Shown piece by piece: positions 1 to 64,000 of a stretch of DNA of 64,000 nt. The stretch is from Sphingobacteriales bacterium (GTDB taxonomy: Bacteria; Bacteroidota; Bacteroidia; Sphingobacteriales; Sphingobacteriaceae): positions 186,001 to 250,000 of the forward strand of contig JAQBOG010000033.1 of the NCBI GenBank assembly GCA_028288165.1, written 5' to 3'. A program made the position numbers and the translations under genes. A model generated the notes under the pieces. It saw only the letters and a program-made list of their open reading frames with translations. It did not search any database and was not told the origin of the DNA. Numbering within the stretch: position 1 is the stretch's first letter; each line of letters starts with the position of its first letter.

Positions 1-975
1 AGCGATGGAATATGCTGCTGCATAGACAAAAACTGCATTAATCGATGTATTACTCAAAGAGACCATTGCGAAAAGCATATAACCGGCGTGTGAGATACTT
101 GAGTAAGCAAGCATTCTTTTGAAACTGGTTTGATAAACCGCAGTAATATTCCCAACCAGTAAAGTTAGAACGGTAATTATCAGCAAGGGTTGCATCCAGA
201 AGTCATGCAACGGCTCGAAAGCTAACAAAAACAATCTTAAGAAAGCTGCGAACGCGGCAGTCTTAACTACTGTGCTCATAAACGTAGTGATCAAAATCGG
301 AGCACCTTCGTACACATCCGGAGTCCAGAAATGGAATGGAGCTGCACCTATTTTGAAACACAAGCCAATTATTATTAATAGTATGCCTCCATAAAACAAT
401 GGAGAAATATTGGTTGGATGGGAAATAATATAGTGCTTAATTGCATCTAAATCAAATGAAGCCGTAACACCATATATTAACGTAATACCAAACAGTAAAA
501 ATCCAGTAGAAAAAGCTCCCATTAGAAAATACTTTAGTGCTGCTTCGTTCGAAGAAAAGTCATTTTTTCTTATCCCTGCAAGGATATATAAACTCACAGA
601 CATTATTTCTATACCAATGAAAAGCATGGTTAAATTATGATAAGACACCATTACCACAATGCCAGCAAGAGCGAATAGAATTATTGTGTAACACTCTGCC
701 ACATGTTCACTTATACGCTCAAAATAATCTCTGGATATTATTAGGATCAGAATAGTAGAGACAATACAAAGGCTCGAGAAAGCAATGGAAAATGAATCAA
801 AAAGCATCATTCCATCGTATATCGGACTAGCATTTTTGTCCCAATCAATTATGGCAAAAACAACGGAGATAGCTAGCCCTATTAAGGTAACTGGCAACAG
901 AAGTTTTTTCGCTTTATATAAGCCTAAGTATAAAACAATGATAGCGACTATTGAAATTGTTATTAACGTATTCAT
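1..975 (-). CDS. nuoN: NADH-quinone oxidoreductase subunit N (3' part outside window)
   Basis: Membrane subunit of proton-pumping complex I, one of the three antiporter-like subunits. It is absent from the ORF track because the frame runs off the window edge. Reading the minus strand from the ATG at 975 gives MNTLITISIVAII and then a run of hydrophobic helices. Conserved antiporter-type segments include IIGLCFKIGAAPFHFWTPDV, with the lysine and histidine expected in this family, and SFKRMLAYSSISHAGYM. About 325 residues are present and the C-terminal part is missing. It starts 9 bp after the nuoM stop and is the last gene of the nuo operon. The family assignment is firm. Confidence 0.93.
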   Translation of the reverse strand, partial: MNTLITISIVAIIVLYLGLYKAKKLLLPVTLIGLAISVVFAIIDWDKNASPIYDGMMLFDSFSIAFSSLCIVSTILILIISRDYFERISEHVAECYTIILFALAGIVVMVSYHNLTMLFIGIEIMSVSLYILAGIRKNDFSSNEAALKYFLMGAFSTGFLLFGITLIYGVTASFDLDAIKHYIISHPTNISPLFYGGILLIIIGLCFKIGAAPFHFWTPDVYEGAPILITTFMSTVVKTAAFAAFLRLFLLAFEPLHDFWMQPLLIITVLTLLVGNITAVYQTSFKRMLAYSSISHAGYMLFAMVSLSNTSINAVFVYAAAYSIA

Positions 976-984
976 TTATCTTAC

Positions 985-2454
985 TTACTTAAATAAAGTC
1001 TTTTGATTTACCTGTTCTACCAGGCTTGTAACTGCAGCTTCAGAAATGTGCAAAAAGGGCTTTGGATAAACACCTATCCCAATAATTAACGTACAAATTA
1101 TTCCCAATACAAGCTTCTCAGTAAAGTCAATGTCCTTGAATGAAACAATTTTTTCATTTAAATTCCCTAACATAGACTTTTGATACATGCGAAACATATA
1201 AACGGCGCCCAGTATGATTGTTAAACCGGCATATAATGAAAACCAGTTATTGTAATTAAAGATTCCATTCAAGAGCAAAAATTCTCCAACGAATCCATTA
1301 GTTAGTGGCAAAGCAACATTTCCTAATAAAACAATCAAAAATGCCATTGCTAACAACGGTGCCGGCTTTGCCAAGCCACCCATACTACTTAACTCCCTTG
1401 TATTTAACCTACGGGTTATGATATCAATTACGAAGAACATTCCGATAACATTGATTCCATGGTTCAACATTTGTATCATGGCCCCTTGCAAACCCTGTAC
1501 ATTCCATGAAAATATTCCGGCGGAAATCAAACCAACGTGTGCTATAGAGGAATAAGCTATTAATCTTTTTATATCATTTTGAGTAAAAGCTATTATCGAC
1601 GCATAAACAATCCCAATAATGGATAAAATTATGGCTAACTCTCTCCAATTAGCAAACCCCAGGGGTGCGATAGGAATTAGCCAATGAATCACCCCGTAAA
1701 TCCCCATTTTTAACATAATTCCAGAAAGCAACATGGTTCCTGCTGTTGGGGCATTTGTATAGGTATCTGGTTGCCAAGTGTGAAAAGGGAAAATCGGCAT
1801 TTTGATAGCAAAGGCTAAAAAGAAAGCCCAAAATATATAGCCTTGAGTTTTTACATCTAGATTTAAATGGTAAAAAGCACCTATGTCAAATGACTTATCT
1901 GGAGTTTGGGTATATAGGTAAACAATTGCAATTAGCATTACTAAGCTTCCTGCCATTGTGTAAATGAAAAACTTCAGGTTAACGCGAATCCGATCTCCAC
2001 CGCCCCAAATCCCGCATATAAAGTAAATGGGTATAAGTGCAGCTTCCCATCCAATATAAAATAGAAAGGCATCTAATGCGGTGAAAACAACTAACAAACC
2101 TGACTGCATAAATAACACTAAAGCATAAAATGCTCCCGGATTTTTATGATCATGTTTAAAGCTCGATAATACAATTAAAGGAATTAGGAGGTTAGTTAAC
2201 AAAACCATTGAGATGCAAATACCATCAATACCAACCTTAAAATGAACGCCAATAGATTCCATCCAAGCGTAATTGGACATGAATTGTAAAGAAGCATCTG
2301 CTTTGAATTGGCTTAATAAAAATATAGTGGCCGCAAATGTGGTTACTGTTATAAATAACGCTGAAATTTTAGCCAGCGGTTGGCTACGTAAAAAACTAGT
2401 TATAATCGCCCCTAGTAAAGGAAAAAAGATAATTACTAAAAGAAGGTTTTCCAT
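985..2454 (-). CDS. nuoM: NADH-quinone oxidoreductase subunit M
   Basis: Antiporter-like membrane subunit of complex I, about 14 predicted helices, involved in proton translocation. At 489 residues it has the usual family length. Visible hallmarks are FLAFAIKMPIFPFHTWQPDT, carrying the essential helix lysine, and the NDIKRLIAYSSIAHVG segment shared with NuoL and NuoN. It lies 20 bp downstream of nuoL and 9 bp upstream of nuoN. No broken frame or missing segment was noticed. Alternatives such as a Mrp antiporter subunit are ruled out by the neighbouring genes. Confidence 0.97.
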   Translation of the reverse strand: MENLLLVIIFFPLLGAIITSFLRSQPLAKISALFITVTTFAATIFLLSQFKADASLQFMSNYAWMESIGVHFKVGIDGICISMVLLTNLLIPLIVLSSFKHDHKNPGAFYALVLFMQSGLLVVFTALDAFLFYIGWEAALIPIYFICGIWGGGDRIRVNLKFFIYTMAGSLVMLIAIVYLYTQTPDKSFDIGAFYHLNLDVKTQGYIFWAFFLAFAIKMPIFPFHTWQPDTYTNAPTAGTMLLSGIMLKMGIYGVIHWLIPIAPLGFANWRELAIILSIIGIVYASIIAFTQNDIKRLIAYSSIAHVGLISAGIFSWNVQGLQGAMIQMLNHGINVIGMFFVIDIITRRLNTRELSSMGGLAKPAPLLAMAFLIVLLGNVALPLTNGFVGEFLLLNGIFNYNNWFSLYAGLTIILGAVYMFRMYQKSMLGNLNEKIVSFKDIDFTEKLVLGIICTLIIGIGVYPKPFLHISEAAVTSLVEQVNQKTLFK

Positions 2455-2474
2455 TAAAATTAATTGTTGGCTAA

Positions 2475-4382
2475 TTAAACTTTATAAATTCCATATAGAA
2501 GCAAAGCAACTATGCCAGCTACCATCATAAATATGTAAAAGCCCACATTGCCTGATTGCAAAAGTCTTAAGCTATTACTTGCACCTATCGTACTTTTTCC
2601 AAGTCCGTTTATAAAGCCATCTATACCTAGTTTTTCAACTACTTTGTATAGAAGATCTGATATGTAATCAAGTGGGCGGGTAATTATCACATTATACAAT
2701 TCATCTATGTAATATTTGTTATAAAAAATCCTTGATAAGGTAGTTCTAGCCGTATTATCGCTAACAGGAACATGTGATTTTTTAACATACCTTATATAAG
2801 CATAAATGATCGAAAATGCTGCTCCTAATACAGAGGCAATCATTAGCATATATTCCGTATTATGTTGCATTTCTAAGGCAACAATTTTTGAGTTCGAAGC
2901 ATGAAAAACTGGTGATAAAAATTCTTCTAACCAATGGCTACCGCCTAGGATTTTTGGCACCCCAATCAATCCGCCAATAGCCGAAAGAATAGCTAGTATT
3001 ATTAATGGAATTGTCATTGATAGTGGCGATTCATGCAAATGATGCTCTTGTTCATGAGTTCCTCTAAATTTGTCAAAGAAGGTTAAAAACATCATCCGGA
3101 ACATGTAGAACGCAGTAAACATCGCACCAATAACACCTATTACCCATAAAATTGGGCTATGTTCAAAAGCATGAGCAAGAATTTCATCTTTTGAAAAGAA
3201 GCCAGAAAAGGGAGGAAGACCGGAAATAGCAATAGTTCCTATCATCATAGTCCAGAAAGTGATAGGAAGTTTTTTCCGCAATCCACCCATGTTACGCATA
3301 TCTTGTTCATTACTCATTGCGTGGATAACTGAACCTGCGCCCAAAAACAATAAAGCTTTAAAAAAAGCATGTGTAATTACATGGAAAAAAGCTCCGGTAT
3401 AGGCGCCAACACCTAAACCTAAGAACATATACCCAAGTTGCGAAACTGTAGAATACGCAAGTACCTTTTTTATATCCGTTTGTGTTAAGGCGATAGTAGC
3501 TGCCAGTATCGCGGTAGACAGACCAACTATTGCAACCACATTTAATGTAGCGGGAGCTAATGTGAATAAAATATTAGATCTGGCTATCATGTATATACCA
3601 GCGGTTACCATTGTAGCAGCATGTATTAGTGCAGAAACAGGAGTTGGGCCTGCCATTGCATCAGGCAACCAGGTAAATAGTGGTAATTGAGCCGATTTCC
3701 CGATAGCTCCTACAAAAAGTAAGGCAGTTATTAAAACTAAAACTGGTGAACCAGAGGGAAAAGTCGCCGCTTGAGTGAATACATTCTTAAAATCTACACT
3801 TCCAAATGTTAAAAAAATCAAGAAAACGGCAATTAAGAAACCTAAATCACCAATTCTGTTCATGATGAAGGCTTTTTTAGCTGCACTTGCGTAAGACGCA
3901 TTAGTGTACCAAAACCCAATCAACAAGTATGAGCATAATCCAACCCCTTCCCATCCTATAAACATGATTACATAGTTAGATCCTAATACCAGAAGAAGCA
4001 TAAAGAATATAAACAGATTCAAATACGAAAAGAATTTCGCAAATCCATTATCATGATGCATATACCCCGTAGAATATACATGGATTAAAAATCCAATTCC
4101 GGTTATAACTAAAAGCATTAAAGAGCTTAATGGATCAACCTGGAATGAGAAAGGAATACTGATAGCGCCTGCGCTTATCCAATCGAAAAGAGGAACAATA
4201 AACGTTTTATTTGTTGATGAACTTAGTTCGAAGAATATAGCGATACTTAAACAAAATGATATAAAAATCACTGCACTACCTACAAATCCAACGATGCTTT
4301 TAGGCAAAAAATTTCGTCCCAATCCATTTATTAGGAAACCTAATAATGGTAAGAGAGGAACCAACCATACTAAATTTATCAT
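2475..4382 (-). CDS. nuoL: NADH-quinone oxidoreductase subunit L
   Basis: Distal antiporter-like membrane subunit of complex I. The 635 residues begin with MINLVWLVPLLPLLGFLING, typical for NuoL. Core motifs GWEGVGLCSYLLIGFW, SAQLPLFTWLPDAMAGPTPVSALIHAATMVTAG and TQTDIKKVLAYSTVSQLGYM are all present in order. The C-terminal third holds the lateral amphipathic helix region and a last helix (IFMMVAGIVALLLYGIY). It sits 64 bp downstream of nuoK in the 14-gene operon. Length and motifs match the family, so the call is very secure. Confidence 0.97.
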   Translation of the reverse strand: MINLVWLVPLLPLLGFLINGLGRNFLPKSIVGFVGSAVIFISFCLSIAIFFELSSSTNKTFIVPLFDWISAGAISIPFSFQVDPLSSLMLLVITGIGFLIHVYSTGYMHHDNGFAKFFSYLNLFIFFMLLLVLGSNYVIMFIGWEGVGLCSYLLIGFWYTNASYASAAKKAFIMNRIGDLGFLIAVFLIFLTFGSVDFKNVFTQAATFPSGSPVLVLITALLFVGAIGKSAQLPLFTWLPDAMAGPTPVSALIHAATMVTAGIYMIARSNILFTLAPATLNVVAIVGLSTAILAATIALTQTDIKKVLAYSTVSQLGYMFLGLGVGAYTGAFFHVITHAFFKALLFLGAGSVIHAMSNEQDMRNMGGLRKKLPITFWTMMIGTIAISGLPPFSGFFSKDEILAHAFEHSPILWVIGVIGAMFTAFYMFRMMFLTFFDKFRGTHEQEHHLHESPLSMTIPLIILAILSAIGGLIGVPKILGGSHWLEEFLSPVFHASNSKIVALEMQHNTEYMLMIASVLGAAFSIIYAYIRYVKKSHVPVSDNTARTTLSRIFYNKYYIDELYNVIITRPLDYISDLLYKVVEKLGIDGFINGLGKSTIGASNSLRLLQSGNVGFYIFMMVAGIVALLLYGIYKV

Positions 4383-4446
4383 TATTTAATGTTGTATTTT
4401 AAAAAGAAAACGAACGCAAAATTTATATAAAGGGTATAATTTGACA

Positions 4447-4776
4447 TTACCATTTAAGCTTACTTAAGGTGTTAATATCTGTGGAGTGAGTATTTCTATA
4501 AATCATTACAATTATAGCAAGACCTACTGCAACCTCCGCTGCTGCTAATGCCATAATGAAAAACACAAACACTTGCCCCGCTGCATCATTATGGTAAACA
4601 GAGAATGCTGTAAGAAGAAGATTTACGGCATTTAACATCAATTCCACAGACATAAAAATCACAATAGCATTGCGCCGTATAAGTACTCCAGTTACACCGA
4701 TAGCAAATATGATAGTAGAAAATAAGATATAATGATTTAAAGGAACACCTTGAATTACCTGAGATATATTGTCCAT
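4447..4776 (-). CDS. nuoK: NADH-quinone oxidoreductase subunit K
   Basis: Small complex I membrane subunit, 109 residues with three helices. The conserved glutamates of the family are visible in MSVELMLNAVNLLL and AAEVAVGLAIIV; the family uses them in proton transfer. The start codon overlaps the nuoJ stop in a TAATG arrangement, which suggests translational coupling. The length is typical. Confidence 0.96.
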   Translation of the reverse strand: MDNISQVIQGVPLNHYILFSTIIFAIGVTGVLIRRNAIVIFMSVELMLNAVNLLLTAFSVYHNDAAGQVFVFFIMALAAAEVAVGLAIIVMIYRNTHSTDINTLSKLKW

Positions 4777-5279
4777 TATGCGCTTTTTATTTCTTTTTTA
4801 GCTAGTAAAACAGCTCCAACCATGGCAGAAAACAGTAGTAGTGAGGAAACTTCAAACGGGAACAAGAATTCTTTAAATAGTACTTTACCCAAATTTTTAA
4901 CCAAACCCAAGTTTGCCGTTTTCAAAATTACAGGTTCCGAAGCATCCAGAGTTTTAAGTGAGGCTACGAGTGTGATCACTAAACACATACCCGCAATAAT
5001 CCCTGCTACTTTTATCAAAATTGATTTAGATTTTTCTGAGTCCTCATTCAAATTCAATAACATTAATACAAACAGGAAAAGCACCATTATCGCACCCATA
5101 TATACTATAAAATTTACTATTGCCAAAAATTGAGCATTCAATAAGATATAGTGGATAGTAAAAGTAAAAAAGGTAACAATGAGGTAAAGTACGCTATGTA
5201 TAGGATTCTTTGAAAAGATTACTAACAGCGAGAATATGATTGATAAGAAGGCAATTATATAGAATAAAGATATACTCAT
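4776..5279 (-). CDS. nuoJ: NADH-quinone oxidoreductase subunit J
   Basis: Complex I membrane subunit with five predicted helices, 167 residues, the usual length. The family segment around AIVNFIVYMGAIMVLFLFVLM, with the pi-bulge helix typical of NuoJ/ND6, is visible at about residues 53-75. It overlaps nuoK by one base and is separated from nuoI by about 100 bp without an obvious terminator. The call rests on motif, length and gene order. Confidence 0.95.
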   Translation of the reverse strand: MSISLFYIIAFLSIIFSLLVIFSKNPIHSVLYLIVTFFTFTIHYILLNAQFLAIVNFIVYMGAIMVLFLFVLMLLNLNEDSEKSKSILIKVAGIIAGMCLVITLVASLKTLDASEPVILKTANLGLVKNLGKVLFKEFLFPFEVSSLLLFSAMVGAVLLAKKEIKSA

Positions 5280-5381
5280 TTAATGCTATAGTTTAGTCCT
5301 AAGGCGGACAAAGGTATAATTTCTGTTTTAAATTCGGTGTTTAGATTAGATAAGAACCTACTCTAATTTCAAGTTTTTAAT

Positions 5382-5882
5382 TTATTGGGCTTTAAGAGGC
5401 TCTTCAACCAATTTATCTTTGCCATAAATAAAGTCTTTCCTTAAATAATCTGCGGGAACGATTGGGCCATCAAGATAGATTGCTTCTTTAGGGCAAGCTT
5501 CTTCACATAATCCGCAAAAAATACATCTAAGCATATTTATCTCATAAACTGCTGCATATTTCTCTTCGCGATACAAATTCTCCTCCCCTTTTTGACGTTC
5601 TGCAGCAATCATTGTAATTGCTTCTGCCGGACATGAAAGTGCACATAAACCACAGGCAGTACAACGTTCTCTGCCTTGCTCATCACGTTTTAGAGAATGC
5701 ATTCCTCTCCAATTTTCGGAGAATTCGCGTTCAACTTCCGGATAAAACACAGTTTCCTTCTTTTTGAACATATGCCTAAAAGTTATTCCCATTCCCTGAG
5801 CAATCGCTGGAAGATATAATCTCTCCCAGAAATTCATCGGTTTTTGCTCTAAAACTTTTTTTCTGTTACTTAATGATTCCAT
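5382..5882 (-). CDS. nuoI: NADH-quinone oxidoreductase subunit I, 4Fe-4S protein
   Basis: Peripheral-arm subunit that carries two tetranuclear clusters (N6a, N6b) and passes electrons toward NuoB and quinone. Two ferredoxin motifs are visible: CTACGLCALSCP and CIFCGLCEEACP, each followed by a proline-containing loop. The 166 residues match the family. The N-terminal amphipathic part (NFWERLYLPAIAQGMGITFRHMF) is the usual membrane-contact region. It lies 36 bp downstream of nuoH. Confidence 0.97.
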   Translation of the reverse strand: MESLSNRKKVLEQKPMNFWERLYLPAIAQGMGITFRHMFKKKETVFYPEVEREFSENWRGMHSLKRDEQGRERCTACGLCALSCPAEAITMIAAERQKGEENLYREEKYAAVYEINMLRCIFCGLCEEACPKEAIYLDGPIVPADYLRKDFIYGKDKLVEEPLKAQ

Positions 5883-5918
5883 TTTATATCTCTGTTCCCG
5901 GTAACGAGAAGTATTTTA

Positions 5919-6953
5919 TTATTTAACAACATATGTTAACCAAACACCAGTAATAACGATGTTAGCGATTGCTAATGGGATTAAAATTTTCCATCCAAGG
6001 TTCATTAATTGATCATATCTGAAACGAGGAACTGTCCATCTCACCCACATAAAGAAGAAAATGAACATGAAAATCTTTATGAACATTACAGCTACTCCAA
6101 TTAATGGCCCCCATGTAGGTCCTAAAATATTATTTACCAAATCCATTCCTGGATAATTGTAACCTCCGAAATATAACACGGTCATTACTGCTGATGAGAT
6201 GAACATATTGATGTATTCCGCAAAAAGGTAGAACCCCATCTTCATTGAAGAATACTCGGTATGATAGCCCCCTACAAGCTCAGTTTCACACTCAGGAAGG
6301 TCAAAAGGCGTGCGATTGGTTTCTGCAAAAGAGCATACTAAGAATAAAATAAATCCAAGAGGCTGATAGAGTACATTCCAATGCCAACCATGTTGTTGCT
6401 CCGTAATTTCCTTTAGACTAAGTGTGTTGGTGACTAGTAATAAGGCAATTAGGGAAAGTCCCATAGGGATTTCATAACTGATATTTTGAGATGCTGCTCT
6501 TATAGCACCCATTAACGAGAATTTATTATTGGAAGCCCAACCTCCTATCATTATCCCGTAAACACCTAGTGAAACTATACCGAATACATATAAAATACCT
6601 ACATTAATATCCGTAACCTGAAGATTTATTTCCCTTCCCGCAATTAACATGGGTTGCCCCCAAGGAATTACTGCACTACCGATACATGCTGTTAGAATGG
6701 CCAGAGATGGCCCGACTATGAATAGAAATCGGCTGGAATCTGTTGGTATAATTTCCTCTTTGAAAAACAATTTAGCACCGTCTGCAATGGGTTGAAACAT
6801 TCCTCCCCATCCTGCACGATTTGGTCCCACACGATCTTGTAAAAATGCCGCAATCTTACGCTCTGCCAAAGTAGAATACATAGCAACTACTAAGCTGAGA
6901 GAGAATATCACAGTTATTAAAACAAACTTTTCAATTACAAATGCTAGTTCCAT
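5919..6953 (-). CDS. nuoH: NADH-quinone oxidoreductase subunit H
   Basis: Membrane subunit that forms part of the quinone-binding chamber at the junction with the peripheral arm. The 344 residues contain about eight helices. Conserved stretches include AERKIAAFLQDRVGPNRAG near the N-terminus and CSFAETNRTPFDLPECETELV in the middle, both rich in charged residues that line the quinone site. The start overlaps the nuoG stop by one base (TAATG), suggesting coupled translation. Confidence 0.97.
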   Translation of the reverse strand: MELAFVIEKFVLITVIFSLSLVVAMYSTLAERKIAAFLQDRVGPNRAGWGGMFQPIADGAKLFFKEEIIPTDSSRFLFIVGPSLAILTACIGSAVIPWGQPMLIAGREINLQVTDINVGILYVFGIVSLGVYGIMIGGWASNNKFSLMGAIRAASQNISYEIPMGLSLIALLLVTNTLSLKEITEQQHGWHWNVLYQPLGFILFLVCSFAETNRTPFDLPECETELVGGYHTEYSSMKMGFYLFAEYINMFISSAVMTVLYFGGYNYPGMDLVNNILGPTWGPLIGVAVMFIKIFMFIFFFMWVRWTVPRFRYDQLMNLGWKILIPLAIANIVITGVWLTYVVK

Positions 6954-7957
6954 TAATTTTTAATTGCTCTTTCGAATTCTTCTTTATTTGCCGCCTGCAG
7001 TGCCAGATTAGGCTTAATTACGGGCAAAGGCTTCAGCGTTTCGTAATGATTTGATGAAATAACCGATTTATTTGAAATATGTCTAGGTCCTTCAATTACC
7101 CAATCACTTGTCTTCTTTTTATCATATCGACAGGTATTACAAATAAATTCCTCTACTTCACCGTATTGATCTTTTCTGGCAGTCACCCTTAGCACTTCTT
7201 CGCCTTTAAACCACAACGTTACCTTACCACTACATGTAGGACAATCCCTATGAGCATCTACTGGTTTTGTAAACCAAACACGATTTTTGAATCGGAAAGT
7301 TTTATCAGTTAAAGCACCAACTGGACAAACGTCGATTACATTACCAGAAAAATCATTGTCAATTGCTTTCTCAATGTAGGTAGAGATTTCGGACGCATCA
7401 CCGCGGCCTAAGATGCCATGCTCCCTTTTATTTGTAAGTTGATCAGCAGTGTAAACACATCGGTAGCAGAGTATGCAACGTGTCATGTGTAGTTGGATCT
7501 TATCTCCGATGTCTATCTTATCAAAAGTTCTTCTTTCAAATTCATAGCGGGTTTTTCCAACACCGTGCTCATAAGAAAGATCCTGTAGATGGCACTCACC
7601 AGCCTGATCACACACTGGGCAGTCTAAAGGATGATTTATTAAAAGTATCTCTACCACTCCTTTTCTTGCTTCCAAAACTTCAGGAGAGGTAATATTCTGA
7701 ACTTCCATTCCATCCATTACAGTTGTTCTGCAAGAAGCAAGTAGTTTAGGCATAGGGCGAGGATCTTTTTCAGAACCTTTACTCACCTTCACCAAACAAG
7801 TACGGCACTTTCCGCCGCTTCCTTCCAGTTTAGAATAATAACACATAGCAGGAGGAACGATGTCACCACCAATCTGACGAGCAGCATTGAGGATACTTGT
7901 TCCGGGCTCAACTTCAACAGTTATCCCATCTATGGTAACTTTAACTTTATCACTCAT
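6953..7957 (-). CDS. nuoG: Short NuoG: iron-sulfur subunit lacking the molybdopterin-type domain
   Basis: Peripheral-arm iron-sulfur subunit. The N-terminus is a 2Fe-2S ferredoxin domain (CYYSKLEGSGGKCRTC). Next come the histidine-plus-cysteine cluster motif (HPLDCPVCDQAGEC, about residues 113-126) and a ferredoxin-type pair (CILCYRC and CPVGAL). After residue 230 there is only RDCPTC and, about 37 residues later, CNTC, a rudiment of the 4Fe-4S start of the molybdopterin domain. The protein then ends at 334 residues; E. coli NuoG has about 900. The downstream gene overlaps by one base, so this is a clean gene and not a frameshift. Short NuoG is common in Bacteroidota. NCBI may name it a 2Fe-2S iron-sulfur binding protein. 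Confidence 0.93.
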   Translation of the reverse strand: MSDKVKVTIDGITVEVEPGTSILNAARQIGGDIVPPAMCYYSKLEGSGGKCRTCLVKVSKGSEKDPRPMPKLLASCRTTVMDGMEVQNITSPEVLEARKGVVEILLINHPLDCPVCDQAGECHLQDLSYEHGVGKTRYEFERRTFDKIDIGDKIQLHMTRCILCYRCVYTADQLTNKREHGILGRGDASEISTYIEKAIDNDFSGNVIDVCPVGALTDKTFRFKNRVWFTKPVDAHRDCPTCSGKVTLWFKGEEVLRVTARKDQYGEVEEFICNTCRYDKKKTSDWVIEGPRHISNKSVISSNHYETLKPLPVIKPNLALQAANKEEFERAIKN

Positions 7958-7996
7958 GTTAAAGATATATCTTCATTTAGTTTGTTTCTATGGGAT

Positions 7997-8017
7997 GTTA
8001 TGCGAAGTATGCATAAC
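7997..8017. other. Small stem-loop between nuoF and nuoG
   Basis: A perfect 7-bp inverted repeat, GTTATGC and GCATAAC with a 7-base loop, in the 82-bp gap between nuoF and nuoG. No T-run follows, so it is unlikely to be a terminator. It could be an mRNA processing or stability element inside the operon. The function is unknown. Confidence 0.4.
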
Positions 8018-8039
8018 TTTCTTCTATAGAGATTTTAGT

Positions 8040-9398
8040 TTAAACTTCTTCTAGTTTTGGTAGGGGATCTGCGTATTTCGCTAAGCCGTAATTTCTTTCC
8101 ATAGCTTCCTTTGGATTGGTAACATGCCATTCAAATTCATCTCTAAAATGACGAATAGCACTTGCTACTGGCCAAGCTGCAGCATCCCCTAAAGGACAAA
8201 TGGTATTACCCTCAATTTTTTTGGCGACATCCACTAAGAGATCTAAATCGCTTAATTTTCCGTGACCGTATTCCAAACGATGCAACACTTTTTCCATCCA
8301 TCCGGTTCCTTCCCTACAAGGCGAACACTGGCCACAGCTTTCATGATGATAAAAACGGCTATAATTCCAAGTATTCCGTACGATACATTGATCCTCATCA
8401 AAAGCAATAAAGCCTCCTGATCCTAACATAGACCCGGTAGCAAAACCGCCATCAGATAATGATTCATAGCTCATTAACCTTTTCTCACCATTTACCGTTT
8501 TTAGGATAAGATTTGCAGGCAATATGGGTACAGAAGATCCTCCTGGAACCACTGCTTTTAATTTTTTGCCATTGGCTATACCTCCGCAATACTCATCAGA
8601 ATAGATAAAATCTTCAACTGACAAGCCGAGCTCTATTTCATACACCCCAGGTTTTACCAAATTTCCGGATGCAGAAATCAATTTTGTACCGGTACTACGC
8701 CCAATACCAACTTTGGCATACTCGTCTCCTCCATCATTTATAATTGGAACAACAGCTGCTATCGATTCTACATTATTAACAACCGTAGGGCAACCATATA
8801 ACCCGGAAATTGCGGGAAATGGCGGTTTAATTCTTGGATTACCCCTTTTACCTTCTAAAGATTCTATTAAAGCAGTTTCTTCTCCGCAAATATATGCCCC
8901 GCCGCCTGGCTGAACATATAATTCAAGATCATAACCGGAACCAAGTATATTTTTACCTAAAAAACCTGCATTTCTTGCTTCAGCTATGGCTTTTTCGAGG
9001 ATTCTAATTTGAGGCATCATTTCGCCCCTTAAATATATATATGATGTATTAGCTCCTAATGCATAACTTGAAACAATCATTCCTTCAATTAGCAAATGAG
9101 GAATATATGTCATCAGATACCGATCCTTAAACGTACCAGGTTCAGATTCATCACCGTTACATACTAAATATCTTGCTTTACCTTCTGGTTTTGCTAAAAA
9201 GCTCCATTTCATGCCCGTAGGAAAACCAGCACCACCACGACCTCTTAAACCTGATTTTTTTACCTCTTCAACGATATCATCAGATGACATGGTTTTTATC
9301 GCTTTTTCAACTGCACGATAACCGCCATTTTTCCTGTAAACCTCGAAGGTGTCTATACCAGGGATATTAATATTTTCAAATAATAACTTACGAGCCAT
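8040..9398 (-). CDS. nuoF: NADH-quinone oxidoreductase subunit F, NADH/FMN-binding
   Basis: Complex I entry subunit: oxidises NADH with FMN and passes electrons to a 4Fe-4S cluster. The glycine-rich nucleotide motif GLRGRGGAGFPTGMKWSF is near residue 50, and the FMN region GAYICGEETALIESLEGKRG lies near residue 170. The cluster ligands are in ESCGQCSPCREGTGW plus a distal cysteine (NTICPLGD). At 452 residues it has normal length. It lies about 44 bp after nuoE and 82 bp before nuoG. Confidence 0.97.
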   Translation of the reverse strand: MARKLLFENINIPGIDTFEVYRKNGGYRAVEKAIKTMSSDDIVEEVKKSGLRGRGGAGFPTGMKWSFLAKPEGKARYLVCNGDESEPGTFKDRYLMTYIPHLLIEGMIVSSYALGANTSYIYLRGEMMPQIRILEKAIAEARNAGFLGKNILGSGYDLELYVQPGGGAYICGEETALIESLEGKRGNPRIKPPFPAISGLYGCPTVVNNVESIAAVVPIINDGGDEYAKVGIGRSTGTKLISASGNLVKPGVYEIELGLSVEDFIYSDEYCGGIANGKKLKAVVPGGSSVPILPANLILKTVNGEKRLMSYESLSDGGFATGSMLGSGGFIAFDEDQCIVRNTWNYSRFYHHESCGQCSPCREGTGWMEKVLHRLEYGHGKLSDLDLLVDVAKKIEGNTICPLGDAAAWPVASAIRHFRDEFEWHVTNPKEAMERNYGLAKYADPLPKLEEV

Positions 9399-9442
9399 TC
9401 TTCTATTTGGACGGTTAATTACAAACCAAACCTGTTACCGAT

Positions 9443-9967
9443 TTAGTTTTGTAAACTATTTGATTTTAAATTTTCTATTAACTGATCAACACTTTCCTCA
9501 GTTAAGTTTTCGTAAAATGTATATTCAGGGCCTATCTGTAAAACAGGCGCCATTCCACATGCAGCCAAGCACTCAACACCTCTCCAGCTAAATAAGCCAT
9601 CAGGAGTGATTTCACCTTCTCTTACGCCTAATTTATTTTCGATGTGCTTCATTATTTTCTCAGCTCCAACTAAACAACAAGGGCCAGTACGGCAAACTTC
9701 TAACATGAACTTACCTGTTGGCCTGGTAAAATACATTGTGTAAAAAGTAGTTACCTCATATACTTCAATTGGAAGAATTTCGAGATACTGAGCAACCTTA
9801 TCCATAGCAGGAGCACTTATCCAACCATACTCTGCCTGCACTAAATGTAGTATTGGAAGCAAAGCTGATTTTTGTTTCCCGATTGGGTATCTACTAACAA
9901 CATCATCGAACTTGGCTATTAGTGCTGGTGAAAATTCTACAAATTGGGTTTCTGTTACACTAAGCAT
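9443..9967 (-). CDS. nuoE: NADH-quinone oxidoreductase subunit E, 2Fe-2S protein
   Basis: Thioredoxin-like 2Fe-2S subunit of the NADH-dehydrogenase module. Cluster ligands appear as EVCRTGPCC and, about 40 residues later, CLAACGMAP. The 174 residues begin with the usual helical domain (YPIGKQKSALLPILHLVQAE). The start overlaps the end of nuoD by 8 bp, indicating coupled expression. Length and motifs are typical. Confidence 0.96.
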   Translation of the reverse strand: MLSVTETQFVEFSPALIAKFDDVVSRYPIGKQKSALLPILHLVQAEYGWISAPAMDKVAQYLEILPIEVYEVTTFYTMYFTRPTGKFMLEVCRTGPCCLVGAEKIMKHIENKLGVREGEITPDGLFSWRGVECLAACGMAPVLQIGPEYTFYENLTEESVDQLIENLKSNSLQN

Positions 9968-11168
9968 CTAATTCTCCAGCTATAACGTTTAAACTACTCA
10001 TATTAAGAATAGCATCAGAAAGCAGCATTCCCGCACTCATTGATGCATACATTTGATAATTAATAAAGCTTGGTCTTCTAAAATGCAAACGATAAGGAGA
10101 TCTACCACCATCGTTTACTAAATAGAAACCAAGTTCGCCATTTCCACCTTCAACACAGTGATAAACCTCTGTTTTAGGAGTATCAATTTCACCCATTACA
10201 ATCTTGAAGTGATAAATTAAGGCTTCCATGTTGTTATAAACCTGCTCTTTCGGAGGGAGATAGAATTCTGGAACATCAGCATGGAATATTCCTTTCTGTT
10301 CTTTCTCCAGCTTTTGCATTGCTTGCTCAATAATTCTCAAACTTTGCCACATCTCCTCATTTCTTACAATGTACCTATCATAAACATCTCCATTTGTACC
10401 TACCGGGATTTCAAAATCAAAATCCTCGTAAGATGAGTACGGCTCATTTACTCTAACATCATAATCTACACCTGTTGCCCGTAATATGGGGCCGCTCCAA
10501 CTAAAATTTAAAGCAGTTTCCGGATCCACAGCGGCTACGCCTGCAGTACGCTCAATAAAAATTCTGTTTCTATTAAACAAAGTTTCAAATTCCTTTAATA
10601 TAGGGGGGAATTTTAGTAAGAACTTTTTGATTTTCGCGAATGCAATATCATTAAAGTCACGCTCGAAGCCACCAATTCGCCCTACATTCGTCGTTAATCG
10701 AGCTCCGCATATTTCTTCATAAATTTCATAAATATGCTCCCGTTCTTCCATCAAATAAAGAAATCCGGAAAATGCACCTGTATCAACACCTAAAATTCCA
10801 TTACATACCAAATGATCTGAAATACGAGCTAATTCCATTACAATAACACGTAAGTAATCAACACGTTTAGGTACTTGAATGTTTAATAGCTTTTCTACTG
10901 TCATATGCCAACCCATATTGTTAATGGGTGAAGAACAGTAGTTCATTCTATCCGTAAGCGGCGTAATTTGATAAAAAGGCCTGTGCTCGGCAATTTTTTC
11001 GAATGCTCTGTGTATATATCCAATAGTAGAAACCCCACTAACTATCCTTTCACCGTCCATCTCTAACACATTTTGAAAAACTCCGTGTGTTGCTGGATGG
11101 GTAGGACCAAGATTTAAAGTCGTTGTTTCCTTTTGTGGATCGTTATCTGTTAAAAGTGGATGATTCAT
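9960..11168 (-). CDS. nuoD: NADH-quinone oxidoreductase subunit D
   Basis: The 49-kDa-type subunit that forms the quinone site with NuoB. The conserved NLGPTHPATHGVFQ is near the N-terminus, followed by EKIAEHRPFYQITPLTDRMNY, both typical. The ORF track begins 18 bp upstream on a TTG (MGIKGQ); I chose the ATG at 11168 (MNHPLLTDND), giving 402 residues, the family length. NuoC and NuoD are separate genes here, unlike the E. coli fusion. Nearby bases (CCCCTTTTTGGGG) form a small hairpin just upstream of the start. Confidence 0.95.
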   Translation of the reverse strand: MNHPLLTDNDPQKETTTLNLGPTHPATHGVFQNVLEMDGERIVSGVSTIGYIHRAFEKIAEHRPFYQITPLTDRMNYCSSPINNMGWHMTVEKLLNIQVPKRVDYLRVIVMELARISDHLVCNGILGVDTGAFSGFLYLMEEREHIYEIYEEICGARLTTNVGRIGGFERDFNDIAFAKIKKFLLKFPPILKEFETLFNRNRIFIERTAGVAAVDPETALNFSWSGPILRATGVDYDVRVNEPYSSYEDFDFEIPVGTNGDVYDRYIVRNEEMWQSLRIIEQAMQKLEKEQKGIFHADVPEFYLPPKEQVYNNMEALIYHFKIVMGEIDTPKTEVYHCVEGGNGELGFYLVNDGGRSPYRLHFRRPSFINYQMYASMSAGMLLSDAILNMSSLNVIAGELDA

Positions 11169-11245
11169 TTGCCCCTTAATCCCCAAAAAGGGGAAATAAT
11201 AATTGTTTTTTAATTTAATATCCTCCCCCTTTAGGGAGCAGGAGG

Positions 11246-11749
11246 TTAACGCCCAAAAAAGTAATCTTTCTTATCTACCCGATTTGGATCTTCGAGAGGA
11301 TAATCTCTGAGCATTGGAAAAACAGTCATGTCATCCACATTTAATATTCTTCGCAAATCGGGATGACCAATGAAATTAATTCCAAAAAAATCATACGTTT
11401 CTCTTTCCATCCAGTTAGCACCATTCCACAAGGTAGTTGCAGTTGTTATTTCTGGGTTATCACCACTCAGAAAAACTTTAATCCGAACACGAACATTATT
11501 TGTAAGGCTATGTACATGATATATCACTCCAATTGGCAAAGACTGCTCAGGGTAATGTATACCTGTTATATCAGTAAGATAATTAAACTTTAAGTCCTGA
11601 TCCTCCTTTAAGAAAGTCAGCACCTCTATAATATTCTCCTTGGTTGTTTCAAACGTTAAAAAACCGAAAGGTTCTGTAGGAATTGAAACCTGCTCGCCGA
11701 AACGAGCAGTAATTTTTTGTAGTACTATTTGATTACTTATTTTACCCAT
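11246..11749 (-). CDS. nuoC: NADH-quinone oxidoreductase subunit C
   Basis: The 30-kDa-type peripheral subunit, which bridges NuoB and NuoD. The 167 residues carry the signature region ANWMERETYDFFGINFIGHPDLRRIL followed by DYPLEDP near the C-terminus. The start codon overlaps the nuoB stop by one base (TAATG). It is a stand-alone gene, as in most bacteria outside the enterics. Confidence 0.96.
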   Translation of the reverse strand: MGKISNQIVLQKITARFGEQVSIPTEPFGFLTFETTKENIIEVLTFLKEDQDLKFNYLTDITGIHYPEQSLPIGVIYHVHSLTNNVRVRIKVFLSGDNPEITTATTLWNGANWMERETYDFFGINFIGHPDLRRILNVDDMTVFPMLRDYPLEDPNRVDKKDYFFGR

Positions 11750-12291
11750 TACTGGATTCCGTATTTACCTAAAAGTTCTTTGTATTCAGGTGAATTTCTT
11801 CTACGAAGCGATTCACTTTTAACCAATTCTTGGATTTTATTGAAACCGTCAATTATTGCTTCAGGTCTTGGAGGGCATCCCGGAACGTATACGTCTACAG
11901 GGATAATTTCGTCTATACCTTGTAAAACAGAATAAGTATCAAAAATACCACCGCTACTCGCACATGCCCCAACAGCAATTACCCATCTAGGTTCTGCCAT
12001 TTGAATATATACCTGACGTAAAACAGGAGCCATTTTTTTTGCAATAGTCCCCATCACCATCAATAAATCAGCTTGCCTTGGAGAAAAGCTTGGCCTTTCA
12101 GATCCAAAACGAGCAAAATCATAATGCGATCCCATTGTTGCCATAAACTCGATACCGCAACATGATGTTGCAAAAGGCAATGGCCACAATGAATGTGATC
12201 GTGCCAAGCCAACTACTTTATCCATAGAAGTTGCAAAGAAACCAGAGCCTTCTACCCCAGGAGGAGCTTCTACTATATTCACTTCACTCAT
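11749..12291 (-). CDS. nuoB: NADH-quinone oxidoreductase subunit B (cluster N2)
   Basis: Carries the terminal 4Fe-4S cluster N2 that reduces quinone. The tandem cysteines are in [11 protein letters not shown], with the other ligands in VGACASSGG and [11 protein letters not shown]. The quinone-chamber stretch [19 protein letters not shown] is intact. At 180 residues it has normal length. About 110 bp separate it from nuoA; no terminator is obvious there. Confidence 0.97.
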
Positions 12292-12403
12292 ACAATCTCT
12301 CTATTACACTTAATTTATCCAGCATTACAACTAAATAAAAAGCAAATCTACAATATTTAAATCTATCTGATATTATATGGCCTATTTAGAAACGATCTTA
12401 ACA

Positions 12404-12775
12404 TTATTCCCAATTAAGGGCACCTTTTTTAATAATGTAAATAAAACCTAACAATAATGTTCCCATAAATAGAAACATTTCGATAAGTCCATCCTGACCT
12501 AGCTCTCTAAAATTAACAGCCCACGGATACATGAAGATAACCTCTACATCAAAGAGAACAAACAAGATCGCGACCAAGAAATATTTAATAGAAAATGGCT
12601 GACGAGCATTACCTTTTGATTCGATTCCTGCTTCAAAAGATGTTAATTTATCCGATGTTTTACGTTTAGGCCCAATTAAATGAGTTACCACCATGGTTCC
12701 AACAACAAATCCCATTGCAACCAGAATCTGGAATATAATAGGCAAATAATTGATGGCTGTGCTTTGAGTTTCCAT
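12404..12775 (-). CDS. nuoA: NADH-quinone oxidoreductase subunit A
   Basis: First gene of the complex I operon; small membrane subunit with three helices, 123 residues. The family motifs KTSDKLTSFEAGIESKG (loop near the quinone site) and FLVAILFVLFDVEVIFMYPWA are present. A terminator hairpin for the upstream TPR gene and a TATATTTG box lie immediately before it, marking this as the likely start of nuo transcription. Confidence 0.95.
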   Translation of the reverse strand: METQSTAINYLPIIFQILVAMGFVVGTMVVTHLIGPKRKTSDKLTSFEAGIESKGNARQPFSIKYFLVAILFVLFDVEVIFMYPWAVNFRELGQDGLIEMFLFMGTLLLGFIYIIKKGALNWE

Positions 12776-12791
12776 ATATAAAAATTACGGG

Positions 12792-12799
12792 CAAATATA
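12792..12799 (-). promoter_or_regulatory. Candidate -7 box (TATATTTG) for the nuo operon
   Basis: On the minus strand TATATTTG matches the Bacteroidota -7 consensus TAnnTTTG. It lies 17 bp upstream of the nuoA ATG and directly after a terminator hairpin. The resulting leader would be only about 10 nt, which is short, and no clear -33 TTTG was seen, so the call is tentative. Confidence 0.4.
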
Positions 12800-12801
12800 A
12801 A

Positions 12802-12831
12802 TAGAAAGAGCCGAATAATCGGCTCTTTCTA
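12802..12831 (-). terminator. Terminator hairpin after the TPR gene
   Basis: A perfect 13-bp stem, TAGAAAGAGCCGA and TCGGCTCTTTCTA, with an ATAA loop, lies between the TPR gene stop and nuoA. The T-run on the minus strand is weak (TTTATATTTG). It separates the TonB operon from the nuo operon. Confidence 0.75.
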
Positions 12832-12854
12832 TTAGACATTAAAAATATTACTAT

Positions 12855-14531
12855 TTATTTACTTCCTCCCATTGCTTTCAAAGCATCAGTAGCATATGAA
12901 TTGCCTGGATCTAAACTTTTAACAAGCGTAAAATACTCTCTTGCTTTGGCGGGTTGACTCTTTTGATAAAATGCACCTAAATTTGAATAAGCCTCCACCA
13001 AGTTCTTCTTTATTGCCTCAGTAGGAGCTTCACCCTTTGCATTAACTAGCTCTACATACTTGGTATAAAACGGAACCATCAAGCCAACAGGTGCAGTTTC
13101 ACTATCAGTTTGGCGACCAACTCTTGCCCGATATAAATAAGCATCCGGACTAGATGGTGCTCTTTGTATTACATAACTAAATGCTGAATCAGCCTTTACT
13201 AATAACTCTTTACTAGGATTTTGTTTAGCACTGTTTTTACCAGCATAGTCGAAGTAATTTGCCAGACCTAAATAGAAACTATCATAAACAATTGTTTTTG
13301 ACCTTGGATTTTTCACAGCAATATCATAGATGCCTGCAGCTTCACTATATTTTTTAGCTTTGAACAATGCTAGGCCGATTTCGCTCATAACTTCAGCATT
13401 TGTTGAATCTAATTGTACTGCTTTCTTAAGATAATCAACACCCGTTGCTTCAGAACCTGGGACTTTCATTAAACCGCGGCCCAAATACAAATAATCTTTT
13501 GCAATGATACGAGATGTATCAGAACCTACTTTAGATATGAAGTTTTGGAGGGCTTTAACACTTCCTTCAAAATTTCCGTTTTCGAAAGCCGAATAAGCTT
13601 GATAACGTAAAACTTTCGGATTTACATTATCAATTTTAGCCATTTCATTTGCTTCTGTTTCTAAGGCTTTATAGTCTTTTGATAATATCAAAAAGTCAGC
13701 ATGACGAATACGAGAGTCAAGAGACCGATCTGTCAAATCCATGTACTTCTCATAATACTGAAGCGCTTGTTTGATTTTAGCATCGTATTCTTTTTGATCA
13801 GCATTAGCCCATAAATAATAAGTTTGAGCTAATTCTCTGTAAGCAGGACCGTAACTAGCATTAAGAGCCACTACTCCATTAAATTCATCTGCAGCTTCTT
13901 TAAAAGCTTTAGATTGTTGATTAATCTTACCTAGTTCAACTTTGGCTCTTATTAACGATTTATTTAAATCGAAAGCTGTACGATAAGCACTATATGCTTC
14001 GCTGTTTTTTACTTGAGCCCGATAGGCGTCACCCAAAGCCAAATAAACTTCTGCATCCTTTGGGTTTATAGCTTTAGCTTTCTCCAAATATGTTAACGCT
14101 AATGCGGGATCAGCCTTTGGCGCATTGGTATAAGCTTTTCCAATATAAAGACTTGTTAAATGATCTTTTTTACCAGTTAACGATAAAGCTTTATCAAAAT
14201 GTGTTTTAGGATTTGAAATATTGAGCTGCAAGTCAACAGCACCTAATCCTACATAGTTTAAAGGATACGCTGCATTTACAGAAATACCTTTGTTAAAAAC
14301 CGCTTTTGCAGAATCAGGATAATCGTTCTTTAAATAAACATTCCCTAAAAAGAAATAATTTTCTGCATTTGACGATTGGGAACTTATTAGGCCTTTAAGG
14401 ATATTTTTACCCTTTTGATACTGCTCTGCATCAATTGCTTTTTTTGCATCAGCTAATGTTTGTGCAGAAACTGCTGAACCTATCAAGACAAGCCCTAAAG
14501 TTATGCTAAACGCTTTTTTTATTATTTTCAT
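12855..14531 (-). CDS. Secreted tetratricopeptide-repeat protein
   Basis: A 558-residue protein with an N-terminal signal peptide (MKIIKKAFSITLGLVLIGSAVSAQ) followed by TPR-type helical repeats over nearly the whole length, for example AENYFFLGNVYLKNDYPDSA and AEVYLALGDAYRAQ. Such proteins act as periplasmic or outer-membrane scaffolds. It is the last gene of a co-directional cluster exbB-exbD-exbD-tonB-small protein-PstS-like lipoprotein-TPR, 23 bp after the PstS-like gene, so a role in that energy-transduction system is inferred. No enzymatic motif was seen. A terminator hairpin follows. Confidence 0.85.
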   Translation of the reverse strand: MKIIKKAFSITLGLVLIGSAVSAQTLADAKKAIDAEQYQKGKNILKGLISSQSSNAENYFFLGNVYLKNDYPDSAKAVFNKGISVNAAYPLNYVGLGAVDLQLNISNPKTHFDKALSLTGKKDHLTSLYIGKAYTNAPKADPALALTYLEKAKAINPKDAEVYLALGDAYRAQVKNSEAYSAYRTAFDLNKSLIRAKVELGKINQQSKAFKEAADEFNGVVALNASYGPAYRELAQTYYLWANADQKEYDAKIKQALQYYEKYMDLTDRSLDSRIRHADFLILSKDYKALETEANEMAKIDNVNPKVLRYQAYSAFENGNFEGSVKALQNFISKVGSDTSRIIAKDYLYLGRGLMKVPGSEATGVDYLKKAVQLDSTNAEVMSEIGLALFKAKKYSEAAGIYDIAVKNPRSKTIVYDSFYLGLANYFDYAGKNSAKQNPSKELLVKADSAFSYVIQRAPSSPDAYLYRARVGRQTDSETAPVGLMVPFYTKYVELVNAKGEAPTEAIKKNLVEAYSNLGAFYQKSQPAKAREYFTLVKSLDPGNSYATDALKAMGGSK

Positions 14532-14554
14532 GGTTCAAAATCTAATTTTTAAAT

Positions 14555-15469
14555 TTATTTTCTAATAATAACTTCCCTTGACGGAACGCTATCTGGAAGC
14601 AGTCCGGATTTAAGTACAATCCTTTGACCACGCTCTCCTGCAAGGAAAGATGCAAAACCTGTGCCCAAACCAGCTCGTCCCTGACAATTAATTATATATA
14701 AGTTTCGAGTAAAAGGGTATAGTCCAAGTGCTAAATTACTTTGAGACGGCTTATAAAAATCGTCTGAGCCAGGTTTTCCTGGCAAGTTCTTTACACCCAT
14801 CACTCGGATGTTCGGTATAATCTTTTCAAGATCTTCGGGAGGTTCTTGAATCCAATTTATACCTACAACTCCTACCGATCCTGGATGATCATTTACATAC
14901 TTTACTACCTCTGCATTGGACTTTAACCCATAAACACCAATGTTGGGTAAATTTTTAACATTTGCAAGCTCTTTAAAATACCTGACTGTACTAGAGTTCG
15001 GGTTATCAAAAACAAGTGTCTTAATATTTGAAGTTTTACTCCTCATTATATCAATTATCTCGTTAACTGTAACGGTTGAATCTGCATTTGAGTTACTCGT
15101 AATGATTGCAATACCATCAATCGCAAATCTATTCTTCCTTATTTTAACATTCTTGCTTACATAAAACTTTGCCTCATCCTTTGTTAGTTCCCTTGACATT
15201 ATTCCTACTCTAATGCTATCACTTAGGAATATGTTAAGAAGCTCAATTTCCGGTTTAAATATTAATTCTATATGGGCATTGGGATAAGAGCTATTGAATA
15301 CATAAAGCTGATCCTCAATTATTGGCCTAAATGATTCATCTACTAAAATTTGAGTTGAACCACTCAATATCGTCTCATCTGGTGATTTATTAACAGACTC
15401 ACCGTTGTTGCAAGAAAACATTAAGGATGTTATCATTAACGTTATAAGAAGGCATTTTATTTTGCACAT
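14555..15469 (-). CDS. PstS-like substrate-binding lipoprotein
   Basis: A 304-residue periplasmic-binding-protein-like lipoprotein; the signal ends in a lipobox (SLMFSCNN). The fold is suggested by the PstS-type phosphate-binding-loop region (TILSGSTQILVDESF), SSTVRYFKELA and a C-terminal GLYPFTRNLYI. No ABC permease or ATPase is nearby. It lies inside the ExbBD/TonB operon, so it may not be a classical transporter component but a binding or scaffold protein for the TonB complex; this is inference. The 71-residue gene ends 3 bp before it. Confidence 0.8.
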   Translation of the reverse strand: MCKIKCLLITLMITSLMFSCNNGESVNKSPDETILSGSTQILVDESFRPIIEDQLYVFNSSYPNAHIELIFKPEIELLNIFLSDSIRVGIMSRELTKDEAKFYVSKNVKIRKNRFAIDGIAIITSNSNADSTVTVNEIIDIMRSKTSNIKTLVFDNPNSSTVRYFKELANVKNLPNIGVYGLKSNAEVVKYVNDHPGSVGVVGINWIQEPPEDLEKIIPNIRVMGVKNLPGKPGSDDFYKPSQSNLALGLYPFTRNLYIINCQGRAGLGTGFASFLAGERGQRIVLKSGLLPDSVPSREVIIRK

Positions 15470-15472
15470 GAA

Positions 15473-15688
15473 TTATTGCCTAATTAACCTTGTAAATCTG
15501 AAAAAAGAGTATACAATCAATAATATACCGAACAGCACTCTATAGGTCGAGTTTAATGCTAAAGGGAAGTCTTTCCAGAAGATGATTATAATCCCCAAAA
15601 CAAAATAAAAGGCAAACATAGCAAGTCCTAAAATAAACAGAAATCGCTTTGCGGGCGATTTCTGTTTTATTGATTCTATAAAAGACAT
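15473..15688 (-). CDS. Small two-helix membrane protein
   Basis: A 71-residue protein with two hydrophobic segments (FLFILGLAMFAFYFVLGIIIIFW and VLFGILLIVYSFF). I do not recognise a named family. It is packed between tonB (10-bp gap) and the PstS-like gene (3-bp gap), all on the minus strand, which supports a real gene in the same transcript. A role as an accessory membrane part of the ExbBD-TonB complex is plausible but unproven. Confidence 0.75.
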   Translation of the reverse strand: MSFIESIKQKSPAKRFLFILGLAMFAFYFVLGIIIIFWKDFPLALNSTYRVLFGILLIVYSFFRFTRLIRQ

Positions 15689-15698
15689 ATCTCAGTAT

Positions 15699-16523
15699 CT
15701 ATTCTACTTCCAATTTTAAGGAGATAGGCAACGTATAAGCTACACGAACTGGTCTACCATTTTGGATACCAACTTTCCACTTTGGAGAACTTTTAAGAAC
15801 TCTTGCTGCTTCCTGACCAGTGCCTAGTCCTAAATCTCTTAGCACTTTAATATCTGTTAAACTACCGTCTTTCTCTACAACAAATGATACGATAACTTTA
15901 CCAGAAACTCCTTGCTCACGAGCCATTGGAGAATAATTGAAGTTTTTCTGAATGTATTTTCCAAAGCCAGCTTGACCACCTGGAAATTCAGGTAAAACTT
16001 CTACGCTCGCAAAATCCTTGATACTGTTATCTTCTGTCACTTCTGCTTCTTTCGGAGCATTACCGACCGGTTCATTAATCACAATATCCGCATTCGGATC
16101 TCCCTCGACTTTATTTTGACCTGGATCTGCAACTTTCAACTCTTCAACCGTTGGTGGCTCCTCATCTCTAACTTGCTCAGCAGGTACAACTACTGGAGGA
16201 GGAAACTTCACCTGATCTACTTTTGGTTTTGGGGGCTCTGGAGGCGGTGGCGGTGTTTCTTTATTATCCACCGGTGGTGGTGGCTGTAACACCACGTCAG
16301 TTACCTTAACTGCCTCCTCTTCGGGAACGAATCCAGAAAGATATTTTAAAATTAAAGGAGTGCTGATTGCTAAAGCAAAAAGTAATCCTCCAATTATCAC
16401 AGCTTTGCTAGTCGTTTTTGAATTCTCCTTACGTAATTCATAAGCTCCATAAGCTTTGTTACGTCCGGCAAAAACTACATCAAGCCATTCTAGTTTAAAT
16501 AAATCTAATTTCGACCCTAACAT
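15699..16523 (-). CDS. tonB: Energy transducer TonB
   Basis: A 274-residue TonB-family protein. It has an N-terminal cytoplasmic part, one membrane helix (AVIIGGLLFALAISTPLIL, about residues 42-60), a proline-rich periplasmic spacer (PPPPPEPPKPKVDQ) and a C-terminal TonB domain (EFPGGQAGFGKYIQKN, SPKWKVGIQNGRPVRVAYTL). It transmits proton-motive force to outer-membrane receptors such as SusC. It follows two exbD genes. The N-terminus before the helix (KLEWLDVVFAGRNKAYGAYELR) is the form common in Bacteroidota. Confidence 0.93.
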   Translation of the reverse strand: MLGSKLDLFKLEWLDVVFAGRNKAYGAYELRKENSKTTSKAVIIGGLLFALAISTPLILKYLSGFVPEEEAVKVTDVVLQPPPPVDNKETPPPPPEPPKPKVDQVKFPPPVVVPAEQVRDEEPPTVEELKVADPGQNKVEGDPNADIVINEPVGNAPKEAEVTEDNSIKDFASVEVLPEFPGGQAGFGKYIQKNFNYSPMAREQGVSGKVIVSFVVEKDGSLTDIKVLRDLGLGTGQEAARVLKSSPKWKVGIQNGRPVRVAYTLPISLKLEVE

Positions 16524-16572
16524 CTTATATATTTTAAAGGGTTAATAATTGCTTTGTGTGAAGAGATCATAA

Positions 16573-17124
16573 TTAAAAAATATTTTCTCTTTTTAACAAG
16601 CCGATTTCAGGTTGAGTTATATCAACAATAGCATATCTGTCAACATCTGAAACTTTCATTTCATCTAAAATGTCGACTAGATTTACATACCTTGACTTTT
16701 CGCTTGGTTTTATCAAAACAATCAACCCTTTTTTAGGATCGCCAGTTTCTGCTAAAACTTTCTTTTTGTTTTCAATAATAGCCTTACGAATACCTTTACT
16801 ACCGAAACCAATTACTGCTGGTGGGGTAAGAGGCTTGTCAACAGACCCCATATACCATTCCACTTTGTTACCTGAGCCTAGCAAGATAGTCATTGAACGG
16901 TTATCCGCCACTTCTAACTGTGTATCAGGCTTGTCTTCATTTTTATCAGGCATTGCCAAATCCATCGCTTGAGGTTTTGACAACGTAGTTGTAAGCATGA
17001 AGAACGTGATTAAAAGGAAAGCTAAATCAACCATTGCGGTTAAATCTACGCGTGTAGATTGCTTTTTACTTCTAACTTTGCCACCTTTATGCTTACCCCC
17101 GCCGGAGGTATCTAATTCTGCCAT
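16573..17124 (-). CDS. exbD: Biopolymer transport protein ExbD (second copy)
   Basis: A 183-residue ExbD/TolR protein with a single N-terminal helix (VDLTAMVDLAFLLITFFML) that contains the functionally essential aspartate (MVDLAF). The rest is periplasmic. It lies 19 bp after the other exbD and 49 bp before tonB. The two ExbD paralogues differ in their periplasmic domains, so they may form a heteromeric stator with ExbB. Confidence 0.92.
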   Translation of the reverse strand: MAELDTSGGGKHKGGKVRSKKQSTRVDLTAMVDLAFLLITFFMLTTTLSKPQAMDLAMPDKNEDKPDTQLEVADNRSMTILLGSGNKVEWYMGSVDKPLTPPAVIGFGSKGIRKAIIENKKKVLAETGDPKKGLIVLIKPSEKSRYVNLVDILDEMKVSDVDRYAIVDITQPEIGLLKRENIF

Positions 17125-17143
17125 CGTTTTTTCTTTTTACAAT

Positions 17144-17767
17144 TTATTTTTCAGTGGCTCTCATCGAAGTGATAAGACTGAATTTGTTTACATTTTGAAC
17201 CTGGAGAATATTAATCACTTTTTTAATAGTTGGATATTCTTCTTTTGCATCACCTTTTATGCTTAACCGCATATCCTTATTGTTCAACTCCTTGGTTGCA
17301 TATCTTGCTTGCAGAATCCATTCATTCAGCTCTGATGCACGATTATTAACCGAGTCAGCTGGGATACCTGTTTGCAAGCCCTCTTTGTTTCTTTCAGGGC
17401 CACTCAACTTAATGATCTGCTTTAAATTACCTATCGGAACACCGAAGCTCTCCATAACAGAAAACCGTTGAATTTCTTCTGGGGTAAATTTAATGCCATA
17501 CGCATTACCTACCTTTTCAAGAGTTAACGCACGAACGTTTTGGCCTTTTACACCGAAGAACACCTTGCCTTGACCAATAGTCAGGGTGGCGATATCTGTT
17601 TCAGGTAATTTAATTAAGGTTGTAGACGCAGGAGTGTCAACAGCCAAAGCTTCTGGCTGGCGAGCTGTTGCAGTAAGAATAAAGAAAGTAAGCAACAGGA
17701 ATGCTACATCGCACATCGCCGTCATGTCGATAGCGGTACTTTTTCTGGCAACTTTAATTCTTGGCAT
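17144..17767 (-). CDS. exbD: Biopolymer transport protein ExbD (first copy)
   Basis: A 207-residue ExbD/TolR protein. The N-terminal helix IDMTAMCDVAFLLLTFFIL holds the conserved aspartate (MCDVAF). The periplasmic domain is longer than in the second copy. It is encoded between exbB (88 bp upstream) and the second exbD (19 bp). Two exbD genes in one operon are a known arrangement in Flavobacteriia and relatives. Confidence 0.92.
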   Translation of the reverse strand: MPRIKVARKSTAIDMTAMCDVAFLLLTFFILTATARQPEALAVDTPASTTLIKLPETDIATLTIGQGKVFFGVKGQNVRALTLEKVGNAYGIKFTPEEIQRFSVMESFGVPIGNLKQIIKLSGPERNKEGLQTGIPADSVNNRASELNEWILQARYATKELNNKDMRLSIKGDAKEEYPTIKKVINILQVQNVNKFSLITSMRATEK

Positions 17768-17855
17768 TGCTTAATTATTATAATTTATGTGTTTAATACA
17801 TTGATGAATTTTAAAGCGACTTTCCATAAAGCCCTGTAAAAAAAAATCAAAAATA

Positions 17856-18680
17856 TTATTTATGAGTACTAGCGTAGGTTTGAACGATAGAAAAACCAGC
17901 TTCATCAATTGAATACGTCAGTTTATCAATTTTTGATGTGAACACATTGTACATGATGATTGATAATGCAGAAGTCGAAATTCCAGTAGCAGTATTGATT
18001 AGTGCTTCAGAAATACCGTTAGCCAATTGTGATTGATCTGGAGCTCCAGCTGTAGCTAAACCGCCGAATGCTTTAATCATACCAGTTACAGTACCTAATA
18101 GACCCATTAAAGTACCTACAGATACTAATGTTGCAATAACAGTTAAGTTTTGCTCTAACATTGGCATTTCTAATGCAGTAGCTTCTTCAATGTCTTTTTG
18201 GATCGCTAAACATTTTTGTTCAGTGTCCATCACCACATCAGTTTCTACTTCTTTGTATTTTTTAAGTCCTGATTTAATTACGTTTGCCACAGAACCTTGT
18301 TGTTTATCACATTCTGCAATTGCTGCATCAATGTTGCCGGTTCCTAAGTTAACTTGGATTTTTTTAACGAAAGTGTCGATGTTTCCTTTACCAGATGCTT
18401 TGTTAATTACTATCATCCTTTCAATTGAGAACACAATTACCATTAATAACATCCCCATCAAAACTGGTACAATGAATCCACCTTTGTAGACCATTCCGAA
18501 ATAGTCGCCAGAAATTGGATGACCAGTGTTGTCACCATTTTCAAAGTGAGAAGAGTGTCCCATTACAAATTTCCAAAGTAAGAACCCGACTATTAAACAA
18601 GTAACCATTGATAAACTTGCAAAAATGCTTGAACCAGAGCTCTCGTTGTTTGCTGCAGTTGGTTTAGGTGCGTTTGCCAT
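17856..18680 (-). CDS. exbB: MotA/TolQ/ExbB proton channel family protein
   Basis: A 274-residue inner-membrane proton-channel subunit that, with ExbD, energises TonB. It has an N-terminal helix, a second segment (GGFIVPVLMGMLLMVIVFSIERM) and the conserved pair of C-terminal helices (TVIATLVSVGTLMGLLGTVTGMIKAF; GISEALINTATGISTSALSIIMYNVF). It is the first gene of the TonB operon. The start codon is preceded directly by a run of twelve A residues on the coding strand. Confidence 0.93.
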   Translation of the reverse strand: MANAPKPTAANNESSGSSIFASLSMVTCLIVGFLLWKFVMGHSSHFENGDNTGHPISGDYFGMVYKGGFIVPVLMGMLLMVIVFSIERMIVINKASGKGNIDTFVKKIQVNLGTGNIDAAIAECDKQQGSVANVIKSGLKKYKEVETDVVMDTEQKCLAIQKDIEEATALEMPMLEQNLTVIATLVSVGTLMGLLGTVTGMIKAFGGLATAGAPDQSQLANGISEALINTATGISTSALSIIMYNVFTSKIDKLTYSIDEAGFSIVQTYASTHK

Positions 18681-19139
18681 TTTTTTTTTTTTAAAGATTA
18701 AGTTTTTGATTAATTAAAATATGTATTTGATTACTTGATTAGCACTAGTTGATAAACAAAAAAAAACTTTTAAGTTTTTTAAAATTTGTTGTTTTTTAAA
18801 ATTTAGAGGTAACAAAAATATAATTTTGGATGTAAAAACATATTTTTTTAATATTATTATTTAGTTACAATACCGTTTTTCATTGAAATGCGAACATATT
18901 TAACGGGTTGATTTTATACCCGGATAATGTTTCACAATGAAACTTATTTTATTTGGCAAATGCAAATTTCTATCAATTAATAGCGTCAAATTTATGATAT
19001 AATAAAACTGTGGCGTATAAATGGTTGCTGGAGAACTACTTAGTAACAACAATGTTAGACATTAAATAATCCAATCAAACTTATAAGTTCTTGAAAATAA
19101 AGATATTATATTAATATCGAAAGTTTTTCGAGCAATAAT
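18681..19139. other. 459-bp AT-rich intergenic region upstream of exbB
   Basis: No convincing ORF. It contains a T12 run at 18681-18692 (A12 on the coding strand of exbB), a candidate -7 box, and a small inverted repeat GTTTCA-CAA-TGAAAC at 18929-18943. The part near 18940-19139 shows no recognisable structure. The upstream yciH gene ends at 19140, so this region serves as its 3' region and as the exbB leader and promoter. Confidence 0.5.
18813..18820 (-). promoter_or_regulatory. Candidate -7 box (TATTTTTG) for the exbB operon
   Basis: Minus-strand TATTTTTG fits TAnnTTTG. It would give a leader of about 125 nt before the exbB ATG. No good -33 box was seen; AT-richness makes chance matches likely. 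Confidence 0.3.
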
Positions 19140-19484
19140 TTATCCGCCTGCTTTTTTGGCTTTATATCCGTCTTCGATCAATAAATTTAAAATTTTATCC
19201 CTAAAATCACCCTGAATAAGTATCATTTTATCTTTAACAGCCCCTCCAACACCGCATTTTTGTTTAATTTTCCTTCCTAAAACTTCCAAATCCGACAATT
19301 CTCCAATAAAACCTGTAATAATTGTTACCGATTTTCCTCCCCGCTGTTTTTTATCTAATTGTACTCTTAGATTTTGTTGCTGCGGGGCCAAAGTGTTCAC
19401 AATTTCATTTGATTCAACTTCAAATTGGAAATTAGGATCGGTAGAAAACACAACTCCTGTAAATTGATTATTCTTTTTAGACAT
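19140..19484 (-). CDS. yciH: SUI1/YciH-family translation factor
   Basis: A 114-residue SUI1 (eIF1-like) protein. The C-terminal half has the fold signature: VQLDKKQRGGKSVTIITGF, then KIKQKCGVGGAVKDKMILIQGDFRDK. In bacteria YciH is thought to influence initiation fidelity and stress translation. It begins 4 bp after the lipid kinase gene, so they may be co-transcribed. Length and motif are typical. Confidence 0.9.
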   Translation of the reverse strand: MSKKNNQFTGVVFSTDPNFQFEVESNEIVNTLAPQQQNLRVQLDKKQRGGKSVTIITGFIGELSDLEVLGRKIKQKCGVGGAVKDKMILIQGDFRDKILNLLIEDGYKAKKAGG

Positions 19485-19488
19485 GTAA

Positions 19489-20388
19489 TTAATTTAAAAC
19501 AGTTAGTGATAATGGCTTAATAGTTACGTGTAGTTCAGAAGCCATATTTTCTGGTTCTCCGTCTAAATGAACTGGCGCCGCAGATTCTCGGATTATCTTT
19601 ATTTCTTTCCCCTTAATTATTTCAACAAATTTTGATTTATGAGCTGTTTTATTAAACATCTGAATTCCCATAAGGGGAAAAGAATACATAGGAAAGGGTT
19701 TAATAATACAAACATCTAACAAACCATCTTTCAGAGATGCAAACGGAGAAATATGTGCATTATTGCCAAATTGAGATGAATTTGCAATACTAATCATAAA
19801 CGCCTCCCTCTCATATAATATTCCGTCTATATAAATACGGTAATGTTGCGACTGATAATTAGATAACTCTTGAAATGTAGTTTTAACATAACCTGTTAAT
19901 CCCCTGGAAATACTTTGCGCAAACATTGCACTTATATGTGCATCAAAACCAACGCCAGCTATATTGAAAAATTTCTTCCCGTTTACAGACCCTGAATCTA
20001 TTTGTTCTGTGTTTAAGTTATTAAGCTTAACTAATGCTTTCTTTTCATTTAAGGGTATACCTAATGATCTTGCTAGTCCATTGCCAGAGCCATATGGTAT
20101 TATACCCATTATAGAATTTGTACCTACAAGAGAGGACGCAACTTCATTAATTGTACCATCGCCCCCTACAGCAACTATTATTTCTATCCCATTATTTACC
20201 GCTGTTACAGCAAGTTCGGAAGCGTGCCCAATTCTTTCTGTGAAAACATAAGTTGAATGAAATTTGTTTGTATCTAAATATTTATCAGCCAGTACTGGAA
20301 AATTAATTTTATTTTTTCCACCGGAAATGGGATTAATGATGAATAAAATTCTATTTTTCAAAAAGGCTAGGCTCAAAATATAAGCCAC
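19489..20388 (-). CDS. Diacylglycerol/YegS-type lipid kinase
   Basis: A lipid kinase of the diacylglycerol kinase catalytic family, about 290-299 residues. Signature motifs are FIINPISGGKNK at the N-terminus, VGGDGTINEVASSL and PYGSGNGLARSLGIP, which bind ATP. The ORF track begins with GTG at 20388; a TTG at 20361 (MKNRILFIINP) gives the length and start more usual for this family, and there is no ATG in that region. The cellular substrate is not shown by the sequence. It is divergent from metK. Confidence 0.88.
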   Translation of the reverse strand: MAYILSLAFLKNRILFIINPISGGKNKINFPVLADKYLDTNKFHSTYVFTERIGHASELAVTAVNNGIEIIVAVGGDGTINEVASSLVGTNSIMGIIPYGSGNGLARSLGIPLNEKKALVKLNNLNTEQIDSGSVNGKKFFNIAGVGFDAHISAMFAQSISRGLTGYVKTTFQELSNYQSQHYRIYIDGILYEREAFMISIANSSQFGNNAHISPFASLKDGLLDVCIIKPFPMYSFPLMGIQMFNKTAHKSKFVEIIKGKEIKIIRESAAPVHLDGEPENMASELHVTIKPLSLTVLN

Positions 20389-20427
20389 TAAAATACTGCT
20401 TAATTTTCCTTATTAAAAAAATTATAA

Positions 20428-20435
20428 TATTTTTG
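20428..20435 (+). promoter_or_regulatory. Candidate -7 box (TATTTTTG) for metK
   Basis: TATTTTTG matches TAnnTTTG and lies 13 bp before the first base of the SAM-II-like aptamer. Transcription starting just after it would place the aptamer at the very 5' end of a leader of about 125 nt, which is the expected arrangement. Confidence 0.5.
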
Positions 20436-20448
20436 CGCCTATAAAAAA

Positions 20449-20503
20449 GTGGATCGATTTGCGTTGATTGCAACCACGTAAAAAAAAGTGCTAAAACAAA
20501 CTG
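20449..20503 (+). promoter_or_regulatory. SAM-II-type riboswitch aptamer upstream of metK
   Basis: The leader contains GTGG...GATTT-(6)-ATTGCAA-CCAC...-GCTAAA. This matches the known SAM-II (metA/SAM-alpha) sequence GAUUU-(6)-AUUGCAA-(16)-GCUAAA with identical spacing in both intervals. The P1 arms GTGG and CCAC pair and differ from the reference by compensatory change. The conserved U-rich and GCUAAA segments are the ones that contact S-adenosylmethionine in solved SAM-II structures. It precedes S-adenosylmethionine synthetase, so feedback control of translation or transcription is expected. The aptamer ends about 64 nt before the ATG; the expression platform is not obvious. Confidence 0.82.
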
Positions 20504-20566
20504 ATTTTTACCAATAGTAATCGCTCACTCCTTCTTTGTTGGTATTATATTTAAAATTCAAGCCTT

Positions 20567-21829
20567 ATGCCGTATTTATTTACATCGGAGTCTGTTTCTG
20601 AAGGACATCCTGATAAAGTTGCAGACCAGATATCTGATGCATTGATTGATAATTTTCTAGCCTGGGATCCGGATTCAAAAGTAGCTTGTGAAACATTGGT
20701 TACAACCGGATTAGCTGTTTTAGCTGGAGAAGTAAAATCCCAAACCTATTTAGACGTTCAGAAAATTGCCCGCGATGTCATTCGAAAAATAGGTTATACC
20801 AAATCAGAATATATGTTTGAGGCTGATTCATGCGGTGTAATTTCTGCCATACACGAACAATCTGCTGATATAAACCAAGGGGTGGATCGTGTTGAAAAAG
20901 AAGACCAAGGAGCTGGTGACCAAGGAATGATGTTTGGTTATGCAACTAACGAAACAGACAACTATATGCCTTTGGCACTTGATCTTGCACATAAATTATT
21001 AATTGAACTTGCTGCTCTTCGCCGTGAATGTGCAGAGATTAATTATTTACGTCCAGATGCTAAATCACAAGTTACCATTGAATATAGTGATGAGCATGTA
21101 CCTGTTCGGATTGATTCAATTGTGGTTTCTACTCAGCATGATGATTTCGATACAGAGAAAGCCATGCAACAAAAGATTCAGGAGGATATTATTTCTATTT
21201 TGATACCGCGGGTAAAAGCTCAGCTAAAACCTGAACTGCAAGCCTTATTTAATGATGAAATTAAATATCATATAAATCCAACAGGAAAATTCGTAATTGG
21301 CGGGCCTCATGGTGATACTGGATTAACCGGAAGAAAGATAATTGTTGATACATATGGTGGAAAAGGTGCCCACGGTGGGGGTGCTTTTTCAGGTAAAGAC
21401 CCATCTAAGGTAGACCGATCTGCCGCCTATGCAACCCGTCATATTGCAAAAAATTTAGTCGCTTCCGGTGTTGCTAGCGAAGTTTTAGTACAGGTATCCT
21501 ATGCGATTGGTGTTAAAGACCCTATGGGAATTTATGTAAATACCTATGGTAGCGGTGTTGGGAAAGTTGGATTACAAGATGGTGAAATAGCTCAAAAGGT
21601 TTCTGACCTATTTGACATGACTCCCTATGGCATTGAAACACGTTTGAAATTAAGAAATCCGATATATTCTGAAACTGCTGCTTATGGACATATGGGCCGA
21701 AAAAGTGAAACAGTGACTAAAATATTTACTGGAGCTACTGGAGAAAAGAAAGAAGTTGAAGTAGAATTGTTTACTTGGGAAAAATTGGATTATGTGGATG
21801 CTATAAAAACTGCATTTAATATTAAGTAA
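20567..21829 (+). CDS. metK: S-adenosylmethionine synthetase
   Basis: Makes S-adenosylmethionine from methionine and ATP in the cytosol. The 420 residues begin [21 protein letters not shown], the ATP-binding N-terminal motif. The methionine/metal region is [14 protein letters not shown], and the active-site loop and P-loop-like segment are [20 protein letters not shown] and [19 protein letters not shown]. Length is typical. It is preceded by a SAM-II-type aptamer and followed by a strong terminator, so it appears to be a single-gene unit controlled by its product. Confidence 0.98.
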
Positions 21830-21847
21830 ATCTCAAACATACTAAGG

Positions 21848-21884
21848 AAGCCTCTTTTCTTCAAAGAAAAGGGGCTTTTTGTTT
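21848..21884 (+). terminator. Rho-independent terminator of metK
   Basis: AAGCCTCTTTTC and GAAAAGGGGCTT form a stem with a single G-T pair, followed by TTTTTGTTTT. It begins 18 bp after the metK stop. Confidence 0.88.
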
Positions 21885-21986
21885 TATAACTAATGTTTAG
21901 ACTATGTATAACTGAACAGAAAGTGAGCTCTATTTAAAATGTATGATTAGAACTTCCTGGTTTTGTATGAAGTGCTTATGAGATTT

Positions 21987-22100
21987 GCTAGGTTTTGCGT
22001 TAAGGATTGAAGTGGAAATCCTTTTTGCCCTCTCTTCGAAAGGCTTAGAGCGGCAGGGGGCAAAAAGATTGGAACGAAAAGCCTGCCCGAACGCCCAAAT
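21987..22100 (+). repeat. Dispersed ~105-bp element, copy A
   Basis: Left arm GCTAGGTTTTGCGTTAAGGA then TTGAAGTGGAAATCC; a central hairpin (CTTTTTGCCC...GGGCAAAAAG); right arm GATTGGAACG, AAAGCCTGCC and CGAACGCCCAAAT. The same arms recur in three other intergenic sites of this window with different hairpins. This copy points the same way as metK and the following barrel gene and lies in the 447-bp gap between them. It contains no ORF. Confidence 0.75.
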
Positions 22101-22187
22101 CGCAATTCTTAACAGTCTGGTTAGAAAGCTTGTTGGTTAATTTTTGTTAAAAAACGTATACATATTTAATTATGACGGAGATTTTGA

Positions 22188-22195
22188 TACTTTTG
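22188..22195 (+). promoter_or_regulatory. Candidate -7 box (TACTTTTG) for the barrel-protein gene
   Basis: TACTTTTG fits TAnnTTTG and would start a leader of about 75 nt before the ATG at 22277. No convincing -33 box was seen. Confidence 0.42.
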
Positions 22196-22276
22196 ACAAC
22201 AAAGCTTTTCAAATTCGACAACTTTAGTTAACAGATAGTGTTCACCTTAATCTATTCTACTTAAAACGCTGTATAA

Positions 22277-25069
22277 ATGAAGATTTTAGTTTTTTCTATA
22301 TTCTTTCTTTGCCTATCAATAAATCTTTCTGTTGCTCAAAACACATCTAGTGTTAAAGGTATAGTTGTAGATATTGCTTCAAATATTAAATTGGCTAATT
22401 CCTCCATTTCTATATTGAAGGCCAAGGATTCTACACTGGTTAAATTTACCAGAGCTGCACAAGATGGCTCTTTCACGATAAGCAATCTGACAAAAGAAAA
22501 ATTTATATTGCTGGTAACTTATCCTGGTTATGCAGATTTTGTAGAACACTTTACTCTGGATTCCACAAAGCAAGACCATGACTTTGGTGATCTTAACTTA
22601 TTTCTGAAATCGAAATTATTAGAAGAAGTAATTATAAAAGGAAATGTGACTGCTATAAAAATTAAAGGTGACACAACAGAATATAACGCTAAAGCTTTTG
22701 TAATTGAAGCCAACTCTAAGGTTGAAGACCTATTAAAGCAGTTACCAGGTATTGAAGTGGACAAGGATGGCAAAATTACGGCTCAAGGTCAAAAAGTAAA
22801 TAAAGTGTTGGTTGATGGTGAAGAATTTTTTGGCGACGACCCAACTCTTGTGACTAAAAATATTCGGGGAGATATGGTAGATAAGGTGCAGGTTTATGAT
22901 AAAAAGAGTGACCAAGCTGCTTTCACGGGCATAGATGACGGAGTTAAGGATAAGACGATTAATATCAAATTAAAAGAAAATAAGAAAAATGGCTATTTCG
23001 GAAAATTAGACGCTGGCTTGGCAACAAGTGAATACACACAGTCACAAGGGATGTTCAACGCCTTTAAAGCTAAGAAAAAGTTTTCAGCCTATGGAACGCT
23101 CGGTAATACAGGACAAACCGGTCTAGGATGGCGGGATAATGAAAAGTATAGCTCTTCAAATATAGAGATGTCTGAGGAAGGTTACTTTATGATTTCTGGA
23201 AGTGACGATGAGCTAAGTTCTTTTGATGGTAGATACAATGGAGAAGGAATTCCTCTCGCCAAATCGGGTGGTTTGCATTATGACAGCAAATGGAATAATG
23301 ACAAAGAATCGCTAAATACGAATTATAAAGTTGGCTCCATTGGGATTGATGGCACTAAAAATTATTTATCTCAAAACAATCTGCCTACCGGGATCATCAA
23401 TAACAATTCAGACCAAGCGTTTAACAATTATATGTTCAGGCAAAAACTAGATATCACTTACCAGATAAAATTAGATTCTTCATCGAACTTGAAAATTTCT
23501 GTTGACGGAACTCTAAAGGACAATAATACCGAAAATAGTTATTCTGCTCTTACTACTCAAGCAAATAACCAATTAGTAAATAAAAGCATTCGGAATTTAA
23601 CGAATGATGGTACACAAAAAATGTTTAATGGAACAGTTTTCTGGAACAAAAAATTTAAGAAAGCAGGCCGTACCATGTCGATCAACGTTAAACAGTCTCT
23701 TAATGAAAATGACACCAAAGGATTCTTGAATTCTTCGGTTGATTTTTATAATGAACAAGGCGGAATTTCTAAAACTGATTTAATAGATCAATATAAAACA
23801 AACAGTACCAGCAATACTGGTTTTAATACAACGCTTACTTATTCAGAACCTTTTTCAAAAACCTTTGCTGTTAACATGACTTATGGATTTGGGATTAATA
23901 ATAGTACCGCAGACAGAAAATCGTTTAACGAGACGACACCCAATAACTACGAAACGCTTGATCCATTATATAGTAATAACTTCAAATTAGATCAGCAATC
24001 TAACCAAGTTGGAGCGGTTTTTAATTACAAAAAGAACAAAACATTAATAAACTTCGGGACGAAAGTTAGCGACGTAAAGTTTGAGCAAGTTAATCTATAT
24101 ACCGACCAAGAGTACAGAAGAGATTTTTTGAATTGGAACCCGCAAGCTAGCTATCAATATAAATTTTCGCAACAGAAATCCATACGCTTTAATTATTCGG
24201 GAAATTCATCACAACCTAGTATTGATCAAATCCAACCAATTAGAGTAAATAACGACCCGTTAAATATTACCTTGGGTAACCCAGACTTGAAACCATCTTT
24301 TCAAAACGCGTTTAACCTCAATTATAATTCATACAAAGTACTATCGGGACAAAGCATTTATTTATCCGGAAATTATTCTTTTATCAATAACCCAATTGTA
24401 AATAATAGTACTACTAATAACAGCACAGGAGAAAGTACCTATCAATGGTTTAATTTGGATAAGAAGCTTTCTAATTTTGGCATGTATTTGTATGGAGGGC
24501 AAAAAGTTACTAAACACGAAATATATATTGGCATAAATGCTAATGTGAATAGAAATATCTATTTTAATTTAACTAACGGTGCGTTGAATAAAACTACCTC
24601 ATATAATTATGCCAGTAGTTTATCAATATCGCAATACAAGCCGAAAAAATACAATTTTAATGTATCTATCGGGCCAAGTTATAGTGATCGTAAATCGTCA
24701 CTTCAAAAAGACTTCAACAATAGCGGCTGGGGTTTAAATTCGGATGTATGGTTCAGCGTTAACTTACCTGGTAAAATGGAGATTAGCTCGAACGGCAGCT
24801 ATAAGTTTACTCAAAAGACCCAAAGCTTTAATCAAGATTTTGACCGTACTATTTGGAACTCATCCATAAGTAAGAAATTTTTTAAGACTGAAAACGTAAG
24901 GCTCTCTCTTTCTGGTAATGATTTACTAAATCAGAATGTTGGTTTTGATAGGAGTGTAAACAGTAACTTAATTACACAGAATAGTTATACCACCATAAAA
25001 AGATATTATATGTTATCGCTTGCCTGGGATTTCAACAAAATGGGTGGAGCAGTTAAACCAAAAAAATAA
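22277..25069 (+). CDS. Outer-membrane beta-barrel protein with carboxypeptidase-regulatory-like domain
   Basis: A 930-residue outer-membrane protein: signal peptide (VFSIFFLCLSINLSVAQ), carboxypeptidase-D regulatory-like beta domain (SSVKGIVVDIASNIKLANSS), a plug-like segment (VEDLLKQLPGIEVDKDGKIT) with the VLVDGEEFFGDDP motif, then a large barrel of the OMP_b-brl_3 type. It resembles TonB-dependent receptors but lacks the SusC/RagA signature, and no SusD partner follows. A GLPGLI-family gene starts 4 bp after the stop, a frequent Bacteroidota pairing. The substrate is unknown. Confidence 0.9.
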   Translation: MKILVFSIFFLCLSINLSVAQNTSSVKGIVVDIASNIKLANSSISILKAKDSTLVKFTRAAQDGSFTISNLTKEKFILLVTYPGYADFVEHFTLDSTKQDHDFGDLNLFLKSKLLEEVIIKGNVTAIKIKGDTTEYNAKAFVIEANSKVEDLLKQLPGIEVDKDGKITAQGQKVNKVLVDGEEFFGDDPTLVTKNIRGDMVDKVQVYDKKSDQAAFTGIDDGVKDKTINIKLKENKKNGYFGKLDAGLATSEYTQSQGMFNAFKAKKKFSAYGTLGNTGQTGLGWRDNEKYSSSNIEMSEEGYFMISGSDDELSSFDGRYNGEGIPLAKSGGLHYDSKWNNDKESLNTNYKVGSIGIDGTKNYLSQNNLPTGIINNNSDQAFNNYMFRQKLDITYQIKLDSSSNLKISVDGTLKDNNTENSYSALTTQANNQLVNKSIRNLTNDGTQKMFNGTVFWNKKFKKAGRTMSINVKQSLNENDTKGFLNSSVDFYNEQGGISKTDLIDQYKTNSTSNTGFNTTLTYSEPFSKTFAVNMTYGFGINNSTADRKSFNETTPNNYETLDPLYSNNFKLDQQSNQVGAVFNYKKNKTLINFGTKVSDVKFEQVNLYTDQEYRRDFLNWNPQASYQYKFSQQKSIRFNYSGNSSQPSIDQIQPIRVNNDPLNITLGNPDLKPSFQNAFNLNYNSYKVLSGQSIYLSGNYSFINNPIVNNSTTNNSTGESTYQWFNLDKKLSNFGMYLYGGQKVTKHEIYIGINANVNRNIYFNLTNGALNKTTSYNYASSLSISQYKPKKYNFNVSIGPSYSDRKSSLQKDFNNSGWGLNSDVWFSVNLPGKMEISSNGSYKFTQKTQSFNQDFDRTIWNSSISKKFFKTENVRLSLSGNDLLNQNVGFDRSVNSNLITQNSYTTIKRYYMLSLAWDFNKMGGAVKPKK

Positions 25070-25073
25070 ATTT

Positions 25074-25850
25074 ATGAAGCTTAAACTGATCCTATTTAGT
25101 TACGTATTATTACTAACCAACCAACTGTTTGCACAGCATGCACGGTTTACCACGGAAGGAACTATCGAATATGAGAAGAGGGTTAATATGCCAGCACTCA
25201 TCAAAAAGCTAATTAATAAAGATAACGAGAGCTTTTTAACAACTGCTTACGAGGATTATAAAAAAAACCAACCGCAATTTAAAGTTTTAAAAAGCACTTT
25301 AAACTTCGCTAATGGGAAAACGTTGTTTGTTCCGGTTGTTGAACCCACTGTCCCATCAAATGGATTTTTCAATGATCTTCCGGCTACTTCTCAAAACAAC
25401 ATTATATACACAGACCTATCAACAAGTACTTCTATTACGCAGAAAAAAGTATTTGAAGAAACCTTCCTGGTAAAGGATAGTACACGGAAAATAACCTGGA
25501 AAATAACTAGCGAAACGAAAGAAATTGCTGGCTATACCTGCAGAAGAGCAAATGCATTAATTTTAGATTCGGTTTACGTTGTTGCCTTTTATACCGATAA
25601 AATTGCTGTTTCTGGTGGCCCGGAATCTTTTTCAGGTTTACCAGGGATGATTTTAGGTGTTGCACTTCCACATGATAATATCACTTGGTTTGCCACAAGT
25701 GTTGTAGATAAGCCGCTTTCTCCGAATATTATGAAAGTTCCAATAAAGGGAAAGGTTAAAACTAATAAAGAGCTTAAAGAAACACTTACCTCGGTAATGA
25801 AAAACTGGGGCAATTATGCGCAAATGGCTTTGAAGGCATTTATGCTCTAA
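25074..25850 (+). CDS. GLPGLI family protein
   Basis: A 258-residue secreted protein of the GLPGLI family, named after a motif seen here as SGLPGMILG near residue 190. The signal peptide is MKLKLILFSYVLLLTNQLFAQ. The ORF track extends 54 bp upstream from a TTG inside the barrel gene; the ATG at 25074 gives a clear signal peptide and is preferred. The biochemical function of the family is unknown. It is translationally close (4 bp) to the barrel gene, so the two probably act together at the cell envelope. Confidence 0.9.
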   Translation: MKLKLILFSYVLLLTNQLFAQHARFTTEGTIEYEKRVNMPALIKKLINKDNESFLTTAYEDYKKNQPQFKVLKSTLNFANGKTLFVPVVEPTVPSNGFFNDLPATSQNNIIYTDLSTSTSITQKKVFEETFLVKDSTRKITWKITSETKEIAGYTCRRANALILDSVYVVAFYTDKIAVSGGPESFSGLPGMILGVALPHDNITWFATSVVDKPLSPNIMKVPIKGKVKTNKELKETLTSVMKNWGNYAQMALKAFML

Positions 25851-25893
25851 AGGATTATTCTATTAATCTGAGTTCGATTAATATTTACAAACA

Positions 25894-25998
25894 TGATTTG
25901 GGAGTTCGGGTTTACATTACAATCTTTTTTGTCGCCCTTCGACTCCGCTCAGGATGACAAAAAAGGATTTTCACTTCTATCTAACGCAAAACCTAGCT
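25894..25998 (-). repeat. Dispersed ~105-bp element, copy D
   Basis: On the minus strand it reads GCTAGGTTTTGCGTTAGATA then GAAGTGAAAATCC, a hairpin CTTTTTTGTC...GACAAAAAAG, then AGATTGTAATG and CCCGAACTCCCAAATC. Both arms match copy A closely. The loop holds the CCTTCGACTCCGCTCAGGAT repeat that is widespread in bacterial genomes. It lies in the 366-bp gap after the GLPGLI gene, antisense to its neighbours. Confidence 0.72.
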
Positions 25999-26120
25999 AG
26001 TTTAATAAATGCATTTTATAAAAAGTGTTTCGGAGTTCTGAACATGCATTCTAAGTCGAACTCTGGTTATTAAGCTTGTTTTTATATGCAAATTAATTAA
26101 ACTGTATTTTATATGCTGTC

Positions 26121-26155
26121 GAGCCATTCTTCAAAAAAGGATGGCTATTTTTTTC
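26121..26155 (+). terminator. Rho-independent terminator before the NUDIX gene
   Basis: AGCCATTCT and AGGATGGCT form a hairpin followed by ATTTTTTT. It ends about 60 bp before the NUDIX start and probably closes the barrel/GLPGLI transcript. Confidence 0.7.
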
Positions 26156-26216
26156 CTTGCACAATTAACTTGGTTATCTTTAAAAATTCTGGACATTCGG
26201 CATTAATATACCTATA

Positions 26217-26777
26217 ATGGATTATAACAAAAACCCCTGGACAACTACTTCAAGTAAAACCATCTATGATAATCCATGGATAAATGTGACGGAACACCAA
26301 GTTATTAATCCAAGCGGAGGTGATGGAATTTACGGTAAGGTTCATTTTAAGAATCTGGCCATTGGAATAGTGGTGCTGGATGAAGAAGATCAAATATGGT
26401 TGGTAGGACAATACCGGTATCCATTGGACCAGTATAGTTGGGAAATACCAGAAGGTGGTGGCCCACATGACGTGGATCCGTTGGACTCTGCCAAAAGAGA
26501 ACTTCTTGAAGAAACCGGAGTTACTGCCAAATTATGGTTTGAACTGATGCAAATACATTTATCAAATTCTGTTTCAGACGAGAAAGGATATATTTATTTG
26601 GCTCAAAACCTGAGTTATGGCGATTCGGAACCAGAAGAAACAGAACAATTAGAATTAAAGAAGGTTCCTTTTGAAAAAGCGTATCAAATGGTTATGAATG
26701 GCGAAATAACTGATTCAATGAGTGTAGCAGGAATTATGAAGGTTAAACTTTTAAAACTACAAGGAAAGCTGCTGTAA
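26217..26777 (+). CDS. NUDIX hydrolase, ADP-ribose pyrophosphatase-like
   Basis: A 186-residue NUDIX protein that hydrolyses nucleoside-diphosphate-X compounds. The Nudix box is PEGGGPHDVDPLDSAKRELL then EETGV, about residues 78-103. The catalytic REXXEEXG half is intact, but the first glutamate of GX5E is not at its canonical position. The preceding PWINVTEHQVINPSG resembles ADP-ribose pyrophosphatases. The acyltransferase gene begins 13 bp after the stop, so they are probably co-transcribed. The precise substrate is not shown. Confidence 0.9.
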   Translation: MDYNKNPWTTTSSKTIYDNPWINVTEHQVINPSGGDGIYGKVHFKNLAIGIVVLDEEDQIWLVGQYRYPLDQYSWEIPEGGGPHDVDPLDSAKRELLEETGVTAKLWFELMQIHLSNSVSDEKGYIYLAQNLSYGDSEPEETEQLELKKVPFEKAYQMVMNGEITDSMSVAGIMKVKLLKLQGKLL

Positions 26778-26790
26778 AGCATTAACACTT

Positions 26791-27525
26791 ATGAATAAAA
26801 TTTTAGGTTATATTTTCACTCCTTTTCATTACCTGGCTTTTTTTATTTTTTTAATTATTTTTCATCCGATACAATGGCTCTCATTGAAGTTGGGTGGATA
26901 CAAGGCACACAAACAAAGTGTGGATGCCTTAAACTTCTTCTTAGTAAGTACCCTTTACTTGCTAGGATCCAGAATTAAGTACACGAATAATCAAAATTTA
27001 CCCACCAACCGATCCATTATTTTTATTGCCAATCACCAAAGTATGTATGACATATCTCCACTGATATGGCATTTAAGAAAATATCATGCGAAGTTCATTT
27101 CAAAGATTGAACTAACTAAAGGGATTCCAAGCATTTCATTTAATCTTAAGTATGGAGGCGGTGCTAATATTGATCGTTCTGATAAAAAACAAGCAATTGC
27201 GGAACTGATTAAATTGGGGCAACGGATGAAAGACAATAAGTGGTCGACGGTTATATTTCCGGAAGGTACCCGCTCTAAAAATGGGGTTTTAAAACCATTT
27301 GCTATCGGAGGAATTGCCACCTTACTAAAAAAGGCGCCCGATGCCCTAATTGTTCCTATTGCAATTGAAAATTCATGGAAGCTAGTACAATATGGCAGTT
27401 TTCCCTTGAGCTTCGGGGAACATTTACGTTTTACCGTACTTGAACCCATTGAGCCTAACGGTGATGCTGTTGAAGAAATCATAGCTAACGCGAAGCAAAG
27501 AATCAAAGTGGCTTTGAATCAGTAG
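26791..27525 (+). CDS. 1-acyl-sn-glycerol-3-phosphate acyltransferase (PlsC-type)
   Basis: A 244-residue membrane acyltransferase of glycerophospholipid synthesis. The catalytic NHQSMYD (HX4D) is near residue 80, and FPEGTRSKNG provides the phosphate-binding motif. A hydrophobic N-terminal segment (YLAFFIFLIIFHPIQWL) anchors it. It follows the NUDIX gene closely. Several PlsC-like paralogues exist in Bacteroidota, so the acyl acceptor could differ (lysophospholipid or ornithine lipid). Confidence 0.88.
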   Translation: MNKILGYIFTPFHYLAFFIFLIIFHPIQWLSLKLGGYKAHKQSVDALNFFLVSTLYLLGSRIKYTNNQNLPTNRSIIFIANHQSMYDISPLIWHLRKYHAKFISKIELTKGIPSISFNLKYGGGANIDRSDKKQAIAELIKLGQRMKDNKWSTVIFPEGTRSKNGVLKPFAIGGIATLLKKAPDALIVPIAIENSWKLVQYGSFPLSFGEHLRFTVLEPIEPNGDAVEEIIANAKQRIKVALNQ

Positions 27526-27529
27526 TTGT

Positions 27530-27644
27530 AAGAGTTTTAAGTCGTAAGTTCTAAGTTGAAAGTCCCTATTCTAGGTAACAAGTGTGGATAATAAGTCGTA
27601 AGTATCAAGTAACGAGTCTCTAGTACAGGTATCAAGTGTAATCA
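27530..27644. repeat. Degenerate heptanucleotide tandem repeat, locus 1
   Basis: About 115 bp of imperfect 7-bp units of type GTNNNAA (GTCGTAA, GTTCTAA, GTTGAAA, GTATCAA, GTAACGA, GTCTCTA). It fills the space between the acyltransferase and the convergent LytTR gene. No ORF. Confidence 0.6.
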
Positions 27645-27668
27645 TGGACTGACTGGATGACAAAGAAT

Positions 27669-28376
27669 CTAAATATTTTTATTCTCGATTAGCTTAAAAA
27701 AAGATTCGCGGTAGGTGTCGCCTATTGGGATGATTTTGCCTTGAATTTGAATGCGGCTTCTTTCAATACTTTCAATTTTATCTAAGGCAACAATGTATGA
27801 TTTGTGAACCCTCACAAAACCTGGAGCAGGTAATGCTTCTTCAATTTTCTTCATGTTTTGGAGAGTAATTATACGCCCAGTGGTTGAAAAAATAGAGATG
27901 TAGTCTTTTAAGCCTTCGATGTATAGAATGTCATTCAGATAAATTTTTTGAATTTTATGCTCCGTTTTAACAAAAATAAAGTCATTCGCTACTTTAGAAA
28001 CAGGTTCTGGTACTTGTTGAGATTGCTTTTGGGTATGTACTTTCTGAACCGCCTTGTAAAACCTTTCAAATGCTATTGGTTTTAAAAGGTAATCAACTAT
28101 ATCCAAGTCATAGCCGTCAAGCGCATATTGCGAATAAGCTGTAGTTAATATTACATCGCACTTTTTATTCAAAACTTTCATGAACTGAATTCCAGTTAAT
28201 TCGGGCATTTGAACGTCCAAAAAAACGAGGTCGATGTGGTCATTTTGAACGATAGATAAGCCTTCGAACGCACTGGTAGTCGTTTTCACTAGTTTCAAAA
28301 ACGGAACTTTTTCGATGTAATCAGCCAAAACATCGAGTGCCAACGGTTCATCATCTACAACAAGGCAACGTATCAT
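27669..28376 (-). CDS. LytTR-family response regulator
   Basis: A 235-residue response regulator. The receiver domain holds the phospho-acceptor Asp54 in VFLDVQMPE, acidic residues VVDDE near the N-terminus and the lysine in LLKPIAF. A LytTR DNA-binding domain occupies about residues 135-235 (GFVRVHKSYIVALDKIESIE). Its gene begins 1 bp after the stop of the partner kinase. Target genes are unknown. Confidence 0.93.
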   Translation of the reverse strand: MIRCLVVDDEPLALDVLADYIEKVPFLKLVKTTTSAFEGLSIVQNDHIDLVFLDVQMPELTGIQFMKVLNKKCDVILTTAYSQYALDGYDLDIVDYLLKPIAFERFYKAVQKVHTQKQSQQVPEPVSKVANDFIFVKTEHKIQKIYLNDILYIEGLKDYISIFSTTGRIITLQNMKKIEEALPAPGFVRVHKSYIVALDKIESIERSRIQIQGKIIPIGDTYRESFFKLIENKNI

Positions 28377-28377
28377 T

Positions 28378-29391
28378 TTATAAATCTAAATATAAATTGC
28401 AACTAAATAAACTTGAACCGTTTTCTATTTCTAAACGATATTGATTTTTGTAAAAAAGGTCGAGCCGGCGTTTAACGTTTGCTAAACCAATACCCACTGT
28501 TTGATCTTTATTATGATTGTTTTTTAAGTTATGGATACTAAAATATAGTTTGCCCAGACTAACTTTTATATAAATAGTGATTGGATTTTCGGCATCAGTA
28601 GCTATGCCATGTTTAAAAGCATTTTCCACAAACGAGATTAATATCAACGGCATTATGTAATTATTTTGCGGATCGCCCTCCACATTCATTACCACTGATG
28701 CATTGTTTTTAAACCGCAGCTTTTGTAATATAATGTAATTTTCAAGGTATCTTATTTCTTTATCCAGGCTAACCTTATTGTCGTTACTTTCATAAAGCAT
28801 ATACCTCATTATTTCTGAAAGCTTCAGAATGGCTTCTGGTGTTCGTTCGGACTTTTGATAAGCAAGCGAATAGATATTATTTAGGGAATTGAATAAGAAA
28901 TGCGGATTGATTTGCGACTTTAAAAAGGCTAACTCAGCGGTTAGTTTTTCGTTTTGAAGTGCTGTGTGTATTTTTTCATTTACAAACCAATCAACCATAA
29001 ACCTAAAGCCTGTACTTAAAAACACAAAGAAGCAATTGATGATAACTGCTCCTAAAAAATAGTCTAAAAAAGATAGATATACCCCTTTTTGAACGCCCCT
29101 GGCAAGCACTAAATCTTTAAAAACTACAGCAATCCCAAATTTGAGAACTGCTACCCCTAAAATTAAAGCCACAATCCGAATAGCGCAGTCTGTGTATCGT
29201 TTTTGATTTAAAAACCTTGGAAGAATGAAAAGGTAATTAATATAAAAAATGCCGATATTGATTAAGCCGAAGTATATCACAACCACCACTGTTCGGTAGC
29301 TGATTTTACTGTTACTGCCTAACAGCATGAAAAACACGAGTAGGGCAATCCAAATACATGTATGAAGTAATACTTGTTTGGTTTTATTCAT
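28378..29391 (-). CDS. Membrane histidine kinase (LytS/YehU type)
   Basis: A 337-residue sensor kinase. Four hydrophobic segments fill the first 160 residues; no separate sensor domain is seen. The phosphorylated histidine lies in SQINPHFLFNSLNNIYSLA, typical of the His_kinase (pfam06580) type. The ATP-binding N-box is ISFVENAFKHGI, with a glycine box near VGIGLANVKRR. It is followed directly by the LytTR regulator. The signal is not evident. Confidence 0.92.
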   Translation of the reverse strand: MNKTKQVLLHTCIWIALLVFFMLLGSNSKISYRTVVVVIYFGLINIGIFYINYLFILPRFLNQKRYTDCAIRIVALILGVAVLKFGIAVVFKDLVLARGVQKGVYLSFLDYFLGAVIINCFFVFLSTGFRFMVDWFVNEKIHTALQNEKLTAELAFLKSQINPHFLFNSLNNIYSLAYQKSERTPEAILKLSEIMRYMLYESNDNKVSLDKEIRYLENYIILQKLRFKNNASVVMNVEGDPQNNYIMPLILISFVENAFKHGIATDAENPITIYIKVSLGKLYFSIHNLKNNHNKDQTVGIGLANVKRRLDLFYKNQYRLEIENGSSLFSCNLYLDL

Positions 29392-29639
29392 AAAAGGGTT
29401 AATAGACTCGCGTTCGTTGCCTTTGTTTCAAATAATGAGGCTCAATTTAAAATAAAGTTTAAACATCTATTAAAAGTTTAGATGAACAAGCCAATTTCAT
29501 CTACCAAATCAAGGCATTTCCCTTTTTAGGTTCAGGTTCAGAAAACACCCTTTCATCCGATATTTAATGCAGTTGGTCTAATACTTTTTTTTGTTTGATT
29601 TATTAGCTATTTATTTGATCATCAATTCTAACCAAAGTC

Positions 29640-29837
29640 ATGAAATCATCAATCTATACTCCAATGAAAAAGTTATCAAATAATGCATCACCGTTCTTAA
29701 TGCTATTAATACCACTATTTATTGTAGTAGGCTTATTAATAATGAACGTTAATAATGAAATACCAGCAGAGAATTATCATGCAGGTTTAAATTTGCAAGT
29801 ACCCTCTCTTAAAGAACTGATACAATCGATATTTTAA
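29640..29837 (+). CDS. Small single-helix membrane protein, hypothetical
   Basis: A 65-codon ORF with one hydrophobic helix (FLMLLIPLFIVVGLLIMNV) and a short polar tail. An alternative start at codon 9 (MKKLSNNASPF) is equally likely. It is flanked by about 250 bp without another gene and followed by a double-hairpin repeat. Codon composition looks like the neighbours, but there is no recognised family, so a chance ORF is not excluded. Confidence 0.5.
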   Translation: MKSSIYTPMKKLSNNASPFLMLLIPLFIVVGLLIMNVNNEIPAENYHAGLNLQVPSLKELIQSIF

Positions 29838-29839
29838 AA

Positions 29840-29915
29840 GCCTCATCCCCAACCCTTCTCCAGAGGGAGAAGGGAGATAAAGCGTCATCTGACTTTCTCC
29901 TAGTGGAGAAGGTTG
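29840..29915. terminator. Double-hairpin repeat serving as bidirectional terminator
   Basis: GCCTCATCCCCAACCCTTCT leads into a CCCTTCTCC/GGAGAAGGG hairpin, followed by a second hairpin CTTTCTCC/GGAGAAGG. It lies between a plus-strand small ORF and the convergent metallohydrolase. The same 22-bp leader and hairpin occur again near 38870. Confidence 0.6.
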
Positions 29916-29917
29916 TT

Positions 29918-31318
29918 TTATAATTCGACTTCCTGATGACGTTCGGGAATATTTACAGACTTAAATCCCTTTTCGAGAATTCGGTTTCTAAACTTTTGTT
30001 GAACGTCCAGTTCTCCATGAACAAGGAATACCTTTTTTACATGCTCTGGATCTTGACAGGACAGAAACCGTAACAAATCTTCGTAATCGCCGTGGGCGCT
30101 CATTGATTTAATACTCCTAACCTCCGCCTGAACACTGAATTCTTCTCCAAAAATTTGAACAAATGGTTTACCAGCTAAAAGCTTTCCTCCTAACGAACTC
30201 GGTTCACAATAACCCACCATTAAAATAGTATTCTTTTGGTTATTGATATTATTTCGGATATGATGTTTCACCCTTCCTGCTTCGGCCATGCCCGACGATG
30301 AAATTATTACACAAGGTCTTGGGTCGTTATTTAAGGCCTTAGATTCTTCTACCAACTCAATAAATTTCAGGCCTTTGAAACTGAAAATATCGTCATCAAT
30401 TTTTAAAACCTCTTCTACATCTTTATTGAAAACTTCCGAATGATCTTTCAAAACTTGGGTGGCTTTTAACGAAAGTGGACTGTCCACATAATACTGAAGA
30501 TCCGGCAGTTTTCCTTTCAATTCAAGGGCATTCAAAGCATATAAAATCTCTTGCGTTCTACCAACACTAAATGCAGGGATTATTAATTTACCATTTTTCA
30601 CGATGCATGTTTGATGGATCACCTCTGCTAGCTGCTCTTCTGTTGGCTCCAAATCTTTATGCAACGAATCTCCATACGTAGACTCTAAAAGAATCACATC
30701 GGCCTGCGAAAACGGTTGGGGTGATTTTAATAGCAAATCACCATATCGACCCACATCTCCACTAAACGTTATTTGAGTCATTTTACCATCTTCGAGAATG
30801 GTTAGATGCACGGCTGCACTGCCAATAATATGCCCCGCATCTGTTAAATGAAGTGTTACCCGAGGTTCAATTTCAAAATCAGTGTTATACTCTACAATTT
30901 TAAACTGCCGCAGCGCCTCAATTACATTATCTTCTGTGTATAACGGCTCTAGTAATGGCAGGCCTTTTTGTACCCGGTGCCGATTGGAATATTCCGAATC
31001 CTGAACCTGAATACGAGCAGAATCCATCATAAGAATTCTCGCCAAATCCATGGTTGGTTCTGTGCAATATATATTTCCTGTGAATCCTTGCCCAACTAAA
31101 AGCGGAATTAATCCACAATGGTCAATGTGGGCATGTGACAAGATCATATAAGTAACCTCAGTCGGATCGAAACCGAATTCCTCATTCATCTCGTCGGTAT
31201 CTTCGCCCAAACCCTGGAACATGCCGCAGTCTAAAAGTATTTTCGTCCCGTTATTTAAAGTGATCAAATGTTTGCTGCCGGTTACATTTTGTGCAGCTCC
31301 GTGGAAGGCTAGTTTCAT
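29918..31318 (-). CDS. Beta-CASP MBL-fold metallohydrolase with RNA-specificity domain
   Basis: A 466-residue metallo-beta-lactamase-fold nuclease. The metal site is in LSHAHIDHCGLIP (HxHxDH) near residue 60, with further ligands in TDAGHIIGSAAV and FSGDVGRYGD. The beta-CASP insert and the C-terminal RMMBL part (KSMSAHGDYEDLL; VFLVHGELDVQQKF) follow. Members process RNA, often as endo- or exonucleases. The gene stands alone on the minus strand. Substrate specificity cannot be read from the sequence. Confidence 0.93.
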   Translation of the reverse strand: MKLAFHGAAQNVTGSKHLITLNNGTKILLDCGMFQGLGEDTDEMNEEFGFDPTEVTYMILSHAHIDHCGLIPLLVGQGFTGNIYCTEPTMDLARILMMDSARIQVQDSEYSNRHRVQKGLPLLEPLYTEDNVIEALRQFKIVEYNTDFEIEPRVTLHLTDAGHIIGSAAVHLTILEDGKMTQITFSGDVGRYGDLLLKSPQPFSQADVILLESTYGDSLHKDLEPTEEQLAEVIHQTCIVKNGKLIIPAFSVGRTQEILYALNALELKGKLPDLQYYVDSPLSLKATQVLKDHSEVFNKDVEEVLKIDDDIFSFKGLKFIELVEESKALNNDPRPCVIISSSGMAEAGRVKHHIRNNINNQKNTILMVGYCEPSSLGGKLLAGKPFVQIFGEEFSVQAEVRSIKSMSAHGDYEDLLRFLSCQDPEHVKKVFLVHGELDVQQKFRNRILEKGFKSVNIPERHQEVEL

Positions 31319-31323
31319 TTTTA

Positions 31324-31356
31324 AGTATTGAGTAATGAGTAGTGCGTATTGAGATT
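31324..31356. repeat. Degenerate heptanucleotide tandem repeat, locus 2
   Basis: Short run of 7-bp units GAGTAAT, GAGTAGT, GCGTATT, GAGATTG immediately upstream of the metallohydrolase start. It resembles the other heptamer loci but has only about four units. Confidence 0.45.
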
Positions 31357-31481
31357 GATTGTTTACCTGGTTAGTTAATGGTACTTAAACCTAACAATTA
31401 AATAGATTCAGTTGAGATATAATAATCGTACCATATTAGATTTTCGATTCCAGATTTCAACTTGCGTAAAGTAATCACGAG

Positions 31482-31593
31482 TGGGGCGTGTCCTGCAGTA
31501 GAAGCAGGTCGGGCTTTTTGTTGCAAGTCCTCGCCCCGAAGTAGAATCGGGGCTGTGGGCTTTCCACTTCAATCCCTCACGCAAAACCTAGCA
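31482..31593 (-). repeat. Dispersed ~105-bp element, copy B
   Basis: On the minus strand: GCTAGGTTTTGCGTGAGGGA then TTGAAGTGGAAAGCCCACAG, a hairpin GCCCCGA/TTCGGGGC, then GCGAGGACTTGCAACAAAAA, GCCCGACC and CACGCCCC. It lies in the 364-bp gap between the metallohydrolase and the TonB-domain gene. A 62-codon ORF in the track (31462-31650) merely runs through it and is not a gene. Confidence 0.75.
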
Positions 31594-31682
31594 TGTGTGT
31601 TAGCAACCCAGCAAGAATTTAACATACCTATGATAAGTAAACACCTCTAAACATTTCCTTAAGTTTAATTAGATTTGCGCCA

Positions 31683-32084
31683 ATGAAAAATTATTTATTA
31701 CTACTGCTGATCTGCTGCGGTCTAATCTCCAACTCTCAAGAATCAAGTGACTCAACTAAGAACGACTTCGCCTTTATTGAAGTTCTTCCAGAGTTCCCGG
31801 GAGGCATTCTCAGCTTAAGTAATTATATTTCCAGAAATCTCAAATATCCTGAAGTCGCCTATATGCTTGGTATTGGAGGGAAAGTACTTGTTGAATTTGC
31901 TGTTGAAAAAGATGGCACTGTTACAGATGTCCAACCGAAATCATGTATCGGAGCAGGCTGCGAGGCAGAGGCAGTGCGAATCTTGAATAATTCGCCTAAA
32001 TGGAAGCCTGGAATTCAAAATAGCCTACCTGTTAGAGTTATGTATACACTTCCAATCAATTTCCCCAAAACCGGGGGTCGTTAA
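31683..32084 (+). CDS. Stand-alone secreted TonB C-terminal domain protein
   Basis: A 133-residue protein: a hydrophobic signal (NYLLLLLICCGLISNSQ) followed almost at once by a TonB C-terminal domain (EVLPEFPGGI, GKVLVEFAVEKDGTVTDVQ, SPKWKPGIQNSLPVRVMYTL). It is very similar to the C-terminus of the tonB at 15699-16523, but has no proline-rich spacer and no ExbBD contact helix. It therefore cannot span the periplasm as a standard TonB. It may be a periplasmic partner or modulator of receptors; this is inference. Confidence 0.85.
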   Translation: MKNYLLLLLICCGLISNSQESSDSTKNDFAFIEVLPEFPGGILSLSNYISRNLKYPEVAYMLGIGGKVLVEFAVEKDGTVTDVQPKSCIGAGCEAEAVRILNNSPKWKPGIQNSLPVRVMYTLPINFPKTGGR

Positions 32085-32086
32085 TC

Positions 32087-32269
32087 TTCATAAATAACCT
32101 CCGAAATTCAAAGTTCCTGTTTCTCTTCTTAATCGAAGGAAAAGAATATCTGTTAGATGAAGCTGAAAAATTATTGGGTCCAAACTTTGAAAAATCAACT
32201 ATTGAAAGTGCCGAAAAATATCCGTACCAAGAGAAATACTCTTTCTCAGATAAAAAGAGGTCTATCTAA
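32087..32269 (+). pseudogene. Possible coding remnant after the TonB-domain gene
   Basis: An open frame without an ATG reads FLIEGKEYLLDEAEKLLGPN then FEKSTIESAEKYPYQEKYSF and stops at 32269. It is charged and soluble-looking, unlike the AT-rich noncoding sequence around it. It may be the 3' end of a decayed gene or a chance frame. No family was recognised. Confidence 0.35.
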
Positions 32270-32380
32270 TTAAAATAAAAAAGCAGGTAGAAGTAAAATA
32301 GAATTGGTGAGCCTTTTTATAGAAACGGCAGCAAGTTGTATAATCATCCCTTACTGATTACTTTACGAAGTAAAAATATC

Positions 32381-32411
32381 AACCGGACTTCCATCCGGTT
32401 TTTTTATTTTT
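32381..32411 (+). terminator. Terminator hairpin upstream of the blaI-like gene
   Basis: ACCGGA-CTTCCA-TCCGGT followed by TTTTTTATTTTT. It insulates the blaI/blaR pair from upstream transcription. Confidence 0.75.
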
Positions 32412-32417
32412 AAGCAT

Positions 32418-32457
32418 AACTAAGAAAATAGTTGTATAACTAAATATTTAGTTATAC
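32418..32457. promoter_or_regulatory. Operator-like palindromes upstream of the BlaI-like gene
   Basis: GTATAACTAAAT-ATTTAGTTATAC (32434-32457) is a perfect 24-bp palindrome about 50 bp before the start codon. A weaker dyad AACTA-(6)-TAGTT (32418-32433) abuts it. BlaI/MecI repressors bind short dyads in their own promoters, so these are the likely autoregulatory sites. The assignment to this repressor is inferred from position. Confidence 0.7.
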
Positions 32458-32505
32458 CTTTAATATATAGGTTCAAGATCATACGCAAACCCCAATTCAA
32501 TAAAT

Positions 32506-32877
32506 ATGGAAATTAAAGAACTAACCAAAGCGGAAGAACAGATTATGCATGTACTATGGGATTTGGAAAAAGCCTTCGTGAAAGACATCATTGATGTTTT
32601 GCAAGAACCCAAACCAGCATATAATACTGTTTCTACCATTATCAGAATACTTGAAACAAAGGGATTTATAGATCATGAAGCTTTTGGTAAAAGTCATCGG
32701 TACTTTCCGGTTATCAGCAAAGAGATTTATAAAAATTTCGCCACCGAAAAACTCATGATCGGCTATTTCGAAAACTCGGTAGAGAGCATGTTTTCTTACT
32801 TTATGAAAGAGAAGAAAATAGACCTGAAAGAGGCTGATGAAATACTTAAGCTAATCGAAAAATTTAAGAACAAATAA
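32506..32877 (+). CDS. BlaI/MecI/CopY family transcriptional repressor
   Basis: A 123-residue winged-helix repressor. The N-terminus reads ELTKAEEQIMHVLWDLEKAF, the conserved start of the family, and the recognition region is PAYNTVSTIIRILETKGFI. The C-terminal part is the dimerisation helix. Family members are inactivated by proteolysis triggered by a BlaR1-type protease, here encoded 1 bp downstream. The upstream palindrome suggests autoregulation. Its ligand signal is unknown. Confidence 0.93.
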   Translation: MEIKELTKAEEQIMHVLWDLEKAFVKDIIDVLQEPKPAYNTVSTIIRILETKGFIDHEAFGKSHRYFPVISKEIYKNFATEKLMIGYFENSVESMFSYFMKEKKIDLKEADEILKLIEKFKNK

Positions 32878-32878
32878 T

Positions 32879-34648
32879 ATGGAAAGCCTTCACTATCTAG
32901 TTTTGGTGAACCTGTACCTGTTGCTGTTTTACGGGTTTTATCACCTATTGCTTCGAAATGAAACCTTTTTCAGGTTGAACCGAATTTATTTGGTCGGCTC
33001 AGCATTAATGAGCTTTATCATTCCTTTCATTCAATTAGAATGGATTAAATCACTTTTTATAACGAGTAAAGTACAGGAGTTTACTTTCGTATACTCAATG
33101 ATTGGCACACCCACTTCTACACGACTTCAACAAACTCAAGTAACAACCGGTGATATACTAGCTGTCATTTATTTAATAGGCTTGGCCGTTTTCTCAATCC
33201 GATTTATAGTACAGCTGATAAGCATTCAAATCGATTTTAATAAGAGGAACACCGGCGAAGCCTTTTCCTTTTTTAAACAGATAAAAGTGGATAGCAACTT
33301 AGCAAACCATGACGTTATTATGAAACATGAGCAAGTACATGCAAAACAGCTTCATTCGGCCGACGTCATTTTATTTGAGCTAATTGCAATCATGAACTGG
33401 TTTAATCCGGTTGTGTATTTTTATAAAAAAGCCATAAAAAACCTTCATGAATTTACCGCAGATGAGGTTGCTGCATTTTATGCTGACAGTAAAAATAACT
33501 ATTCGATGATTCTCCTTAGTAATGCCTTTGGCGTGGAACCTCATCAACTAACCAACAGTTTTTTCAATAAATCATTACTTAAACAACGAATCTATATGTT
33601 AAATAAAACAAAATCGAAAAAAGCAGCCATTCTGAAGTATGGCCTGTCTGTACCACTTTTTGCGGGTATGTTAATCTTATCATCTGCTACCGTTAAAGAG
33701 AAAGTAGAAGCATCGGAGCAAATTGCCAAGCTTGAACCTCAAAATCTTAAAGAAGTAGTAAGTACAATTCCCGAAGTCATCAGTAAAAAGTTCTCTTCGA
33801 GTGTAGCCTCTCAACCTGTTTCCACAATGAACACACTGATTGATACCACTGAAAAGGTGCAAGATTTTGTTAGGAAAAACTATAACTTACCAATAGCATT
33901 AAAATTAGAGGTAGATGGACGAGAGACTGGGATTAATATAAAGTCACAAAACCCAAATGCAATATATGTACTTAATGGCAAAGAAGTCGAAAAAGAAGTA
34001 TTTAATAGTCTCGATCCTAAGTCCATCGAATCGATAAATGTTTTAAAGGACAAATCTGCTACCAACAAATACGGTGACAAAGGGAAAAATGGTGTAATTG
34101 AAATTGCCACAAAAACAGATCTAAATTTAAAGCAATCTGGAGAAACAAAATATTTAGCAGATGACAGCGTGGTTTTCATCAAACAAACAAACGAGGTAAG
34201 ACTTTATGGAAATCCGCAGATAGACTTAAATCTGCAAAACCCAAATGTTCTGTATATCATCAATGGCAAAGAAGCTGATAAAGACGTTGCTCAAGCTCTT
34301 AAACCTTCTGTCATCAAATCGATGAACGTGTTAAAAGACAAATCTGCCATCGACAAATATGGCGAAAAAGGGAAAAGTGGTGTCATTGAGATTACCACAA
34401 AAACGGCTAGTGATAACAGTTCAACTCAGGTAAACATTCAATCGACCAATAAAAATAAGAATATCGACTTCAAAGGTATGGTTTTCATAAACGGGAAAGA
34501 AAAGGATAATAGTAATGGAGATGCACTCAAATCGTTAAAACCTGAAGACATTAAATCTATGAATGTTATTAAAAGTGAAGATGCGATAAAAAAATATGGC
34601 GAGAAAGGGAAAAATGGCGTCATAGAAATTACTCTTAAAAAAGAATAA
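32879..34648 (+). CDS. BlaR1-like M56 metallopeptidase with three plug-like repeats
   Basis: A 589-residue membrane protease. Hydrophobic segments occupy much of the first 115 residues; the zinc motif HEQVHAKQLHS is near residue 150, then FNPVVYFYKKAIKNLHEFTADE, typical of M56; a further helix lies near residue 260. There is no penicillin-binding sensor domain. Instead the C-terminal part has three copies (about 357-412, 453-508, 530-588) of a block INGKE...LKP..IKSMNVLKDK then KYGEKGKNGVIEI, the motif of TonB-receptor plug domains. It probably cleaves the BlaI-like repressor in response to an envelope signal. Confidence 0.9.
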   Translation: MESLHYLVLVNLYLLLFYGFYHLLLRNETFFRLNRIYLVGSALMSFIIPFIQLEWIKSLFITSKVQEFTFVYSMIGTPTSTRLQQTQVTTGDILAVIYLIGLAVFSIRFIVQLISIQIDFNKRNTGEAFSFFKQIKVDSNLANHDVIMKHEQVHAKQLHSADVILFELIAIMNWFNPVVYFYKKAIKNLHEFTADEVAAFYADSKNNYSMILLSNAFGVEPHQLTNSFFNKSLLKQRIYMLNKTKSKKAAILKYGLSVPLFAGMLILSSATVKEKVEASEQIAKLEPQNLKEVVSTIPEVISKKFSSSVASQPVSTMNTLIDTTEKVQDFVRKNYNLPIALKLEVDGRETGINIKSQNPNAIYVLNGKEVEKEVFNSLDPKSIESINVLKDKSATNKYGDKGKNGVIEIATKTDLNLKQSGETKYLADDSVVFIKQTNEVRLYGNPQIDLNLQNPNVLYIINGKEADKDVAQALKPSVIKSMNVLKDKSAIDKYGEKGKSGVIEITTKTASDNSSTQVNIQSTNKNKNIDFKGMVFINGKEKDNSNGDALKSLKPEDIKSMNVIKSEDAIKKYGEKGKNGVIEITLKKE

Positions 34649-34670
34649 ACTAACAATCAAATAGAAAATA

Positions 34671-34705
34671 AAAGGGCAGCGAAATCAAATTTGCTGCCCT
34701 TTTTA
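34671..34705. terminator. Bidirectional terminator
   Basis: AAAGGGCAGC and GCTGCCCTTTTT form a 10-bp stem with T-runs on both strands. It lies between the BlaR1-like gene and the convergent amylase gene. Confidence 0.82.
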
Positions 34706-34719
34706 TTCACTCAATTTTT

Positions 34720-37326
34720 CTAATTCAAATCAACACTACTATAAACATGGTACTCGCCAGGCTGCAGCATTTCCGTATACATTCCTCCAGAAACTGACAC
34801 AGTTTGCCCGTTTAATTGATCTTTCCAGGTTCCGTTAGTTGGTAAAGTTGCACTCGCTAATTTCGCAGTAACATCGAAATTCCCGACTATTAAAACATTC
34901 ACATTATTACTTTTCAATTGAATGTATTTTACACTTCCTGTTAAGTCATACGTAATATCTGTACTTGCAAAAACTGGATTCTTTTCCTTCAGTTTAATCA
35001 TCTTTGAATACACATTGTAAAGCGCTTTACGTTCAGCTACATTGTTATATTCCCATTTAATAGGTTTTTCACCAACCCGTCCATTTTGATCAATAGAAAT
35101 ATCATAACCGAGTTCGCCAAACTGCCAGATCATTTTAGGGCCAGGCATACCTAACAAAAATGCTGCTGCCATTTCCTGACGTTTTAAAGCGGTGGCTACC
35201 GTTTTAATATTATACGATCCTGACGAATTTCCAAAGCTTAAGTTTTTAAACATCATCCGTTCTTCGTCATGGCTTTCCATGTAGGTAACCAAGTTTTCTG
35301 ATCCGGTGAAACCGTGAGATTTGTAGATACCCCTAGAAAGATCAGATCCAGCAACGTAACCCATCGACGCTTCCATGGCATTGTGGTTAATATTATTCCA
35401 CAACATCATTCCTTGGCCGGCCAATTCTCTTTCTTCGTCATCCGCTGCAAAGTGTTCTAGAATTACATAAAAATTGTGTGGGTCTATAGATTTAATATAG
35501 TCGTTATAATTTTTCCAGATGGCTATCCTACTCGGATCATATGCTCCCCAAGGTCCAGCAGCACCATCAGTTGTTCCACTATTTTTTTGAGTGAAGCCTT
35601 TAGATAAATCAAATCGGAAACCATCTACTTTATACTCTTGCATCCAAAACTTTATTACATTTTTTGTAAATACTTTAGTTGCCGCACTTTCGTGATTAAA
35701 ATCATATCCCACGTTAAAAGGATGGGTTGGCTCCACATTAAACCACGGACTATTCGCTGCCGGCTTACCTGATGCCTGATCGAAATACAATTGCACCATG
35801 GGCGATTGACCGAAGGAATGGTTCAAAACCATATCTAAAATAACCGCGATGCCTCGTTTATGGCATTCGTCAATCACTAATTTCAATGCGTTTTTAGAGC
35901 CGTAATATTTATCAGGTGCAAAATAGAACGACGGATTGTAGCCCCAAGAGTTATTACCTTCAAACTCCGTTACTGGCATCAGTTCGATGGCGTTTATACC
36001 TAATCTTTCAATATAATTTAGCGTATCCTTCAATGTGCTATAACTATGAGCAGCTACAAAATCACGCAAGTGCAATTCATAAATAACCAGATTGTTTTTT
36101 GAAGGGCGATTGAAGGTTGGCACCGTCCACGTAAAGGCTGTTTGATTACCCTGCATCACACTCACGATACCTGAAGTTTTACCAACCGGATATGCTTTTA
36201 AAGATGGATAAGTGATTGCTGAAATGAAGCCATCGTTATTTTGATCCAAAACTTTTTCACTGTATGGATCAGCAATCCGAATCTTACTATCCACTAAAAA
36301 TTGATAAGCATACTCTTTCGATGCCTCTAAATTATCAATTTGAACCCACCAACGATTACCGTCAGGAGTACGTTTCATGAAATAAGGTGCATCTGTCTGC
36401 CAGTTGTTAAAATCACCGATTACATATGCATAGCTTTTATTTGGAGCATATAAGCTTACGATAGCCGACGTCCCTCCATTGATAAACGTTACTCCATCTT
36501 TAGCTCCAGACGGCAGCTCCGCTATTTGTACCACCCCATTAATGGTAAAACTAAATGTAGCTTCTACAGTTTCACCTCCACTTGAAGCAGTCACTTTAAC
36601 CGTTTGTAAACCTGTGGCCGTTGCTTTTGCTTTACCCGTAATTGATGTTGCGTTGCTTGCAGTTGCAAAGCTGGCTCCATTTAAGGTCAGCTTTAGATCG
36701 GACGATTTTGAAGCCAAGGCCGTTATTGTTAAATCTTCGCCAATCATTTGAACTTCAATTTTAGGTGTAGCATCAAACATCGGCTCAAACTCAGGAGCAG
36801 TGAACCGCACCGCTAATTTACCAGCTTCATACAAAGGAATATAAATATCACTATTGTCGGAATTACGGCCACTTTTACTTCCATCTCCGTTACGGAAAAC
36901 CATTGCCATTTTCAATATTTTTTCGCCTGCAGGCACGCTATAAAAAGTTTCAGGAGTAAAAGTAATAGAATATTTATTGTTCCCTAAGGGAGTCATTTTT
37001 ACAGCCGGATCCGGTGTTGAAAACGATGCACTTTTCACATATTTCCAATCTGCGCTGCTTGTACTTTTATCCGTGATTACTCCCGTGTGAACATATATAT
37101 CACCGGAGAATCCGTTCAAACCTGCATTGCCTTTTGAAGCATCGAGAGTCAAGGTTACTTTTTCTCCAGCCACGGGGAATGCCGGAGTCCAGGTTACTAA
37201 GCCAACTTCTGTGATAACGCCCGGAACTTCCGGTTCAGGGATCGTTCCTGGATTAGTTGAATTTTTTTTGCACGATGTCAAAGCGATAAGAATCAGCGCT
37301 ATGTAAATGGGGATTAATTTTTTCAT
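34720..37326 (-). CDS. Surface-type GH13 alpha-amylase lipoprotein with CBM48
   Basis: An 868-residue starch hydrolase. The signal ends in a lipobox (LIALTSCKK), so it is a lipoprotein, probably surface-exposed. An N-terminal beta-domain precedes a CBM48-like part (YAYVIGDFNNWQTDAPYFM). The GH13 barrel shows region I DMVLNHSFG, region II GFRFDLSKGF with the nucleophile, region III VILEHFAAD with the acid/base, and region IV YMESHDEER. The ORF track start (37398) has 24 extra residues without a signal; the ATG at 37326 is preferred. It is the last gene of the starch locus and may play the SusG role. Confidence 0.9.
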   Translation of the reverse strand: MKKLIPIYIALILIALTSCKKNSTNPGTIPEPEVPGVITEVGLVTWTPAFPVAGEKVTLTLDASKGNAGLNGFSGDIYVHTGVITDKSTSSADWKYVKSASFSTPDPAVKMTPLGNNKYSITFTPETFYSVPAGEKILKMAMVFRNGDGSKSGRNSDNSDIYIPLYEAGKLAVRFTAPEFEPMFDATPKIEVQMIGEDLTITALASKSSDLKLTLNGASFATASNATSITGKAKATATGLQTVKVTASSGGETVEATFSFTINGVVQIAELPSGAKDGVTFINGGTSAIVSLYAPNKSYAYVIGDFNNWQTDAPYFMKRTPDGNRWWVQIDNLEASKEYAYQFLVDSKIRIADPYSEKVLDQNNDGFISAITYPSLKAYPVGKTSGIVSVMQGNQTAFTWTVPTFNRPSKNNLVIYELHLRDFVAAHSYSTLKDTLNYIERLGINAIELMPVTEFEGNNSWGYNPSFYFAPDKYYGSKNALKLVIDECHKRGIAVILDMVLNHSFGQSPMVQLYFDQASGKPAANSPWFNVEPTHPFNVGYDFNHESAATKVFTKNVIKFWMQEYKVDGFRFDLSKGFTQKNSGTTDGAAGPWGAYDPSRIAIWKNYNDYIKSIDPHNFYVILEHFAADDEERELAGQGMMLWNNINHNAMEASMGYVAGSDLSRGIYKSHGFTGSENLVTYMESHDEERMMFKNLSFGNSSGSYNIKTVATALKRQEMAAAFLLGMPGPKMIWQFGELGYDISIDQNGRVGEKPIKWEYNNVAERKALYNVYSKMIKLKEKNPVFASTDITYDLTGSVKYIQLKSNNVNVLIVGNFDVTAKLASATLPTNGTWKDQLNGQTVSVSGGMYTEMLQPGEYHVYSSVDLN

Positions 37327-37494
37327 TTCTCTGGTTTGATTATCGTTTATTAACTGACAATAGTAACATTTGAAACAGTATCCAGTCTTTATTAGCAATT
37401 TTTGTAGTTTAAAATTTCATACATTATGAAAGAAATATTTTTCATAATGTATTATTTGTAATTCTCAGTGATTGGTTTAATAAACTTTAATATT

Positions 37495-38856
37495 CTATGC
37501 TTCTTGTTTATCTAGTTTTGCAACCACTTTCTCATCATGTACTGAAAGCACGGAAATTGCTGCTAGAATCATGAACGATCCTGCAAGAACCAAGGCAAAA
37601 ATTGCTTGTCCATGGAAGAGATTTTTTACAATCATCCCACCAAATAAACCATTTACTATTTGAGGAAAGGTGATGAAGAAATTGAAAATTCCCATGTAAA
37701 CTCCCATTTTATGAGCCGGAACAGAGCCGGATAAAATAGCATATGGCATGGCCAAAATACTTCCCCAAGCTAAGCCAACACCAATCATCGATATAATTAA
37801 CATATTAGGATCTGTTATAAAGTAGAAAGACAACAAACCTAAACCACCCGCTGCAAGCGAAAAAGCATGCGCAATTTTTCTACTTGTTGCTCTCGCCATA
37901 GCAGGAAGCAGTAAAGCATACACAGCAGAAACCGCGTTATATATCCCGAAAAGGAAGCCAACCCAATTACCAGCATCGGCAAATTTTACCGATGAAGTGT
38001 CGCCGGGAATTACTTTGTAAATATGCTGAGCCACAGCGGGTGTAGTAAAAACCCACATCGAAAATAAAGCAAACCAAGAGAAAAATTGGACTAATCCAAG
38101 TCTTTTCATTGTTTTAGGCATGTTGGCAAAATCAGAAAATATACTTGAAAGGCCCTTTTTCTCAGCTTCAGCTACTTCTGGATTATACCTAACCATTTCT
38201 TCGGGTGAATACTCTTTGGTAGTAATGATAGTATACAATATCGATGCAAGTAAAATCCCCGCTCCAACGTAAAAAGAATAAATCACGTTATCGGGTATTT
38301 GACCGGCTGACGCTATTTTCGAAACTCCTAAATATTCTGAAAAAACGTATGGCAACCATGAACCAGCAACAGCGCCCAATCCTATTAGCAATGTTTGCAT
38401 CGAATAACCAACACTGCGTTGGCTATCAGGTAATTTATCACCAACTAAAGCCCTGAATGGCTCCATGGCTACATTTATTGATGCATCCATAATCATCAAC
38501 ATCCCTGCACCAACCATTATTGGAGGCAGCAAATAAGCTAATCCTGCAGAATTTGGCATCATGATCAAAGCTAAGTCAGTTAATATGGCTCCTGCTAAAA
38601 AATAGGGGCGTCTTCTGCCCAAACGGTTCCAGGTACGATCGCTGTAATGGCCAATAATGGGTTGTACAATCATCCCGGTTAACGGTGCTGCTAACCAAAA
38701 AAGTGACAAATGTTCTACGTCTGCCCCAAAAGTTTGAAGTATTCTCGAAGCATTCCCATTTTGAAGGGCGAAGCCGAACTGAATTCCGAAAAAACCGAAA
38801 CTCATATTCCAGATTTGCCAAAAAGACAGCTTTGGTTTTTCTAAAAGTTTATGCAT
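37495..38856 (-). CDS. SLC45-like MFS maltose/sugar transporter
   Basis: A 453-residue major-facilitator carrier, about 12 helices. The loop GHYSDRTWNRLGRRRPYF is the signature of the SLC45/maltose-sucrose symporter group. It sits in the starch locus next to alpha-amylase and maltose phosphorylase genes, so it probably imports maltose or short maltodextrins across the inner membrane with protons. Gene order is the main support for the substrate. Confidence 0.88.
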   Translation of the reverse strand: MHKLLEKPKLSFWQIWNMSFGFFGIQFGFALQNGNASRILQTFGADVEHLSLFWLAAPLTGMIVQPIIGHYSDRTWNRLGRRRPYFLAGAILTDLALIMMPNSAGLAYLLPPIMVGAGMLMIMDASINVAMEPFRALVGDKLPDSQRSVGYSMQTLLIGLGAVAGSWLPYVFSEYLGVSKIASAGQIPDNVIYSFYVGAGILLASILYTIITTKEYSPEEMVRYNPEVAEAEKKGLSSIFSDFANMPKTMKRLGLVQFFSWFALFSMWVFTTPAVAQHIYKVIPGDTSSVKFADAGNWVGFLFGIYNAVSAVYALLLPAMARATSRKIAHAFSLAAGGLGLLSFYFITDPNMLIISMIGVGLAWGSILAMPYAILSGSVPAHKMGVYMGIFNFFITFPQIVNGLFGGMIVKNLFHGQAIFALVLAGSFMILAAISVLSVHDEKVVAKLDKQEA

Positions 38857-38869
38857 GTTATTGGTTTTG

Positions 38870-38905
38870 GCCTCATCCCCAACCCTTCTCCGGGGGAGAA
38901 GGGAG
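38870..38905. repeat. GCCTCATCCCC hairpin repeat, second copy
   Basis: GCCTCATCCCCAACCCTTCT continues into the hairpin CCCTTCTCC/GGAGAAGGG. The first 22 bases are identical to the repeat at 29840. It lies between an alpha-amylase and the MFS gene of the same operon. No strong T-run follows. Confidence 0.65.
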
Positions 38906-38954
38906 TTTTAAGGTTAGAAATTAGTTACGGTTTGGTTGTATATCGTTTAACACA

Positions 38955-40754
38955 TTAAAGACTTATTATTAAAGCACAAGATGGTGGCACTACTACGGGG
39001 ATACCGTTTTCTATGCTATTTATGGTTTCGGTTTGGTTTGAAATCAGTTCCTTGAAAGTCACCGCTTTTTTTGCAAACTGTTTATTAATATTTTCCGGTA
39101 ATATTAAGTGGGCGTCAAGTGTTTGCGAGCGGTCGAAATTTGCCACGATTAATACTCTTTCATGATCAGTGTACCTTACAAAAGCATACATCCGGTTATT
39201 CATTGCCGAATTCTTTAATTCCATAAACTCCCCTTTACGGATGGCTTCACTGCTAGCAGAAAAATTTAAAAGTTTAGCATAATAATCCCGAAGTTTTTTT
39301 TGTTCATCCGATAGCTTACTGCCGTCAAAACGCCCACCATTCATCCATTTCTGGTGTTCGGGCACTCCCCAGTAATCAAAAATGGAAGTTCTATTATCAC
39401 TGCCGCCAAAACCTTCAATTCCTTTTCCGGGTTCGCCAACTTCTTGGCCGAAGTAAATCATAACCGGGCCGCTTGAAAGAGTTGCAGAAACTACCATCGC
39501 CGGAAGCGCATACTTTGGATCTTTTGCAAAACCTTCAGACGCAATCCGCTCTTCGTCATGATTTTCTAAAAAGCGAAGCATTTTAGAAGAGAAACCAGCA
39601 CTTTCATGGTTTACCACATAACTGATATCTTTAACATTTGCATGATCTTCGTTTCTGATCAATCTTTTTAAACCATCGTACAAGCCAACTTTATCATACA
39701 GAAAATCAAACTTTCCTACCTCCAGAAATTTCTCATACAGTTTGGGATTATACGCCTCAGCAATGAAAATAATATCGGGATTTACTTTTTTCACCTCTGG
39801 AATAACCCAATTCCAAAATTCAATCGGAACCATTTCTGACATGTCGCAACGGAAACCATCAACGTTCTTTTTGACCCAATAGGTTAAAATATCTTTCATT
39901 TTAATCCAAACAGGCGGCATTGGTTCAAAATAATGTTTTTCACCATTTAGATAATCAACACCATAATTAAGTTTTATGGTTTCAGACCAGTCGTTTAAGG
40001 TTGGTGCTTCAGAAAAAACATTATTGCCGGTGGCTTTAGCAGGGTTTTCTGCAAACTGATTATCTTTTAATGGGGACTGAAATAAGTCGCCACCGGCATT
40101 TGTTCCTACGGGTATTACAAAAGGTTTTCCGGGTACGTAATAAAAATCGTTTTGCGAATCAAAAGCCTGAGCTATATCATCATTGGCTCCAAAATCAATT
40201 ACTCCGGCTGGCTTTGCATCCGAATTATAAGTTCTGGCCACATGATTCGGAACAAAATCCATTAAAACTTTTAAGCCTTGATTATGAGTACGGCTAATTA
40301 ACGATTCAAATTCGGCCATTCTATTGTTAACATCAACAGCTAAATCCGGGCTTACATCATAGTAATCTTTGATGGCATACGGAGAACCTGCCCTTCCTTT
40401 CACAATGTCCGGATCATCCGCCTTGATGCCATACTGTGAATAATCTGTCATGGTAGCCTGTTCTAAAACACCGGTATACCAAACGTGTGAAACACCTAGC
40501 TTTTTAAGTTCAATTAAGGCTTTGTCAGAAATATCATTGAATTTGCCAACACCATTTTCTCCAATTGATCCGTATGTTTTGTTGTTGCTATTTTTATTGC
40601 CAAACAAGCGAACCATCATTTGATAAATGATCAACTTGTTATCTTGTACGTTCGTGGAATTTGTATTTTGCATATTGACTTTACGTTGTGCACAACCTGT
40701 AAGCACATTAGCAGCCAAAAAAGTACATATGATCACATTTTGTATAGTTTTCAT
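38955..40754 (-). CDS. GH13 alpha-amylase-family lipoprotein
   Basis: A 599-residue amylase-family glycosidase. The N-terminus has a lipoprotein signal (LAANVLTGCAQ). Catalytic regions are VLMDFVPNHVAR (I), GFRCDMSEMVPIEF with the nucleophile (II), IFIAEAYNP with the acid/base (III) and FLENHDEERIAS (IV). It has no added binding domain. It stands 5 bp downstream of the GH65 gene and upstream of the transporter, so it likely degrades maltodextrins in the periplasm or at the membrane. Confidence 0.9.
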   Translation of the reverse strand: MKTIQNVIICTFLAANVLTGCAQRKVNMQNTNSTNVQDNKLIIYQMMVRLFGNKNSNNKTYGSIGENGVGKFNDISDKALIELKKLGVSHVWYTGVLEQATMTDYSQYGIKADDPDIVKGRAGSPYAIKDYYDVSPDLAVDVNNRMAEFESLISRTHNQGLKVLMDFVPNHVARTYNSDAKPAGVIDFGANDDIAQAFDSQNDFYYVPGKPFVIPVGTNAGGDLFQSPLKDNQFAENPAKATGNNVFSEAPTLNDWSETIKLNYGVDYLNGEKHYFEPMPPVWIKMKDILTYWVKKNVDGFRCDMSEMVPIEFWNWVIPEVKKVNPDIIFIAEAYNPKLYEKFLEVGKFDFLYDKVGLYDGLKRLIRNEDHANVKDISYVVNHESAGFSSKMLRFLENHDEERIASEGFAKDPKYALPAMVVSATLSSGPVMIYFGQEVGEPGKGIEGFGGSDNRTSIFDYWGVPEHQKWMNGGRFDGSKLSDEQKKLRDYYAKLLNFSASSEAIRKGEFMELKNSAMNNRMYAFVRYTDHERVLIVANFDRSQTLDAHLILPENINKQFAKKAVTFKELISNQTETINSIENGIPVVVPPSCALIISL

Positions 40755-40759
40755 CTCTG

Positions 40760-43081
40760 TTAAGCAATCAACTTATAACCTGCAACCACACTTTCGTTAG
40801 CTTTAATCGTATACGAGTTACCGTAAATAGTGACCGTAACTTCTTCACAGCATCTGTTTAATAAATAAATTCCTGTTTTATCAATCTTCATGCTTAAAGA
40901 AATACCTCTAAAATGAATATTGAAAGAATAAGATGTCCACTTTTGTGGTAAAAATGGATTAAATGCTAAAGAATTATCTTTCACTTTCATTCCTGCAAAA
41001 CCTTCTACCACACTCATCCAAGTCCCAGCCATTGACGTAATGTGCAAGCCATCCTCCGTATCGTTGTTATAATCATCCAGATCTAATCTGGCCGTACGTA
41101 AATAAAAATCGTATGCTCGCTGTTCATCTCCCAAACGGGCAGCTAAAATACTATGCACACAGGGCGACAGTGAACTTTCATGAACGGTACGAGGCTCGTA
41201 ATAGTCGAAATTCCGTTTCAAGGTATCCTGGTCATAACGATCTTCAAAAAAGTACATTCCTTGAAGCACATCTGCCTGTTTAATAAACGGCGAACGTAGA
41301 ATGCGATCCCAACTCCAATTCTGATTTAATGGTCGTTCGGCTGAGAGTAAATCAGATACTAAAATCTCTTCCTTATCCAAAAAACCATCCTGCTGAAGGA
41401 AAATGCCTTTTTCAAGATCTTCCGGATAAAACATGTTTTCTATAATGTGTTTCCAGTAGGATGTTTCTTCATTAACCTTTAAATTAAGCTTTTTAAGCAG
41501 ATCGCCACACCTTTCAGCACTTGTAGATCTTACATAATCTAGCGCTTCCAATGCATATTCCAGACACCAAGCAGCAATGGTATTTGTATACCAATTATTG
41601 TTTACGTTATTTTCATATTCATTTGGTCCAGTAACTCCCAGCATCACATATTGCTGCTTAGATACGCTCCAATTAACCCGCTGACTCCAAAAACGGGCAA
41701 TTCCAACTAAAACTTCTAAACCGTAATCTGCCAGGTAACCTGCATCGCCGGTATAACGGATGTAGTTATAAATCGCATACGCAATAGCTCCATTCCGGTG
41801 AATTTCTTCGAACGTAATTTCCCATTCATTATGGCATTCTTCGCCATTCATGGTAACCATCGGGAACAAAGCAGCACCGTTTTTGAAACCTAGCTTTTCT
41901 GCATTTTCAATGGCTTTACCAAGTTGATTATACCGATAAATTAACAAGTTCTTAGTCACCTGTGCATCTGCTGTTGCCAAATAAAAAGGCACACAATACG
42001 CTTCGGTATCCCAATACGTAGAACCGCCATATTTTTCACCAGTAAATCCTTTTGGGCCAATGTTCAGCCTTGAATCTTCTCCAGTATACGTTTGGTTCAG
42101 TTGAAATATATTAAAACGGATACCTTGTTGAGCAGCCACATCACCTTCAATTACAATATCACTTTCCTGCCATTTCAAAGCCCAGGCAGCTGATTGTTCT
42201 TGCAGCATTTTCTCAAAACCCTTCACTACACAGTTTTTTAGAACTTGTTTACAATGATCTAATAAACGCTCTTTTGGATGATTTTCGGAAGATAAATTTG
42301 CTGCGTATTTATAAATAACAACCTCCTGGCCTTGCTCTGTTTGCACTTCCACTCGGTTGGCAACATATTTCTCTTTGCTTATAATATTCGGCGCTAGATT
42401 CAGCTGGTCACCATTTTGAGAAACGGTAAACATCATCCCTGTACATACTTCAAACTGAGTTTTAAATGTCCTGAGAGTTAAATAAGCACTTCCTTCATTC
42501 GCTTCACGAGTAACTTCCGACCAAAACTTCTCATCGTAATTGGCGTCCTGATTTCTGATATCACCATCTATATAAGGAGTAATCGTAAGAAGGCCGGTAA
42601 AATTTATAGGCGTAATAACATATCTTATCGCACCAGCTTCCTGATCTACAATGCTGCAAAAGCGTTTGGCATTTACTTGTATTTGCTTCCCATTTTCAAA
42701 CTCGGCTGTAAAGGAGCGCTCCAGATAACCATCTTTCATGTTTAATACACGCAGAAAATCATGCACTTTACAATCAGCTAAATCCAAAAATTCACCATCA
42801 ACTTGAATATCAATGCCTATCCAGTTTGCTGCATTTAAAACCTTGGCGAAATATTCCGGATATCCGTTTTTCCACCATCCAACACGGGTTTTGTCCGGGT
42901 AATAAACACCGGCTACATATGAGCCTTGCATGGTATCGCCCGAATAGGTTTCTTCGAAATTAGCCCGCTGACCCATACGGCCATTACCCAGACTAAAAAT
43001 GCTCTCCGAAATTTTATTTAAATGAGGATCAAAGTCTTTTTCAATGATTTTCCACTCATCTGCTAGTAAGTAATTTTTCAT
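40760..43081 (-). CDS. GH65 family glycoside phosphorylase, likely maltose phosphorylase
   Basis: A 773-residue GH65 enzyme, the normal length for maltose or kojibiose phosphorylases. The catalytic acid is in VTGPNEYENNVNNNWYTN and the phosphate-binding region is TVHESSLSPCVHS. In the family it converts maltose and phosphate into glucose and beta-glucose 1-phosphate. A beta-phosphoglucomutase gene upstream fits this product, and the starch context favours maltose. Trehalose or kojibiose specificity cannot be excluded. No signal peptide, so cytoplasmic. Confidence 0.92.
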   Translation of the reverse strand: MKNYLLADEWKIIEKDFDPHLNKISESIFSLGNGRMGQRANFEETYSGDTMQGSYVAGVYYPDKTRVGWWKNGYPEYFAKVLNAANWIGIDIQVDGEFLDLADCKVHDFLRVLNMKDGYLERSFTAEFENGKQIQVNAKRFCSIVDQEAGAIRYVITPINFTGLLTITPYIDGDIRNQDANYDEKFWSEVTREANEGSAYLTLRTFKTQFEVCTGMMFTVSQNGDQLNLAPNIISKEKYVANRVEVQTEQGQEVVIYKYAANLSSENHPKERLLDHCKQVLKNCVVKGFEKMLQEQSAAWALKWQESDIVIEGDVAAQQGIRFNIFQLNQTYTGEDSRLNIGPKGFTGEKYGGSTYWDTEAYCVPFYLATADAQVTKNLLIYRYNQLGKAIENAEKLGFKNGAALFPMVTMNGEECHNEWEITFEEIHRNGAIAYAIYNYIRYTGDAGYLADYGLEVLVGIARFWSQRVNWSVSKQQYVMLGVTGPNEYENNVNNNWYTNTIAAWCLEYALEALDYVRSTSAERCGDLLKKLNLKVNEETSYWKHIIENMFYPEDLEKGIFLQQDGFLDKEEILVSDLLSAERPLNQNWSWDRILRSPFIKQADVLQGMYFFEDRYDQDTLKRNFDYYEPRTVHESSLSPCVHSILAARLGDEQRAYDFYLRTARLDLDDYNNDTEDGLHITSMAGTWMSVVEGFAGMKVKDNSLAFNPFLPQKWTSYSFNIHFRGISLSMKIDKTGIYLLNRCCEEVTVTIYGNSYTIKANESVVAGYKLIA

Positions 43082-43164
43082 TTAATAGCAGTATTAAAAC
43101 TGACTTTCATATTCATTATGCTGTATTTCTATAATCAATAGATATGATTTTTTTATCCTTTAAG

Positions 43165-43266
43165 TTTGGGCGTGCCCCAAGGGTCGGGCTTTCCGTTGCA
43201 AGTCCTCGCACCAATAAAAAAATTGGTACTGTGGGCTTTTCACTTCAATCCCTCACGCTCTAGCAT
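43165..43266 (-). repeat. Dispersed ~105-bp element, copy C
   Basis: On the minus strand: ATGCTAGAGCGTGAGGGATT then GAAGTGAAAAGCCCACAG, a hairpin TACCAAT/ATTGGTGC, then GCGAGGACTTGCAACGGAAA, GCCCGACC and CACGCCCAAA. The arms match copy B, but the hairpin is unrelated. It lies in the 200-bp gap between pgmB and the GH65 gene of one operon, in the same orientation. Confidence 0.72.
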
Positions 43267-43281
43267 CTCACAAAAAGAGGC

Positions 43282-43971
43282 TTATAAACTTTTTAATTGT
43301 TCAATTGTTATTTCATGCAATCCAGAAACTACCAGATCCGCATCTTTTAAAATCTCTTGAGTTCCTATTCCAACCACTTTCATTCCGCCAGCTTTGCCCG
43401 CTTGCACACCAGAAACTGCATCCTCGAAAACGATACATTCTTGTGGAGTAACATTTAGCAATTCGGCTCCTTTCAGAAAAACCTCTGGGTCAGGTTTTGA
43501 TGTGCTTACTACATTACCATCAACAATAGCATCAAATAGATCAGCTAAGCCCGTTTTCTTTAAAATAATTGATGAGTTTTTACTTGCTGATCCTAAAGCG
43601 ATTTTAATTCCCGCAACTCTTAATGAATGAAGTAATTCTTTAGATCCTGGTAAAATTTCATTTGGCTCCATCGCATTGATCATTTCTACATACCATTCGT
43701 TTTTACGAGTGGCAAGTACTTGTATTTCTGCGTCCGACATCTCCAAACCTCCCCAACCTAAAATCAGCTGTAAAGATTTTATCCGGTTAATGCCCTTTAA
43801 ATGCTCATTTTGCTCCTCTGTAAAATCGAAGCCCAGTTCATTAGCCAATTTCTTCCAAGCTTTATAGTGGTAAACGGCTGTGTCTACTATTACCCCATCC
43901 AAGTCGAATAAGCATGCTTTGAAGGGAGTTTTAGTTGTATGTTGTAAGTTATAAGTTGTAAGTTCTGGCAT
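43282..43971 (-). CDS. pgmB: Beta-phosphoglucomutase
   Basis: A 229-residue HAD-superfamily enzyme that converts beta-glucose 1-phosphate to glucose 6-phosphate. The nucleophile motif is CLFDLDGVIVDTAVYH, followed by the cap; LGSASKNSS and KPDPEVFLKGAELL are the later HAD motifs. It partners the GH65 phosphorylase downstream. The first 15 residues (MPELTTYNLQHTTKT) are unusual: they are encoded by a heptanucleotide tandem repeat and have no counterpart in normal PgmB, which starts just before the FDLDG motif. Confidence 0.93.
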   Translation of the reverse strand: MPELTTYNLQHTTKTPFKACLFDLDGVIVDTAVYHYKAWKKLANELGFDFTEEQNEHLKGINRIKSLQLILGWGGLEMSDAEIQVLATRKNEWYVEMINAMEPNEILPGSKELLHSLRVAGIKIALGSASKNSSIILKKTGLADLFDAIVDGNVVSTSKPDPEVFLKGAELLNVTPQECIVFEDAVSGVQAGKAGGMKVVGIGTQEILKDADLVVSGLHEITIEQLKSL

Positions 43972-44012
43972 GGGTTACTAAGTTGTGGGTTGTGAGTTGA
44001 AAGTTGTGAGCA
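43921..44012. repeat. Degenerate heptanucleotide tandem repeat, locus 3
   Basis: Units GTTGTAA, GTTATAA, GTTGTAA, GTTCTGG and, after a short break, GTTGTGG, GTTGTGA, GTTGAAA, GTTGTGA. The first part forms the 5' end of the pgmB reading frame. Confidence 0.6.
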
Positions 44013-44134
44013 CTTTCAGATCGGCTTACCCTGAGCCATGGTTTGTGTCCCCACAAAACATTATTTATTTTAGTTATTATTTATTTCCATGGTTCCTGTT
44101 CCCACAAACCATTATTTAAAGTGAATACAATCTT

Positions 44135-45991
44135 TTATTTTTTTAATTCTAATACCCAAACAGACTTTGCAGGCACTTTCACTGTTTCAATCGAACCAAG
44201 TTGTTCACCCGAAATAACATTCATAGCTTTGCTAAACCCAGCTGTACGCTCGCTGAACCTTTCGCTTTTTATGCTCTCCTCTTTCTCGTTTGTATTCATT
44301 ACAATCATCACCGTTTTATCTGCATTGTATCTGAAATACACATACATACCATTCTCTGGAACGTATTGCATCAGTTTTCCCGTTTGTAGCACTTCGTTGT
44401 TTTTGCGATAATTCGCTAAGGTTTTAACGTAGTTGAAGGCTTCATTTTCCTTTTCGGTACGACCGGCAACAGTAAATTTGTTTGTTTTATCTCCTGCCCA
44501 TCCACCTTCAAAATCACTACGAACTAATCCATCTGGGTTTGAATTTCCTTTCATTAAGATTTCGTTTCCATAGTAAAATTGAGGAATGCCGCGTGTGGTT
44601 AACAACCAGGCAATACCCGATTTATATTTGCTAAAATCTTCGTTTACAACCGAATAGAAACGACTTAAATCATGATTATCCAGAAAAACCACATTGCGAG
44701 TGGCATCCTGATACATAAAGTCACTAGCGATGGTAGTGTATAATTTATTCACTCCATCATCCCAACCAAACTTTCCGTTTAAAGCTTCATTAATCCCCCA
44801 TAAACATTGAAAATCTGTTACGCCCAGCAACTCCGTATTGAAACCACGATTTATTGTATTTCCCTGAGTAAAATAAACCTGGTTTGGCATCCCACGAACC
44901 CAAGTTTCGGCAAAGAATGTAAATTTTGGGTATTCTGCTTTTATTGCTTTGCCCCATTCTGCCATGTATTCAGCATCGTTGTAGGCATAGGTATCCAAAC
45001 GGAAGCCATCCAGATTTGCATACTCAATCCACCAAATATGGCTTTGAGTAATATAGTTCCTTAAAAATGGATTCGCTTGATTAACATCCGGCATATGGAA
45101 ATCAAACCAGCCGTCTGTCATTTGTTTCTTATCAGATTCAGATGCATACGGATCAAACAAAACCTGATCTTTGAAATTGGATCTGGTAAACTTTGACCAT
45201 TGGTGTACCCAATCTTTAGAGGGCATATCCGTAATGGTAAAATGTTTACTTCCAAAATGATTATGAACTAAATCCATAATCATTTTCATATCCCGTTTGT
45301 GAAGTTCATCAACCAGCTTTTTGTAAAGCTCATTGGTGCCAAAACGAGGATCTATCTTATAATTTTCAGTATTTGCATATCCATGATAAGAAGCTCTTGG
45401 CTGATCATTCGTTAAAACCGGGTTTAACCAAACGGTAGTTACTCCAAGTTCTTGTAAATAATCTAAGTGATTAATAACTCCTTGTAAATCTCCCCCATGG
45501 CGGCTGTACATAGAATCGCGATGAAGAGAAACTTCTTGCATCCCTTTAATTATGTCGTTGCTTTTATCGCCATTGGCAAAGCGATCAGGCATAATCAGGT
45601 AAACAAAATCTTTGTTAGTAACGCCTTGCTTACCTTTTGAGGTAAGGTCGCGTTGCTTAATTTCGTAATTATACTTTACAGCCTTAAGCCCTTTTTTTGT
45701 AAATGATATCAAAAATTTTCCAGGAGTGGCCGATGAAGAAATCTGTAGATCAAGAAATAAATAATTTGGATTTTCTACCTTGTTTACTTTTGTTAGGGTA
45801 ACGCCGGGATATGTCAAACTAACTTCTCTATTGGCTATCTTATCACCATGAACCAAAAGTTGAAGCTTCGGATTTTTCATTCCAGCCCACCAAAAAGCCG
45901 GTTCGATACGCTCCAGAGATGGTATGTTTTGTGACTTTACGCCTGTTACAAAAAAGACAAGAAGTATGAACAGGCTGAATTTTACCTTCAT
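44135..45991 (-). CDS. GH13 neopullulanase/alpha-amylase, SusA-like
   Basis: A 618-residue secreted GH13 enzyme. After a signal peptide (FSLFILLVFFVTGVKSQ) an N-terminal cyclomaltodextrinase-type domain precedes the barrel. Motifs are IMDLVHNHFGSKH, FRLDTYAYND, FFAETWVRG and VFLDNHDLSRFYS. The ATG at 45991 is preferred to the TTG at 46009 used by the track. It sits directly after the susE-like gene and likely acts in the periplasm on imported maltooligosaccharides, as SusA does. Confidence 0.9.
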   Translation of the reverse strand: MKVKFSLFILLVFFVTGVKSQNIPSLERIEPAFWWAGMKNPKLQLLVHGDKIANREVSLTYPGVTLTKVNKVENPNYLFLDLQISSSATPGKFLISFTKKGLKAVKYNYEIKQRDLTSKGKQGVTNKDFVYLIMPDRFANGDKSNDIIKGMQEVSLHRDSMYSRHGGDLQGVINHLDYLQELGVTTVWLNPVLTNDQPRASYHGYANTENYKIDPRFGTNELYKKLVDELHKRDMKMIMDLVHNHFGSKHFTITDMPSKDWVHQWSKFTRSNFKDQVLFDPYASESDKKQMTDGWFDFHMPDVNQANPFLRNYITQSHIWWIEYANLDGFRLDTYAYNDAEYMAEWGKAIKAEYPKFTFFAETWVRGMPNQVYFTQGNTINRGFNTELLGVTDFQCLWGINEALNGKFGWDDGVNKLYTTIASDFMYQDATRNVVFLDNHDLSRFYSVVNEDFSKYKSGIAWLLTTRGIPQFYYGNEILMKGNSNPDGLVRSDFEGGWAGDKTNKFTVAGRTEKENEAFNYVKTLANYRKNNEVLQTGKLMQYVPENGMYVYFRYNADKTVMIVMNTNEKEESIKSERFSERTAGFSKAMNVISGEQLGSIETVKVPAKSVWVLELKK

Positions 45992-46079
45992 TTTTAAAGA
46001 AATTTTCAATTTGATTGTTAGATAAAGAAGTAAATACCCCGCCGAAGCCGGGCATTTACATATTGAATTAACCCCCCAA

Positions 46080-47096
46080 CTACAATTTCGTAAGTGTGTA
46101 CTTGTTGTTAATTAGATCAAGTACCACTTTATAATTTCCAGCTTCAGTTACTGGTATGTCAGTTCCACCTAGCGTTCCCACAGTAGCATAACCGAAGTTT
46201 ACAGCCCAGTCATGATTTTTTCTGAACTTGAAAGCTCCAACGCCCATATCTACCGTAGCAGACCATGTTTGTTTTCCGTTATCATATTTCATATCTATAT
46301 CATTAGACCAATTACTTCCAACTGGAGCATTACCAATGACACCCCACACTAAAGGACTAAACACTAATGTATTAGCATTTATATCCGCAACTAATTCGTA
46401 GCTACCAGCCGCTGGTGCCGAAAGATCACCACCACCCACGGCGATCGTACCATCTGCAGAACCTTTACCATATTCAGGTGGTCCCCAAGATTTTTGGGTT
46501 AATATTTTAAACCCAAGATTTCCCGCCGTGTAGTTAATAACACCTTTATAAATACCGTTACTTGTGGCCGATAAAAGGCTATCAGCGGTGGCAGGATTCC
46601 AACCTTGGTAAGCACCAGGCACATATAAGAAAGACGTTAAAGGGTAAGGGTTAACGGTTATGTTTAAAACGTTTGAGTAAATTGGTGCAATGCTATCAGC
46701 AATTGTAGATTTTACCCGGACATCAATTATAGAGTTTATCCCAGTGGGTAAACCCATTTTTAACATCAAAGCATTAAAATCGATTACTGTAAAACTTTTT
46801 TCTAAAGTATTTGCATCTGCTATAATCTCTTGTTTCGTTGCAAAGTTGTTTCCCTTAAGAGATAGTTCAAGTATGTTTTTTACAGCGGCATTATAACCAT
46901 AATCTGTCTTCGTCCAAGAAATTGTAATAGCCGTTTTTGCTGCGTCGGCCTTAGTTAACACTAAATTAGCTGATGTTGCGCTAACAGTTCCCGGAGTACC
47001 AGTTGTAGCAATGGTTAATGTTTCGTCTTTTTGGCAGGATACTAACATCAGTGCCGCAAAACTGAATATATATAATTTATAAAATAGAGATTTCAT
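46080..47096 (-). CDS. SusE-like starch-binding lipoprotein
   Basis: A 338-residue lipoprotein (signal ending ALMLVSCQK). An N-terminal SusE domain (ITISWTKTDYGYNAAVKNIL) is followed by two carbohydrate-binding modules with similar openings (FLYVPGAYQGWNPATADSLL and KTWSATVDMGVGAFKFRKNH). SusE-type proteins are surface glycan binders. It lies 23 bp after the susD homologue in the starch locus. Confidence 0.88.
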   Translation of the reverse strand: MKSLFYKLYIFSFAALMLVSCQKDETLTIATTGTPGTVSATSANLVLTKADAAKTAITISWTKTDYGYNAAVKNILELSLKGNNFATKQEIIADANTLEKSFTVIDFNALMLKMGLPTGINSIIDVRVKSTIADSIAPIYSNVLNITVNPYPLTSFLYVPGAYQGWNPATADSLLSATSNGIYKGVINYTAGNLGFKILTQKSWGPPEYGKGSADGTIAVGGGDLSAPAAGSYELVADINANTLVFSPLVWGVIGNAPVGSNWSNDIDMKYDNGKQTWSATVDMGVGAFKFRKNHDWAVNFGYATVGTLGGTDIPVTEAGNYKVVLDLINNKYTLTKL

Positions 47097-47119
47097 ATCT
47101 GAGTATTTTCGTGCTGAAA

Positions 47120-48703
47120 CTAATATCCTGTATTTTGTATAAGATTTGGATTGGAGTTAATATCTGCCGAAGGTATTGCAAACATACTTCGGAATGATTC
47201 AACCCCTTTGCCACCTTTAACACCACCTTTCCAAGGCCATAAGTAAGTATCTTCTGTAAACTTTTTGAAGCGCACTAAATCTGTACGTCTAAAAGCTTCC
47301 CAGTAAAGTTCCCTACCTCTTTCATCTAAAACATCATTTAAGTTTAAACTGGTGATATTACCTGATGTATTTCCGTACCCACGTTCACGCAGTTTATTGA
47401 TGTAAGATATTGCAGTAGCTTCGCTGCCACCTGCCCCACCTCGTTTAACAGCCTCAGCATATATTAAATACATTTCTGCTAAACGGAATAATGGGAAATC
47501 TGTAGAGCAATAAGTGCCATTATTAGAAGCTGCTGTAACACCCGCTGAGGTGACATTACTAAATTTGGCAACAGCCAATCCGTTATCAAAAGCACTTGGA
47601 TCATCCATTTCAAGCTTGGTTCCCTGAAACATGGCACGTTTATCTGTTGCGCCACTATAATCGCCAAACAATAAAGGAAGATTTTTTGTACTGCGGTTAC
47701 CACCCCATCCGCCATTCGGAACGCCACGTGAGGCAGGGTTTAAAGCAGCATTTGTAGATGCATTGATCAAAAACGTCATCCCTGCAAAGGATTGACCTTT
47801 CACTCCATCATAGTTAATGGATAAGATGGTTTCTGGATTATTTAAGTTGTTATCTGCATTAAACAGATTTTTATATTGAGGAGCCAAAGTGTAACCTGCA
47901 TTAATAACTTTGGTGGCATATGTTATCGCTTCAGCATATTTGGCTTGCCCCGTGTACACTTCAGCGTTCAAATATATCCTTGCAAGTAATGCCCATGCAG
48001 CTGCCTGATCAGCTCTGCCATACTCGTTGGCTTTTGCTGCTACCAGATCTGCATCAATTGCTTTAAGTTCTGATTCTATATAAGTAAACAGATCTGCACG
48101 TTTTATTTGTGGAGGAATATATTTTCCGATAGGATCATTTTCTGTTACAAATGGAGGATTGCCAAACAAATCCATCAAAATAGCATATTGAAAAGCTCTC
48201 AAAAAACGGGCTTCAGCTCTATAATGTTTCACGTCTTCTGCAGCTGCTCCAGTAATACCCCGACTAGCTAATTTGCTATCGTCTGACTCACGAATAAATT
48301 CATTAGCCATTGTTATTTGGTATAAACTTCGGTTATATAAGCCTCTTAAAATTACATTACTGGATGTCCAATTCATGTTATGAAAATCGGGCACTCCCGG
48401 ATCATTCCAAACACAGGCGGCCTCATCTGTTGATAATTCCTGTGCATTCCAATACAGACGTAAAAAATCAGATGTGCCCGCATCAATACCGGCTAAATCA
48501 CTACTACTTTCCCCGTTAGGGCCAGTTAAACCATAACTTGCATAAACTTTAGCTATAACTTGCTTATAACCATCGAGTGAACTATACACCACATTTGATG
48601 TACTTGCATTTGTCGGGACTCTATCCAAGTCCTTAGTACAAGAGGCCAAGCCTACTGTAGAAAGAACGGAAATACTTAATATTTTATATAGATTATTTTT
48701 CAT
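47120..48703 (-). CDS. SusD/RagB-family starch-binding lipoprotein
   Basis: A 527-residue surface lipoprotein (SVLSTVGLASCTKDLDRVP). It has the SusD-like TPR helical fold, with YRAEARFLRAFQYAILMDLFGNPPFV, the conserved family stretch, and a C-terminal GRELYWEAFRRTDLVRF. The ORF track begins on a TTG 15 bp upstream; the ATG at 48703 gives the proper signal. It forms the lid of the SusC transporter encoded just upstream (19-bp gap to the chosen start). Confidence 0.95.
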   Translation of the reverse strand: MKNNLYKILSISVLSTVGLASCTKDLDRVPTNASTSNVVYSSLDGYKQVIAKVYASYGLTGPNGESSSDLAGIDAGTSDFLRLYWNAQELSTDEAACVWNDPGVPDFHNMNWTSSNVILRGLYNRSLYQITMANEFIRESDDSKLASRGITGAAAEDVKHYRAEARFLRAFQYAILMDLFGNPPFVTENDPIGKYIPPQIKRADLFTYIESELKAIDADLVAAKANEYGRADQAAAWALLARIYLNAEVYTGQAKYAEAITYATKVINAGYTLAPQYKNLFNADNNLNNPETILSINYDGVKGQSFAGMTFLINASTNAALNPASRGVPNGGWGGNRSTKNLPLLFGDYSGATDKRAMFQGTKLEMDDPSAFDNGLAVAKFSNVTSAGVTAASNNGTYCSTDFPLFRLAEMYLIYAEAVKRGGAGGSEATAISYINKLRERGYGNTSGNITSLNLNDVLDERGRELYWEAFRRTDLVRFKKFTEDTYLWPWKGGVKGGKGVESFRSMFAIPSADINSNPNLIQNTGY

Positions 48704-48722
48704 CTCTTTATTTTCCAATTAA

Positions 48723-51719
48723 TTAAAAGCCAAGATTTAAACCTAACACGAAGGTTCTGGCCCTCGGATAAAAGTTGTTATCGATACCGTTATTGATTTC
48801 GGGATCAAGCCCTGAATATTTGGTTACCGTAAAAACATTTTGGCAGTTTGCATAAACATTTAAGTTCATACTACTCTTTGAAAACATTTTACCAACGTTA
48901 TAGCCAATACCCAAGTTATCCATTCTCAAGAATGATGCGTTTTCTATGTAATAATCTGATAAAAATTGATTGTTGCTGAATTGTGAACTAAAAATATTGG
49001 TGGTACTATTTTGCAGATATTGGCCCGGGTTCAGTATATTCCTTTTAACTCCCAGATTAGATGATAAGTTATTATACATATAGTTCCCAATACTTGAACG
49101 TAGAACAGTATTTAGATTCCACTTTTTATATGATACCCGTGTGCTAAAGCCTAACAATATCGGTGCATTCGGAGATTTGTAACGATAAAGATCTTTTTCT
49201 TCGTTAATTATTCCATCACCATTCAAGTCTTCATAAACACCCTCCAGTGGCTTATTGTTGGCGTCGTAAACTTGTTTATACACATAAAAGCTATTAGTTT
49301 GATAGCCCACTGAGTTTACTTGAATATTGGTTCCTGTACCACCACTAATTCCAGAAATTCTATTTCCCGGAAAGCTGGGATCTTCAACTGCCGTAAGCTT
49401 GGTGATCTTGTTTTTATTGTATGTTAAATTGAAACCCAAATCCCAATTCAAATCTTTAGTTGCAACCGGTATAGCACTGATATTAAACTCAATACCTTTA
49501 TTTTCCATATTACCAACGTTGGTTAAAATTTCATTACTGAAATTTGATCCTACTGGGATTGGTATTGTATTTAAAAGATCGGTAGTTTTTTTAAAGTATA
49601 CATCCACACTACCATTGATACGATTATTCAAAAATCCATAATCAATACCTGCATTATAAGTGGAAGTTTCTTCCCATCTTAAATTTTTATCATAAGCAGC
49701 AGGAGTATAACCATTAAAGAAGTTATTACCCAATTGATATTGCGATGTGTTACCGCTTAAACCATAAACTGCTAAATATGGATAGTAATCAATACCTTCC
49801 TGGTTACCTGTTTTACCATAACTAATACGAAGTTTAAGATCTGACAATGATGTCAAGCTCTTAAGGAAGCCTTCCTCGCTAATCCTCCAAGTTAATGCCG
49901 CAGAAGGAAACACTCCCCAACGATTCTCTTTAGCAAATTTTGATGAACCGTCTGTTCGAATTGAGCCAGCTAGAATAAACTTGTCGTTTAACGTATAAAT
50001 TAAGCGACCGTAATAGGATATCAACGTACTTTGGGGTTTATCAAAAGGAAACTTTGGAGTTGTATTAGGAAGTGTATCCATGTTTGCTCTAAAGGATGGA
50101 TAAAAATTATTGGTTGTTAAATTATCATAATAACCATAACCAGCAGTAGCATTAATATTACTTTTAATACTTTTTAGATCTTTGATATAGTTTAAGTAAA
50201 ACTCGCCCACTTTATTATTCACATCTTGGCGATACTTAGTATACGAACCTTGTTGTGAAAAACTTTGAGCAGCTGTTGCAGGTATGTAATTATCACCTTT
50301 ACCGCTTCCAACGTCATAGCCTAAATTTAAATTAGCATGCAATTCTGGTAAAAAATGAAACCTATAATCTAACTGCAAATTTCCAAAGCTTCTTTTAACA
50401 TCACTGTTATTATCCTGCGTTCTAATTAATGAAACAGGATTACGCGTTGCATTTGGGTTTAAGGTAGTAACCCCCCCTACAGTATTTGCCCATTCGAAAT
50501 AATTTCCGAATTGATTAGTATCGTACACAGGCTGAGTAGGATCAAACGAAGCAGCGGCTCCAATAGCACTTTGATTTGCAAAATGTGATTTTGATAAAGT
50601 CCCTTTTAAATTTAAATCAATTTTTAAATGCTCTTTGAAAAACTTTGGGCTAGCGCTCAAAGCACCCGAAGTCCTTTTTAAATTATCAGTTATTAAAACT
50701 CCTTTTTGGGACAAAAATCCGGCAGACACACGATAAGGTACTTTCTTAGTAGTGCCGGTTATACTGATATTGTTATCACTAGATAAAGCCCTTTGAAAAA
50801 TTTCATCTTGCCAGTTAGTATTTTGAGTTCCAAGCATCGCTTTTTGAGAGGCCGTACCATTTGCATTTACGTAAGTCCTGAATTCATCAGCTGTTAAAAC
50901 ATCTATTTGTTTCTGTAATTGAGCCGCCGAAAATTGTGTGTTAAAATTAACAACAGGCTTAGAGCTCTTTCCTTTTTTAGTGGTAATTAGGATAACACCG
51001 TTTGAGGCCCTTGAACCGTAAATAGCAGTAGAGGCGGCATCTTTCAACACTGTAAAAGATTCAATATCATTTGGATTGATCAAGCTTAAAGGATTAGCAA
51101 CTCCCGCCAAACCGCGGTTGCTTCCATTTTTCGGATTGGTGAGTGGAACACCATCAACAACTATTAAAGGATCATTTCCAGCATTGATTGATGCGCCCCC
51201 GCGAATCCGGATTGTGCTGCCACCTCCGGGAGCTCCTCCATTTGAAGTAATTGACACACCCGCGACTTTTCCAACAATTAATTGTTCAGGTGAGACAATG
51301 GAACCTTTTTGAAAGTCCTTAGACGCTACGGTGGAGATTGAACCTGTTAAATCTTTCTTTCTTTGAGAACCATAACCGATTACAACAACTTCATTTAAAG
51401 AAGTAGAAGCAGGTTGTAATTGGAAGCTGACAGTTACACTGCCAGTGGCATTCACTGTTTTTTCCATTTCCTGATAACCTATGTATTTTACGATTACGGA
51501 AACGTTCCCGGAACTAATGCCAGTTAATTTAAAATTTCCGTTAGCATCAGTAGAGGTTTGGTTATCTGTTCCCTTTACAGAAACAGAAGCGCCGGGAAGT
51601 GGTTGGTTGGTTTCGTCTAAAACCTTCCCGCTAATGCTTCCTGTTTGCGCAAAAACCGAAAGGTTTATAAGCACAAAAAAAGCTAGCAATAAGCACTTTG
51701 TTAAATAAAATTGTTTCAT
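48723..51719 (-). CDS. SusC/RagA-family TonB-linked outer-membrane transporter
   Basis: A 998-residue TonB-dependent transporter. After the signal peptide lies a carboxypeptidase-regulatory-like domain (GSISGKVLDETNQPLPGASV), the SusC motif LNEVVVIGYGSQRKKDLTGS, the plug (LINPNDIESFTVLKDAASTA) and a large barrel ending in the aromatic FVLGLNLGF. It imports oligosaccharides with the SusD homologue and needs TonB. It heads the polysaccharide-utilisation transcript after a 678-bp intergenic region. Confidence 0.96.
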   Translation of the reverse strand: MKQFYLTKCLLLAFFVLINLSVFAQTGSISGKVLDETNQPLPGASVSVKGTDNQTSTDANGNFKLTGISSGNVSVIVKYIGYQEMEKTVNATGSVTVSFQLQPASTSLNEVVVIGYGSQRKKDLTGSISTVASKDFQKGSIVSPEQLIVGKVAGVSITSNGGAPGGGSTIRIRGGASINAGNDPLIVVDGVPLTNPKNGSNRGLAGVANPLSLINPNDIESFTVLKDAASTAIYGSRASNGVILITTKKGKSSKPVVNFNTQFSAAQLQKQIDVLTADEFRTYVNANGTASQKAMLGTQNTNWQDEIFQRALSSDNNISITGTTKKVPYRVSAGFLSQKGVLITDNLKRTSGALSASPKFFKEHLKIDLNLKGTLSKSHFANQSAIGAAASFDPTQPVYDTNQFGNYFEWANTVGGVTTLNPNATRNPVSLIRTQDNNSDVKRSFGNLQLDYRFHFLPELHANLNLGYDVGSGKGDNYIPATAAQSFSQQGSYTKYRQDVNNKVGEFYLNYIKDLKSIKSNINATAGYGYYDNLTTNNFYPSFRANMDTLPNTTPKFPFDKPQSTLISYYGRLIYTLNDKFILAGSIRTDGSSKFAKENRWGVFPSAALTWRISEEGFLKSLTSLSDLKLRISYGKTGNQEGIDYYPYLAVYGLSGNTSQYQLGNNFFNGYTPAAYDKNLRWEETSTYNAGIDYGFLNNRINGSVDVYFKKTTDLLNTIPIPVGSNFSNEILTNVGNMENKGIEFNISAIPVATKDLNWDLGFNLTYNKNKITKLTAVEDPSFPGNRISGISGGTGTNIQVNSVGYQTNSFYVYKQVYDANNKPLEGVYEDLNGDGIINEEKDLYRYKSPNAPILLGFSTRVSYKKWNLNTVLRSSIGNYMYNNLSSNLGVKRNILNPGQYLQNSTTNIFSSQFSNNQFLSDYYIENASFLRMDNLGIGYNVGKMFSKSSMNLNVYANCQNVFTVTKYSGLDPEINNGIDNNFYPRARTFVLGLNLGF

Positions 51720-52397
51720 TTAATTTTGGGTTTAATAAGATCTTAATTGGTTATAATTATTAGTGCGTGGCACTGATTATAAATTTTGGATTACGGATTT
51801 ACATTTGCAAATAAATATCAAAAAAAATACTTTGGATAAAAAAGTATCGGTTTTTAGGCCATAACCTCTGCTTGATAAATTATTATACAAATAACACAAT
51901 TGGCAAAATAATCTCACCAACTATCTAATAAACAATGATTTACAAGCAAATAAAAGTGCCAAACAGTGTAATTAATACACTAAGCCAAAAAATATCAGTT
52001 TCCGGGATCGTTTCCGGGATCGTTCCCGATAAAATCGTTGATTATAATTGGGCTAAAAAAAATATCAAACAAAATTCTGCTTATTTTGGGCTTGAGCTTA
52101 AATTTTTTGTTTCAAAATATTAGAAAAGCGTAGCGGAAATTTTAGTGAAAAAAAGAAATATAGGTGTTTAAAAGGAGCTAAAGATGAGGCAGTTTAATTA
52201 TCATATTTCGCTCTGTACAGGCAAAAGATTTCACCTAATAGCATGTTATGTCTTGAGCAATACTCGTCGAAATTTAGATCATCTCCACATAGATGCGAAG
52301 ACAGAATTGCTAAAGGCAACATTGACTTTACACTTGGCTGTGCTGTGATATTTATTGCAGAACTTTGTGACTACTTTTTACTCATTGTACAAAAAAC
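51720..52397. other. 678-bp intergenic region upstream of the susC homologue
   Basis: No reliable gene; the 62-codon ORF in the track at 51935-52123 carries tandem repeats and has no family features. Near the susC start there is an imperfect dyad TTATAAT...AGTGC-GTG-GCACT...ATTATAA (51752-51782). At 51999-52030 the 12-bp unit TTTCCGGGATCG occurs twice and then partly a third time. These are candidate control sites for the nearby LacI regulator. No clear -7 box was found. Confidence 0.5.
51999..52030. repeat. 12-bp tandem repeat, possible operator
   Basis: TTTCCGGGATCG repeated twice, followed by TTCCCGAT. The last two units form GGGATCGTTCCC, a small dyad. Position between susC and the LacI gene suggests, but does not prove, a regulatory site. 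Confidence 0.4.
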
Positions 52398-53408
52398 CTA
52401 CCTACCCGTAGATCTTCTTTTAATAATTTCGGCATTCAGAACTACTACGTTATTCACGGTAAGGTCAGAGCCCGATTCTATTGCTTTAAATAAAAGCTTA
52501 GCTGCTTTGGTACCCATATCCAACGCAGGTTGAGTAATGGTGGATAATGACGGGTTTAATAAAGGTGCTATTTCCAAGCTCGAAAAACTAATTATCTTAA
52601 TATCTTCCGGAATCTTCACACCTAAATCCTGGCAAACATAATACGTACTAATAGCCAACCGCTCTACAGAAGCAAAAATGCCATCAGGTTTAACTTTTTT
52701 AATAATATTACCTATCGTTTCATAATTGGCATCGTGCTCATTACTACAGTCTACAACCAAATCTTCCTCATAAGGAATTTCATACTTGGTTAAAGCATCC
52801 GCATACCCCTGCATCCGCATTTTACCGATAGACATCTTTTTATTCACTACCAAATAAGCAATCCGCTTGCATCCACCTTTTATTAAATGCTTGGTAGCTA
52901 AAAAGCTGCTTTCATAGTCATTGGTAGTAACCTTTGCGGTAGCTATATCTTCATAAACCCTATCAAAAAAAACAAGTGGAATTTTCTTTTTTCGGAGCTT
53001 ATTCAAATAATTATGATCGTTTGCTTCGCCAGAAACTGACATGATGATTCCGTCAACCCGGCCATTATTTAAGTTGTTGATGAATGATACTTCTTTCTCA
53101 TAATCATCATAAGTTAAATAAATTAGAATATGATATCCTTTTTCCCGAGCTACCCGTTCTATTCCATTAATAGCCTGTGAAAAGAAATTGTTTGCTATTT
53201 CAGGAACAATTACCGCTATAGTCCTGCTTTTTCGTTCCCGTAAATTACTTGCGTAATGATTGGGTTCATAATTAAGTTCATTTGCTAAATGCAGTATTCG
53301 TTCCTTAGTTTCTTTATTGATATCACTATTCCCCCTAAATGCCCTTGAAACGGTTGAGGTAGATAAATTAAGCTCTTTAGCTAACTTTTTTATATTAATA
53401 TTGTCCAT
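52398..53408 (-). CDS. LacI-family transcriptional regulator
   Basis: A 336-residue LacI-type protein. The N-terminal helix-turn-helix is INIKKLAKELNLSTSTVSRA with the hinge helix (PNHYASNLRERKSRTIAVIV). A periplasmic-binding-like effector domain follows. It stands next to the starch locus and is transcribed in the same direction, so it probably controls the susC operon in response to a maltooligosaccharide; the effector is inferred. It is separated from the susC start by 678 bp. Confidence 0.92.
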   Translation of the reverse strand: MDNINIKKLAKELNLSTSTVSRAFRGNSDINKETKERILHLANELNYEPNHYASNLRERKSRTIAVIVPEIANNFFSQAINGIERVAREKGYHILIYLTYDDYEKEVSFINNLNNGRVDGIIMSVSGEANDHNYLNKLRKKKIPLVFFDRVYEDIATAKVTTNDYESSFLATKHLIKGGCKRIAYLVVNKKMSIGKMRMQGYADALTKYEIPYEEDLVVDCSNEHDANYETIGNIIKKVKPDGIFASVERLAISTYYVCQDLGVKIPEDIKIISFSSLEIAPLLNPSLSTITQPALDMGTKAAKLLFKAIESGSDLTVNNVVVLNAEIIKRRSTGR

Positions 53409-53589
53409 TGACTGAGCGTGAATGACTCTATCTCACCACTAATTCTGTTTGTAAATATAGATTAAAGATTATGATGTATAAAATGTTAACTTAAAACTGT
53501 TAAATTTTGAATCCTGAATATAAAAAATCAGTAATTAACTGAATTAAACGTATCAGCTTATATTTTTCTTTAGGTTTGAGCTTATCATC

Positions 53590-54702
53590 ATGATCCCAAT
53601 ACCGTATAAAAGGCTTCCTGCTAAGATCTGGTTACAAATAATTGGCATTTGGACACTTGCTGCTATTAGTATTGCCACTCAAATCTATTTAAATGCAAAA
53701 GACAGTAATCCAGATATAAAATGGTTTAACATTTTTCTTAAACAACTACCAACATGGTATTTGTGTGCCCTGTTAACTCCTGTTATAGTTTATGTTTATG
53801 AGAAACTTCCTCTGGATATTAAAGAATGGAAGCGTAATTTCAGAAAACACTTAGTTATTGCTCTACTTATTTTGATAGTATTTTCTCATTTCCGACTGTG
53901 GGCTATGAGTTATATTATTAATAAAATGATCTGGACATTAACTCCAGCCGAATACCTGAATAATTACCTGGCACAGATTGCTATTGACCTCGCCATCTAT
54001 GCTTTCATTATGTCAGTAATATTTGCGGACAAAGCGAATACCCGCAGGCAAAAGAATGAGCTTTATTCAACACAAGTAGAACTACAAAACAAACAGCTGG
54101 AACAACAGCTGGACAATGCAAGATTGGATGCACTGAAACTCCAGCTCAGTCCTCATTTTTTGTTTAACACCCTTAATACTATTAACTCACTGATTCGTTC
54201 AAAAGATTATTCATTAGCCATTAAAGCCAATTCCAGGCTTGGAGATTTTCTAAGGGCAACTCTTGATTCAGAAAACACTCAATTGGTTAGTTTAGAAAAA
54301 GAAATGAATTATATAGACCTGTATCTTGAGATTGAAACCCTGAGATATGCCGATAGACTACAGGTTATTAAAGAAATTCCTTCCAGTTGCTTATTGATTC
54401 AAGTGCCCTATTTCATTCTACAACCGATAGTTGAAAATGCAATAAAACACGGCATCGCTCAAAAAAGTTCTGCAAAAAAGCTTGTTATTAAAGCAGAGAT
54501 TAAGAAAAATTATATGGAAATAATTATCCTTAATGAAGGTAATCCATTGCGTCAAAATTGGGAAGCAGGTAATGGCATCGGAATAAAAAATGTTTATGAG
54601 CGACTGAGCAAAACTTATGGCCAAAACTGTTTTCAAATAGCAAATGATGTAAATAATAATGGCGTTCAGGTAACCTTAAAAATTCCGGTAAGTAATGAAT
54701 GA
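53590..54702 (+). CDS. Membrane histidine kinase (LytS/YehU type)
   Basis: A 370-residue sensor kinase with four hydrophobic segments in the first 150 residues and a coiled-coil linker (KNELYSTQVELQNKQLEQQL). The phosphorylated histidine is in LSPHFLFNTLNTINSLI, and the N-box in LQPIVENAIKHGI. The 3' end overlaps the response regulator start by 8 bp, so the two are coupled. It has no extracellular sensor domain. Confidence 0.92.
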   Translation: MIPIPYKRLPAKIWLQIIGIWTLAAISIATQIYLNAKDSNPDIKWFNIFLKQLPTWYLCALLTPVIVYVYEKLPLDIKEWKRNFRKHLVIALLILIVFSHFRLWAMSYIINKMIWTLTPAEYLNNYLAQIAIDLAIYAFIMSVIFADKANTRRQKNELYSTQVELQNKQLEQQLDNARLDALKLQLSPHFLFNTLNTINSLIRSKDYSLAIKANSRLGDFLRATLDSENTQLVSLEKEMNYIDLYLEIETLRYADRLQVIKEIPSSCLLIQVPYFILQPIVENAIKHGIAQKSSAKKLVIKAEIKKNYMEIIILNEGNPLRQNWEAGNGIGIKNVYERLSKTYGQNCFQIANDVNNNGVQVTLKIPVSNE

Positions 54703-55477
54703 AACACAACGAATAAAAATAATTATTGCTGATGATGAACCTGCAGCCCGCTCTTCAATAGCATCATTACTTTCCAATCAGCCTGATATCTCAATTGTAG
54801 CCACTTGCACAAATGGCAATGAAACTGTTAAAGCTATCACCGAGTTAGATCCTGATCTTGTTTTTCTGGATATCCAAATGCCTGATAAAAATGGCTTTGA
54901 GGTATTGGTAGCATTAGAGCATTCAAAAATGCCGATTTTTATTTTTGTAACTGCTTATGAACAATATGCATTAAAGGCATTTGAAAAATCTGCAGTTGAT
55001 TACTTACTCAAGCCATATGATGATGATCGTTTTTATCAAAGCCTTGCCAAAGCAAAAAGATATATCACAGGGTCAAGAGTAATAAATGAAATTAATCCGG
55101 CAAAGAAATTACTGGCTGAAATACTTCCATCTAAACCTCTATCTTTTAGTAAAAAAATACCTGTTAAAACCAATGGGCGTATCACCTTCATCTCTGTTGA
55201 TAGCATTATTTTTCTTGAAAGTGAAGGCAACTTTACCAAGATCCATACGGCAACTGAAAGTAAATTAGCAAGCAACTCTTTCAAGCAAATGCAAACCATA
55301 CTTGATCCGGAAATTTTTGTCAGGATACATAAATCATACATCATAAACCTTGAATTCTTAGAAGCCATTGAGCCCTATTTTCACGGCGATTATTATATTT
55401 TTTTAAAGAACGGGCTGAAATTAAAGCTGAGCAGGAATTATAAAAAATCAATAGAACACCTCCTAAATCCTTTTTAA
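54695..55477 (+). CDS. LytTR-family response regulator
   Basis: A 260-residue regulator. The receiver has IADDEPAARS, phospho-acceptor Asp59 in VFLDIQMPD and the lysine in LLKPYDDDRF. A LytTR DNA-binding domain follows (FVRIHKSYIINLEFLEAIEP). It is translationally coupled to the kinase upstream. The beta-propeller gene starts 133 bp downstream in the same direction and may be a target or partner. Confidence 0.92.
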   Translation: MNETQRIKIIIADDEPAARSSIASLLSNQPDISIVATCTNGNETVKAITELDPDLVFLDIQMPDKNGFEVLVALEHSKMPIFIFVTAYEQYALKAFEKSAVDYLLKPYDDDRFYQSLAKAKRYITGSRVINEINPAKKLLAEILPSKPLSFSKKIPVKTNGRITFISVDSIIFLESEGNFTKIHTATESKLASNSFKQMQTILDPEIFVRIHKSYIINLEFLEAIEPYFHGDYYIFLKNGLKLKLSRNYKKSIEHLLNPF

Positions 55478-55610
55478 TCAAGATTGCCAATCCTTCTCGT
55501 AAGTAAGTTACTCCTGTTATACCCCTTTTAAAGCATGTTATCATTTTCTGATTGCAGAAGGATATTTCATTTCTAATCTTAGCTAAAATTTACATCTAAG
55601 CAAACTAAAA

Positions 55611-56960
55611 ATGAAGAAATACTTTCTTGCCCTCTTAATTATATATTCCAAATCTGCCTTTAGTCAAGCTGATATGTCAGTACCCTGGGCTATGTTTCAT
55701 GCTTGCGAAAAACATTGTGGCATGTATCCATCCAAAGATTACCCCCACTTTGGAAGTACAAAATGGAAATTCAGTACTAAAGGCAAGATTTTTTCTACTC
55801 CAGCTGTATTTGAAGGTGTTGCCTACATCGGTAGCGAAGACAAAAATTTATATGCTGTTGATGTGGCTACCGGTAAAGAGCGCTGGAGATTTACAACTGA
55901 AGGTGCGGTACATTCATCTCCAGCAGTATATAAGGATGTGGTATATTTTGGGAGCTATGATGGCTTTTATTATGCGCTCGACAAAATTACGGGAAAACTA
56001 AAATGGAAGTTTCAGACAGGTGGTGAAAAGCATTTCGGACAGCCTGGTTTATGGGGGATGCAACCTTCTCAACAATTTATGGATGATCCATTTGATTTCT
56101 ATCTTTCATCACCTGTAATCAATATGGATGATAACGACTTAAAGGTATATTTTGGGAGTAGTGACGGTAACTTATATGCCCTGGATGCCGAAAGCGGTAA
56201 ATTAAGCTGGAAATACCAAACCAACGGAATAATTCATACTACCCCAACAATTTATGAAGGAAAAGTATTTATAGGCAGTTGGGATACCTATATGTACGCT
56301 TTGGATGCAAAATCAGGAAAGGAGATATGGAAATTTAAAACGGGTGACCAGCCTGAAGTTCATCAATTAGAAGGTATCCAGGCATCAGCAACAGTAGATG
56401 TTGATGAAAACTCAATCTATTTTGGAGCCAGGGATGCGTACTTCTATGCTTTAGACTTAGCTACCGGAAAACTAAAATGGAAATTCTTTAATGACAATTC
56501 CTGGGTGTTGTCAACTGCTGGGGTTAAAGATGGTTCCGTCTATTTTGGAACTTCAGACCAGTATAATTTAATTAGCCTCGATGCCAAAACAGGAAAACTA
56601 AATTGGAAGTTCAAAGCCAATGGTTATGTATATTCTTCACCAGCCCTGGCCGGTAATACTCTATTCTTTGGAGATTTTACGGGAAAGCTATTTGCTTTAG
56701 ATATGAAATCCGGAATGCCAACTGACGTATTCACTACTAAAAGCAGGAACAAAAATGCAGGTACTGTTTTAAATTCTGATCAATTAGATTTTGCTTATAT
56801 GACTAAAGGCCTTGATCTTTCCTTATATATCACCACCACAGCAGGTATGAATAAATTGTACAGTCTGGGATCCATTCTGTCATCACCAGTTGTAAATAAT
56901 GGTGTAATTTATTTTGGAAGTGCCGATGGAAATTTATATGCGATAAATCTCAAAAACTAG
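55611..56960 (+). CDS. Secreted PQQ-like beta-propeller repeat protein
   Basis: A 449-residue exported protein (signal MKKYFLALLIIYSKSAFSQ). Seven or eight blades carry the repeat LYALDxxTGKxxWKF, for example LYAVDVATGKERWRF and FYALDLATGKLKWKF, as in PQQ-dependent enzymes and BamB-like scaffolds. No catalytic dehydrogenase residues or calcium site were recognised, so it is likely a non-enzymatic binding or assembly protein. It follows the histidine kinase/LytTR pair. Confidence 0.85.
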   Translation: MKKYFLALLIIYSKSAFSQADMSVPWAMFHACEKHCGMYPSKDYPHFGSTKWKFSTKGKIFSTPAVFEGVAYIGSEDKNLYAVDVATGKERWRFTTEGAVHSSPAVYKDVVYFGSYDGFYYALDKITGKLKWKFQTGGEKHFGQPGLWGMQPSQQFMDDPFDFYLSSPVINMDDNDLKVYFGSSDGNLYALDAESGKLSWKYQTNGIIHTTPTIYEGKVFIGSWDTYMYALDAKSGKEIWKFKTGDQPEVHQLEGIQASATVDVDENSIYFGARDAYFYALDLATGKLKWKFFNDNSWVLSTAGVKDGSVYFGTSDQYNLISLDAKTGKLNWKFKANGYVYSSPALAGNTLFFGDFTGKLFALDMKSGMPTDVFTTKSRNKNAGTVLNSDQLDFAYMTKGLDLSLYITTTAGMNKLYSLGSILSSPVVNNGVIYFGSADGNLYAINLKN

Positions 56961-57044
56961 CCAAACAATTTACTTGCTTACGGGTTGCACTTATAACCCC
57001 CATTATTTGGTTTGTGTGATATTGCTGATACACATAAAACATAA

Positions 57045-57075
57045 AAGCCGCTATGCACATGCAAGCGGCTTCTGT
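57045..57075. terminator. Bidirectional terminator between the propeller gene and sdhB
   Basis: AAGCCGCT and AGCGGCTT flank an 11-base loop; a T-rich tract follows on the plus strand and AAGCCGC...TTTTATGTTTTA on the minus strand. It lies between convergent genes. Confidence 0.75.
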
Positions 57076-57100
57076 GTTTTTATTTTTATCTAAAATTTTA

Positions 57101-57868
57101 TTAAACTTCGTCTTCTTTAAACAGCTTTGCTGTAAAATAATCACGGTTCATGCGTGCTATATTCGTAAGAGAAATGCCTACTGGGCATTCTGCTTCACAA
57201 GCACCTGTATTTGTACAACTACCAAATCCTTCTTCATCCATTTGCGCAACCATTGCTTGCACTCTTCTGTAACGCTCGGGCTGCCCCTGTGGCAACAATG
57301 CGAGTTGAGAAACCTTTGCTGAAACAAAAAGCATGGCGGAGGCATTTTTACACGCGGCAACACACGCACCACAACCAATGCAGGTGGCAGAACTAAAAGC
57401 TTCATCAGCAATAACTTTAGGTATTGCAATTTCATTAGCATCTGGTACACCGCCGGTGTTTACAGACACATAACCGCCTGCTCTTTGTATACGCTCAAAG
57501 GCCGATCGGTTGGTAGCTAAATCTTTTATAATTGGGAAAGCAGATGCTCTCCATGGTTCTATCACAACAGTTTGACCATCCTCAAAACTACGCATGTGCA
57601 GTTGGCAAGTCGCAACTCCGTGTTTCGGGCCATGCGGACGACCATTTATATGTAGTGAGCATGAACCGCAAATACCTTCACGGCAATCATGATCAAAATG
57701 AATTGGCTCGTCGCCCTTTTTAACCAAGCCTTCGTTCACTACATCAAGCATTTCTAAAAATGACATATCAGGAGATACATCACCAGCTTTATAAGTCACG
57801 AACTGACCTTTGCTACTTTCGTTTTTCTGACGCCAAACTTTTAACGTCAAATTCATATTTCCACTCAT
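57101..57868 (-). CDS. sdhB: Succinate dehydrogenase/fumarate reductase iron-sulfur subunit
   Basis: A 255-residue subunit that carries three iron-sulfur clusters. The 2Fe-2S ligands are in CREGICGSC plus a distal cysteine (VATCQL), the 4Fe-4S ligands in [11 protein letters not shown], and the 3Fe-4S ligands in [12 protein letters not shown]. It passes electrons from SdhA to the membrane subunit. The gene is last in the sdhC-A-B operon. A 137-bp spacer with a heptamer hairpin separates it from sdhA. Confidence 0.96.
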
Positions 57869-57874
57869 TGCATT

Positions 57875-58004
57875 GAGATTTGAGATATGAGATTGGAGAT
57901 GTGAGTCCCACGTCCAACCTTTATATCGGTATATTAATTCGTTGATTTCTAAAATCTAGATAACCTGATATGCACTCATATCTCACATCTAGATTCTCAA
58001 ATCT
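57875..58004. repeat. Inverted heptamer tandem repeats between sdhA and sdhB, locus 4
   Basis: Left arm GAGATTT-GAGATAT-GAGATTG-GAGATGT-GAG (57875-57905) and right arm CTCATAT-CTCACAT-CTAGATT-CTCAAAT-CT (57975-58004) are imperfect reverse complements, both with 7-bp period. They could form a long hairpin with a loop of about 69 bases in the sdh transcript. Confidence 0.6.
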
Positions 58005-58005
58005 T

Positions 58006-59940
58006 TTATTTATAACTCCTTTGTGTCAATTTTACGTTTTCGTACACCAGCTCTTCTTTGTGAAGAACCTCTGGTTGGTTATCACCTGCATATTCCCAGG
58101 CAGCTACATAGGCGAAGTTTTCATCATCCCGTAAGGCCTCACCTTCTTCAGTTTGGCTTTCTACCCGGAAGTGCCCACCACATGATTCTTTACGATTCAA
58201 GGCATCATCAACCATTAATTCACCAAGCTCCAAGAAATCCGCCACACGGCCAGCGCCTTCTAAGTTTTGATTAAATTCTTCGTTTATGCCAGATACAATT
58301 GCGTTTTTCCAGAAATCTTCGCGTAAAGCGCTAATCAAACCTTTTGCTTTAATTAAGCCTTCTTCTGTACGAGCCATTCCACAATACTCCCACATAATTA
58401 AGCCTAGCTCACGGTGGTATTCGTTAATGGTTTTAGTACCTTTTAATGAAAGTAATTTGGATATACGATCTTCTACTTCTTTTTTAGTTTGGGCAAAAGC
58501 GGGATGAGAGGTATCAACGGCTTTTGGACCGATAGTGGCCAAATAATCACCGACTGTGTATGGAATCACAAAATAACCATCTGCTAATCCTTGCATCAAC
58601 GCAGATGCACCCAAACGGTTAGCACCATGATCTGAAAAATTAGCTTCACCTAAACAATACAATCCCGGAACCGTAGTTTGCAGATTGTAATCTACCCATA
58701 AACCACCCATTGTATAGTGAACAGCTGGATAAATACGCATTGGTTGCTTGTATGGGTTTTCGTCGGTGATCTGATAATACATATCAAACAGGTTACCATA
58801 TTTAGCACGAACTGCATCTTCACCTAAACGTTTTATCGCATCGGCAAAGTCAAGGAACACAGCGATTCCAGAAGCTCCGACACCTTTACCTGCATCAACT
58901 GCCTCTTTTGCGTTACGAGATGCAACATCACGAGGAACTAAATTTCCGAATGCCGGATATTTACGTTCCAAGAAGTAATCTCTATCTTCCTCTTTAAGAT
59001 CGGTAACTTTTATTTCGCCTTTACGAAGTTTTTGCGCTAATTCTATGGTTTTAGGAGCCCAAACACGGCCATCATTTCTTAACGATTCTGACATTAAAGT
59101 CAGTTTAGATTGATGATCACCACTTACTGGAATACATGTTGGGTGTATTTGAGTAAAACAAGGATTACCAAAATAAGCACCACGTTTATGAGCTTTCCAA
59201 GCAGCGGTTACGTTACAGCCCATTGCGTTGGTTGATAGATAAAACACATTACCATATCCTCCAGTGCATAGTAAAACTGCATGACCAGCGTGGGATTCTA
59301 TTTTACCAGTAACCAAGTCGCGGGTAATGATACCTTGAGCTTTTCCATCAACAGTAACTACATCCATCATTTCATGACGGGTATACATTTCAACTTTACC
59401 GTTATGAATTTGACGGTTTAACGCCGAATACGCACCAAGCAATAATTGTTGTCCGGTTTGACCACGAGCATAAAACGTACGTGATACCTGAGATCCACCG
59501 AATGAACGATTATCTAGTAAACCACCATATTCACGAGCAAATGGCACACCTTGCGCAACACACTGATCGATAATATTTACAGATACTTCCGCTAAACGGT
59601 AAACATTACCTTCACGAGCACGATAATCGCCACCTTTTACGGTATCATAAAATAAACGGTAAACACTGTCACCATCATTTTGATAATTCTTTGCTGCATT
59701 TATACCGCCTTGAGCAGCAATAGAATGGGCTCTGCGAGGACTATCTTGAAAGCAGAATGCCTTAACATTGTAACCCAATTCTGCCAAAGAAGCTGCGGCA
59801 GAAGCTCCAGCTAAACCTGTACCTACCACAATAACCGTATACTTACGTTTATTTGAAGGGTTAACCAGTTTAAGATTGAACTTATGTTTTGACCACTTTT
59901 CGGCTAAAGGGCCTTCTGGAATTTTAGCATCTAACTTCAT
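58006..59940 (-). CDS. sdhA: Succinate dehydrogenase/fumarate reductase flavoprotein subunit
   Basis: A 644-residue FAD subunit that oxidises succinate. The FAD-binding [17 protein letters not shown] and the covalent-flavin region [14 protein letters not shown] are near the N-terminus; [19 protein letters not shown] lies further on. The length fits the Bacteroidota form. It lies about 42 bp after sdhC. The heptamer hairpin begins two bases after its stop codon. Confidence 0.96.
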
Positions 59941-59982
59941 TTCAGAACTATATTTTATTCCTGATTAAACAGGAGAATGATA

Positions 59983-60771
59983 TTAATAATTTTTTAACAA
60001 AAAGAATATTGGCATCGCTGCAAATAGAAGTGGTATTAACACTCCGAAAATCCACACACCTAAGAACCGGATTAGCGGAACATATTTTTTGTGATCCCAT
60101 CCGATGGTTTGAAATGCACTTCTAAAACCATGAATTAAGTGGAAAGATAGAGCAACCATTGATAATACATATAAAGCAACGTACCATGGTGTCGTAAATG
60201 CTTTTGCAACTACTTTATAAAGATCTTTAGAAACCACAATTTCCTTTCCTGCTTGCGTATCAACATAATCAGAATGGATTAGTCGTTTCGCATCCCATGG
60301 TAATTCAGATACTTTAATATCCTGAGGATTATCCAAACTGATTTCATACTTAGCATAAGGCAACTCAGCATTATGATATTTCCACCAAAAATCACCCATG
60401 TGGATCACGATGAAAATTAATAGGATAGTTCCTAAGATACCCATGTTTCGGGATGTCCATGGGCTATTAGCATTTCCCGCCTGAACTGCATAGCCAACTG
60501 GGCGAGCCTTTCTATTACCCATAGTTAATATCAGGGCATACAATGCATGCACTATAATTGATGTATACAACAAATAAGATACAACCTTAATTGGTGTAAA
60601 GTGGGTCATTAGATAGGCATACGAATTAAATGCTTGCCCATTATCATCTTTAAATAGCTGAAAGTTTCCAACTAAATGTACAATTAGGAAAGTGCATAAA
60701 AAAAGTCCCGTTAGAGACATGATCAGTTTTTTTCCTAGAGATGATGAGAAAGTTTGTGCGAAATTGCTCAT
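59983..60771 (-). CDS. sdhC: Succinate dehydrogenase cytochrome b subunit (b558 family)
   Basis: A 262-residue single membrane subunit with about five helices and several histidines suited to bind two hemes (FLIVHLVGNFQLF; SIIVHALYALIL; FHLIHGFRSAF). This one-polypeptide anchor, instead of separate SdhC and SdhD, is the b558 type of Bacteroidota and Bacillus. It is the first gene of the sdhCAB operon and links succinate oxidation to menaquinone. Confidence 0.93.
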   Translation of the reverse strand: MSNFAQTFSSSLGKKLIMSLTGLFLCTFLIVHLVGNFQLFKDDNGQAFNSYAYLMTHFTPIKVVSYLLYTSIIVHALYALILTMGNRKARPVGYAVQAGNANSPWTSRNMGILGTILLIFIVIHMGDFWWKYHNAELPYAKYEISLDNPQDIKVSELPWDAKRLIHSDYVDTQAGKEIVVSKDLYKVVAKAFTTPWYVALYVLSMVALSFHLIHGFRSAFQTIGWDHKKYVPLIRFLGVWIFGVLIPLLFAAMPIFFLLKNY

Positions 60772-61331
60772 TACCGTGTTTTTGTTTTTTATTTGAATTG
60801 CAAAAGTATTTTATTTAATACTAAATATTGAACTAGAAAATATTTTTTAAGGTTAATTTGGTTATTTAGAAACAATCTAATTTAGATTTTAGACTGTTTT
60901 ATATTAAATCCATCATAAAATACCCTCTTATTCGTGGGAATTCATCTAAATAATCTGCAAAGAAGTTTATTTTTATCTCTTTTTGCACGAAGAAAGGACG
61001 AAAATTGAATTAAACAAGTCCTAATCACCAAACTCTACTCGGTTTTACAAATCATTCGTTAAAAAAGCACCCGCTATTTGCATATCACTTGTAGAGTTTT
61101 TGAGTTAAGTACTCAAATTACGCAATAATAACCGGAATTTTCACTAAGTCCTGTAGTTTAATATCCATTTTCTTTGATTTCGTTATAAATTCTCTATTCG
61201 TTTTTTTTATAAGATATTTTGAAGAAAAAAACATCGAAATTATTGAAGATTTAAACTAGATAATTAATTTTATCTACTTGTAAAACAGGCGACTAGCGGT
61301 CAGTTATTAAAAACTCAAAATTTACGGCAAT
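60772..61331. other. 560-bp intergenic region upstream of sdhC
   Basis: AT-rich with no convincing gene. It holds the sdh promoter box at 60801-60808 and a small hairpin TTTGAGT-TAAGT-ACTCAAA at 61099-61117. The rest, between the 3' end of the pdeM gene and the promoter, shows nothing recognisable. A small RNA cannot be excluded. Confidence 0.5.
60801..60808 (-). promoter_or_regulatory. Candidate -7 box (TACTTTTG) of the sdh operon
   Basis: Minus-strand TACTTTTG fits TAnnTTTG and lies 30 bp upstream of the sdhC ATG. No clear -33 TTTG was found. The position makes it the best promoter candidate for sdhCAB. Confidence 0.5.
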
Positions 61332-61994
61332 TTATAACGGAATTACTTTGTTTTGAAGCACTCCAAATATAAAATCGGTTTTTTCATGCATAATACACAC
61401 CTTACCAGTAAACCTTCCGAACGCTGGCAGAATCCCTTGCTTATCTCCGAAATAAAAACATGGTAATGTTTCCACCTGCTTCCCTTTGCCCCTTAACGAA
61501 ACTCCCGGATGAATGTGGCCACTTAAAACATACCTATTTTCAAGGGTCAATTTAATGATTTTCAAAGGTTCATGCACTAGCAAGAACGGTTCTATAAATA
61601 ATTCTTGATACAGTTCGAAGTTTAGCTTGATATAAAAATCATCATGAATAATGTCGTGATTGCCACGTATTAGGATCATACGAATGCCTTTAAAAAGATT
61701 TCTCCACAACACAAACCAATCCCAATCATTATTCATATCACTATGAAATAAATCTCCCAAAAAAATGATGGACCTGGGTTTAGTATCATGAATTATGTCA
61801 GAAAGTGCAGCCAAATCTTCTTGCTCCATGGATTTGGGAATAGCGATGCCAGCTTTTCGGAAATGACCCACCTTCCCTAAATGTACATCTGCAACAATCA
61901 ACGCTTGTTCTTCTTCCCAAAAAATTGCTTTTTGAGGCATTAACCTTAACGATTGCTTTAATAGGATATGAGTAGTAACCAGAGTAGAAGCCAT
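61332..61994 (-). CDS. pdeM: PdeM-like ligase-associated metallophosphoesterase
   Basis: A 220-residue calcineurin-type metallophosphoesterase. Metal motifs are IVADVHLGKVGHF, IFLGDLFHSD, IRGNHD and VLSGHIHPG. The overall form matches PdeM, found with DNA-ligase-associated repair genes. Here no ligase, helicase or exonuclease neighbour is present. The ATG at 61994 is chosen over the GTG at 62000. Another small phosphoesterase role is possible. Confidence 0.85.
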   Translation of the reverse strand: MASTLVTTHILLKQSLRLMPQKAIFWEEEQALIVADVHLGKVGHFRKAGIAIPKSMEQEDLAALSDIIHDTKPRSIIFLGDLFHSDMNNDWDWFVLWRNLFKGIRMILIRGNHDIIHDDFYIKLNFELYQELFIEPFLLVHEPLKIIKLTLENRYVLSGHIHPGVSLRGKGKQVETLPCFYFGDKQGILPAFGRFTGKVCIMHEKTDFIFGVLQNKVIPL

Positions 61995-62006
61995 TGCCAC
62001 AAAAAT

Positions 62007-62043
62007 ACAAAAGCCTTCACGGAAAATTCGTGAAGGCTTTTGT
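62007..62043 (-). terminator. Strong terminator hairpin after the HtrA gene
   Basis: ACAAAAGCCTTCACG and CGTGAAGGCTTTTGT form a perfect 15-bp stem with a 7-base loop, directly after the protease stop and before pdeM. Confidence 0.85.
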
Positions 62044-62071
62044 CAAAATATTAATGTTTTTATACTTGCGT

Positions 62072-63571
62072 TTACTTAATCTGGAATTGATATTTCATTT
62101 TTGATCCGTCAGGTGTAATTGCATTTATAGAAGCCAAATTATTTCTGCTCGCACTAAGCGCATCATTCACTTCTTGTCCGTTTTTAACCGGCTGACCATT
62201 CACCGAAACGATTATAGTTCCGATTGGAAGCTCTAATTGATCAAAGAAACCACCAGGGCGAACATTGGTAACAACAACGCCTTGAGAAACATTATGCTTC
62301 TTCTTTTGATCAGCATTTAAAGGAGAAAAAGCTGCTCCTAAGTTTTTAACAGCCTCTGGTTTATTGTTACTTGCCAATTTTAAGCTACTTTCAGGTTTCA
62401 AGGTAACAGACACGGTATTCTCTTTACCATCACGCAAATAACTTAGTTTTAATTTATCGCCAGGGCGTAAACGGCCCACACGCTCTTGCAAGTCAGATGA
62501 AGAAAATATATTAGAACCTTCTACTTTTGTAAGAACATCACCTTTCTTCAAACCAGCAGCCGCAGCACCACCACCTTCAACTACACTATTAACATACAAG
62601 CCGTTTATTTCATTTACGCCTAATTCTTTTGATTGAGCGGCATCCAACTCAGTATAGTTTACTCCAATAAACCCTCTTTTAACAGCACCGAATTCTCTAA
62701 AATCATCTAACACTTTTTTAGCCAAATTAATAGGTATCGCAAAACCGTATCCTTCATAACTACCGCTTTGAGAAGCTATTGCAGCATTAATTCCAATAAG
62801 TTCACCTTTGGTATTCACTAAAGCTCCACCACTATTCCCCCTGTTTATAGCAGCATCCGTTTGAATAAACGATTCGATAGCCGTTCTAGGTTGCGGTTCG
62901 CCTGTTGGGCTTGGTTTTGTTTGACCTAAAATTCCAATACTTCGCCCTTTAGCACTTACAATTCCGGCGGTAACAGTGGTGTTAAGAGCAAATGGATAAC
63001 CAACTGCCAATACCCATTCGCCAATATGAACGTTATCTGAATTACCTAACCTAACAATCGGAAACCCTTTGCCTTCAATTTTAATTAAAGCCAAATCAGT
63101 GTTTGGATCGGTTCCGATAACTTTTGCTTGTAAAGATCGATTGTCTGTTAAGATAACATCTATTTTATCCGCGTTTTCTACCACGTGATTATTCGTAACT
63201 ATGTATCCATCATCGGAAATGATCACGCCAGACCCAGATGCCATAACCGGACCTTGTGATCTGCGACGATTACCAAAAAAATCTTCGAACATATCTCCAA
63301 ATGGATCCTGACCGTCGGACTGAGCAGATTTACCACTATAGGTGGTTTTAATATGCACCACGCCCGGAGTAACCGCAGCTGCAGCTTGTGTAAAATCTAG
63401 CTCTCCAGCAGATGATATGATCTCAGGAGCAGGGTTATTGGTAAAATGAACTTTTTGCTGCTCTTCAAAAGTTAATCCATCATTGTATTTGTTCTCTACC
63501 AACTTATAAGAGCCAATGGCAACTGCACCTCCTAAGCATGCAGTTAAAAATGTAATCCCTATTTTCTTCAT
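62072..63571 (-). CDS. degP: Periplasmic serine protease of the HtrA/DegP family
   Basis: A 499-residue envelope protease and chaperone. The N-terminus (KKIGITFLTACLGGAVAIGS) is a signal or membrane anchor. The triad is in TNNHVVEN (His), TDPNTDLALIKI (Asp) and NRGNSGGALVN (Ser). Two PDZ domains follow, the first beginning near GVNEINGLYVNSVVEGGGAA and the second near VVVTNVRPGGFFDQLE. The ATG at 63571 is preferred to the upstream start of the ORF track. It degrades misfolded envelope proteins. It is divergent from dapF. Confidence 0.95.
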   Translation of the reverse strand: MKKIGITFLTACLGGAVAIGSYKLVENKYNDGLTFEEQQKVHFTNNPAPEIISSAGELDFTQAAAAVTPGVVHIKTTYSGKSAQSDGQDPFGDMFEDFFGNRRRSQGPVMASGSGVIISDDGYIVTNNHVVENADKIDVILTDNRSLQAKVIGTDPNTDLALIKIEGKGFPIVRLGNSDNVHIGEWVLAVGYPFALNTTVTAGIVSAKGRSIGILGQTKPSPTGEPQPRTAIESFIQTDAAINRGNSGGALVNTKGELIGINAAIASQSGSYEGYGFAIPINLAKKVLDDFREFGAVKRGFIGVNYTELDAAQSKELGVNEINGLYVNSVVEGGGAAAAGLKKGDVLTKVEGSNIFSSSDLQERVGRLRPGDKLKLSYLRDGKENTVSVTLKPESSLKLASNNKPEAVKNLGAAFSPLNADQKKKHNVSQGVVVTNVRPGGFFDQLELPIGTIIVSVNGQPVKNGQEVNDALSASRNNLASINAITPDGSKMKYQFQIK

Positions 63572-63887
63572 TGTTATAAATTTAAAATTTAGTGTCATCA
63601 AGTGCGATATAGCAACCTGACATGTACGCTACTAGAACATGATACCAAGATATGCAGGTTCCGGATTCTCCTGACAAATTTTTATGATGATCTAGAACAA
63701 AATTGTTTAGTCAAAATTAATACCAGTTAAACGAATAAAAAATAGCTAAGGTGCCTTCATTCTGTTAAATAATGTTAAAGAGTATAGCTAGGGAGGAAGC
63801 GTTGATTCTTTACAATAGAACCACAGTTATAATTTACTTGATAATGGCTAATTATTAACTTTACCGGCTCAAAGATTTATCTGATCC

Positions 63888-64000
63888 ATGAACATCGAAT
63901 TTCTAAAATATCAAGGTACGGGCAATGACTTTATAATGATTGATAACCGTGATAACTCGCTGAATCATTATCAACCAGAACTTATTAAAAGCTTATGCGA
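63888..64000 (+). CDS. dapF: Diaminopimelate epimerase (5' end only)
   Basis: The first 37 codons read MNIEFLKYQGTGNDFIMIDN, the characteristic N-terminus of DapF, which converts LL- to meso-diaminopimelate for lysine and peptidoglycan synthesis. The cysteine-containing active sites lie beyond the window. It is not in the ORF track because the frame runs off the end. The 316-bp gap to the divergent protease gene shows no other gene. Confidence 0.9.
   Translation, partial: MNIEFLKYQGTGNDFIMIDNRDNSLNHYQPELIKSLC

Follow-up and report, generated by a model that had tools for sequence, protein, structure and literature searches.

The window, by which we mean the whole 64-kb stretch of DNA that was analysed, holds the gene of methionine adenosyltransferase (metK), its leader RNA with a promoter box in front, and a further RNA behind the gene (Table 1). 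In a cmscan of the whole window the leader was matched by RF01726 (SAM-II long loop), and the match is far above chance level because its 58.0 bits exceed the gathering score of 44 and its E value is 1.5e-8. Searched alone, the leader again gave 58.0 bits and covered the model at full length (positions 1-60). This is the single RF01726 match in the source genome, whose assembly has a completeness of 68.6%. The preliminary description had proposed RF00521 (SAM_alpha) as the model for the check; it finds the isolated leader at the same place with 19.7 bits, which is below its cut-off of 36, and RF00521 was rejected as the class of the leader, the fitting model being RF01726, which was described from Bacteroidetes. 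SAM-V was also rejected, its covariance model giving no match to the leader alone even at E up to 10.

Table 1 Features of the metK leader and its surroundings in the 64-kb window.
Feature	Position	Strand	Basis or remark
TATTTTTG	20428..20435	+	Match to the Bacteroidota -7 box TAnnTTTG
SAM-II (long loop) aptamer, RF01726	20443..20504	+	58.0 bits vs gathering 44
P1 5' strand, GUGG	20449..20452	+	Partner 20474-20477
L1, GAUUU	20456..20460	+	By homology, third strand in the triplex that binds SAM
P2 5' strand: UUG (P2a), A, UUGC (P2b)	20464..20471	+	
P1 3' strand, CCAC	20474..20477	+	Partner 20449-20452
P2 3' strand: GC-(U20492 bulge)-AA, then CAA 20497-20499	20490..20499	+	Partner of CAA: UUG 20464-20466
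Anti-aptamer segment	20500..20522	+	Fold energy and comparative support
metK, methionine adenosyltransferase, 420 aa	20567..21829	+	TIGR01034 equivalog, 511.1 bits vs cut-off 309.4
Flavo-1 RNA (RF01705)	21992..22092	+	58.6 bits vs cut-off 42, directly downstream of metK

The core GAUUU-(6)-AUUGCAA-(16)-GCUAAA, which the earlier reader had picked out, stands in the window with exactly these spacings: GATTT (20456-20460) is followed after 6 nt by ATTGCAA (20467-20473) and, after 16 nt, by GCTAAA (20490-20495). The P2 strands of RF01726 are found as well, including the bulged U. Anatomy and promoter were assessed on 97 dereplicated leaders, which are related by descent and so not independent. ATTGCAA..GCTAAA is present in 85/97, and the L1 word reads GATTTG in 76/97 and AATTTG in 18/97. 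Both the P1 helix and the P2 pseudoknot covary as in RF01726: the second pair of P1 is U-A in 67/97 and A-U in 30/97 leaders, a two-sided change, and in P2a, the three pairs beyond P2b, 195 of 291 pairs can form, whereas 1000 permutations gave 161 on average and 177 at most. At L205-L219, from genomes of the same class, the linker between P1 and P2 carries at least one extra inserted hairpin, by which the RF01726 score falls near the cut-off.

Promoters and translation starts of Bacteroidota differ from those of model bacteria. The box directly upstream of the aptamer conforms to TAnnTTTG, the -7 consensus of the main sigma factor in this phylum (PMC7366714). In 91/97 leaders a strict TAnnTTTG lies no more than 40 nt upstream of P1, so that the RNA should begin just before the aptamer, and TAnnTTTG-like boxes lie at a median of 12 nt before P1; in the window, the expected transcription start is 20441, give or take a few nt. 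The Rfam match, the conserved core, the covariation of P1 and P2a and the promoter box just before the aptamer support class membership, hence the SAM-II class originally assigned to the metK leader is confirmed by sequence comparison in the form of a predicted RF01726 riboswitch, the aptamer being one more member of a catalogued class.

Compared with the published RF01726 (PMC2864571), the window shows the same core, P1/P2 pseudoknot layout, A-rich linker and Bacteroidota host, and matches it at full length; the aptamer itself does not differ, and the anti-aptamer segment of the window lies downstream, outside the model. The alphaproteobacterial RF00521 RNAs of metA/metX resemble the window in conserved core and fold, whereas the window leader stays below their cut-off, precedes metK instead of metA/metX and has no ribosome-binding site in P2. 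SAM-V is, like the window RNA, a SAM-binding H-type pseudoknot with a pocket of the same kind (predicted for the window by homology); it acts translationally, with the ribosome-binding site at its own 3' end (PMC6061858), whereas the window has no SAM-V match. SAM-I (S-box, RF00162) is also a SAM sensor, but its fold is unrelated and its site in the same genome is another one, before metH.

Identification of the downstream ORF as metK bears out the statement that the riboswitch precedes the gene making its ligand, and the RNA sits in the sense 5' leader of a SAM-metabolism gene, as expected for RF01726. Control of metK in a Bacteroidota genome had been called a useful case. It is instead the rule, because RF01726 is matched in 288/301 genomes of the taxonomic family to which the window belongs, in 223 of them above cut-off, and a metK match was found at 140/140 loci retrieved via the riboswitch (L001-L031, L112-L220). 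Among genomes sampled across the phylum, 64/396 carry RF01726, and it stands before metK in Tenacibaculum, Flavobacterium, Winogradskyella, Chryseobacterium, Capnocytophaga, Polaribacter, Bacteroidaceae and other Bacteroidota. As early as 2005 SAM-II had been observed in the Bacteroides group (PMC1273637), and the RF01726 motif was reported from Bacteroidetes as a riboswitch in 2010 (Weinberg et al. 2010, PMC2864571 Table 1). The aptamer and its metK context are ordinary, and the unfamiliar detail is limited to a second RNA fold just past the aptamer, which would be in competition with the sensor.

The fold of 20466-20530 has an energy of -11.1 kcal/mol (z -3.30), and 0/200 shuffles were as good. 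Its outer helix pairs GAUUGC (20466-20471) with GUAAUC (20517-20522) and holds a G-U pair; further inside, the linker GUAAAAA (20478-20484) pairs with UUUUUAC (20505-20511), and AGU (20487-20489) with ACU (20500-20502). Because the 5' strand of P2 and the linker are used in both, the modelled anti-aptamer fold and the SAM-bound pseudoknot are mutually exclusive, and the former would block P2 and hence the SAM pocket. When the 160-nt leader was folded, the best structure consisted of P1 and the linker hairpin, and was overall no stabler than shuffles (z 0.13). TTTTTAC is retained in 15/17 leaders of the genus, yet in several members the anti-aptamer hairpin gains little or nothing in stability over shuffled sequence. 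A conserved role was rejected for the ACCAA..TTGGT hairpin, which, judged by eye, was seen in the window's leader alone among the listed relatives. In the texts consulted, we found no description of an anti-aptamer platform past the RF01726 aptamer.

Comparative support for the competing fold was sought in 80 dereplicated metK leaders, with shuffles that preserve dinucleotide content, and in another 24 dereplicated leaders, taken from the genomes sampled across the phylum; this second set is only partly independent, as some of its families are common to the first. The prediction was fixed before the second set was searched. The ligand-free region is stabler than shuffles in both (z -1.17, se 0.15, and z -1.56, se 0.38, respectively), and in the first set the duplex of linker plus GCUAAA with the next 40 nt is better than in dinucleotide shuffles (mean z -0.94, se 0.13); since the leaders are related by descent, these standard errors are optimistic. 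The most over-represented spacer 6-mer of the first set is GCAATC, the reverse complement of the near-invariant GATTGC, found in 19 leaders where 1.4 were expected and where none of 200 shuffles gave more than 6. It recurs in 3 leaders of the second set (0.3 expected), the top 6-mer of which is CTTTAG, the complement of CTAAAG.

In some lineages the spacer complements the leader's own L1, namely GATTTGAC with GTCAAATC, GATTTGCG with CGCAAATC and GATTTGATT with AATCAAATC. Pairing a spacer with its own L1 instead of a swapped one lengthens the match by 0.26 nt (se 0.08), and in eight leaders the match is at least 8 nt long. This complement is a putative lineage-specific alternative to the GCAATC element. 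An exact own-L1 complement is seen in the spacers of L071, L081, L084, L098, L105, L141 and L033 (e.g. GTCAAATC vs GATTTGAC). Pairing of the 5' strand of P1 with the spacer showed no clear excess in the leader sets. Also rejected was a further structure, in the aptamer-occupied state, that would join the downstream strand to the metK start, since it was no better than shuffles (post-aptamer part to ATG+40, z 0.01 and -0.19).

Starting from the class membership, the gene context, the promoter box and the comparative support for the competing fold, we consider it likely that the RF01726 riboswitch gives SAM feedback control of the SAM synthetase, with a competing anti-aptamer hairpin. Transcription would begin shortly upstream of the aptamer. 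At high SAM levels, binding of the ligand, predicted by homology, would lock the P1/P2 pseudoknot and the triplex; at low levels, 20500-20522 would instead pair with GAUUGC, the A-rich linker and the GCUAAA region to give the anti-aptamer hairpin. SAM binding would exclude this hairpin and lower metK output, an OFF direction that we infer because metK makes the ligand. As for the output step, our best guess is that the SAM-bound form would expose a G-poor, pyrimidine-rich, unstructured stretch, leading to a Rho-like transcription stop or to poor ribosome use. Among the first 50 nt of the spacer, C is frequent (0.24) and G rare (0.11), and over a matched span before the ATG the values are C 0.23 and G 0.11 with the riboswitch vs 0.17 and 0.14 in 39 metK leaders without GCTAAA; such a spacer would, we guess, suit Rho loading. 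As a generalization, which we put forward tentatively and with some doubt, SAM-II of Bacteroidota might be a terminator-free platform with a lineage-varying anti-aptamer strand directed against GAUUGC, the own L1 or linker plus GCUAAA, and with output via Rho or by some other non-canonical route. What makes the case useful is a testable proposal for riboswitch action in Bacteroidota, in which two folds are mutually exclusive and there is neither a terminator nor a Shine-Dalgarno sequence to hide.

The switch could also work while the anti-aptamer pairing arises from A-/U-rich composition and descent as a side effect, the actual output step being invisible in the sequence. Pairing is cheap between a poly-A linker and a U-rich spacer, and the genus members without excess stability fit such an origin, but the shuffles keep dinucleotide content and GCAATC, CTTTAG and the own-L1 complements are not A/U tracts, which makes this rather unlikely. 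Still less probable is that the anti-aptamer hairpin, the only recurrent structure, is a weak terminator, SAM binding favouring read-through and so turning metK ON. U makes up ~50-60% of positions +5 to +12 after the hairpin and in certain lineages (L095, L174, L068) forms runs of 6-8 U, which would fit this opposite logic; SAM would, however, raise its own synthesis, contrary to the usual logic of metK control, and the window continues after the hairpin with GCUCACUCC, which has no U-run. Transcription attenuation by an intrinsic terminator formed on SAM binding, a mechanism put forward for many SAM-II leaders of proteobacteria, whose aptamers are often followed by putative terminators (PMC1273637; PMC2258182), is very unlikely here: no terminator-like site was found in 20380-21000 of the window, and the post-aptamer part alone is no more structured than shuffles in the 80 leaders (z -0.24, se 0.12) or in the 24 further ones (z -0.12). 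Finally, direct occlusion, in which bound SAM hides a ribosome-binding site in or beside the pseudoknot as in the solved metX SAM-II and SAM-V (PMC6061858; PMC10907184), is rejected as highly improbable because the start codon is too distant from the aptamer, GCUAAA ending 71 nt before the metK ATG (median 74.5, minimum 52 over 170 loci); moreover, P2 overlaps with nothing that resembles a Shine-Dalgarno sequence, and in the 80 leaders the start region is structured to a lower degree than its shuffles (z +0.43).

A second SAM sensor is present in the source genome, where SAM-I (63.7 bits) precedes metH on contig C3 (L225), ~199 kb upstream of the metK leader. SAM-I was found in 59/61 genomes of the family. 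A survey of 2007 had recorded no species with both SAM-I and SAM-II (PMC2258182); with present genomes their coexistence is routine in the family, and that statement is overturned. The two unrelated sensors appear to divide the pathway, SAM-I serving methionine synthesis and SAM-II the synthesis of SAM. In several Bacteroidota (L051, L065, L072, L089, L091, L095, L096, L099 and L109), SAM-I lies near the metK locus itself, mostly on the opposite strand, and at L036, L037 and L060, SAM-I/IV (RF01725) replaces SAM-II before metK at a similar distance from the gene. The Flavo-1 RNA that lies behind metK in the window also follows metK in L038, L051 and L065.
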